DNA of 64,000 nt from Candidatus Heimdallarchaeota archaeon (GTDB taxonomy: Archaea; Asgardarchaeota; Heimdallarchaeia; Heimdallarchaeales; Heimdallarchaeaceae), in assembly GCA_030668875.1 (NCBI GenBank), contig DAOVER010000012.1, forward strand, positions 1 through 64,000, given 5' to 3'. The notes under the pieces were generated by a model. That model saw only the letters and a list, made by a program, of their open reading frames with translations. It searched no databases and had not been told where the DNA came from. Shown in pieces: positions 1-64,000 of this stretch (position 1 is the stretch's first letter; each line of letters opens with the position of its first letter). A program made the translations under genes and the position numbers.

Positions 1-157
1 TTGTATGTGAATCACGGTTTGCATTAAAATTGCTAACAGAACTACCAACCATGTATGCTTGAGATACAGGTGTTATCATTGCTATTATGAAAAGGGTAAA
101 TATAATTTGATAGTATGACAATTTTCTTAACTTTCTTACAATGGAAGGGAGCTTCAT
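1..157 (-). CDS. N-terminal part of a secreted/membrane protein, truncated by window edge
   Basis: Reverse complement from 157 reads MKLPSIVRKLRKLSYYQIIFTLFIIAMITPVSQAYMVGSSVSNFNANRDSHT: basic N-terminus, hydrophobic segment, SQA-Y cleavage-like site. Confidence 0.55.
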   Translation of the reverse strand, partial: MKLPSIVRKLRKLSYYQIIFTLFIIAMITPVSQAYMVGSSVSNFNANRDSHT

Positions 158-231
158 TAATTATCTCATACAATAGTGTCTTAAATATTCTTCGTCAAAG
201 GCTGTACAAAAATGAGCAGAAAATTCAACGT

Positions 232-1755
232 TTAATTACCGGGGAATATACCTAGAATTATTCTAAAACCAGAAGGAACAAGAATCTCTGAAACTACTAT
301 TGCGCCTTCCGTGGAAATATCTATTAAGTTAAAACTGTTTTCAATCGAGGCGGTTTTTTGAGAAGAAATTGTGTTACAATTAACAAAAGCTGTTTTTTCT
401 ACACGCGTACAATAAGCCCTTCCAAGATGTCCGGAAAGGACTAAATTCACTTCTGTATCAATCAACATTCTCAATACATCTCCTGCATCTTCCAAAGCAG
501 AGGTTTCTATCGTATTTGGTATGGGTATCAAGTGGTGATGCATCACTATTGTATGGAATTTATCTTCTGCTTGCATTTTGGTATGATAGACATATCTTAC
601 AAGTCGATTCTGTGTAGTTCTACCTACAACACCTATTTCTGTTTCTGGTGCAGAGGTATTCAACACATAGAAACATGATTCATCTTTTTCAATTGTGTTT
701 TCTGTGTCAAAATATTTGTATAATAGAGTTTCTCCATACCCTCGTAAATCGTTTGGTCCAGGGCAGAAAATCAATTTATCTGAGTAAGGAGTGAATGCTT
801 GAACAGCAGCTTCATAGTCAGCTGATCGCCCCTTTTCAGTCAGATTTCCACAATGTATAATCACATCAGGATTTGTTGATTCAACAAGTTCCATGCCTTT
901 TTTAAATAATTCAAACTGGTCATTGTTGGATGCACCAAAATCAGTACCAGAGAGCTGAGCCATTCTGAGCCATTTACCTCCTGTTGAATTAACCATACGG
1001 AAACGTCTGGTGATGGTTTTTAACTCAGTTCTGATTTCTTTTCCCGTTGTATCTTGTATTTTTACCTTAATCTCTTTTTCTGGAGTAATTTCTACATAAT
1101 TAAATGAACGCTTGCCTCCGCTACGAGTCTTATAACTTGAAGTACTTCCCGCAGATATGATGATAGTATCCTCAACTTTGTAAACATTAGGATGATGTTT
1201 ATGTCCCGTAAAAACCGCATCAATTCCATTATCAAGGAGAATCGAAAGCATATTTCCAGCATCTACAGCATTTGATCTTTCTCTTCCAGTTTTAGGGATT
1301 GGCAGTAAATGATGGTGAAATCCAACAAGCTTTAATTTTGCTTCGCTGTACTTGGACAAAATTTTCTTTGTGTAATCAAGAGCTTCTCTACCAAAACGAC
1401 CATCATCTCTATCAGGGATACAAGAATCTAATCCAATAAACAATATATCATTAGCAAAATCATGAAACTCTCTAGGACCCACCATTTTCTCCCACACCTC
1501 AAAACCTCCACTTCTACTATCATGATTTCCTATAATCCAGTAGGACTTCGGAGAAATTATCTTCTTCCTCAACTTACTAGCTAATTCAAATTCCTCAAAC
1601 AAACCATCTTGAGTTAGATCTCCTGAGAATATAGAGAAATCATGAGGAGTAATATTAATTGAATTTACTGTATTGTCAAAGTCTTTAACCATGAACTGGG
1701 GCCTAGGAGTTATATGGGTATCACTAAAGTGAACAATTCTGATAGGTTCATCCAT
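232..1755 (-). CDS. Tandem calcineurin-like metallophosphoesterase (two domains, C-terminal one degenerate)
   Basis: N-half motifs FSDTH, GDLTQDG, GNHD, FHHHLLPIP, TGHKHHP; C-half repeats the order with degraded metal ligands. Confidence 0.85.
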   Translation of the reverse strand: MDEPIRIVHFSDTHITPRPQFMVKDFDNTVNSINITPHDFSIFSGDLTQDGLFEEFELASKLRKKIISPKSYWIIGNHDSRSGGFEVWEKMVGPREFHDFANDILFIGLDSCIPDRDDGRFGREALDYTKKILSKYSEAKLKLVGFHHHLLPIPKTGRERSNAVDAGNMLSILLDNGIDAVFTGHKHHPNVYKVEDTIIISAGSTSSYKTRSGGKRSFNYVEITPEKEIKVKIQDTTGKEIRTELKTITRRFRMVNSTGGKWLRMAQLSGTDFGASNNDQFELFKKGMELVESTNPDVIIHCGNLTEKGRSADYEAAVQAFTPYSDKLIFCPGPNDLRGYGETLLYKYFDTENTIEKDESCFYVLNTSAPETEIGVVGRTTQNRLVRYVYHTKMQAEDKFHTIVMHHHLIPIPNTIETSALEDAGDVLRMLIDTEVNLVLSGHLGRAYCTRVEKTAFVNCNTISSQKTASIENSFNLIDISTEGAIVVSEILVPSGFRIILGIFPGN

Positions 1756-1862
1756 TGTGATAAGTAATAATGTTTAGCTAATTATTTCTTCCGCTAGGGT
1801 TAACATTGTTTTGTTGAGAACTTTCGAAATATTTAACTTTGAATTCAATCTAGATTATTACA

Positions 1863-2246
1863 ATGACTTTGAGAACCTATGAAATGGATGACTCAGTTTC
1901 AAGTGTAATGACAAAAGGAATTTTGTATATCGAATCTAAGAAAAAGCTAGATGAAGCAATACAAATAATGTCTGACTTTGATGTTGGATCTTTAGTTGTA
2001 GCTGAAAAAAATGATGCTGTTGGCATTCTTACTAGTAAAGATATAATTAAGATGATTGCAAAGGGAAAGGAGCTCAAGAGCATTAAAGTAAAAGATATAA
2101 TGCAAGGTCCTCTTATTAGGATATCCGGTTATGAAACAATCTCATCAGCATTATTGAAAATGAAAGAACAGAAGATTAACCATCTCATAGTGGTTGATGG
2201 AGATAAAATAATCGGAATGATTAACCCATTAAATCTTCTAATTTAA
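1863..2246 (+). CDS. CBS-domain pair protein
   Basis: Two CBS repeats (VGSLVVAEKNDAVGILTSKDII; INHLIVVDGDKIIGMI). Confidence 0.85.
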   Translation: MTLRTYEMDDSVSSVMTKGILYIESKKKLDEAIQIMSDFDVGSLVVAEKNDAVGILTSKDIIKMIAKGKELKSIKVKDIMQGPLIRISGYETISSALLKMKEQKINHLIVVDGDKIIGMINPLNLLI

Positions 2247-2255
2247 TGTCGTTTA

Positions 2256-3407
2256 TTGTATTATTTAATAAATAACTTCAAGAGTAGGATTAAACTGAGC
2301 AATAAAAAGGAAAGCCTATCTGCAGATGATGTAAGAAGAAAACAGAAACTAAAAACAATACTGGCTACAATAGGTGAGGGGCTACAGGAAATATTCAAAA
2401 CACATATTCTTGAAAAAACTGGAGAAAAAGCAAATCTTATTTCCATAGATAAGGTGTTTTCAACAGAGAAGGGTACCTCAAAGTCAAGAGTCCATTTTGT
2501 TACATATTCTCTAAATTCTGATGTTGGAGAACATCTTGTAAACGTTGTTGTGAAATTTTCTTCAGATGAGACAAGGTTTGAAAAAGAAATTAGGAATCAT
2601 TCAAAAATTGCAAATGTTTCTAAGATTTTTAGTGGTGTTCATGTGCCGAAGATACTTTACAAAAGCTTACAAAACAGATGTATTATCTATGAAGGCATTG
2701 ACGGGTTAAGTTTTCGTGAAGCAAAACTTGACTTAAAAGATAAAGATTTACTAGCTGGACAAGCTTTAGCAGCTATCCATGGAATTGAAACAGGGAAATT
2801 AGAAGTAGATTCTTACAAAAAACTAGTTTTATACCTTCTTTCAGTTTTGGAGAACCAACAACTGGAAGAAGAAATTCTGGATTTGATGCTACCTTATTTC
2901 AAAGCAATGGAAAAATCAACAGGAGCAACAAGAATTCATGGAGATTACCACCAAGGAAATCTATTATTTTCATCAGAGGATATAGAATTAGTACAAAATA
3001 GTCTAGATATAACAAACATAAATGTGAGAGTATATGTTATTGATCCTGAATTTATCATGGAAGGAAGAGACAGAAATGAAGACATTGGAACATTCTTTGC
3101 AAAGCCATGTATAAAGGAATTTCAGAAGACAGGTAATATTAAAAACTCAAAAAGCAAAATCAATTCATTTATTGAAGGTTATAACAAGGTTCTAAAGATG
3201 ATAGGATCTGATCAATTGTTAAGTGAAATGTATCCTTCAGGTTTAACAATAGATTTTCATATGGCTTCTTATGTTCTTTATGACCTTGTAGATAAAGTTC
3301 TAAGTAATCAATTAACAACTTATTCTGAAGAAATAAAGGATAAAGTGAAATTATTGAAAATTATGCTGAAAGAAGGACCTTTTCAAAACAATGGAATGTC
3401 TATTTGA
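2256..3407 (+). CDS. APH-superfamily small-molecule kinase (methylthioribose-kinase-like)
   Basis: RIHGDYHQGNLLF and VYVIDPEF motifs; TTG start. Confidence 0.7.
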   Translation: MYYLINNFKSRIKLSNKKESLSADDVRRKQKLKTILATIGEGLQEIFKTHILEKTGEKANLISIDKVFSTEKGTSKSRVHFVTYSLNSDVGEHLVNVVVKFSSDETRFEKEIRNHSKIANVSKIFSGVHVPKILYKSLQNRCIIYEGIDGLSFREAKLDLKDKDLLAGQALAAIHGIETGKLEVDSYKKLVLYLLSVLENQQLEEEILDLMLPYFKAMEKSTGATRIHGDYHQGNLLFSSEDIELVQNSLDITNINVRVYVIDPEFIMEGRDRNEDIGTFFAKPCIKEFQKTGNIKNSKSKINSFIEGYNKVLKMIGSDQLLSEMYPSGLTIDFHMASYVLYDLVDKVLSNQLTTYSEEIKDKVKLLKIMLKEGPFQNNGMSI

Positions 3408-3924
3408 TGAAAGTTTTAGATAAAGCCCATTTAGTTCTAATGAAGTTTAGTAGCTCAAAATAAAGCTTGCTCTCTGAGGTTGAAATTAATTCTAGACCAC
3501 TTGTACTTGGGTTGTATGAAACTACAACAAAGTAATTTTCACCCTTATAACTTATCTCAACTAATGCTGTAATCCCTTCAATAACTGATAAATCACCAAA
3601 AACTACTGTAATGTTATGTAGCGTATTGATAATTTCTAGCATATCCCTACCAATGATTTGCTCTAAAATTATCAGATCAGATTTAAACTTTCCAATACCA
3701 GCTGCATCGCCAAAAATAGCCTCTAGTTCTAATTTGTTGTCTTCTGAAACAAATTCAAACTCAATTTGAATTGTTTGTACGTTTCCAAGATAATTGATTC
3801 TTTGTAATTGATTTGCCAAATGGTAGATTTCAGGGGAACTTTCACTAGTATGACGCACTACTAAATCACTCTGGAAAACATAATATATATTAATCATTAT
3901 TAAATTTTCTACTAGTCTCATCAA
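3400..3924 (-). CDS. Hypothetical protein
   Basis: 174-aa ORF, convergent with and slightly overlapping the upstream gene; no recognised motif. Confidence 0.5.
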   Translation of the reverse strand: MMRLVENLIMINIYYVFQSDLVVRHTSESSPEIYHLANQLQRINYLGNVQTIQIEFEFVSEDNKLELEAIFGDAAGIGKFKSDLIILEQIIGRDMLEIINTLHNITVVFGDLSVIEGITALVEISYKGENYFVVVSYNPSTSGLELISTSESKLYFELLNFIRTKWALSKTFIK

Positions 3925-4098
3925 TCAAAAAGATATATATCCAAATAATATGAGAAAAATATCTAAACATAAAAGCAAAATAGGGATTTTGATATCGCGG
4001 ATAGATTATCTAGGAATAATAGAGCAATGGCGGATGAATTTCTGAGATTGTTTTTATAAAGGTATTACATCCGTTAATACATAAGCAAGGGGATTTGC

Positions 4099-4314
4099 AT
4101 GACGGAAGAAGAAATACCAGTATCAGGAAAAAAACTTTTATCCATTTTGGAGAAAAAAGGACCATTAACTCAAAAACAACTAATTAAAGCTTCTGCAATT
4201 CCTGCTAGAACAGCAAGATATGCATTAAGAAGGTTAATTGAATTAGGGTTAATTGTGAAACGAAGCAACCTAAATGACATGAGATCAGTTTTTTATTTTA
4301 TCGTGGACAACTAA
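4099..4314 (+). CDS. Small winged-helix (MarR/TrmB-like) DNA-binding protein
   Basis: LLSILEKKGPLTQKQLIKASAIPARTARYALRRLIELGLIVKRS wHTH pattern. Confidence 0.75.
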   Translation: MTEEEIPVSGKKLLSILEKKGPLTQKQLIKASAIPARTARYALRRLIELGLIVKRSNLNDMRSVFYFIVDN

Positions 4315-4325
4315 TAGGAGGTCTG

Positions 4326-4344
4326 TTTCCACATTTTGTGGAAA
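4326..4344 (+). terminator. Hairpin followed by T-rich tract
   Basis: TTTCCAC-ATTTT-GTGGAAA, then ccctttttcttttttt; directly after the wHTH gene. Confidence 0.45.
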
Positions 4345-4450
4345 ATTACGCCCTTTTTCTTTTTTTGTTAATTAAGAACTACTAATTGTATTATTAAGAT
4401 TTTTTTCGCTATTTCTTTTAAAATCATTGTTAAACAATAAAAACTTCTGA

Positions 4451-4539
4451 TAAAATCCTAATGGAGCTAGCCCCGCAATTAATTTTGGTGAACTAAGTGC
4501 AGATTACTAGCTCCAATAGAAAAGTAGGAAGGGATTTTA
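4451..4539. other. Candidate structured RNA/DNA element with nested inverted repeats
   Basis: Outer arms TAAAATCC (4451-4458)/GGATTTTA (4532-4539); inner arms GGAGCTAG (4463-4470)/CTAGCTCC (4507-4514). Confidence 0.4.
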
Positions 4540-4662
4540 ATAACATTTTCTTAAGAGGAAAAAAGGCTGTTTCTTAAGAATTCTTTACTTTCACTGCCCC
4601 ACAGTTGATTTTGCCACGCAAGGCTTAAATGTACGGGAGAGTATAGTAAATAGGTGAACTAA

Positions 4663-5173
4663 GTGGCAAAAAAAGAAACCGCAATAGGAATAAAAGTATA
4701 CTCAAAGGGAGAGATAAAGCTACAACGAAAAATCTGGTGCACGATAGAGCACTGGGAAAAAAGCAACTGGAGAAGAATAACAAATCTGTGGATGCGAATA
4801 AAGAACGAAGAGAAAAGAACAGAATTGTTAGAGAAACTGTGGACAGAAGTAATGGAAGAAGGAATGAAAGCAGAGCCAAAAGAAGAGTATGGTAAAGATA
4901 CACTATTTCAGAGAAGGAAAACTTGCAGTGGAAGAGGAGAAAGAGGAAGAATATTCAGAATACAAGTTGGATATAATACACTCAGAAACGTTCAAGACAT
5001 ATTATTCAACAATAGAAGAACTAACAACAGAGCCTAAATGGATACCAAAGAAGGTAGTATCGAAAGAACTGAGAATAAAAAAATGGTATGTCAGAGCGTT
5101 GAAAGAGGGGAGACTAGAAGAAGGAAGAAGAGAGAAGAAAGTGGAACAAACTGAACTAACAAGTTTTGTATAA
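4663..5173 (+). pseudogene. Frameshifted K/E/R-rich ORF pair (4663-5037 and 4889-5173), possibly foreign
   Basis: Two overlapping same-strand ORFs in different frames, continuous in character; purine-rich, composition differs from neighbours. Confidence 0.35.
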
Positions 5174-5192
5174 TAACTTGATATTCGTATAA

Positions 5193-5964
5193 CTAGAGAG
5201 AGTTTAAACTATCCTCCTCAGATGAATCATCAAGAGAACGAATTATCCCAGAAAAATTTCTATAATTACTGATAAATTCTTTAACCGTTTTTCTTTTCAG
5301 ATTATTCTTGAAACCTTGAAAGAACTCTTTTGAAAAATTAAAAAAAAAACTCAAATGTGTCAACAAAGATAGTATTCTCATATATGAAAGAATCAGGAGT
5401 ACTAATAATCTCTCGCTTTTGAAGGTCAAACTCTACATAGAACCCTTGATTGCGCCTAGAATCCATTGCTTTTGGATCTATCTGTAATTTCTTAATAATA
5501 TTGTCCAGATCTAACATAGCTTTAGCTAGATTTGAAGATTCACTCTCCAGCTTAAGAACTTCCTTGAATTTCCGTTGGTAAGCTTTGAGACTTAGCTCCT
5601 CTTTCAGATATTTATTCCAAAGATCTTTGTATTCTGCTTTAAATTGTGTTTCTTCTATCCATTGCCCTAAAACATAATAATGAAGTGTTTGCCAACTCAA
5701 ATGTTCCTTGTATACATGATCTTTCTGTAAATATGAAACCTCTTTGTCTGATTCTTGATAAGACCCAATAAATAAGCCAAATACAAACCAATATTTTGCT
5801 AATTCCTCGAATCCTAAAACCGCTAAAGAATAGGCGGAACCAAAAGTAGAATTCTTTCGCAAAATTAAAGAATCATTAAGAAGTCCTTCTGAATTCTGTA
5901 GACAGACTTCAATTAGTTTAATATAAAAATCATATTTGTCTGGTTTAAAATTTTGAACGTTCAT
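5193..5964 (-). CDS. AbiV-like HEPN protein, split by a frame change at a T10 homopolymer (5338-5964 plus C-terminal part of 5193-5429)
   Basis: SEGLLNDSLILRKNSTFGSAYSLAVLGFEELAKYWF resembles AbiV HEPN; frame ends in DTFEFFF* at the poly-T run; the adjacent frame continues NFSKEFFQGFKNNLKRKTVKEFISNYRNFSG. Confidence 0.6.
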
Positions 5965-6067
5965 ATCCAGTTAACTTCTCTGATTTGTCTATATAAATAA
6001 AATGAATAAAAATACGAATAACTAGTTGGAGTTCAAGTTATTCAGCAATTCTTGCGCATACTTTAAA

Positions 6068-6484
6068 TTAGATATTCGAACAAAATTCTTTAATCTCATC
6101 TACTAGTTTGGTAAGGGCATCATCTAACTTATCTTCCTTATTCACTTCTTCTGTTAGATTACTATGAGAAAAGGAAGATTTCATCATGAAATCCTTAAAT
6201 TCTCTATAGTTTTGCTCAAAGATTTTCTTCAGATCAAAGATTAAAGGATCTTTAACTCCTTGTTGAAGTGGCTTTTCGTAATCTTGGAGTGCTTGAAGAT
6301 AAGAATCTTCGTCATTCTTATCTACAGGAGCAAGATTGATAGAAAGATCTAAAGGAAGTTCAAGAATAGCTCGCTGTTTTTTCAATAATTCAATATCTTT
6401 ATTCAATTCTTCAAATTGAGAAAGGAAGAATTTAAGCTTGTTCAAATCATATTCTGGTATTTGTTTCTGACTCATATGGTTCAT
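6068..6484 (-). CDS. Hypothetical protein
   Basis: 138-aa helical/acidic ORF. Confidence 0.5.
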   Translation of the reverse strand: MNHMSQKQIPEYDLNKLKFFLSQFEELNKDIELLKKQRAILELPLDLSINLAPVDKNDEDSYLQALQDYEKPLQQGVKDPLIFDLKKIFEQNYREFKDFMMKSSFSHSNLTEEVNKEDKLDDALTKLVDEIKEFCSNI

Positions 6485-6621
6485 CTCTGATATTTTTGTG
6501 GGACGAACAACAAGAAGGGTAAGGACTAATCTGTAAAGATAATGAGAGAAATCGTATATAAAGGATGTATATTTATGCTGAAGATTTATTATTCAAAAAC
6601 ATATATTGTAATGGGAACTAA

Positions 6622-7071
6622 ATGAAAAAGAAAATAATATTTAATTCTACAATTGACTTATCTAATAGACGTACGAATGTTAAAATCCGGATTGTTCAAT
6701 CAAGAACTACGGTTATTGATATTCTAGGATATATTGATGACATAGTAGAAGAAAAGATATCTGAAACGTTATTGTTGGATGAGCAAAAGAAAGAAACAAC
6801 ATGGCAAAGTTCATTACTACCATTTTTTCCTAAAGAGAAAGAAGGAGAAGTTGCTCAAGTTTACTTCTGTGATGAAGTGAACCAGATTGCTGGAACATCG
6901 AATTATAAAACAATTCAATTAGTTCAAATATCGTATTTTGATGCTACCAATCCTGAAGAGGGTCTATCCAATAATATGGATTTCTTTTATTTTGATTTGA
7001 TTTCTGATTCTTTACAGATAAACTTATTTTACCGAATACAAAATTATTCACATGAGTTTAGAAAAGTGTGA
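6622..7071 (+). CDS. Hypothetical protein
   Basis: 149-aa ORF; 3' end overlaps start of next gene by 20 nt. Confidence 0.55.
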   Translation: MKKKIIFNSTIDLSNRRTNVKIRIVQSRTTVIDILGYIDDIVEEKISETLLLDEQKKETTWQSSLLPFFPKEKEGEVAQVYFCDEVNQIAGTSNYKTIQLVQISYFDATNPEEGLSNNMDFFYFDLISDSLQINLFYRIQNYSHEFRKV

Positions 7072-8005
7072 TTTAGCAATTGTTGGTTCTGGTCTAACTG
7101 GTATGTCTGCAGCCTTAGCAGCTTATAGTAGAAACTCTGATCAAATCATTAAAATTTTTGGTATACCTTTTGATTCAAACACCGCAAAAAAAGGAGAAAT
7201 TGAAAATATATTAGGTATTAACAAGGTTGTTGGAGTAGATTACATTCAACAGATAGTTACTCAAATCGAGAGTTTAGATGCAGAATTTGCAAATGAAAAT
7301 GAACCTAATAAACTAGAATTCATAAACGAAGATGTGACAGTAATAGCAAAAAATGACACTCATTTTCAATTGATTACTGATTCAAGAAACATTGACGCAA
7401 AAGCTGTCATTATTTCTACTGGTCTTCCTGAACTTAAGCATACTATCAAAGGAGAAGACAATTTTGTCCACAAAGGTGTTTCTCACTGTGCTGTATGTGA
7501 TGGTGCGCTTTTCAGAGGAAAGAAAGTAGCAATTATTGGAGAAGGAAATTTGGTGGCAAGAGGAGCTTTGTTTCTTAGAAAGTATTGTCGAAAGGTTACA
7601 GTAATCTGCCCAAATTCTACGTTGGATTCTGATAATAGATTTCTAAAAAAACTTTTAAAATCACAGAATATTTCATTCAAATATAATATTGATTTGGAAA
7701 CGGCTGAGATTTTCGGATCACAACTTGTAGAAGGTGTAAGATTTCAAGAGGATGGAGAGAATAATGAATTAACAGTAAACGCGGTCTTTGTTGAACTGAA
7801 AGATAAACCTAATCTAGCTTTTCTAAAGGATTTTTCACTTGATATCACGGAAAATGGATACATTGTGAAGGACGTAAAAAATGCTACAAGTACAGAAGGA
7901 ATTTTTACAGCTGGATCTATTAGTGGAGAAATGGATTATATTCCGATATTGATGGGTGATGGATATAAAGCCGGCATCTATGCCACCGAATATTTGAAAA
8001 AATAA
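7052..8005 (+). CDS. Thioredoxin-reductase-like flavoprotein disulfide reductase
   Basis: N-terminal GSGLTG FAD motif, redox motif HCAVCDG, second Rossmann GEGNLVARGALFL; lacks the HRRxxxR NADPH signature. Confidence 0.85.
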   Translation: MSLEKCDLAIVGSGLTGMSAALAAYSRNSDQIIKIFGIPFDSNTAKKGEIENILGINKVVGVDYIQQIVTQIESLDAEFANENEPNKLEFINEDVTVIAKNDTHFQLITDSRNIDAKAVIISTGLPELKHTIKGEDNFVHKGVSHCAVCDGALFRGKKVAIIGEGNLVARGALFLRKYCRKVTVICPNSTLDSDNRFLKKLLKSQNISFKYNIDLETAEIFGSQLVEGVRFQEDGENNELTVNAVFVELKDKPNLAFLKDFSLDITENGYIVKDVKNATSTEGIFTAGSISGEMDYIPILMGDGYKAGIYATEYLKK

Positions 8006-8059
8006 GATAGGGCACGCACTTTGGAATTACTTTTATATTTCTTTTAACATTCTAAAGAT

Positions 8060-8710
8060 GTGAAACTAGCATTTATTTTCGCACATCCAGATGATGAAGC
8101 ACTTAGTGCAGGCGGCACGATAGCTAAATACGCCTCTACAGGCCATACAGTAAGCACACTATGTCTTTCATCAACAGAAGATAGAAAGATCGAATATCGT
8201 GCTGCTACAGAAATGTTGGGAGTTCAAGAACCGAAAATACTTGATTATGGCAATGTAGTAGATTTTGAGAAGCAAATAAAAAAAGATATCATTGATTTTA
8301 TTCTTGAATTTCGACCTGAGATTATTGTGACACATCTACCAGAAGACTATCACATCGATCATAAATCGGCGTATCATATTGTTAAAGAAGCGATAGAATG
8401 GGCAGCACATGAAACACAACACGATAATTCACATCTAGTTTCTAAGTTGTATGTAACAGAAACAACCATCCTTATTCCTAATCCTCACATTCTTGTTGAT
8501 ATTTCTGCATATTATAGTGTTAAAGAGAACGCTATCAAATGTTATTCAACACAGCTAAGTAAAGGAGGAGAAGGGTTCTATATTAAATTCCACAAACACA
8601 GAACGCTCATGCGAGGAACTCAAGCATCAACTGATTATGCAGAAGCTTATCTTGAAGTTCCCATTAAGAAGAATAGTCCATTTTTCAAAATTAAACATTC
8701 GGAGCTTTGA
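8060..8710 (+). CDS. PIG-L/LmbE-family zinc deacetylase (BshB candidate)
   Basis: FAHPDDEALSAGGTIAKY and EDYHIDHKSAYHIV motifs; GTG start. Confidence 0.85.
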   Translation: MKLAFIFAHPDDEALSAGGTIAKYASTGHTVSTLCLSSTEDRKIEYRAATEMLGVQEPKILDYGNVVDFEKQIKKDIIDFILEFRPEIIVTHLPEDYHIDHKSAYHIVKEAIEWAAHETQHDNSHLVSKLYVTETTILIPNPHILVDISAYYSVKENAIKCYSTQLSKGGEGFYIKFHKHRTLMRGTQASTDYAEAYLEVPIKKNSPFFKIKHSEL

Positions 8711-8711
8711 T

Positions 8712-10634
8712 ATGGAAGAGAACATCGTTTTTCCCGAGATTCACCACTTCATTAATTTCCTATCGTCTCAGGAATATGAGCTTTATGAAAAAGAAAAAAA
8801 GGCTTACCGAATCAATTCTTTGACTACACAATATGAAGTGTTAAGAAAGATTTTAGAAAACACCGAGAATCCATCTAATATTCTTCTTTTCATTATTGGT
8901 AAAGTTCTTTATAATTTAGTGGAGTATGATGAAATATACAAATTATGGAATAATTATGAGTCTGTTTATATTCTACTCTGGTTAGGTTTAACTGAATTCA
9001 AAAAAGGCAATTTTACAAAAGCTGAAAGTCATTTCACGAAAACAATTTTCTCAGATGATCCATTACTTAAAATTGAAGGAAAAATTGGTTTAGCAAGAAT
9101 TTCAGATAGAAAAGGCTACAAAAAGGATGCCTCTGTTCTTTTCAAACAAGTCTTTGATCAATTGAATGAAGCAAAAGATGATGAACGTAAGAATCTATTC
9201 TTGGATGCAAAGTTCAGAGGATTAATAGCTGAGCTTTGGACTCAGAGAACCGAAAGAAATGTCGAAGAGATGATAGAGCAAGCTAAAGGATTGTTGAAGG
9301 AAACTGAAAATTACGCTGATAGAATCCACATAGCAAATGTTCATACATTATTAGGAATATATTACAAGTATCTTGGAAAATGGAACATTGCCAAGGAACA
9401 TTTTGAAATTTCACGTACTAATTATAGAGATCTTAATAATCTTAGAGGAGAGGTTGCAGTCATTTCAAATTATTCCGATGTTGAAAGGTTGGAAGGGAAA
9501 CTAGACAGTGCCTTAGGTAGATTATTAAGTATAATTTCATTTTATAAGCAGTGGGATGATAAGAGATCACTAGCCCTAGTCTACTCAACGCTAGCTCAGA
9601 TTTACGCTCAAAAAAGACAATTCAAAACCGCTATTCAAGAGTTTACAAAGTCAAAATCAATCTTGAAAGAAATTGATGCAATTGATGAACATGTAAACTA
9701 TGGCTTAGCAGAATTACTCATTGAACAGAAAGAATGGAATGGATTCAATGAGATTATGGCAGAAATATTGAGTAGGAAGACAGAAAGTGAAGTTTCTCAA
9801 AATCCTACGCTGATGTATCTCTATGGAAAGAAAGAAATTCAAAATCTTAACCTTTCAAAAGCTAGAAGTTATCTTAGAACAGCTCTCAAACTAGCTGGAG
9901 AGAAAAGTCTGGATCATCTTTGTGCAAAAATTCTGATTGTATCTTTACAAATTATTCTTTATAATTACATTTCCCAACCCGAAGAATACAGCTTAATTGA
10001 AGCAAGTAAATTCATTGAAGAATTAAGATTATTCATCGAAGAAACACAGAAAGAAACAATCTTCATGCATTTGATAGAGGAAATAGATGATCACAATAAC
10101 AAGATTAGTCAAGAGAAAGAAAAAGCAAAACAAAGAACTCTTGTTTTAGAGATGCAAAAAACGATAAAAGAGCTAGCAGATTTAATTAGATATAGCACCA
10201 TTCATGGTAAAGAACCAGAGCTTGTTTTGCCAAATCAATTAGTAATATTACATCGGTCAGGCATTCCTATCAAAAGATACATAAAATCAGAGAAAATTGT
10301 TGATGATATTCTATTATTTGGAGGAATGGTTAGAGCAGCTCAAGATATTGTCACAGAGGTTTTCACAAAAGAGGTTGGAAAAGTCATGAAAATAGACTAT
10401 GGAGAAAATATAATTATCTTAGCAGAGTTTGGTGATAAAGATACGGGTATTGTCGTGATTACCTCAAAAGATACTTTTCACCAGAGAAGGTCTTTACATG
10501 AGGCAGTAAAAGATCTAAACAGTGTAATTTTACCACAACAATTCCATGGAGACATTGAGATCAAGAAAGAAGAACAGATTGATAATATCATCAACAAATG
10601 GTTTGGAAAAGGGTACAGGGGAGAAAGAGGATAA
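8712..10634 (+). CDS. TPR-repeat protein with C-terminal longin/roadblock-like domain
   Basis: Multiple TPR-like helical pairs; C-terminal LVILHRSGIPIKRYI...DDILLFGGMVRAAQDIVTEVF resembles Asgard longin/roadblock-type domains. ATG directly after the upstream stop. Confidence 0.65.
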   Translation: MEENIVFPEIHHFINFLSSQEYELYEKEKKAYRINSLTTQYEVLRKILENTENPSNILLFIIGKVLYNLVEYDEIYKLWNNYESVYILLWLGLTEFKKGNFTKAESHFTKTIFSDDPLLKIEGKIGLARISDRKGYKKDASVLFKQVFDQLNEAKDDERKNLFLDAKFRGLIAELWTQRTERNVEEMIEQAKGLLKETENYADRIHIANVHTLLGIYYKYLGKWNIAKEHFEISRTNYRDLNNLRGEVAVISNYSDVERLEGKLDSALGRLLSIISFYKQWDDKRSLALVYSTLAQIYAQKRQFKTAIQEFTKSKSILKEIDAIDEHVNYGLAELLIEQKEWNGFNEIMAEILSRKTESEVSQNPTLMYLYGKKEIQNLNLSKARSYLRTALKLAGEKSLDHLCAKILIVSLQIILYNYISQPEEYSLIEASKFIEELRLFIEETQKETIFMHLIEEIDDHNNKISQEKEKAKQRTLVLEMQKTIKELADLIRYSTIHGKEPELVLPNQLVILHRSGIPIKRYIKSEKIVDDILLFGGMVRAAQDIVTEVFTKEVGKVMKIDYGENIIILAEFGDKDTGIVVITSKDTFHQRRSLHEAVKDLNSVILPQQFHGDIEIKKEEQIDNIINKWFGKGYRGERG

Positions 10635-10642
10635 AAATAAGA

Positions 10643-10718
10643 TGGCGAGCCAGAGGCGATTCGAACGCCCGACCAACTGCTCCGCAGGCAGCCATTCTAT
10701 CCACTGAACTACTGGCTC
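10643..10718 (-). tRNA. tRNA-Arg(GCG), CCA encoded
   Basis: Minus strand: GAGCCAG-TA-GTTCAGTGGATAGAAT-G-GCTGC-CTGCGGA-GCAGT-TGGTC-GGGCG-TTCGAAT-CGCCT-CTGGCTC-G-CCA. Confidence 0.93.
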
Positions 10719-10945
10719 GTGTTTAAGGACATTTTCAATCTTATATAACTACTCTTTATAGTTTTCGTTCTAATGAAGAGAAGAGTGTTTTTCATAAATT
10801 CATTTTGAAAAAAAGTGAATATTCAAGATAATAAAATCCCAAGAAAGAGGATATCTTTTTAAGATGATTTAAATTGCATGTGAAGTTTTATTAATTACTT
10901 GAATAGGTTGGGATATAACTTACATAAAATCACATTTCATTTGAG

Positions 10946-12157
10946 GTGATAGAGATTACAGAAATTATTGACAACAAAAAAATCAAAGCTTTACTTGCTA
11001 GAGAGAAAAATCTAGAAAGATTTAATTTGAACACATATATGCTTCCAATTGAGAATCCAACAGGGAGAACTGTAACTGTTGGAGGAGAAGAATTCATTAT
11101 GCTTGGATCTTACAGTTATCTTGGTCTAATAAATCACCCCGAAATAATCAAAGCAGCTCATGAAGCGCTTGATAAATACGGTAGCGGAGCAGGTGGAGTT
11201 AGGCTACTAACAGGTACTACTGAGTTGCATAAAAGGTTAGAAAAAAGAATTGCTGAATTCAAACATACAGAAGATTCGATAATTTATAGTAGTGGTTATG
11301 TTACTAATATGACACTCATTTCTACACTACTTGGAAAAGATGATCTTGTTATTATAGACAAATACGACCACCAGAGCATTTATGATGGGTGTATCCTTTC
11401 CAAGGCAGACTGGAAACGTTTCAACCACAATGATTTAGCAGATTTAGATAGGGTTCTAGAAGAACACAGAAAGAACTACGAACGGGTTTTAGTAATAGTT
11501 GATGGCGTTTTTAGTATGGATGGAGATATTGCTCCCATGCCAGAAATAGTTGAGATAGCTAAAAAACATGACTCTTTCACCATGGTTGATGATGCGCATG
11601 GGTTGGGAGCAATAGGACCAAATGGTAAAGGAGTAGAGGACTACTATGATATGAAACCTGGTTCTATTGATATTATGATGGGTACTTTAAGTAAAGCTAT
11701 TCCATCAGTTGGAGGATATGTTGCTGGAAATAAAAAGATGATAACCTATCTCAGATACACATCTAATGCTTTCATTTTTAGCGCTGCTCTACCCCCAGTT
11801 ATGGCTGCAGTTGCATTAAAAGCGCTAGATATAATAGAAACTGAAAAAGATCGTGTTCAAGCTTTACAGAAGAATATTTCTACGTTCATCACTCGAGTCA
11901 AAGAAATGGGTTATAATACTCTCAAAAGTAAAGATACGCCAATAGTTCCAGTAATTATAGGAGATGACATTAAGACATTCAGATTTGCAAAGAAAATGAA
12001 AAAAGAAGGGGTATTAGTTCCTCCAATTGTTTATCCTGCAGTTCCCAGAGATAGTGGGAGATTACGCTGTTGTGTGATGGCAACTCATACAGAAGAGGAC
12101 ATGGAAAAGATTCTAAGTACAATTGAGAAAGTTGGTAAAAGTATGAATGTCATCTAA
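10946..12157 (+). CDS. PLP-dependent alpha-oxoamine synthase (KBL/BioF/serine palmitoyltransferase-like)
   Basis: GSYSYLGL, GSGAGGVRLLTGTTELHKRLE, VDDAHGLGAIG, GTLSKAIPSVGGYVAG. Confidence 0.85.
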   Translation: MIEITEIIDNKKIKALLAREKNLERFNLNTYMLPIENPTGRTVTVGGEEFIMLGSYSYLGLINHPEIIKAAHEALDKYGSGAGGVRLLTGTTELHKRLEKRIAEFKHTEDSIIYSSGYVTNMTLISTLLGKDDLVIIDKYDHQSIYDGCILSKADWKRFNHNDLADLDRVLEEHRKNYERVLVIVDGVFSMDGDIAPMPEIVEIAKKHDSFTMVDDAHGLGAIGPNGKGVEDYYDMKPGSIDIMMGTLSKAIPSVGGYVAGNKKMITYLRYTSNAFIFSAALPPVMAAVALKALDIIETEKDRVQALQKNISTFITRVKEMGYNTLKSKDTPIVPVIIGDDIKTFRFAKKMKKEGVLVPPIVYPAVPRDSGRLRCCVMATHTEEDMEKILSTIEKVGKSMNVI

Positions 12158-12217
12158 ATTCATCCTTTTTTCATTTATCGTAGACAGTTAATTTTATTTG
12201 CTTTGGTAGGTAATAGT

Positions 12218-12551
12218 AGTTGAACGAGGCGAAAAGGCAACTTCGGCTTTAGCTGAGGAACCTCCTGACTCCAATAAGTAGATGTAGATGTAAATCTACC
12301 ATGCGAGAGTGTGGCTCTTGGAACAGAAACGACACGCCCTTTATTCAGAGACAATGATGCGATACCGAATGTGGTGACACAAATCGAGATAAATTGCTGA
12401 GGAGAATAAAGGATACGATGAAACGGCCAATCATCTTGGAGCAAACTTGAATAGGGTTCATCTGAACCGGGTAAAGTGCTTAGATGAATGTTGCCGGGAA
12501 GGTCCTTGACGGCTTCCTAACAAAATCAGGGGTATTTTCGCGACGTTCACT
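12218..12551 (+). ncRNA. rnpB: RNase P RNA (type A-like)
   Basis: P1 AGTTGAACG/CGTTCACT; GAGGAACCTCCTGA pairs with TCAGGGGT as P4 with bulged U; GGAACAGAAACGACACG; TTGGAGCAAACTTGAATAGGGTTCATCTGAACCGGGTAAAGTGCTTAGATGAATGTTGCC matches conserved RNase P blocks. Confidence 0.9.
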
Positions 12552-12663
12552 TTTTTTAAAATGCATAAATCCGACTATTGTTTTTGTGCAAAATTATGAC
12601 CTACTCGGTAAGTTTATTAAATTAAGAAAGTAATCGTATTAAGAATAGAAAAGGAGTGCTCGC

Positions 12664-14418
12664 ATGTTAAGGAGGTTATTGTACAGTAGAATGCCAGTCG
12701 CTGTTTTTGGATTTATTGTCCTGATAGCAACGGTTGTTTTATCATCTTCTGTACAGTTACCAATGGCTCAAGAATCTCAGAATGAATCAGCAATTGCAGG
12801 TTTTATGGACCTTGAAAATTCCATTTTTAATTGTTCTTTGAACACTGATAACATAATTAGAGGGGAAGATGATTTAGTAATATTTTTCCGGTTCACTTAT
12901 GAAAACCTCACTTATATACCTGATTCCAATATATATTACAATATATCGAATTCTTTAGATGAAAAAATCTACGAGCATAATCTAATAGTGAATACATCAC
13001 TACAATTTAATGAAACAGTTATTTGGTCAACTTTTAACAGTCAAGTAGCAGGTAATTTTTCCGTGACAGCAGTAGCTAATAGTACAGCAACGGGATCAGT
13101 AACTTCAATCAATCATTTTGAATTAGCTGTGTTACCTTTTGGTAAAGTAAGAATGTCTTTCCCTTTCAATCCAGTTTTACTTATAAGAAATCAGAATAAT
13201 GATGTTGAGTGTACGATTACCAATACAGGTGGAACAACGATCACAAACGTTACAGTTACAAGTGAGATTCATAAAACTGGCACTGTGGGCTCAGTAACTA
13301 GATCACATGCAATACCAGAGTTGACTCTGGAAGAGGGAGTCGAATACAATGGTTACATAAGCTTCTTTCCTGATACTTATCTATACCAAAAACATTCATT
13401 TTCTATCACATATAGAACTATTGACGAACCTGAACAAGAACGGACACATCTAAGTGACCCCCTTGAAATAATTGTGATGCCCAATATAACGATTAATGAG
13501 TATGAGATTCCAGTTAATGCAACTGTAGGGGAAACATATAGAATTACGTATAGCGTGACAAATTATGAGGGAATAAATCTAAATATTCTTCCTTATGTAA
13601 GAGTTCAAAACTCCAGTTTCATGCTTTTTGATGAAATGAATCTTGGAAAATCAATTGAGGTTGGTCAAGGTTATCACTTCTATTCAATTGAGGGAGAACC
13701 TCAAATTGATACTTTACAGCAGTATTTGTTTTTCAAAATAGAACTAGAATGGGAAACTGTTTCAGAGACTAAATGGTACTCAAGTCTTTTACCACTTGCT
13801 GTAGTATTAATCACAATCTCTCCTGATGATTCAAGTGTAAACTTCTTTGATCCTATAGTAACATATAGCTTAATATTTGGAGCAATAGGAATCGGAATCT
13901 TTTATTTCTCAAGAGATATGTTCAAAAATATTGCAAAACGGGTTAGAGGGTCCTCTGAACGCGCTTTCCCTGAAGTAACTTATCCTTTAAATAAAGTTAT
14001 TCTTGATGGAAGTAACATCGCGTGGGAAGAAAAAAACACCTTAGATAAACCAAAGATAAGTAATATTGAAAATATGATAAATAGATTAAGCAAAGTTAAT
14101 TTCAACAAGATAATAACTGTTGCAGATGCAGCTCTAAGATATCAGATAGACAATCAAAGAAGACTAGATAAATTAGTCAAAGAGGGAGCAATGAAGATGT
14201 TACCTGCAAGAGTAGATGGTGATAAATTCATTCTACGTATAGCTGAAGAAGAGAAAGCAATGATTGTGAGCAATGATATGTTTAAGGAATTCAGAGAAAT
14301 GAAGAAATGGATAGATCAAAGAAGGATTCCTTATACAATTCTTGATGGTGAAGTATATCTTCACCCAACAGCTGTACAACCAGTTGAAAAGGAAGAAGAG
14401 GAAGAAATATCAGACTAA
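12664..14418 (+). CDS. Predicted membrane protein: signal segment, extracellular beta-rich region, TM, cytosolic Zc3h12a/NYN-type RNase domain
   Basis: N-terminal hydrophobic segment; N-x-S/T-rich middle; TM YSLIFGAIGIGIFYF; then VILDGSNIAWEE...DGDKFILRIAEEEKAMIVSNDMFKEFREM..RRIPYTILDGEVYL. Confidence 0.75.
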   Translation: MLRRLLYSRMPVAVFGFIVLIATVVLSSSVQLPMAQESQNESAIAGFMDLENSIFNCSLNTDNIIRGEDDLVIFFRFTYENLTYIPDSNIYYNISNSLDEKIYEHNLIVNTSLQFNETVIWSTFNSQVAGNFSVTAVANSTATGSVTSINHFELAVLPFGKVRMSFPFNPVLLIRNQNNDVECTITNTGGTTITNVTVTSEIHKTGTVGSVTRSHAIPELTLEEGVEYNGYISFFPDTYLYQKHSFSITYRTIDEPEQERTHLSDPLEIIVMPNITINEYEIPVNATVGETYRITYSVTNYEGINLNILPYVRVQNSSFMLFDEMNLGKSIEVGQGYHFYSIEGEPQIDTLQQYLFFKIELEWETVSETKWYSSLLPLAVVLITISPDDSSVNFFDPIVTYSLIFGAIGIGIFYFSRDMFKNIAKRVRGSSERAFPEVTYPLNKVILDGSNIAWEEKNTLDKPKISNIENMINRLSKVNFNKIITVADAALRYQIDNQRRLDKLVKEGAMKMLPARVDGDKFILRIAEEEKAMIVSNDMFKEFREMKKWIDQRRIPYTILDGEVYLHPTAVQPVEKEEEEEISD

Positions 14419-14467
14419 TAATACAATCTAAAGAAGAGAATTAGTTCAGTTTTTAAATCATAATGAA

Positions 14468-14479
14468 CATAATATTATG
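14468..14479. promoter_or_regulatory. Perfect palindrome CATAATATTATG upstream of a wHTH gene; overlaps a TGAACATAAT direct repeat (14464-14473, 14545-14554)
   Basis: Read directly; sits in the upstream region of the wHTH ORF. Confidence 0.35.
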
Positions 14480-14543
14480 TGATTACAAAAACTAAAAAGC
14501 TGTCATAACCGAGTCATTATAAAGCATTTTATTTATATTATAG

Positions 14544-15248
14544 GTGAACATAATGAATATGGACCATGGGTATATTGATATTCCATACAGTAACTTACCT
14601 ACATTAGATGACAGTCTACCTAATGATTACTTCTACAGTAATGAGTATGATTATCTAACAATCCAGGAAGTCCAGTTGCTTCTGACTCTATCTGATTCTC
14701 AGATATCTTATTCCTTTTCAGGCTTGAGAAAGAGAACATCCTTACATCAACACAAATTAACAAAAGCGATAAGAAGATTACAAGATCGTAATTTTCTTTC
14801 AAAGAACGAGAATAGTTCTTACGAATTAACTGATGATGGAAGCATCTACACTAGAAAACTCCTGCAAGAACTGGTAAACAAGAAAGCAGTCAATTCAACG
14901 AAAATACCCAATATTTCTTTAATAAAGAAATTACGCACCACACCTTCTTTAGAAAAAAGAAAAATAGCTGTGGTATTAGAAAAACGATGGTTTAGTAATT
15001 ATCGCTTTCTTTATAGAAGAGAGATAGGAGATTTAATAGAACTTTGTTGGGAAGATAATGAGAAAAATCAATGTCATGTATATTTAAATTCTGAAGGTGA
15101 GATTCAGATCGAATGTTCATCACTCAATCATAAATCAAATGAAACTCAATTTATTATAAACTGGGTTAGTGAAGAGATTCAAAAACATGCTGATGTTGAG
15201 GTACTGATAGAGGAGGAAGACGAATACACTAAGATACCTTATAATTAA
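14544..15248 (+). CDS. wHTH domain DNA-binding protein
   Basis: TIQEVQLLLTLSDSQISYSFSGLRKRTSLHQHKLTKAIRRLQDRNFLSKNENSSYELTDDG. Confidence 0.7.
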   Translation: MNIMNMDHGYIDIPYSNLPTLDDSLPNDYFYSNEYDYLTIQEVQLLLTLSDSQISYSFSGLRKRTSLHQHKLTKAIRRLQDRNFLSKNENSSYELTDDGSIYTRKLLQELVNKKAVNSTKIPNISLIKKLRTTPSLEKRKIAVVLEKRWFSNYRFLYRREIGDLIELCWEDNEKNQCHVYLNSEGEIQIECSSLNHKSNETQFIINWVSEEIQKHADVEVLIEEEDEYTKIPYN

Positions 15249-15310
15249 CGTTTCTTGGTACAAAAACATTAAATATTCAAATCTATAAAAATGAACAAAG
15301 GTGAAATGTA

Positions 15311-15979
15311 ATGATGAATGCACCAAATTTCAATGGGGTGAATGGAAACCCATTTACTGAACTCAAGCATGGAACAACTACAATTGCTTTAAGATTTAAA
15401 GACGGTGTAGTTGTAGCTGCTGATAAAAGAGCTTCTATGGGCACTTTTGTCGCGTCTAAAAAAGCAGAAAAAGTACATACACTGAATGATTTTACTGTTG
15501 CTACCATTGCTGGGCTAGTTTCAGATGCTCAATACTTAATTAATCTTACAAGAGCAAACATCAATTTATATGAACTAGCCAGAGGTTATCCTCCAACATC
15601 AAAAATGGCTGGAAATCTGTTAGCATCTATTATGTATGAACAGTATCGACAATACTTCCCATATTACGTTAATATGATTGTAGCAGGTCTAGACAAAGAG
15701 GGACCACATGTATTTAACTTAGACATGGCCGGTGGTATAACCGATGAAGATTTTGCATCGACTGGTTCGGGATCGTTAGTAGCTATCGGTGTCTTAGAAT
15801 CTACATGGAAAGCAGACTTACCTGAGAAGGAAGGAATTGCAATAGCTATCAAAGCACTTGTAACTGCTATTAGTAGAGATACCGCTACTGGTGATGGTAT
15901 GGATGTAGCCGTTGTCAATAAGAAGGGGGTAAAGAAGTTAAAACCCGAAGACATTAAATTCATTTTGGAGGCATTATAA
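15311..15979 (+). CDS. psmB: Proteasome beta subunit with propeptide
   Basis: LKHG|TTTIALRFKDGVVVAADKRAS catalytic Thr context; C-terminal TGDGMDVAVV. Confidence 0.95.
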   Translation: MMNAPNFNGVNGNPFTELKHGTTTIALRFKDGVVVAADKRASMGTFVASKKAEKVHTLNDFTVATIAGLVSDAQYLINLTRANINLYELARGYPPTSKMAGNLLASIMYEQYRQYFPYYVNMIVAGLDKEGPHVFNLDMAGGITDEDFASTGSGSLVAIGVLESTWKADLPEKEGIAIAIKALVTAISRDTATGDGMDVAVVNKKGVKKLKPEDIKFILEAL

Positions 15980-16636
15980 ATGTTAGGACCACAATCTATG
16001 GGATATGACAGATCTCCTCTAATGTATTCTCCTGAAGGTCGTATTATACAGACTGAATATGCAAGAGAATCAGTAAGAAGAGGTAGTATTGGAATAGGTA
16101 TTAAAAGTAAAAACGGTGTTGTACTAGCAGGTTTGCTTCGTGTTGTTGATTTAAACGAGCCTGATCATAAGATACACAAAATCGCTGATAGAGTTCAAGC
16201 TATATTTGCTGGAGTAGCAGCTGATGGGCGTATTCTTATAAGTCGAGCTAGACTTGAATCTGAGATATTCAAACTCACTTATATTGAATCAATTGATGTA
16301 CGTGGACTTGCCATAAAAATAGGTGACTACGTTCAATTATTTACTCAACAAGGCGGTCTTCGTCCTTTTGGTGTAGGAATGCTTTTTGGCGGACTCGATC
16401 AAACTGGTCCAAGTTTACAATTTGTTGATCCGGGTGGTGGTGTGGTTTCATGTAAAGCTAAAGCAATGGGTGAAGGTGATTCTGAAGCAATTGCTTATCT
16501 TAAAGAAAAATACACTGAAGAACTAACCACAGATGAAATGGTTGAGATCGCTAAAGAAGCGATCAGAAAAGCATCTAGGGACGCAGAACTATCCGAGGAA
16601 AATATCGTTATAGAGATTATGCCAGCTAAGGCTTAA
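15980..16636 (+). CDS. psmA: Proteasome alpha subunit
   Basis: GYDRSPLMYSPEGRIIQTEYARESVRRGS alpha signature. Confidence 0.95.
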   Translation: MLGPQSMGYDRSPLMYSPEGRIIQTEYARESVRRGSIGIGIKSKNGVVLAGLLRVVDLNEPDHKIHKIADRVQAIFAGVAADGRILISRARLESEIFKLTYIESIDVRGLAIKIGDYVQLFTQQGGLRPFGVGMLFGGLDQTGPSLQFVDPGGGVVSCKAKAMGEGDSEAIAYLKEKYTEELTTDEMVEIAKEAIRKASRDAELSEENIVIEIMPAKA

Positions 16637-16734
16637 TCCATTTCTTTTCTTTCACAATTTTATTTTATTTCATTTTACTTCTTTATTCTTGAATAAGTAT
16701 TTAAGAAAGAATCTCTTACATTTTAGAGAGGATA

Positions 16735-17751
16735 ATGAAAGTTTATTTATCAAAAGCAATTAGAATTAAGGGAAAGGAGTGGAGTATTGCTTGTGATAGC
16801 ACAAATTCAAAATATTATTCTCTAGTTTTTTATAGTCATGCACACTCTGACCATATTCCGAGAAAATTGCCAGCCACTGATATAATAAGCTCATTGGAAA
16901 CAAAATCATTATTAAAAAATTTCACATCTAATTTTTCAGAAGGACGATTCTTTGAAGATTACAAAATAGGTGAAACAAGTTTCAAACAACAATCAGCTGG
17001 ACACATTATTGGTTCAACAGCACTGAAAATCAAATCAAGTGAAGGTACTTTAATCTATACAGGCGATGTTTCGATTAGAAATAAAGGATTCATTGAACCT
17101 TTTAAACCTGACAAATGTGATACATTAATAATTGAAAGCACATTTGGTTTGTCGCAATATGAGTTTCCCAAATACGAACAAGTTATCAAAGAAACCCAGG
17201 AGTCAATAGCTGAAAATCTAGATAATAACACACCAGTAGTTTTAATGGGTTATGCTTTAGGGAAGGCTCAGATGCTTTATCATGCTTTTTCTCATCTGTC
17301 AGAAAATGTAATTTTGCACGGAGCTAACTACAAAATCAATTCCTTACTCAAGTCTGAAGGCATAAAGGGGGCTGTTGATTGTGTTTCCTACCAACATGCA
17401 AAGGAAAAAGGTTTGATGGAAAAGGAAGGAAATTGGATATTATTTGCACCATTAAAATCGGGTAGAGATGATTTTTATTCCTATTTGAGAAATAAATTTG
17501 GTGCAGTACTCTATGCATTTAGTGGATGGTGTATATCATCTAATTATAAGTACAGAATGAATGTTGATTATAGTGTCCCCATAAGTGATCATGCTGATTT
17601 CTCAGAACTCATAGAGATATGTGAGTCTTGCAATCCCGATAGAATATATACAATCTATGGGTCAAACATAGCATTTGCAGCTGAACTAAGACGTCGTGGA
17701 TTTAATGCTAATCCTTTGTCTAAGCAGACACTACTGGACTCTTACTTTTAG
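16735..17751 (+). CDS. Metallo-beta-lactamase/beta-CASP-type nuclease-like protein
   Basis: YSHAHSDH, AGHIIGS, YTGDVS, ESTFG motifs. Confidence 0.8.
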   Translation: MKVYLSKAIRIKGKEWSIACDSTNSKYYSLVFYSHAHSDHIPRKLPATDIISSLETKSLLKNFTSNFSEGRFFEDYKIGETSFKQQSAGHIIGSTALKIKSSEGTLIYTGDVSIRNKGFIEPFKPDKCDTLIIESTFGLSQYEFPKYEQVIKETQESIAENLDNNTPVVLMGYALGKAQMLYHAFSHLSENVILHGANYKINSLLKSEGIKGAVDCVSYQHAKEKGLMEKEGNWILFAPLKSGRDDFYSYLRNKFGAVLYAFSGWCISSNYKYRMNVDYSVPISDHADFSELIEICESCNPDRIYTIYGSNIAFAAELRRRGFNANPLSKQTLLDSYF

Positions 17752-17752
17752 G

Positions 17753-18154
17753 TTAAGAACTAACAATCAGATCTTCAATTTGTGTTTCTTTGTACAGGAT
17801 TTCACTAAGGTGAACTACCTGTATCGGAATATTTCTTCTTGCTAGGAAATCACGTGCATTCCCGCTAATTGAATTACATACTAAAATCAGTTTTTTAAGA
17901 TTAAGGGATTCTATCAACTGTTCAAGCTGAAGCACTTTATTTGTAGGAATACTTCTTCTCCAATTCATAGTTATAATGCCTATTCGAGGACCTTGAAGAT
18001 AAAAATCTAAAACATATTTAGTTCGTCCTAACTTGAAGGTTGCATTCTCTTGAACATTGAATTTTCTTTGAGACAATTCTTGTCTAAGTACGATATTTAC
18101 AACTGACTCTTGTTCATTCATTAATGATGAATTATTGGATTCTATTAAAAACAA
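17753..18154 (-). CDS. Putative restriction-endonuclease-like fold protein
   Basis: YVLDFYLQGPRIGIITMNWRRSIPTNKVLQLEQLIESLNLKKLILVCN pattern resembles PD-(D/E)xK folds; catalytic E-x-K not obvious. Confidence 0.4.
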   Translation of the reverse strand: MFLIESNNSSLMNEQESVVNIVLRQELSQRKFNVQENATFKLGRTKYVLDFYLQGPRIGIITMNWRRSIPTNKVLQLEQLIESLNLKKLILVCNSISGNARDFLARRNIPIQVVHLSEILYKETQIEDLIVSS

Positions 18155-18276
18155 ATATTATTATCAACGTAATATGCTGAAAACATCACAAAAAGCCCTA
18201 ATTCTGACATAAATCGTGGGATGGATGAATTTCAAGCTTTTCGCATTTTAGCATAATTTTGAAAAAAAGAAAAAGG

Positions 18277-20820
18277 TTAACCGAAAATATATTTCATTTC
18301 TTTTCGGTTTGATAATCGTAGTAGTAGTTTATCAGCAAACGAAATATGGCTTTTCACCATAATTTTGGGAATGTCATTGAAGACATAAATATAGTCTATC
18401 TTTTTCCTTTCTTCTTCTAATTCCTTATTCTTTATTTTGTATAGAACTTTCTCTTCATCCACACCAATTAATTGACATGCAATTCCAACCTCTATTTCTT
18501 CTTTAGTATAGAGAATAACAGATTTTCCAATCAATGTTTGCAAAGTTACTGTTTGTTTAGCTATTTTATCTTTAGAAAATCTGAGAAGAACAGGAGGCAA
18601 TTCAATTAACAAATCTTTACCACTATAAGATACTTCTTCTATCTTGCCAGCTTTGTCAACTTCAAATATAAATGAAGATTCAGAAAATGTCTTCACTAGC
18701 TCAAAAGATTTTATTTTTGCTCCTCTATCAACTCCATCCACATAGAAGAAAACTTCATTGTTAATGTAACTCTCAAAGTACGAAATTGGTTTTCCTGTAT
18801 ATTTTTCAGTATAGATTTCCTCTTCATTGTTCAAAGATTTAAAAGTAAAAATCGGTTTATAGCTCTTTTCTGAGGTTTCGTATGACAATAGAATTCCAGT
18901 CTTTCCGTTCTTCGAAACATATTTTTCATTGATTTCAGCATCATGTATACTGTAATCAGAAATTTGAATACTCTTTAAATCACCATCTTTGGTCATGATA
19001 CTCAATGAGAGAGGTCGGCAAATTAATTCGTTTATAACAACACTTTCAGCGTTTCCGACAATAAGTATATCCTCTATGTGGTCATATGCAACAACATCTC
19101 GTCCCACTATCCTGGATACTAATTCATTCATCCTAGTTATTTCAAGGAAAGTTTTCACACCATCTTTTCCATAATATTCAATATATTTCGAAGATATTAA
19201 ATCGGTGAAAGCGTCTCTTTTTCTTGCAAATTTCTTTATTGTTTTACCCCTAATGAAATTTGGCAGAATAAGCCAATAAGGGAGTAAAGCTCCTTTGATT
19301 GGAGATAATTCATCATCAACCATAGCTTGTATTCTATAAGCTGATCTTGGATGAGACATGAAAATATTTGCTATCATGTCCCATCTACCTGGACGATAAA
19401 CATGTCGATACAATCGAATTGCAGCTTCACCTAGGAATCTTTGTTTTTCCTCCTCTGTGAATTCCTTTCCCGTCAATAATTGGACATTTACCCCAAAATC
19501 ACCAGCAACTCCTTGATAGAACCCCTCAAGTCTATACAAAGCTTGAGCTAGTTCTCTTCCGTATCCTGCTTTCTTTGTTTGATTGTCTGCATCACCTTCA
19601 AGCACTCTTACGAAGATGTAAAGGAAGGCTAGGATACCATAATTTATTAAGAAATAAACACCAAAAGAAACTTCCAAATCTCTGTATGCGGAATAGTCTA
19701 GTGTTGTTGCAGGAAGCAATAGTGCTTTTTTGATAATCATCTCAGTAGCAGCAATTACTTGTAGAATAACTATGTGTAATCTTTTATTGTGTGCTAGTTC
19801 GTGTGCCACTATGCCCCTTATATCATCATCATTGAATTCTACTAAATCTCTACAAATTATTGTTATTCTTTGATCAAACCAAGGACCAAAAGCCATGGCA
19901 TTAAGAATGGGGGCTTCAACAAAACCTACTTTTAATTTCCTCTTTATTCCCATTTTTACTCTTACTTCCTCTACTAAAGATAATATTCTTTCATCCTTAA
20001 TTGGTTTAATCCCTAATAGTTTTGTTAAAAGTGGTCCAGAAATAAAATACATACCAAGAGCTGCAAAAATCAACAACTCATATGGACCTAGAGATAAGAA
20101 AACGATTCTCTCTGCATAACTGATACTTTCCGGTCCCAAATAAAACCAAGAAAGGTTTGAAACCGTTTCTGAGGAAATAACTTCAATGTTTATTAGGATA
20201 TCAATAACAATGTACAATGTTACATAAATTAATCCAAAGAGCACCAGATACAATACCTGAGGAGACATCAATCTGCTAACTAGAACAAATTTCTTACCAA
20301 AGAAAATCAGAGCCATTATTATGAATACAAAAATCATGATATTATATGCCCAAGCTGTGAATAGATCACTGCCTTTCCCAAACATTTCATGAACAAATCC
20401 CCCAATTATACCATCCGTTGATCGAAAGATAGCAGAGCTTTGAATATTGCTGGTTAACATGTCGTAAACAAAATCTCCTACTGTACCTACAAGAAAAACT
20501 AAGTAAGTTGTAAGTGAAATAATCATAAACTCTCTCCAGACTGGTGAGCGCCATAACTGGAATGTTTGATATAAAGCAAGTACAAATAGACCAAGTGCTA
20601 TTGCCATTAACCAGTCTTCAAAAACGATTAGCACCGCTCCAAAAGTCAAGCCAATAAATGCCAGCATCAAATTTTCAGATGTAGTTCCGTGTCGAATAAT
20701 TGTTATTAATTCAGATATTAGAAAAAATAATCCGAGCAAAACAATAATTACTCCAAGAATTGAATTTGTGCTTTTAGATAAATAACCCCAAGCTAAATCC
20801 ATAATTTCATTAAATGACAT
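18277..20820 (-). CDS. M48 (HtpX-like) membrane metalloprotease with long C-terminal extension
   Basis: Multiple N-terminal TMs; VAHELAHNKRLH; downstream VLEGDAD. Confidence 0.88.
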   Translation of the reverse strand: MSFNEIMDLAWGYLSKSTNSILGVIIVLLGLFFLISELITIIRHGTTSENLMLAFIGLTFGAVLIVFEDWLMAIALGLFVLALYQTFQLWRSPVWREFMIISLTTYLVFLVGTVGDFVYDMLTSNIQSSAIFRSTDGIIGGFVHEMFGKGSDLFTAWAYNIMIFVFIIMALIFFGKKFVLVSRLMSPQVLYLVLFGLIYVTLYIVIDILINIEVISSETVSNLSWFYLGPESISYAERIVFLSLGPYELLIFAALGMYFISGPLLTKLLGIKPIKDERILSLVEEVRVKMGIKRKLKVGFVEAPILNAMAFGPWFDQRITIICRDLVEFNDDDIRGIVAHELAHNKRLHIVILQVIAATEMIIKKALLLPATTLDYSAYRDLEVSFGVYFLINYGILAFLYIFVRVLEGDADNQTKKAGYGRELAQALYRLEGFYQGVAGDFGVNVQLLTGKEFTEEEKQRFLGEAAIRLYRHVYRPGRWDMIANIFMSHPRSAYRIQAMVDDELSPIKGALLPYWLILPNFIRGKTIKKFARKRDAFTDLISSKYIEYYGKDGVKTFLEITRMNELVSRIVGRDVVAYDHIEDILIVGNAESVVINELICRPLSLSIMTKDGDLKSIQISDYSIHDAEINEKYVSKNGKTGILLSYETSEKSYKPIFTFKSLNNEEEIYTEKYTGKPISYFESYINNEVFFYVDGVDRGAKIKSFELVKTFSESSFIFEVDKAGKIEEVSYSGKDLLIELPPVLLRFSKDKIAKQTVTLQTLIGKSVILYTKEEIEVGIACQLIGVDEEKVLYKIKNKELEEERKKIDYIYVFNDIPKIMVKSHISFADKLLLRLSNRKEMKYIFG

Positions 20821-20934
20821 ATTATCATTGGCTTGGAATTAAAGAGCATTTAAAATGTTTTGTCTTTGGAAAATAATCTGCTTGTAATGTATCTCATTGG
20901 AAAGTTTATTATCTTAATTAGAAAGAAGTAAGTA

Positions 20935-22500
20935 ATGATTCCTTATCCCTCCAAGGTGGAACCTAAGGAGAATAAATTCACCCTTAATAGTGAAACAAGG
21001 GTAAGTTTTTCTCCTGAACTTACGCAAGTAGTAGACTACTTGAAAGATTTGATTAGTAATTCAACAGGATTTAGTTTAGCAACCAATCTTGAAACTAACA
21101 AGAAGAACACAATCAGTTTAATTTTACATGATACAAATAAAATAGAGAACACAGAGGGATATCAATTATCCATAAATATGGATAACATAATAATCGAAGC
21201 TACAACTCATCAAGGCATATTCTATGGCATTCAAACCCTTAGGCAATTATTCCCTATAGAAATTGAAAGTAGAGAAGTAATTGAAGAATTTATCTGGACT
21301 GTTCCCTGTATGTCCATAGTGGATAACCCTAGATTCAAATGGAGAGGACTAATGTTTGATGTCGGTCGGCATTTCCACGATATGGAGACAATAAAACGAA
21401 CTATAGACTTGCTAGCACTAATTAAGATGAACATTTTTCACTGGCACCTTACAGAAGATCAAGGTTGGCGTATTGAGATTAAAAAATATCCCAAGTTAAT
21501 AGAAATTGGGTCAAAAAGAGAGGATACAAAGATTGGTGGGTGGACTAGTAATAAATTTCGGGGAAAATCGCACACAGGTCACTATACACAGGAACAAATA
21601 AAGGAAATAATCGAATATGCAAGCAAGAGATTCATAACCGTTATTCCAGAAATAGAGATACCAGGGCACTCATCAGCAGCAATTGCATCATATCCTGGAT
21701 TAAGTTGTGATAATAAAGAGATCAATGTTCCAACCAAATTTGGAATCTTCTATGATATATTGTGTCCTGGTAAGGAAACGACATTCGAGTTTCTTGAGAA
21801 TGTTCTAGAAGAAGTTATTAGTTTATTTCCAGCTGATATAATTCACATTGGAGGAGATGAAGCTCCCAAGAAAAAATGGAGACAATGTAAAGATTGTCAG
21901 AAAAGGATGAAAGATGAAGATTTGAAATCTATACATGAGCTACAGCATTACACCACTAAACGAATAGGGAAGTTCTTAGCAAGTAAAGGTAAAAGATTAA
22001 TGGGATGGAATGAAATATTAACAGAGACCACAGATAGAAAATTCATTGCACAATGGTGGATGAGAGGGAAGAGGGATATTAAAAAACATATTAACGAGGG
22101 AGGAGAAGTAGTTATTTCTAAGTTTTCCCGTGTTTATCTTGATTATAATTACATCGTGACACCACTGAAAAAAACCTATTCTCATGAGCCTATGTTAAAG
22201 AAAATTAAGCCTGAACAGCAGAAACAGTTACTCGGAGTTGAAGCACCAATATGGACAGAATGGGTTCCTAATAGAGACCGACTAGATTGGCAAGTATTTC
22301 CTAGATTAGCAGCTGTTTCTGAAATCGGATGGACGAGCAGGAGTAATAAAAACTACAAAAGTTTCAGAAAGAGACTTATCAGCTTTTCCCGAAGATTAGA
22401 CTATTTGGGAGTTAATCATGCAGATCTAGAGAAGGTTGATCCTAATCTGTTGAAAAGAATATGGAATTTAAGAAGAGTACTTAAATGGCCAGAAATCTGA
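20935..22500 (+). CDS. GH20 beta-N-acetylhexosaminidase
   Basis: FKWRGLMFDVGRHFHD, HWHLTEDQGWRIEIKKYPKL, PEIEIPGHSSA, HIGGDEAPKKKW. Confidence 0.93.
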   Translation: MIPYPSKVEPKENKFTLNSETRVSFSPELTQVVDYLKDLISNSTGFSLATNLETNKKNTISLILHDTNKIENTEGYQLSINMDNIIIEATTHQGIFYGIQTLRQLFPIEIESREVIEEFIWTVPCMSIVDNPRFKWRGLMFDVGRHFHDMETIKRTIDLLALIKMNIFHWHLTEDQGWRIEIKKYPKLIEIGSKREDTKIGGWTSNKFRGKSHTGHYTQEQIKEIIEYASKRFITVIPEIEIPGHSSAAIASYPGLSCDNKEINVPTKFGIFYDILCPGKETTFEFLENVLEEVISLFPADIIHIGGDEAPKKKWRQCKDCQKRMKDEDLKSIHELQHYTTKRIGKFLASKGKRLMGWNEILTETTDRKFIAQWWMRGKRDIKKHINEGGEVVISKFSRVYLDYNYIVTPLKKTYSHEPMLKKIKPEQQKQLLGVEAPIWTEWVPNRDRLDWQVFPRLAAVSEIGWTSRSNKNYKSFRKRLISFSRRLDYLGVNHADLEKVDPNLLKRIWNLRRVLKWPEI

Positions 22501-22599
22501 TTAAAATTTTGTAAATATCAACCTCAATAGAAAACGGATTTAGAACAACCTCTTCCAAAAGAAATAATAACAATATGCTGTGTATGTAGTTAGAGAATC

Positions 22600-23304
22600 A
22601 TGTCTGATGTAGAAAAGAAGATGAATATCTTAATTGACGAAGCAAATGCAAATTATAATGCGAGCAGGTTCAAGGATGCAGCTAGAACTTTTGAACATCT
22701 TATTTCACTTGCAATTAAAAATATGGAACCTGAGGAAGCTATCTATTTTGCTTACCGTGCTGCAGACTGTTGGAAGAAAGAAAAGAACGACATGAATAGA
22801 GTTTTAATTTTCAAAGATATTGCAAAATTAGCATTTAACTTTTCATCTCAAATAGCTGATAACATTGTGAAAAAAACTAAAAAACAAGAGGATAAGGCAA
22901 AGGCTTTAGATATTGCGGGAGAATGTTTGTTGTATATTGATCCAACAACTGCTAAACAAAAACTGACTGAAAGTATCAAAATATCAAGCAAGCTTGCAGA
23001 AATGGCAAAAACTGAAGAAGAGAAAATAAATTTTCTACTAAATTCACTAGAATCAGCAAAGAAACTAGCTGATAAAAAACAGGTAAAAGAGCTACGAGTT
23101 CAAATTGCTAATCGTCATGTAAACAACGCAGAAGCGGAGATGAAGAAAGGATCCCCGGAAAATCTCCAGAAAGCTCTAAGATCCTTTGAAGATGCTCTTG
23201 AAATTTACGATGTACTTAAAATAAAAGAGGATATTCAAGGAATATCAAAGAAAATTGATAAATTGAAAGCAAAAGTTGCAAAGTATGATCCATTTGCAAC
23301 ATAA
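22600..23304 (+). CDS. TPR/SNAP-like helical repeat protein
   Basis: Helical repeats (YNASRFKDAARTFEHLISLA; EAIYFAYRAADCWKKEK). Confidence 0.5.
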   Translation: MSDVEKKMNILIDEANANYNASRFKDAARTFEHLISLAIKNMEPEEAIYFAYRAADCWKKEKNDMNRVLIFKDIAKLAFNFSSQIADNIVKKTKKQEDKAKALDIAGECLLYIDPTTAKQKLTESIKISSKLAEMAKTEEEKINFLLNSLESAKKLADKKQVKELRVQIANRHVNNAEAEMKKGSPENLQKALRSFEDALEIYDVLKIKEDIQGISKKIDKLKAKVAKYDPFAT

Positions 23305-23402
23305 ATAAAAGAACACATAGTTTTTCTAGTTTAAAGAAGTCATTACTGAATGTGCTTAGTAAAGTAAAATTCAAAAAAGGAACAAGTAATTATCAGATAA
23401 AT

Positions 23403-23479
23403 GGTCCCGTAGCTCAGCTGGATAGAGCGTTTGCCTCCTAAGCAAATGGTCGTGCGTTCGAATCGCATCGGGATCGCCA
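23403..23479 (+). tRNA. tRNA-Arg(CCT), CCA encoded
   Basis: GGTCCCG...TTTGC-CTCCTAA-GCAAA...GTGCG-TTCGAAT-CGCAT-CGGGATC-G-CCA. Confidence 0.95.
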
Positions 23480-23510
23480 AATCTTATACCAATAGAGTTC
23501 TGTGGTTATT

Positions 23511-24047
23511 ATGAGTTCAAGAAATAACAAAATGATTCGGGTCTCTATTTGCAATTTTCATACTTGTAATCCGAAAATATGTACAGCTCAAAAAATCATC
23601 AGATCTAAAAAAGCATTTGAAATTCAAATCAAACAAATACAATCTCAGAGTATAGTATTAACTCCTTTTTCTTTCACCGCTATTTCAATAGAGGATCGTG
23701 AATTAGCGTTAAGAAATGGATTAATTGGTGTAGATTGTTCTTGGAATAACATAGAAGGGGGGGAAGAAGCTTTGAGTAGAGGAACAGGTAGAGCACTACC
23801 CTTCTTAGTTGCTGCAAATCCTGTAAACTATGGGAAACCTTCAAAGTTAAGCACACTCGAAGCAATAGCTGCTGCATTGTATATTTTAGGTGACAGGACT
23901 CAATCAGAAGAAATTTTATCACTTGTTAAATGGGGGGGTGAGTTTTTGAAAATAAATAAGAAATATCTTGAACTATATGCGAATGCGAAAAGCAGTAAAG
24001 AAGTAGTTGAAGCTCAAACAAACATAATGGATGAGCTTTATGACTAA
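23511..24047 (+). CDS. tsr3: Tsr3-like rRNA aminocarboxypropyltransferase (DUF367)
   Basis: NPKICTAQKII, GVDCSWNN, RALPFLVAANPVNYGKPSKLSTLEAIAAALYILG. Confidence 0.9.
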   Translation: MSSRNNKMIRVSICNFHTCNPKICTAQKIIRSKKAFEIQIKQIQSQSIVLTPFSFTAISIEDRELALRNGLIGVDCSWNNIEGGEEALSRGTGRALPFLVAANPVNYGKPSKLSTLEAIAAALYILGDRTQSEEILSLVKWGGEFLKINKKYLELYANAKSSKEVVEAQTNIMDELYD

Positions 24048-24112
24048 GGAAAAAACTGACAATAAACAGCTTTGAGCAGAAATGTTATAATTGTGGAAGT
24101 TACGCAATAATT

Positions 24113-25228
24113 ATGAAAATAGGCATCAACTGTTTTCCAACTGTAGGAGGGTCAGGTATAGTTGCTACTCAACTAGCTATTGAAATAGCTAAAAAAGGTC
24201 ATGAAGTTCATCTCATCAGCTACGACACACCATTTTTGTTACGAACTTTTCGACATCCTAACATAACTCTTGATCTAGTAGATATTATCTCATATCCACT
24301 TTTCAAAGATATTGGTGCCCCTTATACCATTCTCGCAGCTTCAAAACTTGTACAAATAGCTAGAAAATCAGAGATTGATTTAATGCATATTCATTATGCA
24401 ATACCAGTAGGGGTCTCAGCATATTTAACCAAGCAAATCGCTAATGTTCCCGTAGCAATAACAGCCCATGGATCAGATATTCACACATTAGGAATTGACC
24501 CTGCATATAATCCTATAATATCCCACGTTTTTGATAATGTAGATGGAATGTCAACAGTATCTAATTACTTGAAAGAAGAGATGATCAACAAGTTTTCTAG
24601 TCAAAAAGAGATTGAAGTTTTCTACAATCCAATTGATATTAATAAATACAAAAAGATAGACACCGAGCTTTGTGATTTTAGGCTTAAACATGAGAAAAAT
24701 TTTGCGCATATTTCTAACTTTAGACCAGTAAAGAGAGCTCCTTTTATTGTCGAAGCATTCGCAGAAGTTGTTAAAGAACATCCTGATTTAGGATTGATTA
24801 TGGTTGGAGAGGGACCAGAAAGAAAGAAATGTGAAGAACTAGCATACAAATTAGGAATCTCAGACCATGTGATATTCCAAGGAGTTCGTGTTGCTCTCAC
24901 ATCTATTTACAATTGTGCAACAGCTCTTCTCTCAGCAAGTACTAACGAAAGCTTCGGTTTAACTCTTGCTGAAGCTATGGCTTGTGAAGTACCTGTCATT
25001 GCTCCAAGAGTTGGAGGTATTCCCGAGGTTATTGATCACAATGAAAATGGATTCATGTACGAGTTAGAGGATAAAACTGCATTGATCGACTACATGAAGC
25101 AACTTTTGGATGATGAACAATTGAAACTGAAATTTGGTAGAAATGGAAGAAACAAGGTAGAAAAACAGTTCGAATCGTCTAAGATTGCAGATCAATATAT
25201 TGCTTGGTACGAAAAATTATTGGAGTAA
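24113..25228 (+). CDS. bshA: BshA-like GT4 glycosyltransferase (GlcNAc-malate synthase)
   Basis: TVGGSGIVATQLAIEIAKKGHEVHLISYDTPF, HIHYAIPVGVSAYL, AHGSDIHTLG, HISNFRPVKR, ESFGLTLAEAMACEVPVIAPRVGGIPEVI. Confidence 0.82.
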   Translation: MKIGINCFPTVGGSGIVATQLAIEIAKKGHEVHLISYDTPFLLRTFRHPNITLDLVDIISYPLFKDIGAPYTILAASKLVQIARKSEIDLMHIHYAIPVGVSAYLTKQIANVPVAITAHGSDIHTLGIDPAYNPIISHVFDNVDGMSTVSNYLKEEMINKFSSQKEIEVFYNPIDINKYKKIDTELCDFRLKHEKNFAHISNFRPVKRAPFIVEAFAEVVKEHPDLGLIMVGEGPERKKCEELAYKLGISDHVIFQGVRVALTSIYNCATALLSASTNESFGLTLAEAMACEVPVIAPRVGGIPEVIDHNENGFMYELEDKTALIDYMKQLLDDEQLKLKFGRNGRNKVEKQFESSKIADQYIAWYEKLLE

Positions 25229-26851
25229 TCACAGCATAGAATTGATGAACCCAATTCCCCCTACGGGCGTATCCGGGGAGTAATGTCTTCTATATGAAGC
25301 TATACCATCATTTAAACCAGTAACAGCAGCCATTACAAACCATGGCCAACTGACTTCTTGCCATTGATGTTTGTCATCATACATACCATATTGCCAGGAT
25401 TTAAATCGATCAATGAGACTGGTTGGTTTGTTTTTTACTTTCTTAATAGCTAATCTTCTATTATTGACATAATCACCTAGATTTTTAGTATGTTTTTTGA
25501 GCTCAGTTATTTCGCCCTTTCTTCTTGCTTTTGCAAGAGAACCTAAAATGCCAAAGAATTCTGGAGTAAGAATTGAAAATGGTTCAAGAGAAGGATCCTT
25601 GCTATATTTCTCAATCCAAGGTGTGTTATATAGCATTCGAGTGTATTTCACGTATAATGGAAACTTAAAACCTAGTTTTTGAACAGCTGGAATAACTTGA
25701 GCATTATAATTAATTTCTCCAGGCCCAGATATTCTGATATACGTGGGGATAATAGTTTGAAGTAGAGCTTGATTAGTATCCAGACGTGGATAAAGGTTCT
25801 TTACGTGAGATGATAGATCAATATTATCTTTACTCACACTGAATGAATAGTCAACACTATCAATAGGACACTTCCCTTGAAAAAGTAAAACACCATCATT
25901 CTCCCTACATGACATTTTAATTCTGTAATGATCATTCGGACATTCATAAAAGAAAGGAGAATAATCAGGTTTCTTTTTCGCTGTAGTTGGTTTGAATCCT
26001 AGTTCTTCAATTTTCTCTGTTGCTCTATTAAACTCGCAAATATAGTTAGATCGAGATTGTAAAAATGGTGCATATCCCTCAGAGGTCATTTTACGAATTT
26101 CTGGATGGGAAGTTGGAAAGAACACTATCCCCCAGTCATTGATAATGTTTGTTTGAATACCCCAGATAAGTGTCATCCATTCACCTAAGTCTGATGAGCT
26201 TCTGTATGTTTCTCTAAGGAAAGTAAGGATATGTTCGGTTTTTTCGAGAAATAATTTCGATTTATCCTTGTTTATAGTGGATTTGAATTCACTAAATATA
26301 TTCTTGATGACTGAAAGACTCTCTTCTAACCATGTGTAATTATTAGAAGTAATTGTGTTTGCTATAATGCCTTCTATAGCATCAGGAAGATTTATTGCCT
26401 TACTGACTGATGATTGATAATTTGGCAGATGAATTGTTGTAATTTCAGGTTGAATGCTATCATGGGTATTGATTAAAAAGACTGGAACTAGAAATTTTCC
26501 TTTCTTCTTACTAATTTCGGATACATTGGCAATTGCGGAAATCTTATTTCCAATTATTCCAGTACCACCAAATATAGTAGCTTGTTGACCTGCTAATACA
26601 ACTCCTTCTTGTAATTTTGAAATATTATCTTCTGTTTTTGGAGTGAGAATTCCAAGACTTTCATGATACTTTGTAAGTATGTGTTTAATTTTTGAGATCT
26701 TTCCACCTTCAATCTTAATCTCAGGCATTGAAGATGCATATTCTACAGCATCACCATAAGTTTTGGGAATATTGTTGTAAAAGTAAGCAGAATCTGGAAA
26801 ATCAGCTTGTTCATTCAAATAAGCTTCGTACAAATCTCCAATTCTTTCCAT
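25229..26851 (-). CDS. bshC: BshC-like cysteine-adding enzyme
   Basis: VVLAGQQATIFGGTGIIGNKISAIANVSEISKKKGKFLVPVFLINTHDSIQPEITTIHLP; LLQTIIPTYIRISGPGEINYNAQVIPAVQKLG. Confidence 0.8.
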   Translation of the reverse strand: MERIGDLYEAYLNEQADFPDSAYFYNNIPKTYGDAVEYASSMPEIKIEGGKISKIKHILTKYHESLGILTPKTEDNISKLQEGVVLAGQQATIFGGTGIIGNKISAIANVSEISKKKGKFLVPVFLINTHDSIQPEITTIHLPNYQSSVSKAINLPDAIEGIIANTITSNNYTWLEESLSVIKNIFSEFKSTINKDKSKLFLEKTEHILTFLRETYRSSSDLGEWMTLIWGIQTNIINDWGIVFFPTSHPEIRKMTSEGYAPFLQSRSNYICEFNRATEKIEELGFKPTTAKKKPDYSPFFYECPNDHYRIKMSCRENDGVLLFQGKCPIDSVDYSFSVSKDNIDLSSHVKNLYPRLDTNQALLQTIIPTYIRISGPGEINYNAQVIPAVQKLGFKFPLYVKYTRMLYNTPWIEKYSKDPSLEPFSILTPEFFGILGSLAKARRKGEITELKKHTKNLGDYVNNRRLAIKKVKNKPTSLIDRFKSWQYGMYDDKHQWQEVSWPWFVMAAVTGLNDGIASYRRHYSPDTPVGGIGFINSML

Positions 26852-26928
26852 ATTAGAAGGTGAATCTCTACATGTTCTTAACAATTCTTATATATCATTT
26901 TTCCAGGTTTATTCTAGAGGAATCAAAC

Positions 26929-27276
26929 ATGAATAATCATGGTTTTGCACACATAGAACTCCCAGCTAAAGACCTAGAAAAAACAAAAGAGTTCTACGAA
27001 TCTGTCTTTGAGTGGGGAGAGGTAATTCAGACAGGCTTCGATGATTATACTTTTTTCAAAGAAACAGAAGACAGTATTGGTGGAGCTTTTCAGAAATCAG
27101 ACAAAACAACTAATGGTGAAGTTACATTGTATATCAATACAGATGACATTGATTTATCTTTAGAAAAAATCAAGGACGCTAAAGGAGAGATTGTTCAAAA
27201 AAAGACTCAAGTTTCTGAAGAACATGGGTTCTATGCTTTGTTTAAGAACCTTTCTGGTAATGTAATGAGTCTCTGA
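26929..27276 (+). CDS. Glyoxalase/VOC-family protein
   Basis: GFAHIELPAKDLEKTKEFYESVFEWGE ... YALFKNLSGNVMSL. Confidence 0.85.
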   Translation: MNNHGFAHIELPAKDLEKTKEFYESVFEWGEVIQTGFDDYTFFKETEDSIGGAFQKSDKTTNGEVTLYINTDDIDLSLEKIKDAKGEIVQKKTQVSEEHGFYALFKNLSGNVMSL

Positions 27277-27427
27277 TCTAGAAATTAAACTGACCGAGTC
27301 CTTATTCTACTGGTGTTTTACAAAGATTTACGTGGATTAGTTTGTCTCAATGATTCCTTCAAAAATTAAGTGGTTGCTGATATATTTCGATGATTCTTAC
27401 ACAAATTTTTTAAAGGAAGAATTAGTA

Positions 27428-27625
27428 ATGAAACAACAAGAAACAATTCTAAAGGTGAAAATAAGAATGGCTAAAGAGTGTCCTAAATGTCACAGTAAAA
27501 ATCTCAAAGAAGTAGAGGATAAATCGAAAGTGATTGCATATTTCAACCATCAACCAATCTATAGAAAGAAAGCTGTTTGTCGAGAATGCACTTATGAATG
27601 GTTCCCTGAAGGTGGAGCAGAGTAA
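27428..27625 (+). CDS. Small zinc-ribbon protein
   Basis: CPKCHSKN...VCRECTYEW two CxxC knuckles. Confidence 0.6.
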   Translation: MKQQETILKVKIRMAKECPKCHSKNLKEVEDKSKVIAYFNHQPIYRKKAVCRECTYEWFPEGGAE

Positions 27626-27724
27626 ACTAAATTAAATCATGTTTTTAATTTTCTCCACTTTTACTTCCTCCTTCCTTTTAAGGGATATGTATACTCCTGC
27701 TTACATCAATTGTAGGTTCAAATT

Positions 27725-28900
27725 ATGAAGATAACTACTTTTCTCAAGAAATACCTATTCAGAATATTAGTTGTTCTTCTCATGTTAGCTGCACTAACAT
27801 TCTTTTTCGTAGACCTAGCAAATAGAGATGAGCTAGGAGAAGCTTTTACACGTTTAGCAACGGCAAAAGAGCTATATTTAGTATTAGCGGCTCTACTAAT
27901 GTTAGTAAGTATGATTATCAAAGCATACAGATTTTTCATTCTAATAAAGCCATCAAGTCCTAGACTTAAGTTCCACAAATTTCTGCTTCCATTTTTCCTT
28001 GGCTATGGGTTTAGCACCTTGGGCCCATTGAAATCTGGAGAAATTGCAAGTGTTGAAATCAACAAAAGATCATTATCTATTCCCCGTTCATCATCTTTAG
28101 CAGCGATAGCTTTTTTCAGAGTGTTTGATTTATTTGTTGTTTTAATTCTGTTTATTATTGGTTTAGGAACAACAATCCCTAGAATGGTAGAGGAGCAATA
28201 CACAGTTTATCTAAATATTATTTTCTATATTTCTTTAACAGGGACAATTGTTCTATCCTTTTTACTGTTCTTCCCCCCAGTTGGTAGAGTGTTCTTACGT
28301 GGAGTAAAGGTAATTGTAGGAAAGATATCTCTGAAGGGAATAAAATGGTTGAACACTACAATAGATCCAGCCCTTGAAAATTACTATACATCTCTACAAT
28401 ATCTTTACAAACAAATTTTCTTAGCATTGTTGGTCATCTGGACTACACTAATAAGATGGTTTCTAGAGTTTTATTCATTTAAACTAACAATGATGGCATT
28501 TGGTGAAAATATTTCCCTTTTTGATGCCGCCTCTATTTCATCAATTACATTATTTGTAGGAATCCTCACCTTTGTTCCAGCTGGCTTGGGTACAGGAACA
28601 CTTACAACACAGTATCTTCTAGAACAATTGATTGCAGCACCAACAGTTGTAGCTAAACCATCAAGTGAATTAATTAGAACATTTTACAGTGGCTTAGGAT
28701 CATTTACTATACTACCGGCAATTGCAGCAGCATCAGTAATCTTTCAAACCATTGTTGGAACTGGTGTAACATTATCTGTAGCAGCAATATCTTCATTTTT
28801 TGTAAAAGAACAAGAAAAAAAGGAAAAGGAGGAAAATAAAGAGGAAAACAAAACTGAAGTGGTAGACGTTATAGAGATAGATGAAAGAAAAGTTCGTTAA
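27725..28900 (+). CDS. Lysylphosphatidylglycerol synthase TM-region/UPF0104-like flippase-domain membrane protein
   Basis: Multi-TM, GYGFSTLGPLKSGEIASVEINKR and FVPAGLGTGTLTTQYLL. Confidence 0.75.
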   Translation: MKITTFLKKYLFRILVVLLMLAALTFFFVDLANRDELGEAFTRLATAKELYLVLAALLMLVSMIIKAYRFFILIKPSSPRLKFHKFLLPFFLGYGFSTLGPLKSGEIASVEINKRSLSIPRSSSLAAIAFFRVFDLFVVLILFIIGLGTTIPRMVEEQYTVYLNIIFYISLTGTIVLSFLLFFPPVGRVFLRGVKVIVGKISLKGIKWLNTTIDPALENYYTSLQYLYKQIFLALLVIWTTLIRWFLEFYSFKLTMMAFGENISLFDAASISSITLFVGILTFVPAGLGTGTLTTQYLLEQLIAAPTVVAKPSSELIRTFYSGLGSFTILPAIAAASVIFQTIVGTGVTLSVAAISSFFVKEQEKKEKEENKEENKTEVVDVIEIDERKVR

Positions 28901-29619
28901 ATCCCTCTCTTTAATCGATTTATTAGAAATGGATGAAATTGTAAATCTTCCATCTTTTTACTGGTTGTTTCAATATCATATTCTAGTCGAACATGCTCAT
29001 ATTCAAAGTCCTTGCTTTTTTCATTTATTTTGAAAATCATAAAAGAAGCTCTTGAATCATTATCTCGGGGTTGACCTACGGAACCAGGATTAAAAAGATG
29101 CTTTTTCTCATTTACGATGTGTAATGGTTTATGAGTGTGCCCTACGAATAGAAAATCTATTTCTGTGAACTCTCTTGTAATTTCAAAAAACATATTGTAT
29201 GACCATGAAGGCAAATTTGGAGAAACATAATCTCGTAAAGGTTCTCTTGGAGAACCATGAACAAACATTGCGTTTCCTTCAGAAATGAAAAGTGGAAATA
29301 TGGAAAATAGTGGGTGAGACCCCAGAAGTTGAATTTCTTGATCTGATAGTTGTTCTTTTGTCCACAAAAGTGATAGCTTTGGAAGTGGATTAAAATGGAT
29401 GAAGTTATTAGTAAAAAGTGCATAATCGTGGTTACCTACTACATGGATTTGTGACATACTCTCAACAACTTTTATACATTCCTTGGGGTTAGGTCCGTAT
29501 CCAACTGTGTCACCTAAGTAAATAATAATGTCAGGTGATAGGTCTCTGATTTGATCACTAACTACATTTAGAGCTTCAAGATTTGAATGCACATCAGAGA
29601 ATATTGCAAGGGTAATCAT
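28897..29619 (-). CDS. YfcE-type metallophosphoesterase
   Basis: IFSDVHSNLEAL, YLGDTVGYGPNPKEC, VVGNHD, GHTHKP, NPGSVGQPRDND. Confidence 0.9.
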   Translation of the reverse strand: MITLAIFSDVHSNLEALNVVSDQIRDLSPDIIIYLGDTVGYGPNPKECIKVVESMSQIHVVGNHDYALFTNNFIHFNPLPKLSLLWTKEQLSDQEIQLLGSHPLFSIFPLFISEGNAMFVHGSPREPLRDYVSPNLPSWSYNMFFEITREFTEIDFLFVGHTHKPLHIVNEKKHLFNPGSVGQPRDNDSRASFMIFKINEKSKDFEYEHVRLEYDIETTSKKMEDLQFHPFLINRLKRGI

Positions 29620-29688
29620 TAGTAACTCTCAAACAAGGTTTACTCTTAAAGTATAATAAGATTTTTCAGAAAAAGAAAAAGTTAAAGA

Positions 29689-30621
29689 TTATTTAGATCT
29701 CCACTGTTTCTCCATTTCAATGATTTCGTCTGATACAATCGTTTGTAACTTTTGTGGGGCTACTTCAAATGATACATTTGTTGCTCCATAACTCAGAATT
29801 TCTCCTTCAAGCTCAATAGGTAGAGGTTTAGCCATCTCCAATGTAACTTTCTTAGCTCGAAGATAATAAACGCCTTCTCTTCCAAGATGTTTTCCCGGTT
29901 TCAACGCATTCAGGAGATTTATTTGACTCATTTTTCTAATATCCCTTACATAAAGCACAGCAAAATCATCCATGAAATGGTAGTTATCAGGTAACACATT
30001 AAAACCTCCACCAAATCTACTACCTGGACCAACAGCCAGCATCACTAAGCCAACATCTTCTAACACTTGATCATCGATTGTTATAGTAGATTTAACTAGT
30101 CGATATTGGAGAAGCTTCTTGAAAGCTAAATAGTAGTATTTCAAAAAGCCTTTTAACCACTTTGCTTCTGTGAAGGAAGCAACTGATACAGTTGCACCAA
30201 CTCCGGTATCTGCAACGTTTATAAAATACCGTTTATCACCATTAGTTTCTGCAATTCCAACAGTTACTCCAATTGTCTTGCCTACTTCTAGAATATCTAA
30301 GCTTCTATTGAAATCATCATCGAAATCTAAGCTAATGGAAAAATCATTGCCATTTCCAAGAGGGATTATACCAAATTTTGTGTCAGTTCCATATAAACCA
30401 TTAGCAACTTCATTTATTGTTCCATCTCCCCCTACAGCAACAACACAATCAAAGTCCTTTTCCATTTCTTTTACAATTTCTATTGCATGGCCTTGGTGTT
30501 GAGTGTATATCGATTTATGATCAAGTCCTCTTTTTAATATCTCTTCCTCAACAATTGGCCACGTTTTTCCAATTCCTCCGTTGCGAGCGTTTGGATTAAT
30601 AACGAAAAGATAAGTTGTCAT
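29689..30621 (-). CDS. Diacylglycerol kinase-catalytic-domain lipid kinase
   Basis: VINPNARNGGIGKTWP, VAVGGDGTINEVANGL, GIIPLGNGNDFS. Confidence 0.9.
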   Translation of the reverse strand: MTTYLFVINPNARNGGIGKTWPIVEEEILKRGLDHKSIYTQHQGHAIEIVKEMEKDFDCVVAVGGDGTINEVANGLYGTDTKFGIIPLGNGNDFSISLDFDDDFNRSLDILEVGKTIGVTVGIAETNGDKRYFINVADTGVGATVSVASFTEAKWLKGFLKYYYLAFKKLLQYRLVKSTITIDDQVLEDVGLVMLAVGPGSRFGGGFNVLPDNYHFMDDFAVLYVRDIRKMSQINLLNALKPGKHLGREGVYYLRAKKVTLEMAKPLPIELEGEILSYGATNVSFEVAPQKLQTIVSDEIIEMEKQWRSK

Positions 30622-30674
30622 AATATAAGGAATTTTTTGCTCTTATTTAAACATTCATGCGAAAAATAAGGAAC

Positions 30675-30763
30675 TGGAGCCTCAGAGGGGATTCGAACCC
30701 CTGCCCTGTGACTTTCTCGATAGTTTACGAGATCACTGCTCTGGCCATCTGAGCTACCGAGGC
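30675..30763 (-). tRNA. tRNA-Thr(CGT) with 12-nt intron after position 37, CCA encoded
   Basis: Minus strand GCCTCGG...GTGAT-CTCGTA-[AACTATCGAGAA]-A-GTCAC...AGGGG-TTCGAAT-CCCCT-CTGAGGC; CUCG/CGAG 4-bp helix with 3-nt bulges UAA and AAA (BHB-like). Confidence 0.9.
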
Positions 30764-30917
30764 ATTGTTTATCCTTTTCTCTAGATAGATTTAAAGATTT
30801 TATGTATAGGTTCATTTACATTGATTAAGTGAGACTTGTTCATTATATTGTGAATTTTAGAGAGAGAATCTCACATAAAATGAAGAAAAGAATAATGATG
30901 ATTTTCTTTATTTCTTA

Positions 30918-32141
30918 TTATTCCATTGGAAAGGCGGCATATCCTCTGAACTCAATCCAGTCCCTTAGTTCATCTTCTATTATTTCTTGTATTGCATCTT
31001 GGTCTAGATCTTTAGACATGTTTTCATCTGTTGTTAACATAGCCATAACATAACGTTCGCCACTGAATTTCAAATCACGAAGAATGAAAATTTCATTTAC
31101 ATTGTCATCTAGAGTATACCGTCTAATTCTTAGAAAGGGTTCTCGTATATCAACAATTGATTCGATTGCATCATAATATGCATTATGAGCTAAGTCTTCA
31201 AGCTCTTCTTCTTTTGCAAATCTAGCAAAACAGACATTGCTTCTGAAATCGTACAAACCAAAGAAATCTGAATCTAGCCCCTCAGCAACACTTTTTGTGG
31301 CTTGCTGCACACCCTCTTGTATTAAGGAAATTCCTCTAAATATGTGTGAGAATGCACCAAGAATAGATGAACGAATTCTAACACTTGTTCTAAAGAAATC
31401 TTTTGCAGGATTAAAGTAAGGACATTTATCAGCCATGTATTCAATGATGGAACTGAAAACCTCTGCACTTTTATCGTCAATCTCATATTCAGGATCTGAT
31501 TTGTGGAAGAAAATTTTCCAAGGAACTTTAATTTTGAGATTGTTTGCTACATTAATAATTTGTTTTAGATATTCAAAACTTTCTTGGAATCTATCTTTAG
31601 CTTGTATATCTATCACATAGATTATAGTATCTGTTCCAACAAAATATTGCTGTGGATTTTCTAAATAATCTTCACGGTAAATACTTTGCCCTCCTAACTC
31701 GTGAAGATGAACATCCATTCCAAAAACTTCAATTTTGCTGCGAAGAAGACCGCGGGTTGGTGTTAATCCATTTAATCTCTGGAATAAAGAGGATAATGCA
31801 CCCCTATGTTTTAATGCGATTGAAAGAGAAGTTTTTCCAGCGTTGTCAATACCAACCATTATTATTTTTGCACCAGTAGTGACTTTCTCTGTTTCCTCAA
31901 CTAATAAAAGTCTGCTAGCAGCTATCCAACTATTTATTCTCTCTTTGGGGACTTTCTTAGCCATTTTAGCGTATTGATCACTCCATTTGGTAGAGAGATT
32001 CTCAATTGTGTCTAAACCTAGTTCTTTCAAGAGTTTAGATTCTTCTTCTGTTATATCTAACAGAGCTACAACAGGAAAGTTCCTAAGATCTTCTTTATCC
32101 TTGTATTCATCTTTTAGCAATTTGTCCTTTAGTTCAGACAT
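30918..32141 (-). CDS. Asgard-type Arf/Rag-like GTPase with N-terminal helical (HhH/SAM-like) and C-terminal longin/roadblock-like regions
   Basis: GIDNAGKTS P-loop, HELGGQ, FHKSD (Rag-like HKxD); about 70-aa N-terminal and about 130-aa C-terminal extra regions. Confidence 0.8.
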   Translation of the reverse strand: MSELKDKLLKDEYKDKEDLRNFPVVALLDITEEESKLLKELGLDTIENLSTKWSDQYAKMAKKVPKERINSWIAASRLLLVEETEKVTTGAKIIMVGIDNAGKTSLSIALKHRGALSSLFQRLNGLTPTRGLLRSKIEVFGMDVHLHELGGQSIYREDYLENPQQYFVGTDTIIYVIDIQAKDRFQESFEYLKQIINVANNLKIKVPWKIFFHKSDPEYEIDDKSAEVFSSIIEYMADKCPYFNPAKDFFRTSVRIRSSILGAFSHIFRGISLIQEGVQQATKSVAEGLDSDFFGLYDFRSNVCFARFAKEEELEDLAHNAYYDAIESIVDIREPFLRIRRYTLDDNVNEIFILRDLKFSGERYVMAMLTTDENMSKDLDQDAIQEIIEDELRDWIEFRGYAAFPME

Positions 32142-32316
32142 ATCTCTTATTCTCCAGAGTTAGTAAAGATAATTATTTATCCTCTTGGATATATATTCTC
32201 TCTGTCAAATAAGTATTTTGTTAACGCTAGTAGAAAGCTAACTAATAATTTCTATCCATAAATAAAATTTAAAAAGGCAAAAGCTAGCGCTTACTTAATC
32301 GAATGGAGTATTCAAA

Positions 32317-34341
32317 ATGCGAACACACAGAGTCAAAGGACTTATATTTTTATCAACAATCATATTAGGTTTAGTTCTTACAAGCTTCTTTGGAGCTTCT
32401 ATGACATTTACAGACCCTAATACTGTATCACAACTTGATCAAACAACCATAGAAAATTTAGTTTTCTTAAATAGCACATCTCCAATTATTGATGGAAACT
32501 TAGAAAGTTTTGAAGGAGAATGGGAAAATGCTACTGTATACAATACTGAATTTGGTTTAGGGAATAAAGCTTTGACAATACGTGTTTTGGCAAATGAAAC
32601 TCACTTGTTTATGGGTATAAATTATGTTAGCTCAATATTCATACCAGTCAATACAACCATTCCAATAGATGAGGAATTCAATAATGAAACTCATACTTGG
32701 TATGCAATTGTTTTTGATAGAAACTATGATTTTATAGCAGGTTCAGAGTTAACTCCTGATGACGCTATAGTGATAAATTATAGAGAAGAAGGAGCACAGG
32801 ATGCATACATCAATGGAACAGAGCTAAACTCTATTGCAATTGATGTAGATGTCACAGGCATAGAAAATTCTTATGCATATGTTAATGGAACATTCCTCGA
32901 TGATTTTGGTGAACATATTGTTACAATTGAAGTTGTGAAGGAACTTGAATCTAATGATGAAATTGGGAATGATATTGATTTACATGCAAGTGAATTCATA
33001 CACTTTGAAATGATAGTGGTTGAAAATCAAACTGCCATATATAATAGAACATTACTAAATAAGACAGATGCATTCACAGGATGGAAAAACATTCGACTTG
33101 TTACTTTGCATGATTATTTTTCATATGTGGAAGATGCATCAGATCTAGACGTACTAATTTACATTTCAGAATCAGAAGCATCAAATTATGATAATCTAAG
33201 CAGCATTATCGTGTTCTTAACAAATTGTGGTGTAAATGTAACATATTCGTTTGATTCTATTGATTCTGATGTTACCTATCAGAGTTTGTCTCAATTTAAT
33301 CTTTTAATCCTTATTGGAGCACAACCCGATTTAACTAATAACGAAATAGATGCAATCGCCCTCTATGTTGCTTCTGGTGGAAGTGTATATGTTCTTGCAG
33401 ATCCTGTTAGCAAAAATGGAAAATTGAATCAATTATTGTCTAAATTCGGAATGGAGGTGTATAGTTCATACCTATACTCTACAGATACTGCTGTTAATTC
33501 TTCTATTGAGATTGATGTATCCGAAATCGAATCTCTACCATATATGACTGGTACAAATATCTTCACTGATCAAAGCGTAAATGAAATTTTATACACAGGA
33601 ACAGCAATTAACTTCACATCTGAACTAGGGGAAGGTAAGTTTTTGTTCCAAGAAGGTGATCTTTATCCAATCATAAATCTTACAGGAGATTATTACATAG
33701 ATTCTGATAATAACGGTGAGTTCAACACAGAGGATATAACACTTAACGATACAATAGTTCAAGCAGGATTAGAGTTGCAAAGAGGAGGTAGATTCATAGT
33801 TACCGGTTCTGCAGATCTACTGAATGCAAGTTACATCGCAGAAAGAGACAACAAAATATTCTTCTTGAGGCAAATCCAATGGTTGATGAAACTACAAAAT
33901 GCAATAAACTTTGAAAACTATGTTGTTGAAGAAGCTAATATTATTGAAGGAGAATCAATAAGTGTTACGGTTTCAGTTCTTGGAGACAATGAAACAGTTT
34001 TAACTGACTTAAGAGCCTGGGTAGTTGTACAGGAATTAAAATCAGATAGAAACAATATCACGTTAACTAAGCATGAAGACAATATCAATTTCAACGGAAC
34101 AATCACTCCTGAGGGTGTAAAAGCTAATTTCGTTGACATTAGTATTAGACTGCACCAAAGAGGTTATGGTTATAATGAGACAGAATTAGTGGAAGTGTTT
34201 CTGCAAGCAGTCATAGGAAAACCTATTAACATTGAAGTAACTGCAACAATCATATTTGTAGTTTCAATCGGTTTAGCAGCTTTAGGTGCTATTGCAGTTA
34301 AAAAATATAAGATACCAGAAGTGGAAGAAAAACGAAAATAA
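32317..34341 (+). CDS. Secreted/membrane-anchored protein with CBM9/DOMON-like N-terminus and C-terminal TM
   Basis: Signal peptide LIFLSTIILGLVLTSFFGAS; IIDGNLESFEGEWENATVYN; C-terminal TM ATIIFVVSIGLAALGAIAVKKYK. Confidence 0.65.
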   Translation: MRTHRVKGLIFLSTIILGLVLTSFFGASMTFTDPNTVSQLDQTTIENLVFLNSTSPIIDGNLESFEGEWENATVYNTEFGLGNKALTIRVLANETHLFMGINYVSSIFIPVNTTIPIDEEFNNETHTWYAIVFDRNYDFIAGSELTPDDAIVINYREEGAQDAYINGTELNSIAIDVDVTGIENSYAYVNGTFLDDFGEHIVTIEVVKELESNDEIGNDIDLHASEFIHFEMIVVENQTAIYNRTLLNKTDAFTGWKNIRLVTLHDYFSYVEDASDLDVLIYISESEASNYDNLSSIIVFLTNCGVNVTYSFDSIDSDVTYQSLSQFNLLILIGAQPDLTNNEIDAIALYVASGGSVYVLADPVSKNGKLNQLLSKFGMEVYSSYLYSTDTAVNSSIEIDVSEIESLPYMTGTNIFTDQSVNEILYTGTAINFTSELGEGKFLFQEGDLYPIINLTGDYYIDSDNNGEFNTEDITLNDTIVQAGLELQRGGRFIVTGSADLLNASYIAERDNKIFFLRQIQWLMKLQNAINFENYVVEEANIIEGESISVTVSVLGDNETVLTDLRAWVVVQELKSDRNNITLTKHEDNINFNGTITPEGVKANFVDISIRLHQRGYGYNETELVEVFLQAVIGKPINIEVTATIIFVVSIGLAALGAIAVKKYKIPEVEEKRK

Positions 34342-34436
34342 TCCACTTTTTTCTTTCTATTTCTAGAAAAAGTAATAAGGCAATTTTCATAAATGTACAA
34401 GAGATAGTACTTCAGTTAAATCTCTGGTGGTAAACA

Positions 34437-34895
34437 GTGCATAAAGGTTTTATAACAAAACAACTGAAGCCGAAAGAACTAAAATCAAGAGTAATTGATA
34501 TACCAGAGAAAGATAGAAAAATGTTCCCAAAAGTGGGAGTGTTATTTTTTATTGAATCGCTTAATGAATATTATGGAGGTCATATTACAAAAGATGGGAG
34601 TATCACAGGATTAGATCAGTGGTTTGAAGATTATCCTGTCAAACAAAATGACACCATAATCATATCAAAGTATTCGGAGGGATTTTACCTTACATCATTA
34701 TCTGAGACAATAAATCAACAACAGTATTTCAATCTCGAAATGGAAAGAATTCTTTCGTTAGAACCAGAAGATATCTTGTGTCCAAACTGTAGGTACAAGC
34801 TGGAACATGCTGGAAAAGGATCAAGGGAAGATTCATATGTTTTAAAATGTGCAAGGTGTGGTTTTACTTTAGTGAAGAAAAGTCTTTTTGATTAA
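34437..34895 (+). CDS. Hypothetical protein with C-terminal zinc ribbon
   Basis: CPNCRYKL...LKCARCGFTL. Confidence 0.55.
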   Translation: MHKGFITKQLKPKELKSRVIDIPEKDRKMFPKVGVLFFIESLNEYYGGHITKDGSITGLDQWFEDYPVKQNDTIIISKYSEGFYLTSLSETINQQQYFNLEMERILSLEPEDILCPNCRYKLEHAGKGSREDSYVLKCARCGFTLVKKSLFD

Positions 34896-34904
34896 TTGGG
34901 TAAT

Positions 34905-34941
34905 AATAAAGAGCTTTTACGAAAAAAAGCTATTCTTTATT
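34905..34941. terminator. Long hairpin (8 bp + bulge + 6 bp) after the zinc-ribbon gene
   Basis: AATAAAGA-GCTTTT-ACGAAA-AAAAGC-TAT-TCTTTATT; a second weaker hairpin GTGGAAA/TTTTTCAC follows. Confidence 0.45.
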
Positions 34942-35035
34942 CTGAGTGGAAATCAGCGGCTTTTTCACTTCTTTGTATATGAGTAAACATATCTATGTAT
35001 TATGTGCCTTTTTGTGTGTATTCTAACTCCATCAC

Positions 35036-35656
35036 ATGAAACTTATGTTACATAACCTATGGATAGCTAAAGATACTGGTGAATGCCTTTTCCATAAAAG
35101 GTATGGTAGCATAGAGCAAGATGAGAATTTAATCACAAGTTTCCTGAGTGCAATAGAGATTTTTGCACAGAACATAGATAATGGATGCGATTTTCTACAA
35201 ACTTCCAGCTACAAATTCATCTACATAACTGGAGAACAAACTGTTACAGTTGCATGTGTAGATAGCAAAGATGATGAAAATATCATTCGTCAAGAGCTCG
35301 TAAAGATAGAGAAAGAATTCTATAGTAGATTCTCGCAAGAATTAAAGGAATGGAATGGACGAGTAGAGGGGTTTGCCGATTTATCAGATTATGTTGATAA
35401 TCACTTGAAAAAATACAGTTCTCCCATCAAGGAATTAACAGATTCTAAACTTGAATTAAACCCAATTGTTACAGAAGAGAATCTAAAGAGCAAATTTAGT
35501 CCACAACAGGAAAAAGTTATTTCTCTCTTAAAATACAAAGGTACAGCAACACTTCATGATATTATCAAACTTATGAAACTCTCAGAAACTGATGCTGAAA
35601 AAGCAGCAAAAGGACTTTTGTACCATGACATCATAAGACAGATTCCAAGTGCATAA
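35036..35656 (+). CDS. Longin/roadblock-like domain fused to a C-terminal wHTH
   Basis: LHNLWIAKDTGECLFHKRYGSIEQDENLITSFLSAIEIFAQNI (longin-like); C-term QQEKVISLLKYKGTATLHDIIKLMKLSETDAEKAAKGLLYHDII. Confidence 0.6.
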   Translation: MKLMLHNLWIAKDTGECLFHKRYGSIEQDENLITSFLSAIEIFAQNIDNGCDFLQTSSYKFIYITGEQTVTVACVDSKDDENIIRQELVKIEKEFYSRFSQELKEWNGRVEGFADLSDYVDNHLKKYSSPIKELTDSKLELNPIVTEENLKSKFSPQQEKVISLLKYKGTATLHDIIKLMKLSETDAEKAAKGLLYHDIIRQIPSA

Positions 35657-35743
35657 TATCAGTACCAATTCTTGCTATTGTTTTTATGAATCATCTGATA
35701 CGTTACTTTATTAAGAGATTTGTCTCAAATTTAATAGTAATTA

Positions 35744-36169
35744 TTGGTGATATGGTTGAAAACGTTTAATGACACAGTAAGATTTGAAACAACTGGAGAA
35801 ATTGATATTATAGATTTAACTGAAAAATTCAGTAAATGTGTTCAAAATTCTGGGATTAGTAATGGAATATTGTCAGCTAATGTCATAGGATCAACAGGAG
35901 CACTAACAACAATAGAATACGAGCACCGTGTACTGGATGATTTTAGACAAATTCTACACAAACTAGTTCCAAAAGGTGCAGGATATAAACATGATATTAT
36001 CGATTCCAATGCTCATTCGCATTTACGAGCATCACTAATTGGTCCTAGTCTAACAATCTCAATTCATGAAGGAAGGATGCAATTAGGGACATGGCAACAA
36101 CCGGTTTTTGTGTGTTTAGATGTTAAATCTAGATCAAGAAAAGTAGCGATAACTATCATTGGTGAATGA
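35744..36169 (+). CDS. YjbQ/UPF0047 family protein
   Basis: GSTGALTTIEYE, DSNAHSHLRASLIGPSLTISIHEGRMQLGTWQQPVFVCLD. Confidence 0.93.
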   Translation: MVIWLKTFNDTVRFETTGEIDIIDLTEKFSKCVQNSGISNGILSANVIGSTGALTTIEYEHRVLDDFRQILHKLVPKGAGYKHDIIDSNAHSHLRASLIGPSLTISIHEGRMQLGTWQQPVFVCLDVKSRSRKVAITIIGE

Positions 36170-36405
36170 GATTGAGCTCAGAATATTATGTGATTCGATG
36201 CACAAAGAAAGAATGTGGAAAGTTTAGTTATTGCAAAGCTAATCAAAAAACCAAAATGTGTCCCTATTGTGAACATCGAATAAAGATTGAAAAGGCAAGT
36301 AAAACAGAAGTTAATTCCGTGGTCCATGCTAGGAAACTTGTTCAAGAGTTTAATAAAAAACTAGGAGAAATGACTGAACCTTGGTGGTATAAGTCTGATA
36401 CATGA
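36166..36405 (+). CDS. Small DUF1922-like zinc-ribbon protein
   Basis: YVIRCTKKECGKFSYCKANQKTKMCPYCEHRI. Confidence 0.6.
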   Translation: MRLSSEYYVIRCTKKECGKFSYCKANQKTKMCPYCEHRIKIEKASKTEVNSVVHARKLVQEFNKKLGEMTEPWWYKSDT

Positions 36406-36490
36406 TATAAAAAAATCATCGGTAGAGTAATATATTATTAAAAAAGAAAGTGTCACAATATTTTTTTACCCTCATTCAAACATATTACTA

Positions 36491-38755
36491 ATGCCTTATT
36501 CAAAAGAAACTATAGAACTATTGAGTGATTCACCTTTCAAGCAATTTGTCTTAATGGAGCTAGAAAGAGAAAGATTATATCAATCATTCATAGAGATTGA
36601 TGAATTAGATGAAATTAGCAAAATATGGCTAGGTTTTTCGAAAATATGTGCTCAATCACTCGCAGATGTTTCATCAATAGCAAATTTGCTTTATGATCGT
36701 TACATCGATGAATGGACCAGAGATAAAACACAAATAGGGGCTGATGAAAAACGTAAAAAATCATTAACTGGAAAAATCGAAGATTTGCAAGAATTTCAGA
36801 TGGAATCAGCAATATTAATGATTGTTTATGCAGAGATAGTAAATGCTGGTATCTTTGGTACAGCCCCTTCTGATGATTATTGTATATCATTTATTGAGGG
36901 TTATCGTATTCTGAACAATATATCACAAACGTACTTTGATTCAAATCATCCAAGAGCTTCTAGTATAGAGGAGCTGATGTTAACAATTCTGCTCGTAAAT
37001 CAGAAACAACAGGTACTTAATCTTCTTGAAGAATCCCCCTATTTCAAAGATAAAACCACTACTTCTCAAGAAAAGGCATCTTATGAATTAACACAAGCAG
37101 AATTTGATGTTTCTTTCACAGCACAGTTTTTCCAGAAACTTCGAAATGATTGGTGGTGGAATGATGCTATTGCATCCTATTCTATTTACGAAAGAAGTTT
37201 AACACATCTACAAAATGCATTAAGCATTTACAAAAACCTTCCCGAGGATCCTGAATTAATAGTAAAGCAAATTGAACAAAATCTTATACTAACAAATCTT
37301 GCAATGAGGAATAAGGAACTCATTGAACATTATCTTAGACTTAGTTTTGAGGCAGCTAAAAACGACAATTTTATGGCTAGTGTAGAGTATCTCAATTTGG
37401 TACTAGGGTTAGGTAACGAAGCTCTAGAGGCTATTTCAGCAAATATTCACCAAGAAGCAACAAATCTCAAAATAAAAGAGAATATAATAAAGGAAGAAAC
37501 CATTCATACTTTTCTACAAGGCATATCACTTTTAGCAGCTAAGACATCGCAATTGAATTCTATGATTAGTACAGCTAAGAAAGAAGCGATACAAGATTTA
37601 ATAAAACAAATTGAAGAAATAGTTAACAGTCCAGATCTCAACATCAATAAGAATTACGTAAGTAGTTTACCATTTGTGTATCTAAATTATGTTCAAGAAT
37701 TTAAAATTGCATTGCTTGAAAATACACCATTTGAAGAAGCGATGAAAAGGGCTGAGCAAAATTTCACACGATTCTTTGAAAGGTTAGAATTTGCAACCAG
37801 TGATCTAGCATCTCAGTTAATTGAATTAGATAGGAAAGGCAAGAAGATTAAACAAGGAACAGTTTCTCAAATGATAGAGAATATTCAGAATATAAAACTG
37901 GCTACTTATTTTTTACCAAAAAGTGAAGATAAACTGTACATTGTAAAGGATATTGAATGTCTAGAATTCATTGCAAACTCAATCCAGTTAGAACAATTCT
38001 TGAGAGATAAAGAAACAAATGAAGTTCTTGATTTAATTTATCATGCGAAAGCTCATTATTATTCAACAAAAGCTTTAGAGATAACTCAATTAAGCAGTTT
38101 TACAAGAATTGATAGTGAATGGGTTGAAAAACGATATAGTCAAACATTTATTCAAGGTCAAGATATTGAATTACGTCTATTTGAACTAGCCAGACAGTAT
38201 CTCTTTCTAAATACAGTAATTGATGAGATTGCTAACAGTTACAAGGTTGCAAATACTGAAGATAAGACAATTTTAGACAATTATCAAGCAATTATAAAAC
38301 ATGCTTTCAACCAATTTGCAGTTTTTGATGCAATCAATATACGTATTGCTGATGATTGTAATGAATTATTAAAACACAAAAAGTTATTTGTTATAGAAAC
38401 TTCTGACATCAACTGGAAAGCTATAGAGGTAAAGAAACAGCTAACTGACACTCTGATAGATTTTCTTGAAGCTACAAAGAATGCTATTCTCGGTTATGGA
38501 GCCAGTAAGAATAAGGACACATACAAAGCTGCTTCATATTTCAATGATGCATCAAAATTTGCTAAGAATTCTAATGAGACAATGCAACCAATATCACATT
38601 ATGATGAAACATTTGCACAGTTGGCAAAAACTGCTTATGAGTATAGTATCTTGCTTAAGGAATTGGAGAGAAAAGCTAGAAATAGTGAAAAGTTACAGAA
38701 TCTTCCAATGGATCAGATATTTAACACACTGAAACAACTTACTTTTCTTTCTTGA
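36491..38755 (+). CDS. Large alpha-helical protein of unknown function
   Basis: 754-aa ORF, helical/repeat-like, no recognised catalytic motif. Confidence 0.6.
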   Translation: MPYSKETIELLSDSPFKQFVLMELERERLYQSFIEIDELDEISKIWLGFSKICAQSLADVSSIANLLYDRYIDEWTRDKTQIGADEKRKKSLTGKIEDLQEFQMESAILMIVYAEIVNAGIFGTAPSDDYCISFIEGYRILNNISQTYFDSNHPRASSIEELMLTILLVNQKQQVLNLLEESPYFKDKTTTSQEKASYELTQAEFDVSFTAQFFQKLRNDWWWNDAIASYSIYERSLTHLQNALSIYKNLPEDPELIVKQIEQNLILTNLAMRNKELIEHYLRLSFEAAKNDNFMASVEYLNLVLGLGNEALEAISANIHQEATNLKIKENIIKEETIHTFLQGISLLAAKTSQLNSMISTAKKEAIQDLIKQIEEIVNSPDLNINKNYVSSLPFVYLNYVQEFKIALLENTPFEEAMKRAEQNFTRFFERLEFATSDLASQLIELDRKGKKIKQGTVSQMIENIQNIKLATYFLPKSEDKLYIVKDIECLEFIANSIQLEQFLRDKETNEVLDLIYHAKAHYYSTKALEITQLSSFTRIDSEWVEKRYSQTFIQGQDIELRLFELARQYLFLNTVIDEIANSYKVANTEDKTILDNYQAIIKHAFNQFAVFDAINIRIADDCNELLKHKKLFVIETSDINWKAIEVKKQLTDTLIDFLEATKNAILGYGASKNKDTYKAASYFNDASKFAKNSNETMQPISHYDETFAQLAKTAYEYSILLKELERKARNSEKLQNLPMDQIFNTLKQLTFLS

Positions 38756-38822
38756 TTTTTTTTTTTTTATTTGATGGAAGTCTACATTTTGATAACAAAT
38801 AGCGAATTTTTTTTAAATCAGT

Positions 38823-39701
38823 ATGTTTAGTCCTCACAAGATGAGTAATCTGCCTATTTCTGACGATATAATTACTAAGTTCAATCAAGCTTATGATGTA
38901 ATTGATAAAATTAGGGGGAAACCAAATAGTGAGCTTGATCAGTATTTTGTAACAAGAGAAACATGTCTGAAGCGTGCATTGCTAGTAAACCCTGAAGATT
39001 ATGATAAAAAGAGAATAGTAATAATGGGAGATATGGACCTAGTTTCATTGGGGATAGGAATGTTTAGTAAACCAAGAGATCTTGCAGTACTTGATTTAGA
39101 CAAAAGAGTTTCAGAAATAGCTTTAAACATGAAGTTTAATCAAAAAATCCGTTCTGTTCGGTTTGTAAATTTAGACATAAGAATTCGAATGATTGCTATC
39201 TTGAGAAATCAGTTTGACTATATTTTCATTGAACCACCTTTGACAAAGGAGGGACTGGAAGTAGGTCTTTCAAGGGCTTTGCAATGTGCAAAAAAAGAAG
39301 AACCCTCAAAAATTTTCCTTTCTTTTGACGCTCCTAACAAGGAAGAACTAGTAGAGAAATACACAGAAAAAATGAATTTAACAGTCGAAAGTGTAAAAAA
39401 ATCATTCAATGAATATAAGTTTAATACACCGTTAGGGAACAAAGAATCCGATTTATTCATTATAAAAGTGAATACAAACTCCAAAGAATCTGTCTCAGAA
39501 CATTACTATGGTCCTTTATACTTCCGAGAGAGTATGCAAGTTCCTTATCCTTATGAATGCAGTTGTGGAAAAATCCACACTATTGGCAAAGGTGGGGAAT
39601 ATAGCTCAGTAGAAGATTTAAAGAACAAAGGATGTCCAGTATGTGGTCATGCAGAAGACTTTCGGTATGCATCAAATATAATGCTAGATGAAACGCAATA
39701 G
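38823..39701 (+). CDS. BpsA-like (DUF43) aminopropyltransferase-fold protein
   Basis: IVIMGDMDLVSLGIGMFSKPRDLAVLDLDKRV, FDYIFIEPPLTKEGLEVGLSRALQC; C-terminal CxC...CPVCG. Confidence 0.6.
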   Translation: MFSPHKMSNLPISDDIITKFNQAYDVIDKIRGKPNSELDQYFVTRETCLKRALLVNPEDYDKKRIVIMGDMDLVSLGIGMFSKPRDLAVLDLDKRVSEIALNMKFNQKIRSVRFVNLDIRIRMIAILRNQFDYIFIEPPLTKEGLEVGLSRALQCAKKEEPSKIFLSFDAPNKEELVEKYTEKMNLTVESVKKSFNEYKFNTPLGNKESDLFIIKVNTNSKESVSEHYYGPLYFRESMQVPYPYECSCGKIHTIGKGGEYSSVEDLKNKGCPVCGHAEDFRYASNIMLDETQ

Positions 39702-39726
39702 AAGTATCATGATAACAGGTGATTTC

Positions 39727-40077
39727 ATGTCAGAACCATCAAAGAGAAAAACAATTTGTGCAATTTGCGAGAAAGACATTACCCTTTCAAGTGATATACT
39801 TCTCAATGGATGTCCAAACTGTGGATCTTTCAAGTTTAAAACTTTCAAAGAAGGAAGTATTAAATTTCAAGATGAGAAGGAATTAGATTTAATAGTTGAA
39901 AAGGAAGTAGAACATACAGGTATTCAAGAAGGATTAGAATCAGTTCGGTTAACTAGTGATGGGGTTTTTGAGGTTGATTTGGAGAAACTTTTGACAGAAT
40001 CAGGTGAGGAAAAACCGATTATCAGCAGAAATAAGGACGGTTCTTATTTCATCAAATTCACTACAAAAGAAGAGTAA
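39727..40077 (+). CDS. OapC/DUF2072-like zinc-ribbon protein
   Basis: CAICEKDITLSSDILLNGCPNCGSFKFKTF; C-terminal SVRLTSDGVFEVDLEKLL...DGSYFIKF. Confidence 0.7.
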   Translation: MSEPSKRKTICAICEKDITLSSDILLNGCPNCGSFKFKTFKEGSIKFQDEKELDLIVEKEVEHTGIQEGLESVRLTSDGVFEVDLEKLLTESGEEKPIISRNKDGSYFIKFTTKEE

Positions 40078-40153
40078 AATTAAAAAATCAAAACCTCTCA
40101 CTTTTCAAAAAATTTTAAATCTCATCAATTAAAGAAAGGAAGAGGTATCTGTC

Positions 40154-41062
40154 TTGGTAATTAAAGAACAACTAGCAAAAGAGCAAAGAATCGCAAGTGG
40201 AGTTAAAGAAATACTAGAATTTAGAGGATTTGAAATAACTAAAATAAAAGAAGACGACGACTTTATAGACGTTTATGCTTCAAAGATTGGAGAAGATGAT
40301 GAGAAAAGGATAGCATTTGCAAGGTTTCCTAAAAACCCTCAAGTCGGAGTAAAAACAATTAGAGTTCTAGGTAAACTTCAAGCAGAGGAGGATTTTGATG
40401 AAGCATTACTAATTGCAGAAACCCCTTTGACTCATTATGCAAAGAAAGAATCTGTGAAACTTGGGATAGAAATTATCAGTAGTACAAACCCATTGTTCAA
40501 TATCTTTGATCATGATCTAGTTCCCCATCATAACAAGTTATCCAATAAGGAAATTCGTTCTTTCTTAATAAATTATCAAATCGAAAAACATCAAATTCCG
40601 AAAATTTTAGAGACAGATCCTGCCGTCAAAGCAATTCAAGCAAAACCAGGTGATGTTCTTAGAATAGTCAGAAATCCTGTAATGGGAGAACAAGGAGCTT
40701 ACTATAGAGTTGTTATAAAATCAACTTCTAGGCTTCGTCTTACAGATTCAGTTTTGAAGAAAAAGAAGACTGCAACAAAGAAGAAGACAACAACTAAAAA
40801 AGTCAAAGCAACACCTGATAAGAAAGCCAAAGCAACACCTGATAAGAAAGCCAAAACAACACCTGATAAGAAAGCCAAAACAACACCTGATAAGAAAGCC
40901 AAAGCAACACCTGATAAGAAAGCCAAAGCAACACCTGATAAGAAAGCTAAAGCAACACCTGAAAAGAAACCTGCAGAAAAGAAGACAGAAGCAAAGAAAA
41001 AAACTGAAAAGAAAGCTAAAGCAAAACCAACGAAAAAGAAACCTGCAGAAAAGAAGAAATAA
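40154..41062 (+). CDS. rpoH: RNA polymerase subunit H/Rpb5 with eukaryote-like N-terminal domain and lysine-rich repeat tail
   Basis: NIFDHDLVPHHNKLSNKEIRSFLINYQIEKHQIPKILETDPAVKAIQAKPGDVLRIVRNP..YYRVV core; N-terminal FARFPKNPQVGVKTIRV aligns with eukaryotic Rpb5 [15 protein letters not shown]. Confidence 0.93.
   Translation: MVIKEQLAKEQRIASGVKEILEFRGFEITKIKEDDDFIDVYASKIGEDDEKRIAFARFPKNPQVGVKTIRVLGKLQAEEDFDEALLIAETPLTHYAKKESVKLGIEIISSTNPLFNIFDHDLVPHHNKLSNKEIRSFLINYQIEKHQIPKILETDPAVKAIQAKPGDVLRIVRNPVMGEQGAYYRVVIKSTSRLRLTDSVLKKKKTATKKKTTTKKVKATPDKKAKATPDKKAKTTPDKKAKTTPDKKAKATPDKKAKATPDKKAKATPEKKPAEKKTEAKKKTEKKAKAKPTKKKPAEKKK
40805..40972 (+). repeat. Seven tandem 24-bp units (AAAGCAACACCTGATAAGAAAGCC) encoding KATPDKKA
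   Basis: Unit starts at 40805, 40829, 40853, 40877, 40901, 40925, 40949; last unit degenerate. Confidence 0.98.
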
Positions 41063-41076
41063 GTTAGGGGTTAATT

Positions 41077-42024
41077 ATGATAACATTCCTTTCAGGAGGA
41101 ACAGGAACCCCAAAGTTAATACAAGGGTTTAGAACAATTTTAAGAGACGAAAAACTATCTATTATAGTTAATACTGCAGATGATATTTGGCTCTCTGGAA
41201 TCTATATCTCACCTGATGTAGATACGCTACTCTACTTGTTCAGTGGTTTGTTAGATGAAAATAAATTTTGGGGGATTAAAGACGACACTTTCAACACTTT
41301 GAAGATGTTACAGTTACTTGGTTTTCCATCTTGGTTTAATTTAGGTGATCAGGACCTAGCCGTTAATCTTTTTAGAACGCGGATGATTCAAAAAGGGCAC
41401 TCTCAAGAGGATATCGTAAAGACTCTTTCAAATCTTCTAAACATTAGCTCAACAATTATTCCTTGTACAAAAAATCATATAGAATGTCGCATTATCACTG
41501 AAAAGAAAGGCGATATTCATTTTCAAGAATTCTGGGTTAAATACAAAGCAAAAGTAAACATTAAACAAGTTTACATAAAAAATTTAGAAAATGTTGAAAT
41601 CTCAGAAGCAGTTAGAAGTACAATCAAAAAATCTGAATTAATTATAATTGGTCCAAGTAATCCAGTAACAAGTATTGGCCCAATTATTCGAGTTAAAGAG
41701 ATTGCAGATTTATTGAAAGAACATAAAAACAAGATTATTGCAGTAAGCCCTCTTATTGGGAATAAACCCGTCAGTGGTCCCACTGAAATGCTCATGAAAG
41801 CAGAAGGAATGGAAACAACACCCATGGGAATCGCAGAATTCTACAAAGATTTCTGTTCGTGTTTAATAATCGACAATATGGATTCTAATATGATTAATCA
41901 GATACAAAGTAAAACTGGGCTAGAAGTTCTTTCAGAAGAAATTTTGTTTAGAGATACTCAAGATGCTTCTAGGCTAGCTTGCTCTATTCTGAAATGGAGA
42001 GACCTTTATGACAAATATGTTTGA
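41077..42024 (+). CDS. cofD: CofD, 2-phospho-L-lactate transferase (F420 biosynthesis)
   Basis: MITFLSGGTGTPKLIQG, VNTADDIWLSGIYISPDVDTLLYLFSGL, NLGDQDLA, GPSNPVTSIGPII. Confidence 0.93.
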   Translation: MITFLSGGTGTPKLIQGFRTILRDEKLSIIVNTADDIWLSGIYISPDVDTLLYLFSGLLDENKFWGIKDDTFNTLKMLQLLGFPSWFNLGDQDLAVNLFRTRMIQKGHSQEDIVKTLSNLLNISSTIIPCTKNHIECRIITEKKGDIHFQEFWVKYKAKVNIKQVYIKNLENVEISEAVRSTIKKSELIIIGPSNPVTSIGPIIRVKEIADLLKEHKNKIIAVSPLIGNKPVSGPTEMLMKAEGMETTPMGIAEFYKDFCSCLIIDNMDSNMINQIQSKTGLEVLSEEILFRDTQDASRLACSILKWRDLYDKYV

Positions 42025-42790
42025 AATTTATCCGCCTATTGTTCAATCTGCTATAGCTGGTGTTGCAGACAGGAAATATTGTCAACAGATGCTTGATTTA
42101 GGAGCTGGGATGGTCACCTTAGGTGGATTTCCAGCTGACAGGTTAAATTACAAAGCATCTTTGAAGATGAAAGAGAGGGGGAGAACGGAATGCATTCCGC
42201 CGACAAACGAGAAAGAGTTATCCGAGTGGTTTAATCAAAATCTTTTGCTTTTCAAGAGGAATAAGCGCCAAAGAACAGCTATTAATCTAAGAATTGTAAC
42301 TGTTGATCAGATTACTGAAAAATGGTTAGAAGCTCTGGATGGGAAAGTAGATTTCTTAGAACTAAATGTCCATTGTAGACAAAAAGAAGTCCTATCAATA
42401 GGAGCAGGGGAAGGTTTACTTAGGGATCTAAAGAAATTAGATCAGTTACTAGCAAGCATCTCAAAGTTCTTACAAAAAACGAAATTAAGCATAAAAATTC
42501 GAGGATGTTCCGTTGGAGATAAGGATTCTTTGATTGAAATTTTAGAGAAACAACAAGTTAACTATATTCATATCGATTCTATGTTGAAAGGAGAGAATGT
42601 TGCAGATATTCTGTTACTAAAGTCCTATTGTAATTCTACAGATATTCCAATTATCGGTAATAATTCAGTAAGATGTATAGAAGATGTTAAAAAGATGTTA
42701 AAAGTAGGAGCTATTGCTGTATCTATAGCAAGACCACTTATCAGACATCCAAATTTCATAGCTGTATTAATACATCAATTAGAAGGGTAA
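42008..42790 (+). CDS. DHOD/Dus-like TIM-barrel flavoprotein
   Basis: MVTLGGFPADR, FLELNVHCRQ, LSIKIRGC, IIGNNSVRCIEDVKKMLKVGAIAVSIARPL. Confidence 0.65.
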   Translation: MTNMFEIYPPIVQSAIAGVADRKYCQQMLDLGAGMVTLGGFPADRLNYKASLKMKERGRTECIPPTNEKELSEWFNQNLLLFKRNKRQRTAINLRIVTVDQITEKWLEALDGKVDFLELNVHCRQKEVLSIGAGEGLLRDLKKLDQLLASISKFLQKTKLSIKIRGCSVGDKDSLIEILEKQQVNYIHIDSMLKGENVADILLLKSYCNSTDIPIIGNNSVRCIEDVKKMLKVGAIAVSIARPLIRHPNFIAVLIHQLEG

Positions 42791-42793
42791 ACA

Positions 42794-43405
42794 ATGACAA
42801 TTGGAATAGTAATCCCTTTTAGGGGGACAGATTTAGACAAAAGCCGTCTTCGAGAAGATATGGATGAAATGAGTGTCAAATATATTCTTAATACTATGAC
42901 TCAGCAAGTAATTTCAGAAATTATGAAACTTGATAAGAAGGTAAATTTGTACGTTCTCTCTAAGAACGAAGTCTCTTTTGATGGTAGATACCAAATAGCA
43001 AAAGATCAAGGTAAGAATCTAAGTGATTCTCTTCAAAAGTTTACAGCAAAAATGAACGAAAATATCATTATGATTATTATGGCAGATTTACCTTTAATCA
43101 AAAATTCTCACATCAAGAGTATTTTGGAGACTGTTGAACAAGAAAAAACAGTTATCATAGCACCAGCGAAAGATAATGGGACAAGTATCTTGTGCTTTAA
43201 TCGAAATATATCTTTTCCTTTTTTCTATGGGGTAAAATCAGCAGAAAGATTAGCAAATTATCTCACTGAAACCAGTGTCAATCATCAAGTTCTAGGATAT
43301 GATTCTTGTTATCAAGATATAGACACATTTAAAGATTTAATAAGCTTAAATCGAAACAACTCTCTACCTGAATGGTTAAAAAATTATTTTAAGGAAGTGC
43401 TTTAA
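42794..43405 (+). CDS. cofC: CofC, 2-phospho-L-lactate guanylyltransferase
   Basis: MTIGIVIPFRGTDLDKSRL, MADLPLI, APAKDNGTSILCF. Confidence 0.88.
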   Translation: MTIGIVIPFRGTDLDKSRLREDMDEMSVKYILNTMTQQVISEIMKLDKKVNLYVLSKNEVSFDGRYQIAKDQGKNLSDSLQKFTAKMNENIIMIIMADLPLIKNSHIKSILETVEQEKTVIIAPAKDNGTSILCFNRNISFPFFYGVKSAERLANYLTETSVNHQVLGYDSCYQDIDTFKDLISLNRNNSLPEWLKNYFKEVL

Positions 43406-44550
43406 TGAAAGAAAAAATAGAAAGAATTCAAAACGTTTTACGTGAACAAGAAATTGATGGGTGGGCTGTTTTTTGTCATCATTCTTATGATATACATCTT
43501 AAATATCTACTAGAAAATTGGTTTTCTGGTCCTACACTAGTTCTCATAACTCAGGAAGGAAAACCAAAAGTCATTGCCTCCAGAATGGAAGCAATGATGA
43601 TTAATTCGGAAATCTATGATGTTATTGAATACAAAAAAGGGTCCGAATTGCAAGAATTGTTAGAAAATCAATTCAATTCAATTCCAAAAGAATCAAAGAT
43701 AGCACTAAATTTTGTTGAAGAAGATGAAGTTTTCAAGAAGCTAAATTATGATATTCTTACAAGTGGTTCATTTAAAGCTTTGACTTCCTTAAACAAAGAA
43801 CTTGAATATGTTTCAGCAAAAAATCTTATTTTTGATATAAGAGCAGTTAAAACAAAAAAAGAGATAGAAAACCATCAAGAAGCAGCTAGATTAGCTGAAG
43901 AACTTATGGAAGAAGTTGTTGAACCAAGCATTAAACCAGGCATGAGGGAAAAGGAAATTAATGCACTTATAGAATATGAATGTAATAAACGAGGTGGTGT
44001 CGCTTTTGAAGCTATTGTAGCTTCAGGACCAAATGCAGCTATTCCACATCACACAGCAGGAGAGAAGAAAATAGAAGAAAATGCTGTTTTGCTCATAGAT
44101 TATGGTGTAGCATACAATCTTGCAAATTCAGACATAACACACACCTACTGGATAGGTAAAAATCCTCCAGAAAAGATATTACAAGCATATGAGGCAGTTG
44201 ATAAAGCAAAAGAAGCTGCTTTTAATAAAATAAAAGCGGGAGTTTTATCTTCAGATGTTGAAGATGTAGTTCGAGATAAGTTTGAAGAATTTGGATATGA
44301 TCATGAAAAACTCTTCATTCATTCTACAGGACATTCGTTAGGTCTTGAAACACATGACATCGGGATAGGAATATCAAAAGCTTCTCCTGACAGACCAAGT
44401 AAACAGCTTCTAGAAAACTCTGTTATAACAGTTGAACCTGGGTTATACTTTCCAGGAGAATTTGGAATAAGATTAGAAGATGATGTAGTTGTAAGGAAGG
44501 ATGGGATTACTCGTTTATCATTTACCCCATCAGAAATGAAATGCCTTTGA
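43405..44550 (+). CDS. M24 Xaa-Pro aminopeptidase/dipeptidase
   Basis: FEAIVASGPNAAIPHHTAGEKKIEENAVLLIDYGV, HSTGHSLGLETHD, VITVEPGLYFPGEFGIRLEDDV. Confidence 0.95.
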   Translation: MKEKIERIQNVLREQEIDGWAVFCHHSYDIHLKYLLENWFSGPTLVLITQEGKPKVIASRMEAMMINSEIYDVIEYKKGSELQELLENQFNSIPKESKIALNFVEEDEVFKKLNYDILTSGSFKALTSLNKELEYVSAKNLIFDIRAVKTKKEIENHQEAARLAEELMEEVVEPSIKPGMREKEINALIEYECNKRGGVAFEAIVASGPNAAIPHHTAGEKKIEENAVLLIDYGVAYNLANSDITHTYWIGKNPPEKILQAYEAVDKAKEAAFNKIKAGVLSSDVEDVVRDKFEEFGYDHEKLFIHSTGHSLGLETHDIGIGISKASPDRPSKQLLENSVITVEPGLYFPGEFGIRLEDDVVVRKDGITRLSFTPSEMKCL

Positions 44551-44575
44551 TTTTATTTATCCCTTTCTTTCTATT

Positions 44576-45124
44576 TCATTTAGGTATTGATGTCCCGCAA
44601 ATTTCACAGGTAGAATATCCATGAGGTACTTCTGACCCACAGTTTTTGCAAAAAACTCGCTCCTTCACTTGAGTTGTCGGTTGTAATGCATCTGTTATAT
44701 CAGAAATTTCTATTTCTCCCTTTGCAGCTTTCCAAAGTTTAGGGCTTACAATTCGACCAAGAAATGAACCAAAGAGGTTAGCACAAAGAGATAGAATTCC
44801 AATTAAGATATAAATAATTAGGGAGATAAAATAGTTCTCTGAGGTTTCTGACAGACCGATTCCTTGTACTCCGTAAATAGTTAGAACTGACAACATAGTA
44901 GTACCCAGTATAATTACAATAATCAAACCTTCTGTTTTAAAGGCAAAAAAACCAATTATCATTCCTGCTATTAAACTTGTGAAAATCAAAGCAATATATA
45001 GATCCCATTGATCGAACGATTGTATACTCATAGTAATAAAAAAAGAAAGGTAGGCCATTCCTGCACCTATGACAAGAGCTAGGAAGTCAAAACCTAATCT
45101 TTTCAGTTCATTATTTAGTCTCAC
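44576..45124 (-). CDS. Membrane protein with C-terminal zinc ribbon
   Basis: Four TM-like segments; CKNCGSEVPHGYSTCEICGTSIPK. Confidence 0.65.
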   Translation of the reverse strand: MRLNNELKRLGFDFLALVIGAGMAYLSFFITMSIQSFDQWDLYIALIFTSLIAGMIIGFFAFKTEGLIIVIILGTTMLSVLTIYGVQGIGLSETSENYFISLIIYILIGILSLCANLFGSFLGRIVSPKLWKAAKGEIEISDITDALQPTTQVKERVFCKNCGSEVPHGYSTCEICGTSIPK

Positions 45125-45256
45125 TTGATATTCTATGTTCTCAAACTATATAATTATTCTGACTTCTTTTGAGCAATTCCTCGTAATACTAGCGTGTGTT
45201 GACAATAATATTTCTGTTTAAGGAAACTTATAAGAATGCTTCATAAGGTGAATTGA

Positions 45257-45874
45257 TTGTCATGGAGATTGTGGCTAAAGTCAAAGCCAAAATCAGTTAA
45301 TTTAGGGTTCTACGGAGAAGTAAACGCGGGAAAAACAACTCTCGCTAATAAAATTGGTTTGGATTGGGCGGAACAAGAAGTAGGCATAGTGAGTGAGATT
45401 CCCCATGAAACTAGAGACATTCAAAAGTTAGAAAAAGTGAATTTCTCTGCTAACGGGACTAAATTAGATTTAACTTTAATAGACATGCCTGGAATTGCTA
45501 CTTCTGTTAATCCTAAGGAATTTATGAAACACGGTTTATCTGCAAGCGAAGCTATGCAAAGAGCAAAGGAAGCAACTAGGGGAATTATTGAAGCGATAAA
45601 ATATCTTGAACAAGTTGATGTAGCACTTGTAATAATTGATGCATCTAAATCACCATTTGATCAAGTAAATTTCACAATTATAGGAAATCTAGAGCATCAG
45701 AAAAAACCATTCATTTTAGTACCAAACAAAATTGACTTGATAGAAGCTGATGTAAGACTTGTCAGAGATGCTTTTAGTCAGTATCCTGTTGTACCAGTTT
45801 CAGCAATTCAAGGTGATGGTATTGATGAACTTTATGATAAAATAGCAGAATTAGCTAAAAGGGTGAGGCGATAA
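45257..45874 (+). CDS. Archaeal Era-like GTPase
   Basis: GEVNAGKTTLANKI, IDMPGI, NKID; followed by DUF2073. Confidence 0.9.
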   Translation: MSWRLWLKSKPKSVNLGFYGEVNAGKTTLANKIGLDWAEQEVGIVSEIPHETRDIQKLEKVNFSANGTKLDLTLIDMPGIATSVNPKEFMKHGLSASEAMQRAKEATRGIIEAIKYLEQVDVALVIIDASKSPFDQVNFTIIGNLEHQKKPFILVPNKIDLIEADVRLVRDAFSQYPVVPVSAIQGDGIDELYDKIAELAKRVRR

Positions 45875-45876
45875 AC

Positions 45877-46227
45877 ATGAAGTATAGAGTAGATTTTGTT
45901 CCATATTCTGAAACTAATGATCTCACTGATGATGAAAAGATTCGTTACATTCTTTCTAAAGTTATGAGAAATACTATCCTTGTACTAGAAAATGGTTTGA
46001 CACCTACAGAAGAAATGAATCTTATCAGCAAAACCATGGTGAAAATTAACTTCAATGATTTTGTAGGTCTAAGGTTCTTCTCGTTTGATGGTGGAACTGA
46101 TTTCAAACTTAACAAACTGTTTGGAAGAGGTTCAAAAAACAAGGTCTTTACTGTTGTAGCTCCTAATGAAGCTGTAACAGTTCAAAAGGACAAACGTGGC
46201 ATATTGTCCATCCGAATTAATGATTAG
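45877..46227 (+). CDS. DUF2073 protein
   Basis: Context directly after Era-like GTPase; GLTPTEEMNLISKTMVKI..FVGLRFFSFDG. Confidence 0.75.
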   Translation: MKYRVDFVPYSETNDLTDDEKIRYILSKVMRNTILVLENGLTPTEEMNLISKTMVKINFNDFVGLRFFSFDGGTDFKLNKLFGRGSKNKVFTVVAPNEAVTVQKDKRGILSIRIND

Positions 46228-46234
46228 ATTTCAC

Positions 46235-46732
46235 CTATATCTTTCCCAAAATATCTAAAGCACTCTGAAAGGTTTCCTCTGTGGAAACATCGGATCGAAC
46301 AGTAGAAACAATCTCAGGACCATACAGATTGAGCATATCTGTAAGGATTACTTCCATAATTTCGGCTTCAATGTTCTCTTCAATCTTCGCCGCATTGTAA
46401 CTTCTGTCCATCAACCTTTGGCGTAGAAGCCCTATGGAAGTCCTGAGAACTATACACAAAGCAACATAAGATGGAGGGATTTCTACTACATGTCCATCTA
46501 GGATAAGCGGTTTTGAGGAGGGATTTTCTTCAATCAATTCAATTAATCTTGCATTTAATAAATCATCATTTACTACATAACTATCTGTTTCTTCGTCAAA
46601 ATAATCATACAATCTCTTCTCTTTTACGAGTTTTCCAACCTCGATAAAAGAGTAACCTTCTTTTGAGAGGAGTTTGGAAAGTGTTGTCTTACCTGTTCCG
46701 GGAGTTCCAGTAATAATAACTGCCTGTTTCAT
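46235..46732 (-). CDS. AK6/Fap7-type adenylate kinase
   Basis: VIITGTPGTGKTTLSKLL, PLILDGHVVEI, VLRTSIGLLRQRLMDRSYNAAKIEENIEAEIMEV. Confidence 0.88.
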   Translation of the reverse strand: MKQAVIITGTPGTGKTTLSKLLSKEGYSFIEVGKLVKEKRLYDYFDEETDSYVVNDDLLNARLIELIEENPSSKPLILDGHVVEIPPSYVALCIVLRTSIGLLRQRLMDRSYNAAKIEENIEAEIMEVILTDMLNLYGPEIVSTVRSDVSTEETFQSALDILGKI

Positions 46733-46825
46733 TGAAAAATTCTTACTGAAAAAGAATAAAAGCATTCTGTAACAGGAACAGAATCAAAAAAGGAGTTGGA
46801 GATAAGTGAAAAACTTACCCAAATT

Positions 46826-47554
46826 TTATTTCAAAGCTTCATCGGAAAGTTTGCTCTTTCCTCTGAAAACTTTTATTATATTCATCTTCTTTGCTTCACC
46901 GGATTTTATTTTTCTGAAATTGTCCCCTTGTCGGGATAGCATGATTATTGTTATACCAAAAAGCAATACAGCTAGACCTAGGTTGCATTGAGCATAACCC
47001 ATTAACATCACAGAAGGCAAGAATAAAGCTATTACACCAACCAAAAACGTAACGACAATATAGGTTATTGATGAATACCCCACAATTGTTATGATTATTG
47101 GCCAGAGAAGAATCCAGAATCCTAGGAGGATAGGATTCGCAAATGCCATAGATGCAATGACTACTGTGATACCCTTTCCACCATGTGAGAAGAGATAAAG
47201 GGGCCAGTTATGTCCAAGAATTGCACCAATTCCGGTCAAAGCCAAAGCAAAACAAGCTAATGTATCATTGAACCAAGGTGATATTAATTCAGTGTTTGAA
47301 AAATAATATTTCCATGTAAGGATGTAAGGGACAGCCATAGCTGTTAGAGATCTAGACACATCGAGAAAACCGGCAAATATTGCCCAAGGTGTCGACTTAG
47401 TTGCACGATAAACATTTCTACCTCCAACGTTACCTGAACCAATTTCTCTTAGATCTTCACCAGTTTTTAATTTAGTGACAATCCAACTGAAAGGGATAGA
47501 ACCAAAGAGATATGAGCTGATAAATACTAGAATATATACGATTGAAATGTGCAT
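46826..47554 (-). CDS. PlsY-like glycerol-3-phosphate acyltransferase-family membrane protein
   Basis: FGSIPFSWIVTKLKTGEDLREIGSGNVGGRNVYRAT; GHNWPLYLFSHGGKGI. Confidence 0.78.
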   Translation of the reverse strand: MHISIVYILVFISSYLFGSIPFSWIVTKLKTGEDLREIGSGNVGGRNVYRATKSTPWAIFAGFLDVSRSLTAMAVPYILTWKYYFSNTELISPWFNDTLACFALALTGIGAILGHNWPLYLFSHGGKGITVVIASMAFANPILLGFWILLWPIIITIVGYSSITYIVVTFLVGVIALFLPSVMLMGYAQCNLGLAVLLFGITIIMLSRQGDNFRKIKSGEAKKMNIIKVFRGKSKLSDEALK

Positions 47555-47660
47555 GTTCCTTGATACTCGGCAGTTCAATAAAAAATTTTTGCAGGTGGAA
47601 TGTCTCAAAATCCTTTCAAGAAACAAATTTTTTAAACTGCTAGTTACCAAAATAACTATA

Positions 47661-49040
47661 ATGTGCCCTGAAATTTCAAGACATATTTTTAGAGCTTATG
47701 ACATAAGAGGGTTGTACAACATAGATATAACTCCTCCAATTATGTACGAAATTGGTTTAGCATTTGGATCCTATGTTAAAGAAGTACTCAATGGGTCGGA
47801 AATAGCAGTGGGGTGTGATATCCGTCAATCAAGTGTTCCTCTAGTTCACTCCTTCATATCTGGAGTTACAACTGTAGGAATTCATGTTACTTTTGCCAGT
47901 ACAACTGCTTTTGGGCAAGCATTGTTTGCCGGATGGTCTCTGAATAAAACAGCTATCGCATTTATAACTGCAAGCCATTTACCTCCCGAATGGAATGGGA
48001 TAAAATTCTATCACGCAGATGGGGTTGGTTTCTCTGAAGAGGAACTAATGAAGATAAGAGATCGTGCAATTAGCAAAACATTCTCCATAAAAGGTTGGCA
48101 AGAAACAGGACAATTAGATAATTATGATGTAACTAATGCTTATTTAGAATTTTTTGAGAATAAATTCAGTTTCTCAAAGAAACTAAAAGTTGCCTTAGAC
48201 TGTGGAGGTGGTAGCATGACGCTCTCAGCGCCAGAAGTTTTTTCACGCCTTAATTTAGAAGTTGTTCCAATTTATTGTACTCCCGACCCACTCTTCTCTG
48301 GAAGACCATCAGATCCAAAACCTGAGAATCTGACTAAGATAATGGAAGCTGTTAAAGAACAATCTTGTGATTTTGGTGTTGCATTTGATGGAGATGGAGA
48401 TAGAGCTGTTATTATAGACAATAAAGGGAAAGTACTCTCTGCAGATGAAACAGGGATTATAATAGGTACGTATGGTTTAGAACAGAAAAATAGTACGATT
48501 ATAGTTAATGTTGAGTGCTCTAAGGCGGTTAAAGAACAACTTGAACCCTTAGGGTATAAAATCAAACAAATTCCTGTAGGGCACACCTACCTTACTATAG
48601 AGGCAAAACAAGAGAAAGCTCCCCTAGGTCTAGAATCGAGTGGTCACATTATTATCCCAGAATACTTCTTGTTTGATGATGCCATGGTTACTCCACTTAA
48701 GATTGCAGAAATACTTAATAACATAGAATCGAGACTCTCAGATTTAGTAGAAAAAATTCCTATCTATCCTATGAAAAAAGTGGAAATAGACTGCGAGGAT
48801 AGACTCAAATTCGATGTTGTTGAAGCATTCAAAATAGAAGTTGAAAAAGAATATGAAGAAGTAAACACCCTAGATGGGGTTAGAATTGAGTTGAAAGAAG
48901 GATGGGTACTAATTCGTCCATCAAACACATCTCCAATAATAAGAATGACAATCGAAGCTAATAATGAACAGGAAATAGAGTCAATTCAGAATAAATTTGA
49001 GGATAGATTAAAATCTCTAATTGACAAAGCATCTAAATAA
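47661..49040 (+). CDS. Phosphomannomutase/phosphoglucomutase
   Basis: FRAYDIRG, TASHLPPEWNGIKFY, FDGDGDRAVIID, GLESSGHI, RPSNTSPIIRMTIEA. Confidence 0.95.
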   Translation: MCPEISRHIFRAYDIRGLYNIDITPPIMYEIGLAFGSYVKEVLNGSEIAVGCDIRQSSVPLVHSFISGVTTVGIHVTFASTTAFGQALFAGWSLNKTAIAFITASHLPPEWNGIKFYHADGVGFSEEELMKIRDRAISKTFSIKGWQETGQLDNYDVTNAYLEFFENKFSFSKKLKVALDCGGGSMTLSAPEVFSRLNLEVVPIYCTPDPLFSGRPSDPKPENLTKIMEAVKEQSCDFGVAFDGDGDRAVIIDNKGKVLSADETGIIIGTYGLEQKNSTIIVNVECSKAVKEQLEPLGYKIKQIPVGHTYLTIEAKQEKAPLGLESSGHIIIPEYFLFDDAMVTPLKIAEILNNIESRLSDLVEKIPIYPMKKVEIDCEDRLKFDVVEAFKIEVEKEYEEVNTLDGVRIELKEGWVLIRPSNTSPIIRMTIEANNEQEIESIQNKFEDRLKSLIDKASK

Positions 49041-49049
49041 AGTGGTAAA

Positions 49050-49796
49050 ATGAAAAAGTCTCTCCCTGAGTTTTATTGTCCATATTCGGATAAGTGTCAT
49101 CAATGTTGTCTTGACACAGAAATGACACTTTCAGAAGAGGATATAACAAGAATACATACGTTGGGATATGAAATTGAAGAGTTTCTGGAAGAGAAAGAAG
49201 GTTTCATGACATTGCGAAATATTGACAACCATTGTATTTTCTTAAAAAATAAAAGATGTTCGATTTATGAGAATCGCCCCCAAGGATGTAGATTTTATCC
49301 ACTTATTTACGACTTTGATATTGAAGATTTTGTAATTGATAACTTGTGTGATCACCATGAGGACTTTGATTTAGAAATTTATCGACCTCTATTCGATTCT
49401 GTTCAAGTTTTTGTTTACAATTTAATAAGTGAAAGAGACATAAGAATGAGAAAAACTATGGAAGAGGAAAGTAAGGCTGAAGTTAAAGAGTCAAAGGAAG
49501 CACCTGAAAACCCATTAGCAAAAGAAGTTATTGGAATTGAAAGTGACAAAGAAAAAATCGAGAGTCTGTTAGCACAAGCGATTGATGATACTAAAGATGA
49601 GAATGTAGAAAATTTGGAGGAAGCTTTGAAATCTGAGATGAAGGAAATTGAAGAAGAAATTGAGGAATTAGAGAGAGGGATACAATCAGACATAGATTCT
49701 GCAGAAGAGTATGTAAAAATTACCGAGAAGAGCATAAAATCTGAAATAGAGGAGCTAGAAAAGAGAAGAAGAAAAGCTGAAGAAGATGATGATTAA
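49050..49796 (+). CDS. YkgJ-family Cys-cluster protein with acidic coiled-coil C-terminus
   Basis: CPYSDKCHQCCLDTEMTLSEEDI, CIFLKNKRCSIYENRPQGCRFYPL. Confidence 0.8.
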   Translation: MKKSLPEFYCPYSDKCHQCCLDTEMTLSEEDITRIHTLGYEIEEFLEEKEGFMTLRNIDNHCIFLKNKRCSIYENRPQGCRFYPLIYDFDIEDFVIDNLCDHHEDFDLEIYRPLFDSVQVFVYNLISERDIRMRKTMEEESKAEVKESKEAPENPLAKEVIGIESDKEKIESLLAQAIDDTKDENVENLEEALKSEMKEIEEEIEELERGIQSDIDSAEEYVKITEKSIKSEIEELEKRRRKAEEDDD

Positions 49797-49816
49797 TAGC
49801 ATTATTAGAGTATCAA

Positions 49817-50914
49817 TTATTCTCTGAATCTACCTTCGAACTTCTTCAATACATCTGGTAAAGTGGTGTATTCCATTTCACTAAGAGGGAGTCTTCCAGG
49901 CTCAAATGGACCATGTCTTCTCATATATTCAGCAATCTCATTGCATTTTTCACGTGTCGAATCGAATGATAGATCATCGAAAAGATCAACTGCACCTATA
50001 ATTTTTCCATTTTTCAGCTGAAATCCTAAACCAACTACACGAGGTGGTCCGTCAAAACGTACACACTGACTATATTCTAAAGGAACTGGCATTAAAGGAC
50101 CTCTATGAGACCCTCTCATCCATCCTGATACTAAATGACCAAGTGTAAATGCTTCTACTATCTCTCCTACTGCTGGAAAACCACTTTGACTTCTAACAAT
50201 GGCAACAGGATCATCTTTTCCAACATACTTACCTGCAATTAAAGCTAGTTTATCAGTTGAAATAGATGCAGCAATCCCTAATTCAGGATTTTTACTATAA
50301 ACATGTTTTATAACATATTTACTTGGGGCCCCTACAAGAGCTAAGAGATCATACATCTCATTTGGACAACTCAAGTCGAGGAATTTATTTTTGAAAACAT
50401 CCATTACTGAAAAATTAAAACCATCATGCAATTTTGGATCGATAATCAAACCAGCTGTATTGAACGGATTTGCAAACATCTGGAATATGGGATAATTAAA
50501 CGCACCTGGTTCAGTTTTATCCATAGCAAAAACTAAAATCGGCTCAGCAGGTCTCTCCTCAATCTCCATTTCAGCACAACCTGGCCCCATTCCTTTGACA
50601 TTTCCAGAAAATGTGTCTTTTAGTAAATCTTGTCCTGCACCATATAAACCGATATTTCTTGCTTCAGTACCAAGTTTCATAAAAGTGTCCCAAGCTAATT
50701 TGTGTATTTCTGCATTGTCAACACCTTTGTTATGGGTCATTAGAAGTTCAGTATCATCTCCAGCATTAAAAACCAAAAAATCCGTAATAGTATTTTCATC
50801 TTTTGCTTTTTCCATCAGTTCTTCCGCTAAAGTCATCAAAGGTTCATACACAGTTACATGACCTGGACTTGAACCAATATCAGCCTTGATTAAACTTATT
50901 GTTGTTTTCACCAA
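49817..50914 (-). CDS. Archaeal bifunctional fructose-1,6-bisphosphate aldolase/phosphatase
   Basis: TISLIKADIGSSPGH, GYGAGQDLLKDTFSGNVKGMGPG-like block, GLGFQLKNGKIIG. Confidence 0.94.
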   Translation of the reverse strand: MVKTTISLIKADIGSSPGHVTVYEPLMTLAEELMEKAKDENTITDFLVFNAGDDTELLMTHNKGVDNAEIHKLAWDTFMKLGTEARNIGLYGAGQDLLKDTFSGNVKGMGPGCAEMEIEERPAEPILVFAMDKTEPGAFNYPIFQMFANPFNTAGLIIDPKLHDGFNFSVMDVFKNKFLDLSCPNEMYDLLALVGAPSKYVIKHVYSKNPELGIAASISTDKLALIAGKYVGKDDPVAIVRSQSGFPAVGEIVEAFTLGHLVSGWMRGSHRGPLMPVPLEYSQCVRFDGPPRVVGLGFQLKNGKIIGAVDLFDDLSFDSTREKCNEIAEYMRRHGPFEPGRLPLSEMEYTTLPDVLKKFEGRFRE

Positions 50915-51032
50915 ATATAATCACCTAATAAAATAATACGGGTTGCTAATACATATTATATGAATCTAATTTAAATCTTTGCCTTTTGAGTATTTAAAAA
51001 AGTAAATATGAAGAGAAAAAAGAGTATAGAAT

Positions 51033-51950
51033 TTAAAGTTGTTCAATTTTGAACCAAAGCTCAATAAGATCTTTTGAGCCACCCACGAATCCAACTCGTT
51101 GATGGAGATAGTGCATCCGGGTTAATTTTTTAACATCAAGGGGGTTAATGTTTTCATATTTTATTTCATGTCCATCTGCAGTAATATAGAAACCATCACC
51201 ATTAACCTTTGATAGAATGTAGAGATAAGGTATTATCTCATAGACGAATCTAAGTTTAGGAGCAAAATAACCAAAAACACCTGTTTTCTCGAAAACGTTA
51301 TTCATGTCTTGTACCATGCAACCTCCATACCTGTTTTTACCTTTAATATCTAAAGCATCTACGAAGAGTTTTTGCTTTGCTGAATGATTATTGTATTTAC
51401 CCCCTAGACCAAAAACAGGATTTTTACTTGGACTTATATCTAAGGAATCTCGAATAACGCGGAAGGATTCACCATCATGAACAAATTGTATAAAACCTAG
51501 TTCAGTAGCCAAATCGAATCGTAAGTAAAGTGTATAACTTACAGTTAAGGCAGCGACAGTATAACCGTCTTTATTGATAACGTTTACAATTGCTCCAGGA
51601 CTTCTAGTTCTTATAATTGAAGAACCATCGATAAAATCCCCAAGTATAATATAATTCCCCGTCCCTTCCATAATATTTTTTTCATCGGTTTCTTCACCCA
51701 GTAGTAAGGAATAAAGATGATTTGGCATTCTTTGTAGGAAAAGTTCGTGTGTTGCGATATCAAGGCTAAGTTGTTCATCCCCAGAAACATTGATAATTCC
51801 TGAATAATCATTTTCACCTAATAAGAAAGTCAGAATCTGTTTTGGGACATCTAAACTTATAGTTATAAGTTCTCTGAGTAAATCACTTAATTCTTTTGAT
51901 TCAAGTGCGTCCAGATAAGAGTCCAAAGTAGGATATTTTGTTATTGACAT
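51033..51950 (-). CDS. Class I FBPase-like phosphatase of the Li+-sensitive phosphatase superfamily
   Basis: GDFIDGSSIIRTRSPGAIV, YGGCMVQDMNNVFEKTGVFGYFAPKLRFVYEIIPYLYIL, LHQRVGFVGGSKDLIEL. Confidence 0.7.
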   Translation of the reverse strand: MSITKYPTLDSYLDALESKELSDLLRELITISLDVPKQILTFLLGENDYSGIINVSGDEQLSLDIATHELFLQRMPNHLYSLLLGEETDEKNIMEGTGNYIILGDFIDGSSIIRTRSPGAIVNVINKDGYTVAALTVSYTLYLRFDLATELGFIQFVHDGESFRVIRDSLDISPSKNPVFGLGGKYNNHSAKQKLFVDALDIKGKNRYGGCMVQDMNNVFEKTGVFGYFAPKLRFVYEIIPYLYILSKVNGDGFYITADGHEIKYENINPLDVKKLTRMHYLHQRVGFVGGSKDLIELWFKIEQL

Positions 51951-51961
51951 ATAGTCAGATC

Positions 51962-53134
51962 CTAGTATGTGTTTTCTAAATTATTCTCTGTTATGTACTT
52001 ATAACATAACTTAGCTGTATCTTCCATCTTAAGGGCTTCTATGAAATCATTCATATCAGACACGGCTTGAGCAATTATAGATTCTTTTGTGCTTGATTTA
52101 ATATTTTCAACTTCATCAAAGAACTCTTTCCAAGCGTATTTAGAACTTTTAGCGAAAGTTGTATGCTCATCTACATCTGGTTTACTGTAAGTCTCAAGTA
52201 CCCATTTCCTCATTTTTGCGTATAGCTCTGGCTCATTTACTTCGAGTATCTTATAAACTAACCTCTGCCAATGTGTACCTATATTGCCTTTAGCTATATT
52301 ACCATGTGGAAATGTCGATCCTATAACGTTGACTGGAGTACCGGTAATGCCATGTTGTGCTATTCGAGTAGTATATCCTAACTTCTTAAATTCATCAACT
52401 ATTTCTACAGTCCTTTGCACATTGATTCCTAATTGAGGTACAACTTTACCATTTACATCAACACTGACACCATGAGTAGACCCATTTGCTATTGCAAGAT
52501 AATCTAATTTTACACCAGATTTTTCTAAGGACTGAACGTAGTAAGTAGCTTCTTCAAGACTAGTAAATTCTGTGATCCCAATTTCTCCAACCTCCCCTTC
52601 CAGACCGTATGGTTTGTCACCCAACTTTTCTTTCAAAAAATCAAACAGAACTAACCCTTTAGAAAGAATGTCCTTTAGTTGTCCGCTTACTGTAGATTCA
52701 TTTCGATTAAAGAGAAAGGAAGTATCAATTGCATATCCAGAAAATCCAGCGTCTATTCGAGCATTAATCTCCTTCATCACATTGGACATTTCTTCGTCAG
52801 TTCCCTTCTTTACAGTCAAGTGATCAGCGTGTAAAGCATAAGCATACCACTTTTCTTTTGCTGCTGCTGATTGACATCTGTCTGCAAATTTATTAGGGGT
52901 ATATCCAGTATAACCACCACTCAGAGACATCTCACTCAATGCAAGTTCAAATATCACAACAGAATTTGCTTGTTTTGCTGCTCTTAAAATTCCTCTAATA
53001 ACTTCCTCAGTTGCTCTTGGATTTATAGCAGCAATGATTGTTTCTTCTCCTAAAACTCCATTTGCAATAAAATTCATGGGAAGTGGAGTTCTTGGAGTTT
53101 CAAAGAATTCTATAATATCTTGTTCTAGAACCAA
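51962..53134 (-). CDS. Class II fructose-bisphosphate aldolase-like protein
   Basis: NPRATEEVIRGILRAAKQANSVVIFELA, YALHADHLTV, GLEGEVGEIG, YLAIANGSTHG. Confidence 0.75.
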   Translation of the reverse strand: MVLEQDIIEFFETPRTPLPMNFIANGVLGEETIIAAINPRATEEVIRGILRAAKQANSVVIFELALSEMSLSGGYTGYTPNKFADRCQSAAAKEKWYAYALHADHLTVKKGTDEEMSNVMKEINARIDAGFSGYAIDTSFLFNRNESTVSGQLKDILSKGLVLFDFLKEKLGDKPYGLEGEVGEIGITEFTSLEEATYYVQSLEKSGVKLDYLAIANGSTHGVSVDVNGKVVPQLGINVQRTVEIVDEFKKLGYTTRIAQHGITGTPVNVIGSTFPHGNIAKGNIGTHWQRLVYKILEVNEPELYAKMRKWVLETYSKPDVDEHTTFAKSSKYAWKEFFDEVENIKSSTKESIIAQAVSDMNDFIEALKMEDTAKLCYKYITENNLENTY

Positions 53135-53300
53135 ATGATAACACCTTGTAAAAATATCATAAGCATCTTAATAATTTTTGCCTTCATATAGAACACAATT
53201 TTCATTTAACTGGAGGATGAAGATAGTACTAATACCTGAAAAATTGAGAGACCTTAGACAAAGTTTTTTATAAAACTACGATGAATAATGAGTGATTCAA

Positions 53301-53600
53301 ATGGTTGAACAAAGGAATCCCTTAACGGTTTTAATTTTGACAATTATCACATTTGGTATTTATGGTCTAGTGTGGTATGTAAAGACAAAGAATGAAATGA
53401 ATTCTTTGGGAGCGGAAATCCCAACAGCTTGGTTTCTTATAATACCTATCTTGAACATTTACTGGATTTGGAAGTATTGTGAAGGATATGCAAAGGTTAC
53501 ACAAAAGATGGATGCTATAACCTTATTTATAATCGAAATAATATTTGCCCCAGCTTTTATATGGATTGTTCAAGACGGATTGAATGAGAAAGCACAATAA
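53301..53600 (+). CDS. DUF4234-like small membrane protein
   Basis: NPLTVLILTIITFGIYGLVWYVKTKNEMN...IPILNIYWIWKYCEGYAKVTQ. Confidence 0.8.
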   Translation: MVEQRNPLTVLILTIITFGIYGLVWYVKTKNEMNSLGAEIPTAWFLIIPILNIYWIWKYCEGYAKVTQKMDAITLFIIEIIFAPAFIWIVQDGLNEKAQ

Positions 53601-53729
53601 ACTCATTTTTTCTGGTTTTTTCTTTTTTAGAATTTTTTCTTGACGAATTTGTCTTTCCACAGTGTTTAAGACAGAGCAGTTCTATAATAGCATAATGCTT
53701 GTTACTTAAAAAAATAGGAGAGTAAAATA

Positions 53730-54725
53730 TTGAAATATAGAAAAGTTGGAAAATCTGGTCTTAAAATTAGCGAAATCTCTCTTGGGTCTTGGTTAACATA
53801 TGGGGGTACAGTCGAAGACGAAACAGCCAAGAAGTGTATCGCTGAAGCAATTGAAAATGGAATAAATTTCATTGATTCAGCTGAAATATATGCAAAGGGT
53901 GGAGCGGAAAGAGTTATTGCCGATTTTCTCAAAGACGAGACAGTCAACAGAAAAGATCTAGTAATCTCAAGCAAATTATTCTGGCCAATGTCAGAAGACA
54001 TAAATGATTGGGGATTAGGCAGAAAAAACGTAATGAACGCAATTGAGGGGACATTAGAACGATTAAATACAGATTATGTCGATATCTACTATTGTCACAG
54101 ATATGATTATTTGACTCCATTAAAAGAAACTGTTCAAGTCATGGACGATTTAATTAGAAGTGGCAAGGTACATTATTGGGGCACAAGTGTATGGACAGCT
54201 GCACAGTTAGAAAGAGCCGTTGCAATTGCAAAAGAATTTCATACTCATAAACCAACAGTTGAACAACCACTTTACAATATGTTCGTAAGACACATTGAAA
54301 TGGAAATCATGCCAGTTGCAAAAACTCATGGTATTGGTTTCACAGTATGGTCTCCATTAGCTCAAGGACTTCTAACAGGTAAGTATAATGAAGGAATACC
54401 AGAAGGTAGTAGAGCTTCAAAATCTGAATTTCTTAAGAAAAATCTTACAGATGAAAACATTGCAAAGATTAAGAAACTAGTCGAAATTACTAAATCATTG
54501 GATATTTCTATGAGCCAATTAGCTTTAGCATGGATCTTAAGACGTTCTGAAATATCGTGTGCGATTATTGGTGCAACAAAACCAGAACATGTAACAGAAA
54601 ATGTTAAAGCTTCTGATGTGGTACTTTCAAAGGATATTCTTTTACAAATTGACCAAGTATTAGACAATGAACCTGAATGGCCATTAACTTATAAACCAAA
54701 TTTATATACTGATAAAATGAGGTGA
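53730..54725 (+). CDS. Aldo/keto reductase
   Basis: MKYRKVGKSGLKISEISLGSW, FIDSAEIYAKGGAE, VEQPLYNMF, WSPLAQGLLTGKY. Confidence 0.95.
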   Translation: MKYRKVGKSGLKISEISLGSWLTYGGTVEDETAKKCIAEAIENGINFIDSAEIYAKGGAERVIADFLKDETVNRKDLVISSKLFWPMSEDINDWGLGRKNVMNAIEGTLERLNTDYVDIYYCHRYDYLTPLKETVQVMDDLIRSGKVHYWGTSVWTAAQLERAVAIAKEFHTHKPTVEQPLYNMFVRHIEMEIMPVAKTHGIGFTVWSPLAQGLLTGKYNEGIPEGSRASKSEFLKKNLTDENIAKIKKLVEITKSLDISMSQLALAWILRRSEISCAIIGATKPEHVTENVKASDVVLSKDILLQIDQVLDNEPEWPLTYKPNLYTDKMR

Positions 54726-54810
54726 AATTTCATTTTTCTCTTTTTCACATAAATTTTAAATAATTCAATGGAATCACTATCCGTAGAAAAACCCTGTTTT
54801 AGTGATATAA

Positions 54811-56148
54811 ATGGTAATGTTAAGCAAGCGTCAAAAGATTTTTTATGGAATATGTAGATTTGGAACTTCAATTTTTATGCAGGCTGTAACATTAGCAACA
54901 ATATATATCTATGCAAATCATTTTGAACTAAGCCAAAATCTAAACGCAATCGGAAATTCGGTTGGAAAAATCGTCATAGCTTTTTCTGGTTTTATTTTTG
55001 GATATATCTCAGATATTCTCCCATCATCAAAGTTTGGAAGAAGAAAGATATTTATCTGGACTGGAGCACCATTATTAGCCATTTCATTTGTTATGTTATT
55101 CCTTCCACACTTATTCATTCCAATCGGTAACAACACTTCAGTATTTGTCTGGCTACTAATTTGGAATTCATTGTTTAATCTCTTCTATGGATATCTATTG
55201 ACTCCGTATCAATCTTGGATGCCAGAAATTACTACTGAAGAGGATAGAGTCAATGTGTCTGGATATCAAAACACTTCAAATCTAATCGCAACTGTAGGGG
55301 GATTGGGTTTTGTATTCTTTATTGCTGGAGGCTTAAGCGAAGAAGGAATATCAAGCTCTTATGGAACAATTCTCCTATTTGCAGTTATCGCTTTTGCAGT
55401 AATTGAAGTTATTATGTTCCTACCGATGCTTCTTACAATTAAAGAAAGACAAGTTGAGAGAAAAGAAAGGAATATTCTTAGAGAGTTCAAAATTGTGTTA
55501 AAAAACAAAAACTATGTAATCTGGTTTATTGCACAAGGGATTTATTCAATTGGACTGACCATTTTACTTTCTTTAACCCTAGATTTGATGGGATTTATGG
55601 GATTTTCAGGTATTCTAGATTTCAGTGTTTTTGGTGTACTTATGTTTGGGATGGTGATAATCAGTTTTGTTTTTTGGACTAGGTTATCCAAGAAAATCGG
55701 GAAAAAATGGTGTCTTATCATTGGTTTTGCTTGTGTTATTGTTGTGTTACCATTTACTCTATTTGTTGCGGAAATACCGTATAATATTGGTGGTTACTTA
55801 TTCGGGTTCCTTCTAGGGATTGGATTATCAGTTTCATATCTATTTCCATATGCAATTATTGGGGATATAGCTGATGCAGATGAAAGGTTAACAAAAGAAT
55901 CACGAGCTGGAATGTATACAGGTTTCAATTCTATTCCTCTTAATATCTTCCAAGCATTAGCATTGCTCATAATTCCACTGATATATGACCCTAATGAACC
56001 ACTTGCTGGTGTAGGATTGCAGTGGCTGGGACCAATAGCTGCAGGATTTATTTTGTTGTCAATTCCTGTACTTTGGTTAGGAAATTTTGATCCTTTCATG
56101 TTGAAGAAAACAAAGAAGAATGAGGTTAAAGAAGAGGAGTTGTTGTAA
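54811..56148 (+). CDS. MFS/GPH-type transporter
   Basis: About 12 TM segments; PYQSWMPEIT; SDILPSSKFGRRKIFIW. Confidence 0.88.
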   Translation: MVMLSKRQKIFYGICRFGTSIFMQAVTLATIYIYANHFELSQNLNAIGNSVGKIVIAFSGFIFGYISDILPSSKFGRRKIFIWTGAPLLAISFVMLFLPHLFIPIGNNTSVFVWLLIWNSLFNLFYGYLLTPYQSWMPEITTEEDRVNVSGYQNTSNLIATVGGLGFVFFIAGGLSEEGISSSYGTILLFAVIAFAVIEVIMFLPMLLTIKERQVERKERNILREFKIVLKNKNYVIWFIAQGIYSIGLTILLSLTLDLMGFMGFSGILDFSVFGVLMFGMVIISFVFWTRLSKKIGKKWCLIIGFACVIVVLPFTLFVAEIPYNIGGYLFGFLLGIGLSVSYLFPYAIIGDIADADERLTKESRAGMYTGFNSIPLNIFQALALLIIPLIYDPNEPLAGVGLQWLGPIAAGFILLSIPVLWLGNFDPFMLKKTKKNEVKEEELL

Positions 56149-57014
56149 TGGGACTGCTATTTGGTATAAGACCTTTCGAATTTTCTGATTTTTTTAAATT
56201 ATTCAAGGATGGAAATTTAGATTTATCGCGTTTGAATTATGTTGAAATAGTGAAAAAAAATATTGATGCTGGTTTCAAACACATTGAAATAACAGGAGAT
56301 TTAGCTCATGTTCTACCAGGAATATTAACCCCTGCTATCATAGAAGAATTAGTAAAAATAAAAGAAGAAGAGAACATCTCATTTTCAGTTCATCTTCCTC
56401 TTTGGGCAATTGAACCTGCAGCTTTTGCTCCTGAAATCAGAAAAGCATCAGTTGAGACTTTCGTTAACTGTATCAACCTAACTAAACCCTTAGACCCTAT
56501 TTGCTGGGTAATGCACGCCACTGGTGGTTTAACTGTTGAATTTATGAACATGAACCTTCCAGAATTTGCTCATGCGATAATGATACAACAATTTACAGCA
56601 CATGCAGCAGAGGCTATCAAACGAACTATAGAATTAACAGGAATTGAACCGAAAAAATTGGCAATAGAAAACATAGAATATCCTTTTGATATTATGTATC
56701 CAATCATTCAGCAACTAGACGTTAGTATTTGCTTTGATACGGGTCATTTACTCGCAGGCTTTTCAGGCAATATGAGTGTGATTGAGTTTCTAGAAAGTTA
56801 TTATGACCGAATAATTGAGTTTCATATTCACGATGGAGAGTGTCCACGTATTGATCACAAAACTTTGGGAAAGCATAAATTGCCAGTTCGAGAACTTCTA
56901 CTACGACTGAAAGATAAGAACTATCAAGGACCTTTAGTATTTGAGCTCAGTCATCAAGAATCCTTAGAATCTATGGAATATATTAAGAAAATCGTACCTG
57001 AGGTTCTTGAATGA
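56148..57014 (+). CDS. Sugar phosphate isomerase/epimerase (AP endonuclease 2-like TIM barrel)
   Basis: FSVHLPLWAIEPA, AIENIEYPFDIMYPI, CFDTGHLLAG, EFHIHDG. Confidence 0.85.
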   Translation: MGLLFGIRPFEFSDFFKLFKDGNLDLSRLNYVEIVKKNIDAGFKHIEITGDLAHVLPGILTPAIIEELVKIKEEENISFSVHLPLWAIEPAAFAPEIRKASVETFVNCINLTKPLDPICWVMHATGGLTVEFMNMNLPEFAHAIMIQQFTAHAAEAIKRTIELTGIEPKKLAIENIEYPFDIMYPIIQQLDVSICFDTGHLLAGFSGNMSVIEFLESYYDRIIEFHIHDGECPRIDHKTLGKHKLPVRELLLRLKDKNYQGPLVFELSHQESLESMEYIKKIVPEVLE

Positions 57015-57151
57015 GTTTATCCGAATAACAATACTTGAAATAGAGGCCATCCTTGTTTCATTTCTTTCTATTGAATTACTTCTCAACAAGTTCAGTTTTT
57101 TATAATTAATTTCTTTCTAGTTTTCAAATGAAGTTTATTCAAAGTAAATCT

Positions 57152-58096
57152 CTATTTCTTCTTTTTTTCCTTTCGTTTTCTTTTTTCCCGCTCTAATCTT
57201 TCTTTCTTATATTTTTTGAGCATTAGTTTATCCAATTGTTTCTCAGTCAAATCAGGTGGTTTCAATAGAGGTTCAGGATGTTCAATGAGTTCCTTAAGCA
57301 AATCAATAGTTGGACCAGTGTAGCTTCCTGGAGCTATTCGATCATCAATACCAACCCTTAGATTCATTACTTTTCGGATTTTAATTTCATCAGTTTCTTC
57401 GTTTATTATTTGAGCTTTGTGAATTTTCCCAATTGTAATTAACAATCCTGTTGTTCCTAGTTCAAAGAGATGATGATAAACTGCTTCTACATCAATTGAA
57501 CCTAAATGAGCTAGAAATGCGGTGGACCACATAGGTATATCTTTTGTAAATGCGTATATTGGAAAATTGCGTTCATCTGTCCAACGCATAAACCAGAAAA
57601 TGAATCTTATGACCCATCTTGGCATTGAACCCCAAAATTTAACATCTTGTTCATTTTTATTTTCGCCGAATCGAGACTCATATAGATGATAGGATACAGT
57701 TTTTTGAACAGTTTCCAGAGTGTCATATGGGTCAAATTCAATCATGGCATTCACTTCCTCCCCGTCTTCAGTTTTCTCTTTCTTAACGACAAAAGAAAGA
57801 ATAATCTGGTTTCTTTGCCATAATCTTCTTCCAGATACGAACCTGTTTATCTTATAACGTTTAGCTGTTGTTCTAACACACGCTGCTAAATAGATTTGAA
57901 AAAGGGTTAATTTGTCTTCTTCAGCCCGACTTATATTATACTCTTCCAAAAATTCGCGAGTATGTGTCAGATCAATTTGAGTTTTGCTAAAGATAGTACT
58001 ATCCAGCTTCTTTCGCATAATGTAAAACTCAAGTTCATGGAATTTATTGGTTTTCACCAATTCTGCATCAGGTCTTCGTGGCATTATAGATTGCAT
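57152..58096 (-). CDS. E2-acyltransferase-fold protein lacking canonical HxxxDG
   Basis: IMRKKLDSTIFSKTQIDLTHTREFLEEYN..KLTLFQIYLAACVRTTAKRYKINRFV and NLRVGIDDRIAPGSYTGPTIDLLKELIEHPEPLL. Confidence 0.65.
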   Translation of the reverse strand: MQSIMPRRPDAELVKTNKFHELEFYIMRKKLDSTIFSKTQIDLTHTREFLEEYNISRAEEDKLTLFQIYLAACVRTTAKRYKINRFVSGRRLWQRNQIILSFVVKKEKTEDGEEVNAMIEFDPYDTLETVQKTVSYHLYESRFGENKNEQDVKFWGSMPRWVIRFIFWFMRWTDERNFPIYAFTKDIPMWSTAFLAHLGSIDVEAVYHHLFELGTTGLLITIGKIHKAQIINEETDEIKIRKVMNLRVGIDDRIAPGSYTGPTIDLLKELIEHPEPLLKPPDLTEKQLDKLMLKKYKKERLEREKRKRKEKKKK

Positions 58097-58230
58097 CTCC
58101 TAATTAACTTAACTAGAATCAACCAAATTAAGTAACCTATGTGAAAACAGCTTCTATTTAATTATTATCTCAAGAAGATGCACAAAATTGAAAATATACT
58201 TGTTGCACAAGAAGTAGTGATAAATCAAGC

Positions 58231-58866
58231 TTATTCTGGGGATCTTTCCATTAACCAATGTCCGATTTTTGTATCAGGGATGGTTGTTTTACTTAAAACT
58301 TGAAATCCATAATGAAGATAGATATCAACATTAGTTTCGCTTTGAGTTTCCAAAAAGCAATAAACTTTGTCTTGATCTAATCTATTTAACATGGGTCTTA
58401 ACAATTTGCTTGCATACCCTTTTCCTTGAAATTTTGGATCAACGCCTATTGGAGCTAAATAAATATGTGGAAAACTTGCGTGTTTTTTATGTAATGTAGA
58501 AGTGAAAGTTCCTATCTTTGACATTCTTACAATTGCATCTCTTCCAACTTTACAGTACAGCTTAAATCCTCCAGCCCGCATATTCCTCCAATTTGTCATT
58601 TCAATATTTTCTGAATAAACCCAAACTGCTAATCCTTCAAGATTAGATGATGTAGCATAAACTTCTCCATAAAGCAGTCCATAGTTTATCCTAAACTGGA
58701 AGTAGTGGTATAGATTTTGTTCTCTTGTCTCCTCTTCTGGAAACATTAACTTTGCTAAATTATCTTCAAAAAATACTTTCGAAAACAACTCCGCTGCTGA
58801 ATTTAGATGATTTTTTCTTAAACGATACAAATCTTCAATTTTTTTATCCATCATAAAAATTTGCAT
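58231..58866 (-). CDS. GNAT acetyltransferase
   Basis: IYLAPIGVDPKFQGKGYASKLLRPML...CFLETQSETNVDIYLHYGFQVL. Confidence 0.9.
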   Translation of the reverse strand: MQIFMMDKKIEDLYRLRKNHLNSAAELFSKVFFEDNLAKLMFPEEETREQNLYHYFQFRINYGLLYGEVYATSSNLEGLAVWVYSENIEMTNWRNMRAGGFKLYCKVGRDAIVRMSKIGTFTSTLHKKHASFPHIYLAPIGVDPKFQGKGYASKLLRPMLNRLDQDKVYCFLETQSETNVDIYLHYGFQVLSKTTIPDTKIGHWLMERSPE

Positions 58867-58910
58867 TAAGAGTTATATAAAACTATACAAAAGAAGGAAA
58901 GAAGATAAAT

Positions 58911-60155
58911 TTAAAATTTATCTGTATTCTCTTTTGCCCATTCATCTGGATCATATTTTGGGGGCATACATCTCAATGGTTTATCTGCATAGTATCCAAG
59001 AGCATACCTAGCTTGAATGATTTTTTGTATTTCATTGGTTCCTTCGTAGATTGTTGCGCCTCGGACATTGCGATAATATCTGGCTACGGGATAATCATCA
59101 CAGAAACCATAAGCACCATGTATCTGTATTGCTCTATCAGCACAACGAACTGCAGCATTAGTGGCATACCATTTAGCTAGACCTGTTTCTCTTGTATTCA
59201 CTTTGCCTAAGTTTTTAGTCCAACCGGCTTTCCAAGTTAACAATTCAGCTGCTTCAATATCTGAAACACAGTCAGCAATCATTCCTTGAACGAGTTGATG
59301 TTGTCCAATTTTCTTTCCGAATGTTTCACGTTCATTTGCGTATTCAACAGCTGCTTCAAGTGAAGCTTTTGCACCTCCAACTGCACCTCCTGCAACAGTG
59401 TATCTGCCCCAATCAAGCCCAGCCATAGCCACTTTGAATCCCTCATCTGGTAATCCTAGAAGGTTTTCCTTTGGTACACGAGTCTCATTTAAGTGCATCC
59501 AACCAGTTTCGCCTGCTTTTACACCCATCTTGTTTTCAAGATTTCCAGTAGTTATACCACCAAAATCACGTTCAACAATAAAAGCTCTCATGCCTTTATG
59601 ACGAACATCTACTTCGTAGGCGAATACTAGAAAGATATCAGAAGAAACAGTATAACTAATCCACATTTTTTCTCCATTTATTACCCATTCATCACCATCA
59701 AGATAACAAGTTGTCTTAAGTCCAGCAGGATCACTTCCAGCAGAAGCTTCGGTTAAACCAAATGTGCTCATTTTTTCTCCTGCTGTTAATATCGGTAGAT
59801 ATTTTTTCTTCTGCTCCATATCTCCCCATTGCCAAATTGTGGATGAAACGAGTCCATTATGGACACTTAGAATAACTCTAAAAGCAGTATCTATCCGCTC
59901 TAATTCTTCACAAGCAACAGCAAGTGAGATATAATCAAGTCCTCCTCCTCCATATTTTACAGGGATGCTTAATCCCAATATTCCTTGATCAGCCATTTTT
60001 TTAAGAATTGGCTTGTAAAAAGTGTGAGATTGATCCCATTCTTTGATGTTAGGGGCAATCTCTGCTTCAGCAAATTCTCTTACAGATTGTTTGACCATCT
60101 TTTGTGTTTCACTCAATTCAAAATGTGGTCCTATTTCACTAAGTTGTTCGTACAT
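58911..60155 (-). CDS. Acyl-CoA dehydrogenase
   Basis: FGLTEASAGSDPAGLKTTC, GEKMWISY, QIHGAYGFCDDYPVARYYRNVRGATIYEGTNEIQ. Confidence 0.95.
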   Translation of the reverse strand: MYEQLSEIGPHFELSETQKMVKQSVREFAEAEIAPNIKEWDQSHTFYKPILKKMADQGILGLSIPVKYGGGGLDYISLAVACEELERIDTAFRVILSVHNGLVSSTIWQWGDMEQKKKYLPILTAGEKMSTFGLTEASAGSDPAGLKTTCYLDGDEWVINGEKMWISYTVSSDIFLVFAYEVDVRHKGMRAFIVERDFGGITTGNLENKMGVKAGETGWMHLNETRVPKENLLGLPDEGFKVAMAGLDWGRYTVAGGAVGGAKASLEAAVEYANERETFGKKIGQHQLVQGMIADCVSDIEAAELLTWKAGWTKNLGKVNTRETGLAKWYATNAAVRCADRAIQIHGAYGFCDDYPVARYYRNVRGATIYEGTNEIQKIIQARYALGYYADKPLRCMPPKYDPDEWAKENTDKF

Positions 60156-60233
60156 AAATAAACACCTAAAGGGTTAGATGAATATTGAACAGATGTTTCA
60201 TAAAATTTTCTACACAGCTATGAGTAACAAAAA

Positions 60234-60659
60234 CTACTGAAATGCATTATCAATTAGTTTTTGGAAAAATTCCTTTGAGATACTCTCTTCTGATGATTTA
60301 ACTAAGTTCCATTTCCCCGATTTCATCGCTTCAATCGCCCCAACTTCTACTAGAGCGCTGATATGATGAGATACTGTAGATTGAGAAAGGTTAAGAATAT
60401 GTTCAATTTCACATGCACATCGAACACCATTCATTATTAACCAAAGGATTAGTATTCTATTTTTATTCCCTAAAGCTTTAAACAATCCGAGAAGTTTCTT
60501 TATAGTTTTATCATTTTGAACACTATTCAGCTTTGTTTCTAGATTTTCCAATTTACTTAATCGTCTTTCTGAATCATCAATGAAAACTCCTTGTTTATAC
60601 AAAGAATCTAATTTTCCTCTCAATTCCTTCTTTGAAGAATTATAATCTACATTTTTCAT
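60234..60659 (-). CDS. ArsR-family regulator
   Basis: LFKALGNKNRILILWLIMNGVRCACEIEHILNLSQSTVSHHISALVEVGAIEAMKSGKW. Confidence 0.9.
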   Translation of the reverse strand: MKNVDYNSSKKELRGKLDSLYKQGVFIDDSERRLSKLENLETKLNSVQNDKTIKKLLGLFKALGNKNRILILWLIMNGVRCACEIEHILNLSQSTVSHHISALVEVGAIEAMKSGKWNLVKSSEESISKEFFQKLIDNAFQ

Positions 60660-60745
60660 ATTCTATTAACAGTTATTGCATAATTCCATAAAACTTTCTA
60701 TTGGACTTGGTTAAGAGTAAAGTGTACCAACAATAATTTTTATAT

Positions 60746-60765
60746 ATCGATATTTTTCGATATGA
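60746..60765. promoter_or_regulatory. Probable ArsR operator overlapping the promoter
   Basis: ATATCGA-TATTTT-TCGATAT palindrome in the divergent arsR/permease intergenic region, followed by a GGAGG ribosome-binding site. Confidence 0.7.
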
Positions 60766-60780
60766 AATGGAGGAAATGAA

Positions 60781-62226
60781 ATGTCTGTGTTCTGGGAAAA
60801 AGTTTTGGAAATGCTCTTAGGTGGAGTATATTCCATGGCAGATTATTTGTCTTTACACGTACTCTTGTGTTTGATACCAGCATTCTTTATAGCTGGGGCA
60901 ATGATAGTTTTCGTTCCGAAGGAAACAATAGTAAAATACATGGGTAAGGACACTAAAAGAATAATAGCATATCCAGTTGCAGCAATATCAGGATTATTAC
61001 TTGCAGTATGTTCATGTACTGTTCTACCTCTTTTTGCAGGTATAAAAAAGAAAGGTGCAGGATTAGGTCCAGCAATGACATTCTTATTTTCTGCTCCAGC
61101 AGTAAATATCCTAGCACTAACTTACACAGGTGCACTAATTGGTATAGATATTGCAATCGCAAGAGCCGTTTTATCATTATGTTTTGCAATACTCATTGGA
61201 TTAATCATGGAATTAATTTTTAAGGATAAATCAAAGGATGAGATTAAAGAAGAATCAGATGAAATTAGCGAAGAAAAATTAGATCTGAAGGAAGAAGCAA
61301 CACCATTAGAAGAGAAAAACAGAATAAATTTCAAAAACACTCTGGATGGTTTTCTTATAGTTTTATTACTTTTAATTGGGATTCTATTGGCTTTTCTGAA
61401 TAAGAACAATCTTCAATCAATAGGCATAACTAACCCCCAATTAGTTCAAACAATAATCTGGGGGATAGGATTAGCATTGTTAGTGGTATTATTCTTTGTT
61501 ATCAAAAATACAAAGATTAACCTATTTCTGGGGCTTCTTTATCTTCTCTTTACTGGTACATCACAGATAAGCTACTTTTCAATTGGTGGTTTATATCTAC
61601 TTTTCACAGGATCAGTACAGATAAGCAACGTATATCCAAGTGGATTAAACATTGAACCGGAAATTTCTCGTTCATTTGAATATATCACCTCTGAAGTATT
61701 TAAAGTAGATTTAATGAATATGGGGATAAAGACAGCGCTTTCGATTATTGTGATAATTGCAATAATAATTTATATAATCAAGAGAATTGAAAAGGCAGAT
61801 ACCAAGGAATGGATGAATGAAACCTGGACTTTCGTTAAGCAAATATTTCCTTACTTAATCATCGGTGTTTTTCTAGCAGGTTTCTTAGCAGTCTTGATAC
61901 CGGCTGATTTTATTCAAGGATTAGTTGGTAAAAATACTGTTGTTGCAAATTTGATAGGCGTTCTTTTCGGAGTTGTGGCCTATTTCCCAACACTTATGGA
62001 AGTCCCAATTGCAAAACTCTTTCTCAACTTAGGTATGTCAAGAGGAGTGTTATTAGCTTATCTGCTTGCAGATCCTGAACTATCTATTCAAAGCATTCTA
62101 GTCACTCGCAAATTCATTGGGGATAAGAAAAACCTTGTTTATATTCTCCTCGTAATTGTGTTTACAGTTATTGCAGGATTACTATTTGGACTTATAGTAT
62201 CAAAAGAACCAATTGGCTTCATTTAA
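60781..62226 (+). CDS. ArsP/DUF318-type permease
   Basis: AVCSCTVLPLFAGIKKKGAGLGPAMTFLFSAPAVNILAL; multi-TM with two halves. Confidence 0.88.
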   Translation: MSVFWEKVLEMLLGGVYSMADYLSLHVLLCLIPAFFIAGAMIVFVPKETIVKYMGKDTKRIIAYPVAAISGLLLAVCSCTVLPLFAGIKKKGAGLGPAMTFLFSAPAVNILALTYTGALIGIDIAIARAVLSLCFAILIGLIMELIFKDKSKDEIKEESDEISEEKLDLKEEATPLEEKNRINFKNTLDGFLIVLLLLIGILLAFLNKNNLQSIGITNPQLVQTIIWGIGLALLVVLFFVIKNTKINLFLGLLYLLFTGTSQISYFSIGGLYLLFTGSVQISNVYPSGLNIEPEISRSFEYITSEVFKVDLMNMGIKTALSIIVIIAIIIYIIKRIEKADTKEWMNETWTFVKQIFPYLIIGVFLAGFLAVLIPADFIQGLVGKNTVVANLIGVLFGVVAYFPTLMEVPIAKLFLNLGMSRGVLLAYLLADPELSIQSILVTRKFIGDKKNLVYILLVIVFTVIAGLLFGLIVSKEPIGFI

Positions 62227-62238
62227 TTAGGTGATAAT

Positions 62239-62484
62239 ATGACAGATATGAAATTAATACAAGTTGTAGGAAAAGGTTGTAAAAAGTGTGAAAGGCAGTA
62301 CGAATTAGTACTTGAAGCAATTAAAACGACTGGAAAAGAAAATGAATACAAAGTTGAACACTTTACGGACATAGTTAAATTTGCAGAGTTAGATGTCTTC
62401 ATGACACCTGCTCTGAGAATTGATGGTTCCGTTGTTAGTGAGGGGAGAGTAATCGGTGTTGAAAAAATAAAAGAAATGTTATAA
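62239..62484 (+). CDS. Small redox-active disulfide (thioredoxin-like) protein
   Basis: VVGKGCKKCERQYELVLEAI; VFMTPALRIDGSVVSEGRV. Confidence 0.9.
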   Translation: MTDMKLIQVVGKGCKKCERQYELVLEAIKTTGKENEYKVEHFTDIVKFAELDVFMTPALRIDGSVVSEGRVIGVEKIKEML

Positions 62485-62547
62485 TTGCTCCTTTGCAAAG
62501 AATTTTATTATATAAACTTGAAAGTAAGATTTGATTAGGTTATTAGT

Positions 62548-63270
62548 TTGGTTGATAGTAGGTTATTATCAATGGCAGATGAGATAAAACATTATGCAAC
62601 GGGTTCAGTTATCCCATTGGGAGATGGTTTCACAGGTAAATCGGTACTGTCTCGCCTCATTGTTGAGCCTATGATTTCTGATGAAGAACTTAATAATATT
62701 CTGCTCAAAACAAGAAAATCCTATAATATTGAGATTGAATTCAGTAGCAAGGAAATTATCACTAATAATCAACCAGTAATAACAACCTTGCAGTTTTATG
62801 TGTTTCCAGGACAAAGACAAAAAATCTCTGATAGAAGTACTACCTTTGATGAAATACTCAATGTTTTTGATTGTTTCCCAGTTTTGATGAAAGTTTCGGT
62901 TTTGCTATTAATCTATGATGTAACAAAAGAACACACTCTACAATCGCTTGAGATGTGGTTGCGTTTTGCATTAGTAAAAGATTGGATATACAAGGACACC
63001 CTTATCGTATTAGTTTCAAATAAAACAGACTTAGAACCCGCTAACGATGACACAATTAACCATGTGAAAGACACAATATACAATTATATAAAAGAACATG
63101 AGTTACCAGTCGAAAAAGATCAAATAAGATCTATAAAGACTTCTTGTGTAAAAATGGAAGGCATTGAAGAATTAAGAAGCATGTCATTAGAATGGATTGC
63201 AGAGAGAGGGATAAAAGGAGTGGGAATAAGAGATATAGAAAAGCTTGGAGATACAAAAGAAGAGCAATAA
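62548..63270 (+). CDS. Ras-superfamily small GTPase
   Basis: LGDGFTGKSVLS P-loop, YVFPGQRQK, LVSNKTDLE. Confidence 0.85.
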   Translation: MVDSRLLSMADEIKHYATGSVIPLGDGFTGKSVLSRLIVEPMISDEELNNILLKTRKSYNIEIEFSSKEIITNNQPVITTLQFYVFPGQRQKISDRSTTFDEILNVFDCFPVLMKVSVLLLIYDVTKEHTLQSLEMWLRFALVKDWIYKDTLIVLVSNKTDLEPANDDTINHVKDTIYNYIKEHELPVEKDQIRSIKTSCVKMEGIEELRSMSLEWIAERGIKGVGIRDIEKLGDTKEEQ

Positions 63271-63322
63271 AGTTTCTCCCCACCATATTAGAAGGGTGAA
63301 CGCATACATTTTTCTCTTGCTT

Positions 63323-63347
63323 TTGTTAGAAAGAACTGTTCTAACAA
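63323..63347. other. Hairpin in the GTPase-to-next-gene intergenic region
   Basis: TTGTTAGAA-AGAACTG-TTCTAACAA; followed by TTCTTGAAAGAA and ATTGCA..TGCAAT smaller inverted repeats. Confidence 0.45.
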
Positions 63348-63486
63348 GGTGGTCGTTCTTGAAAGAAGGATGCCATTGCATTATTTTGCAATAGAAAAAA
63401 GATATCAAAATATTACTCAAAACCTTGCTCTGTAGTAGATTAGATTTGATAGACGCTTTTTTATATTTGAGAGAATATTCAAATGT

Positions 63487-64000
63487 ATGAATGGAGCAGG
63501 TTCTAAGCTTTGTTTCTATTGTATTGAATACAAGAAAGCTGCGAAGGATTATCCCTTAAACTATGCTTTTGCTGATCAGGAAGAGATTACTCCTAGATGT
63601 TACTTGCACTGGCAGTATGAATGTGACAGTTGCAAAAGTATGACTCATTTTAATGGTATTGCTTGGTGTTCAGACTGCAAGGAGTTCACATGCCTAAACT
63701 GTGCAGATGAACACATGGTCAAAAAGAAGTTCTTAGTATATGATTACTATTATACAATTGATTGTAAGAAATGCAACAAACCAAATCCAGCTCTAGACTT
63801 CGCAGAATTTAACGGGTCCCACCCTTTTCAAATTGGGGACTTAATACCGAAGGAAGATGTAGTTGTCTGGATGCCTATTAACACAGAAGAAGCTGTTTCT
63901 AATCAATTTCCAAATCCTTCATGGGGATCTATCAGAGTGGAAAGCATGGGGAATATTACAACAATAACTCGATTAGAATCGTTAGATGAGATAGATCCAA
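63487..64000 (+). CDS. Cys-rich zinc-binding protein, truncated by window edge
   Basis: Manual translation MNGAGSKLCFYCIEYKKAAKDYPLNYAFADQEEITPRCYLHWQYECDSCKSMTHFNGIAWCSDCKEFTCLNCADEHM... open to window end; absent from the ORF track. Confidence 0.7.
   Translation, partial: MNGAGSKLCFYCIEYKKAAKDYPLNYAFADQEEITPRCYLHWQYECDSCKSMTHFNGIAWCSDCKEFTCLNCADEHMVKKKFLVYDYYYTIDCKKCNKPNPALDFAEFNGSHPFQIGDLIPKEDVVVWMPINTEEAVSNQFPNPSWGSIRVESMGNITTITRLESLDEIDP

Follow-up and report, generated by a model that had tools for sequence, protein, structure and literature searches.

A predicted bacillithiol-type gene set with a separate archaeal BshC subfamily in a Heimdallarchaeota genome

Two genes lying tail to tail in the 64-kb stretch of DNA analysed here (the window) resemble bshA and bshC of the bacterial bacillithiol pathway, which raises the question of whether an archaeon encodes a complete pathway to bacillithiol, or whether the pair has some other role. 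The window is part of a 3.2-Mb genome from the Asgard archaea, a group often placed nearest to the eukaryotes; of the named genomes, Candidatus Heimdallarchaeota MAGs such as AB_125 are nearest to this one, and Ca. Heimdallarchaeum endolithica PR6, which has a closed chromosome, belongs to the same family. In the excerpted text of their 2020 review, Rawat and Maupin-Furlow give 39 archaeal InterPro matches each for BshA and BshC, mostly from Asgard archaea, and suggest bacillithiol for this group, although the thiol was undetected in archaea; these excerpts do not deal with bshB, gene clustering, the descent of the genes, a BshC subfamily or a linked reductase (PMC7278568).

The first gene of the pair (24113–25228, + strand) is an intact open reading frame encoding 371 residues, which matches the curated BshA equivalog model (TIGR03999) over its full length with 368.3 bits (cut-off 273.7). 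Its closest solved relatives are all BshA proteins (2jjm, 3mbo and 5d00 at approximately 275 bits; 6n1x and 6d9t at approximately 236 bits), whilst the next GT4 structure, a non-BshA protein, reaches only 69 bits. These matches, together with the trees described below, identify the gene as bshA, a GT4 N-acetyl-glucosaminyl-L-malate synthase that is predicted from its sequence to join UDP-GlcNAc and L-malate. The bshC gene occupies 25229–26851 on the − strand, and the two stop codons abut with 0 nt between them (TAA at 25226–25228 for bshA; TGA at 25231–25229 on the − strand for bshC); this tail-to-tail arrangement recurs among relatives, mostly with a spacing of −14 to +48 nt. The earlier note had described bshA and bshC as convergent and abutting in an archaeon, quoting motif blocks from each protein. 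Every one of these blocks is present in the translations, the stop codons touch, and the TIGR03999 and PF10079 scores lie far beyond chance, confirming the description.

The BshC protein comprises 540 residues from the ATG, although a TTG at 26884 is a possible alternative start. It matches the Rossmann-like BshC domain (PF10079) with 85.7 bits (gathering cut-off 27), yet reaches no more than 91.7 bits with the curated model TIGR03998 (equivalog cut-off 265.8), and is therefore not filed as the bacterial equivalog. The earlier note had looked to the curated models for support, and had named a BshC below its model, or a GT4 grouping with non-BshA glycosyltransferases, as findings against its reading; BshA is recognised by its model and groups with BshA structures, whereas BshC does fall short, because it belongs to an archaeal subfamily under the curated cut-off. 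The fold, the profile comparison and the conserved residues of BshC outweigh this score. B. subtilis BshC (4wbd) is the sole solved sequence match, and is also the best PDB match (Foldseek E 1.4e-20, TM 0.68) of the structure predicted for the window protein by ColabFold from 53 homologues (pLDDT 94.7, pTM 0.94). A model of a Thorarchaeota BshC behaves alike (pLDDT 94.5; 4wbd at E 2.5e-19), and alignment of the archaeal and bacterial BshC profiles by HHalign gives a probability of 100% (E 2e-59, 511 columns).

Thirteen residues (Q90, G96, K103, D131, E136, F300, R310, G376, E379, Y382, P398, Q498 and E499) show no variation across the BshC subfamilies sampled, and each is conserved at a level of at least 99% when 76 archaeal sequences and 24 of bacterial type are compared. 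That two very distant subfamilies share these near-invariant positions points to the active site. Others (N102, N235, R356, Y403, G489 and W504) are conserved only in archaea. The archaeal proteins also carry a cysteine-rich ribbon that is missing from the bacterial form, in which C304 and C328 are nearly universal; there are usually four ribbon cysteines in Thorarchaeota, Bathyarchaeota, f5 and f11 sequences, and fewer in the window family, where the ribbon is degenerate. From the cysteine pattern one might guess that the ribbon binds zinc, a pattern that is itself degenerate in the window protein. The C-terminal helical part is altered, and is several tens of residues shorter in the order to which the window genome belongs; this region of the window protein has no Pfam match to the coiled-coil domain PF24850, its model has long helices, and the QE motif (498–499) is retained. 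Archaeal BshC is predicted to add cysteine to GlcN-malate, a reaction for which, as of 2015, there was no in vitro demonstration even for bacterial BshC (PMC4360819); the archaeal subfamily offers a handle on BshC.

The middle enzyme of the pathway, overlooked in the earlier note, is encoded within the same window, approximately 15 kb from bshA, so that the set is complete. This gene (bshB; 8060–8710, + strand) encodes a PIG-L family protein (PF02585, 81 bits; gathering score 28.2) with AHPDDE and DYHIDH motifs, which is predicted to be the GlcNAc-malate deacetylase. Among NCBIfam models BshB1 fits it best (94.9 bits, below the equivalog cut-off of 182.5), and among solved structures it is closest to 2ixd, an LmbE-type protein from Bacillus, and to the BshB1 deacetylase 6p2t. 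The assignment draws on orthology as well as on PF02585: in the tree, the window protein is sister (support 98) to the bshB products encoded inside bsh clusters of other Heimdallarchaeia, and an ortholog is present in all 24 of the 24 family genomes. The genome encodes two further PIG-L proteins, which were considered for this role and rejected, as they lie on long branches outside the bshB clade. When bshB and bshA share a contig, they are approximately 13–26 kb apart in the family, and approximately 13 kb apart in the closed H. endolithica chromosome.

The identities, orthology and synteny of these genes, and the fold and conserved residues of BshC, are direct observations; to them we add, by inference, a set of reactions, a product and a role for a linked reductase. 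The window probably encodes a complete bacillithiol-type pathway that yields bacillithiol (Cys-GlcN-malate) or a very close relative. BshA would form GlcNAc-malate from UDP-GlcNAc and L-malate, the PIG-L protein encoded at 8060 would deacetylate it, and the archaeal-type BshC would add cysteine to give the thiol; these are the reactions of the bacterial pathway (PMC6282198, PMC4360819). The same three families, with the same roles by homology, make up the B. subtilis pathway (BshA, BshB1/BshB2, BshC), which the archaeal set resembles in its GT4 BshA above the cut-off, its PIG-L deacetylase, and the fold and invariant residues of its BshC. It differs in BshC and BshB, each of which forms an archaeal subfamily of its own that scores under the curated cut-off, in the cysteine ribbon and altered C-terminal helical part of BshC, in gene order, and in the lack of a bacilliredoxin (a search of 21 archaeal genomes for PF06491 gave no match, whereas Bhargavaea and B. 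subtilis were positive). The logic of the mycothiol pathway (MshA, MshB, MshC) is analogous, with a GT4 enzyme, a PIG-L deacetylase, and a class I aaRS-like cysteine ligase; however, the MshA model gives the window BshA only 89.7 bits against a cut-off of 462.5, and the MshC fold matches the window BshC model at E 0.42, far weaker than 4wbd.

Directly upstream of bshB is a gene (7052–8005, + strand) for a thioredoxin-reductase-like flavoprotein with a CAVC motif, which adjoins the bshB ortholog at every locus examined in the family. Sister families encode a relative of this protein head to head with bshC; in the tree, the bshB-linked and bshC-linked proteins fall into a single clade (support 96) that excludes the other sampled proteins of thioredoxin-reductase type. 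The window protein shares the FAD/NAD(P) disulfide reductase family with thioredoxin reductase and YpdA, and has a CxxC as in thioredoxin reductase, but it falls below both cut-offs (198.5 versus 343.45 for thioredoxin reductase; 58.1 versus 339.9 for YpdA, TIGR04018) and belongs to the separate, bsh-linked clade. This linkage and clade suggest that the flavoprotein probably reduces the oxidised thiol again, either by itself or by way of a carrier, making it a concrete candidate for disulfide recycling. The window genome contains no YpdA above the cut-off (best 69.3 versus 339.9), whilst three Heimdallarchaeia of the sister family f4 (G033, G039 and G041), which also carry archaeal bsh genes, do (355–370 bits).

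The earlier note had also placed a VOC/glyoxalase-family gene immediately after bshC, as a possible thiol-dependent detoxification partner. The gene (26929–27276, + strand; PF00903, 37.9 bits) in fact lies upstream of bshC, head to head with it, its likely ATG being at approximately 26929. As a partner it is a weak candidate, since only about every second locus of the family has it next to bshC, and its matches to FosX and KbpA are far below the cut-offs.

Complete, clustered bshA–bshB–bshC sets are also present in other Heimdallarchaeia, in Thorarchaeota, in a Kariarchaeota MAG and in six Bathyarchaeota MAGs. Most of the other Heimdallarchaeia loci, like the Kariarchaeota and Bathyarchaeota MAGs, have a convergent bshA–bshC pair whose ends almost meet, and a bshB nearby; the Thorarchaeota instead have the two genes in tandem, with a divergent bshB beside bshA. 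A BshC match is present in 91 of the 95 Asgard genomes having BshA at E 1e-60 or better, as cross-counted by hand from the BshA and BshC match tables. BshA is rare in the Bathyarchaeota phylum (1 of 400 genomes drawn, namely the centre genome itself). The Loki-like families f18–f20 have a GT2–bshB–bshC cluster and no BshA match (L048–L053; L232:7996-11370), the last of these loci being in a closed genome (G090, one contig of 6,035,313 bases). The nearest NCBIfam model to this GT2 is the polyprenyl-phospho-GalNAc synthase PpgS, below the cut-off; the deacetylase is BshB1-type and mostly above the cut-off, and BshC is of the archaeal form. These clusters may make a cysteinyl-hexosamine of another kind, which might be linked to a lipid. 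Family f7 and genome G171 have a bacterial-type bshC–bshB–bshA operon (L038–L040) with a BshC above the curated cut-off; this operon goes with bacteria in the BshC tree, as does that of f7, less firmly, in the BshA tree, and it is most likely a separate import from bacteria.

These sets contradict a 2025 survey, which reported no archaeon with a complete bacillithiol pathway; its use of Chlorobaculum queries with a BLAST threshold of E 1e-20 may explain why they were missed (PMC12719100). A full-text literature search for bacillithiol with Asgard or Bathyarchaeota returned nothing beyond this survey and the 2020 review, and in the literature covered, which included few subscription papers, we found no account of complete sets, a separate archaeal subfamily of BshC, the assignment of BshB or the linked reductase. 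The gene sets bear on the redox thiol of Asgard archaea, including Heimdallarchaeia, which are thought to encounter oxygen (PMC11193907).

Given the bacterial-type operons of f7 and G171, the window set might itself be a recent transfer from bacteria, or the contig a bacterial contaminant in the MAG. The trees disfavour this. A fully supported branch of approximately 3 changes per site separates archaeal from bacterial BshC; in the BshB tree a branch with support 98 sets the archaeal cluster sequences apart, and in the BshA tree the archaeal sequences are set apart with support 93/80, a suggestive rather than firm separation. A split in all three proteins argues against recent transfer, although the bacterial sampling is mostly Bacillota, because BshA matched only one plasmid record, and includes no outgroup, so that the trees give neither the age nor the direction of the split. 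The neighbours also include archaeal proteasome subunits and a Gtr1/RagA-Arf-type GTPase with additional N-terminal sequence (30918–32141), and the same gene order is found in the closed H. endolithica chromosome. Recent import or contamination is thus scarcely credible here, and the bsh set looks long resident in archaea.

Within the archaeal set, several points count against a full pathway to bacillithiol: BshC and BshB lie below their equivalog cut-offs, bshB is some 15 kb from bshA in this family, the window genome has no YpdA above the cut-off, the 21 archaeal genomes gave no bacilliredoxin match, and the 2020 review gives the thiol as undetected in archaea. The sub-threshold scores, along with a GH20 hexosaminidase gene (20935–22500) 2.5 kb from the pair, could indicate that the bsh genes no longer serve thiol synthesis and that BshC and the GT4 enzyme have been reused, for instance in modifying surface glycans. 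We regard such reuse as very improbable, since all three proteins keep their conserved motifs, the three genes travel together in several archaeal classes amid different surroundings, and a disulfide-reductase-type gene is linked to them in two layouts. It is rather less difficult, but still unlikely, that the product is a different cysteinyl-glucosamine thiol, with an acceptor other than malate, or a further-modified bacillithiol such as the N-methyl form, which exists in bacteria (PMC6282198). The great divergence of archaeal BshC would fit this, as would the Loki-like clusters, where BshC and BshB are paired with a GT2 rather than with BshA, and which therefore indicate that the BshC family can serve other sugars. 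The malate acceptor, however, is set by BshA and not by BshC, and the window BshA passes its equivalog model with full-length similarity to BshA proteins of known structure. We therefore favour bacillithiol or a very close relative as the product, and the curated models, structure, synteny and trees speak for bacillithiol-type BshA and BshC in an archaeon, as the earlier note had proposed.

The fold of BshC also offers a lead on its origin. Once BshC itself is set aside, both archaeal models are closest to class I lysyl-tRNA synthetase (1irx; Foldseek E 8e-7 and 2.5e-8, probability 1.00), well ahead of MetRS, CysRS and MshC. Comparison of archaeal or bacterial BshC with 24 Asgard LysRS-I sequences by HHalign gave no link (probability at most 0.5%), and descent of BshC from class I LysRS, rejected at the level of sequence despite the fold match, is retained as a lead only. 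More speculatively, the cysteinyl-glucosamine thiol might be an old archaeal trait with its own BshC branch, for which LysRS-I is the nearest non-BshC fold, and which the Loki-like Asgards coupled to a GT2 rather than to BshA, giving a different, possibly polyprenyl-linked, thiol; we hold this composite view only tentatively and think it unlikely.

Other genes recur beside the bsh pairs. A TSR3/DUF367 gene, encoding a predicted rRNA aminocarboxypropyltransferase (23502–24047 in the window), adjoins bshA across the window family and bshC in family f3. The Thorarchaeota loci almost without exception have bshC tail to tail with a gene of approximately 423 codons for a PLP-dependent aminotransferase-like protein (for example L044:6323-7594 and L034:7000-8271), and such a gene also faces bshC in family f5, which has no BshA match.
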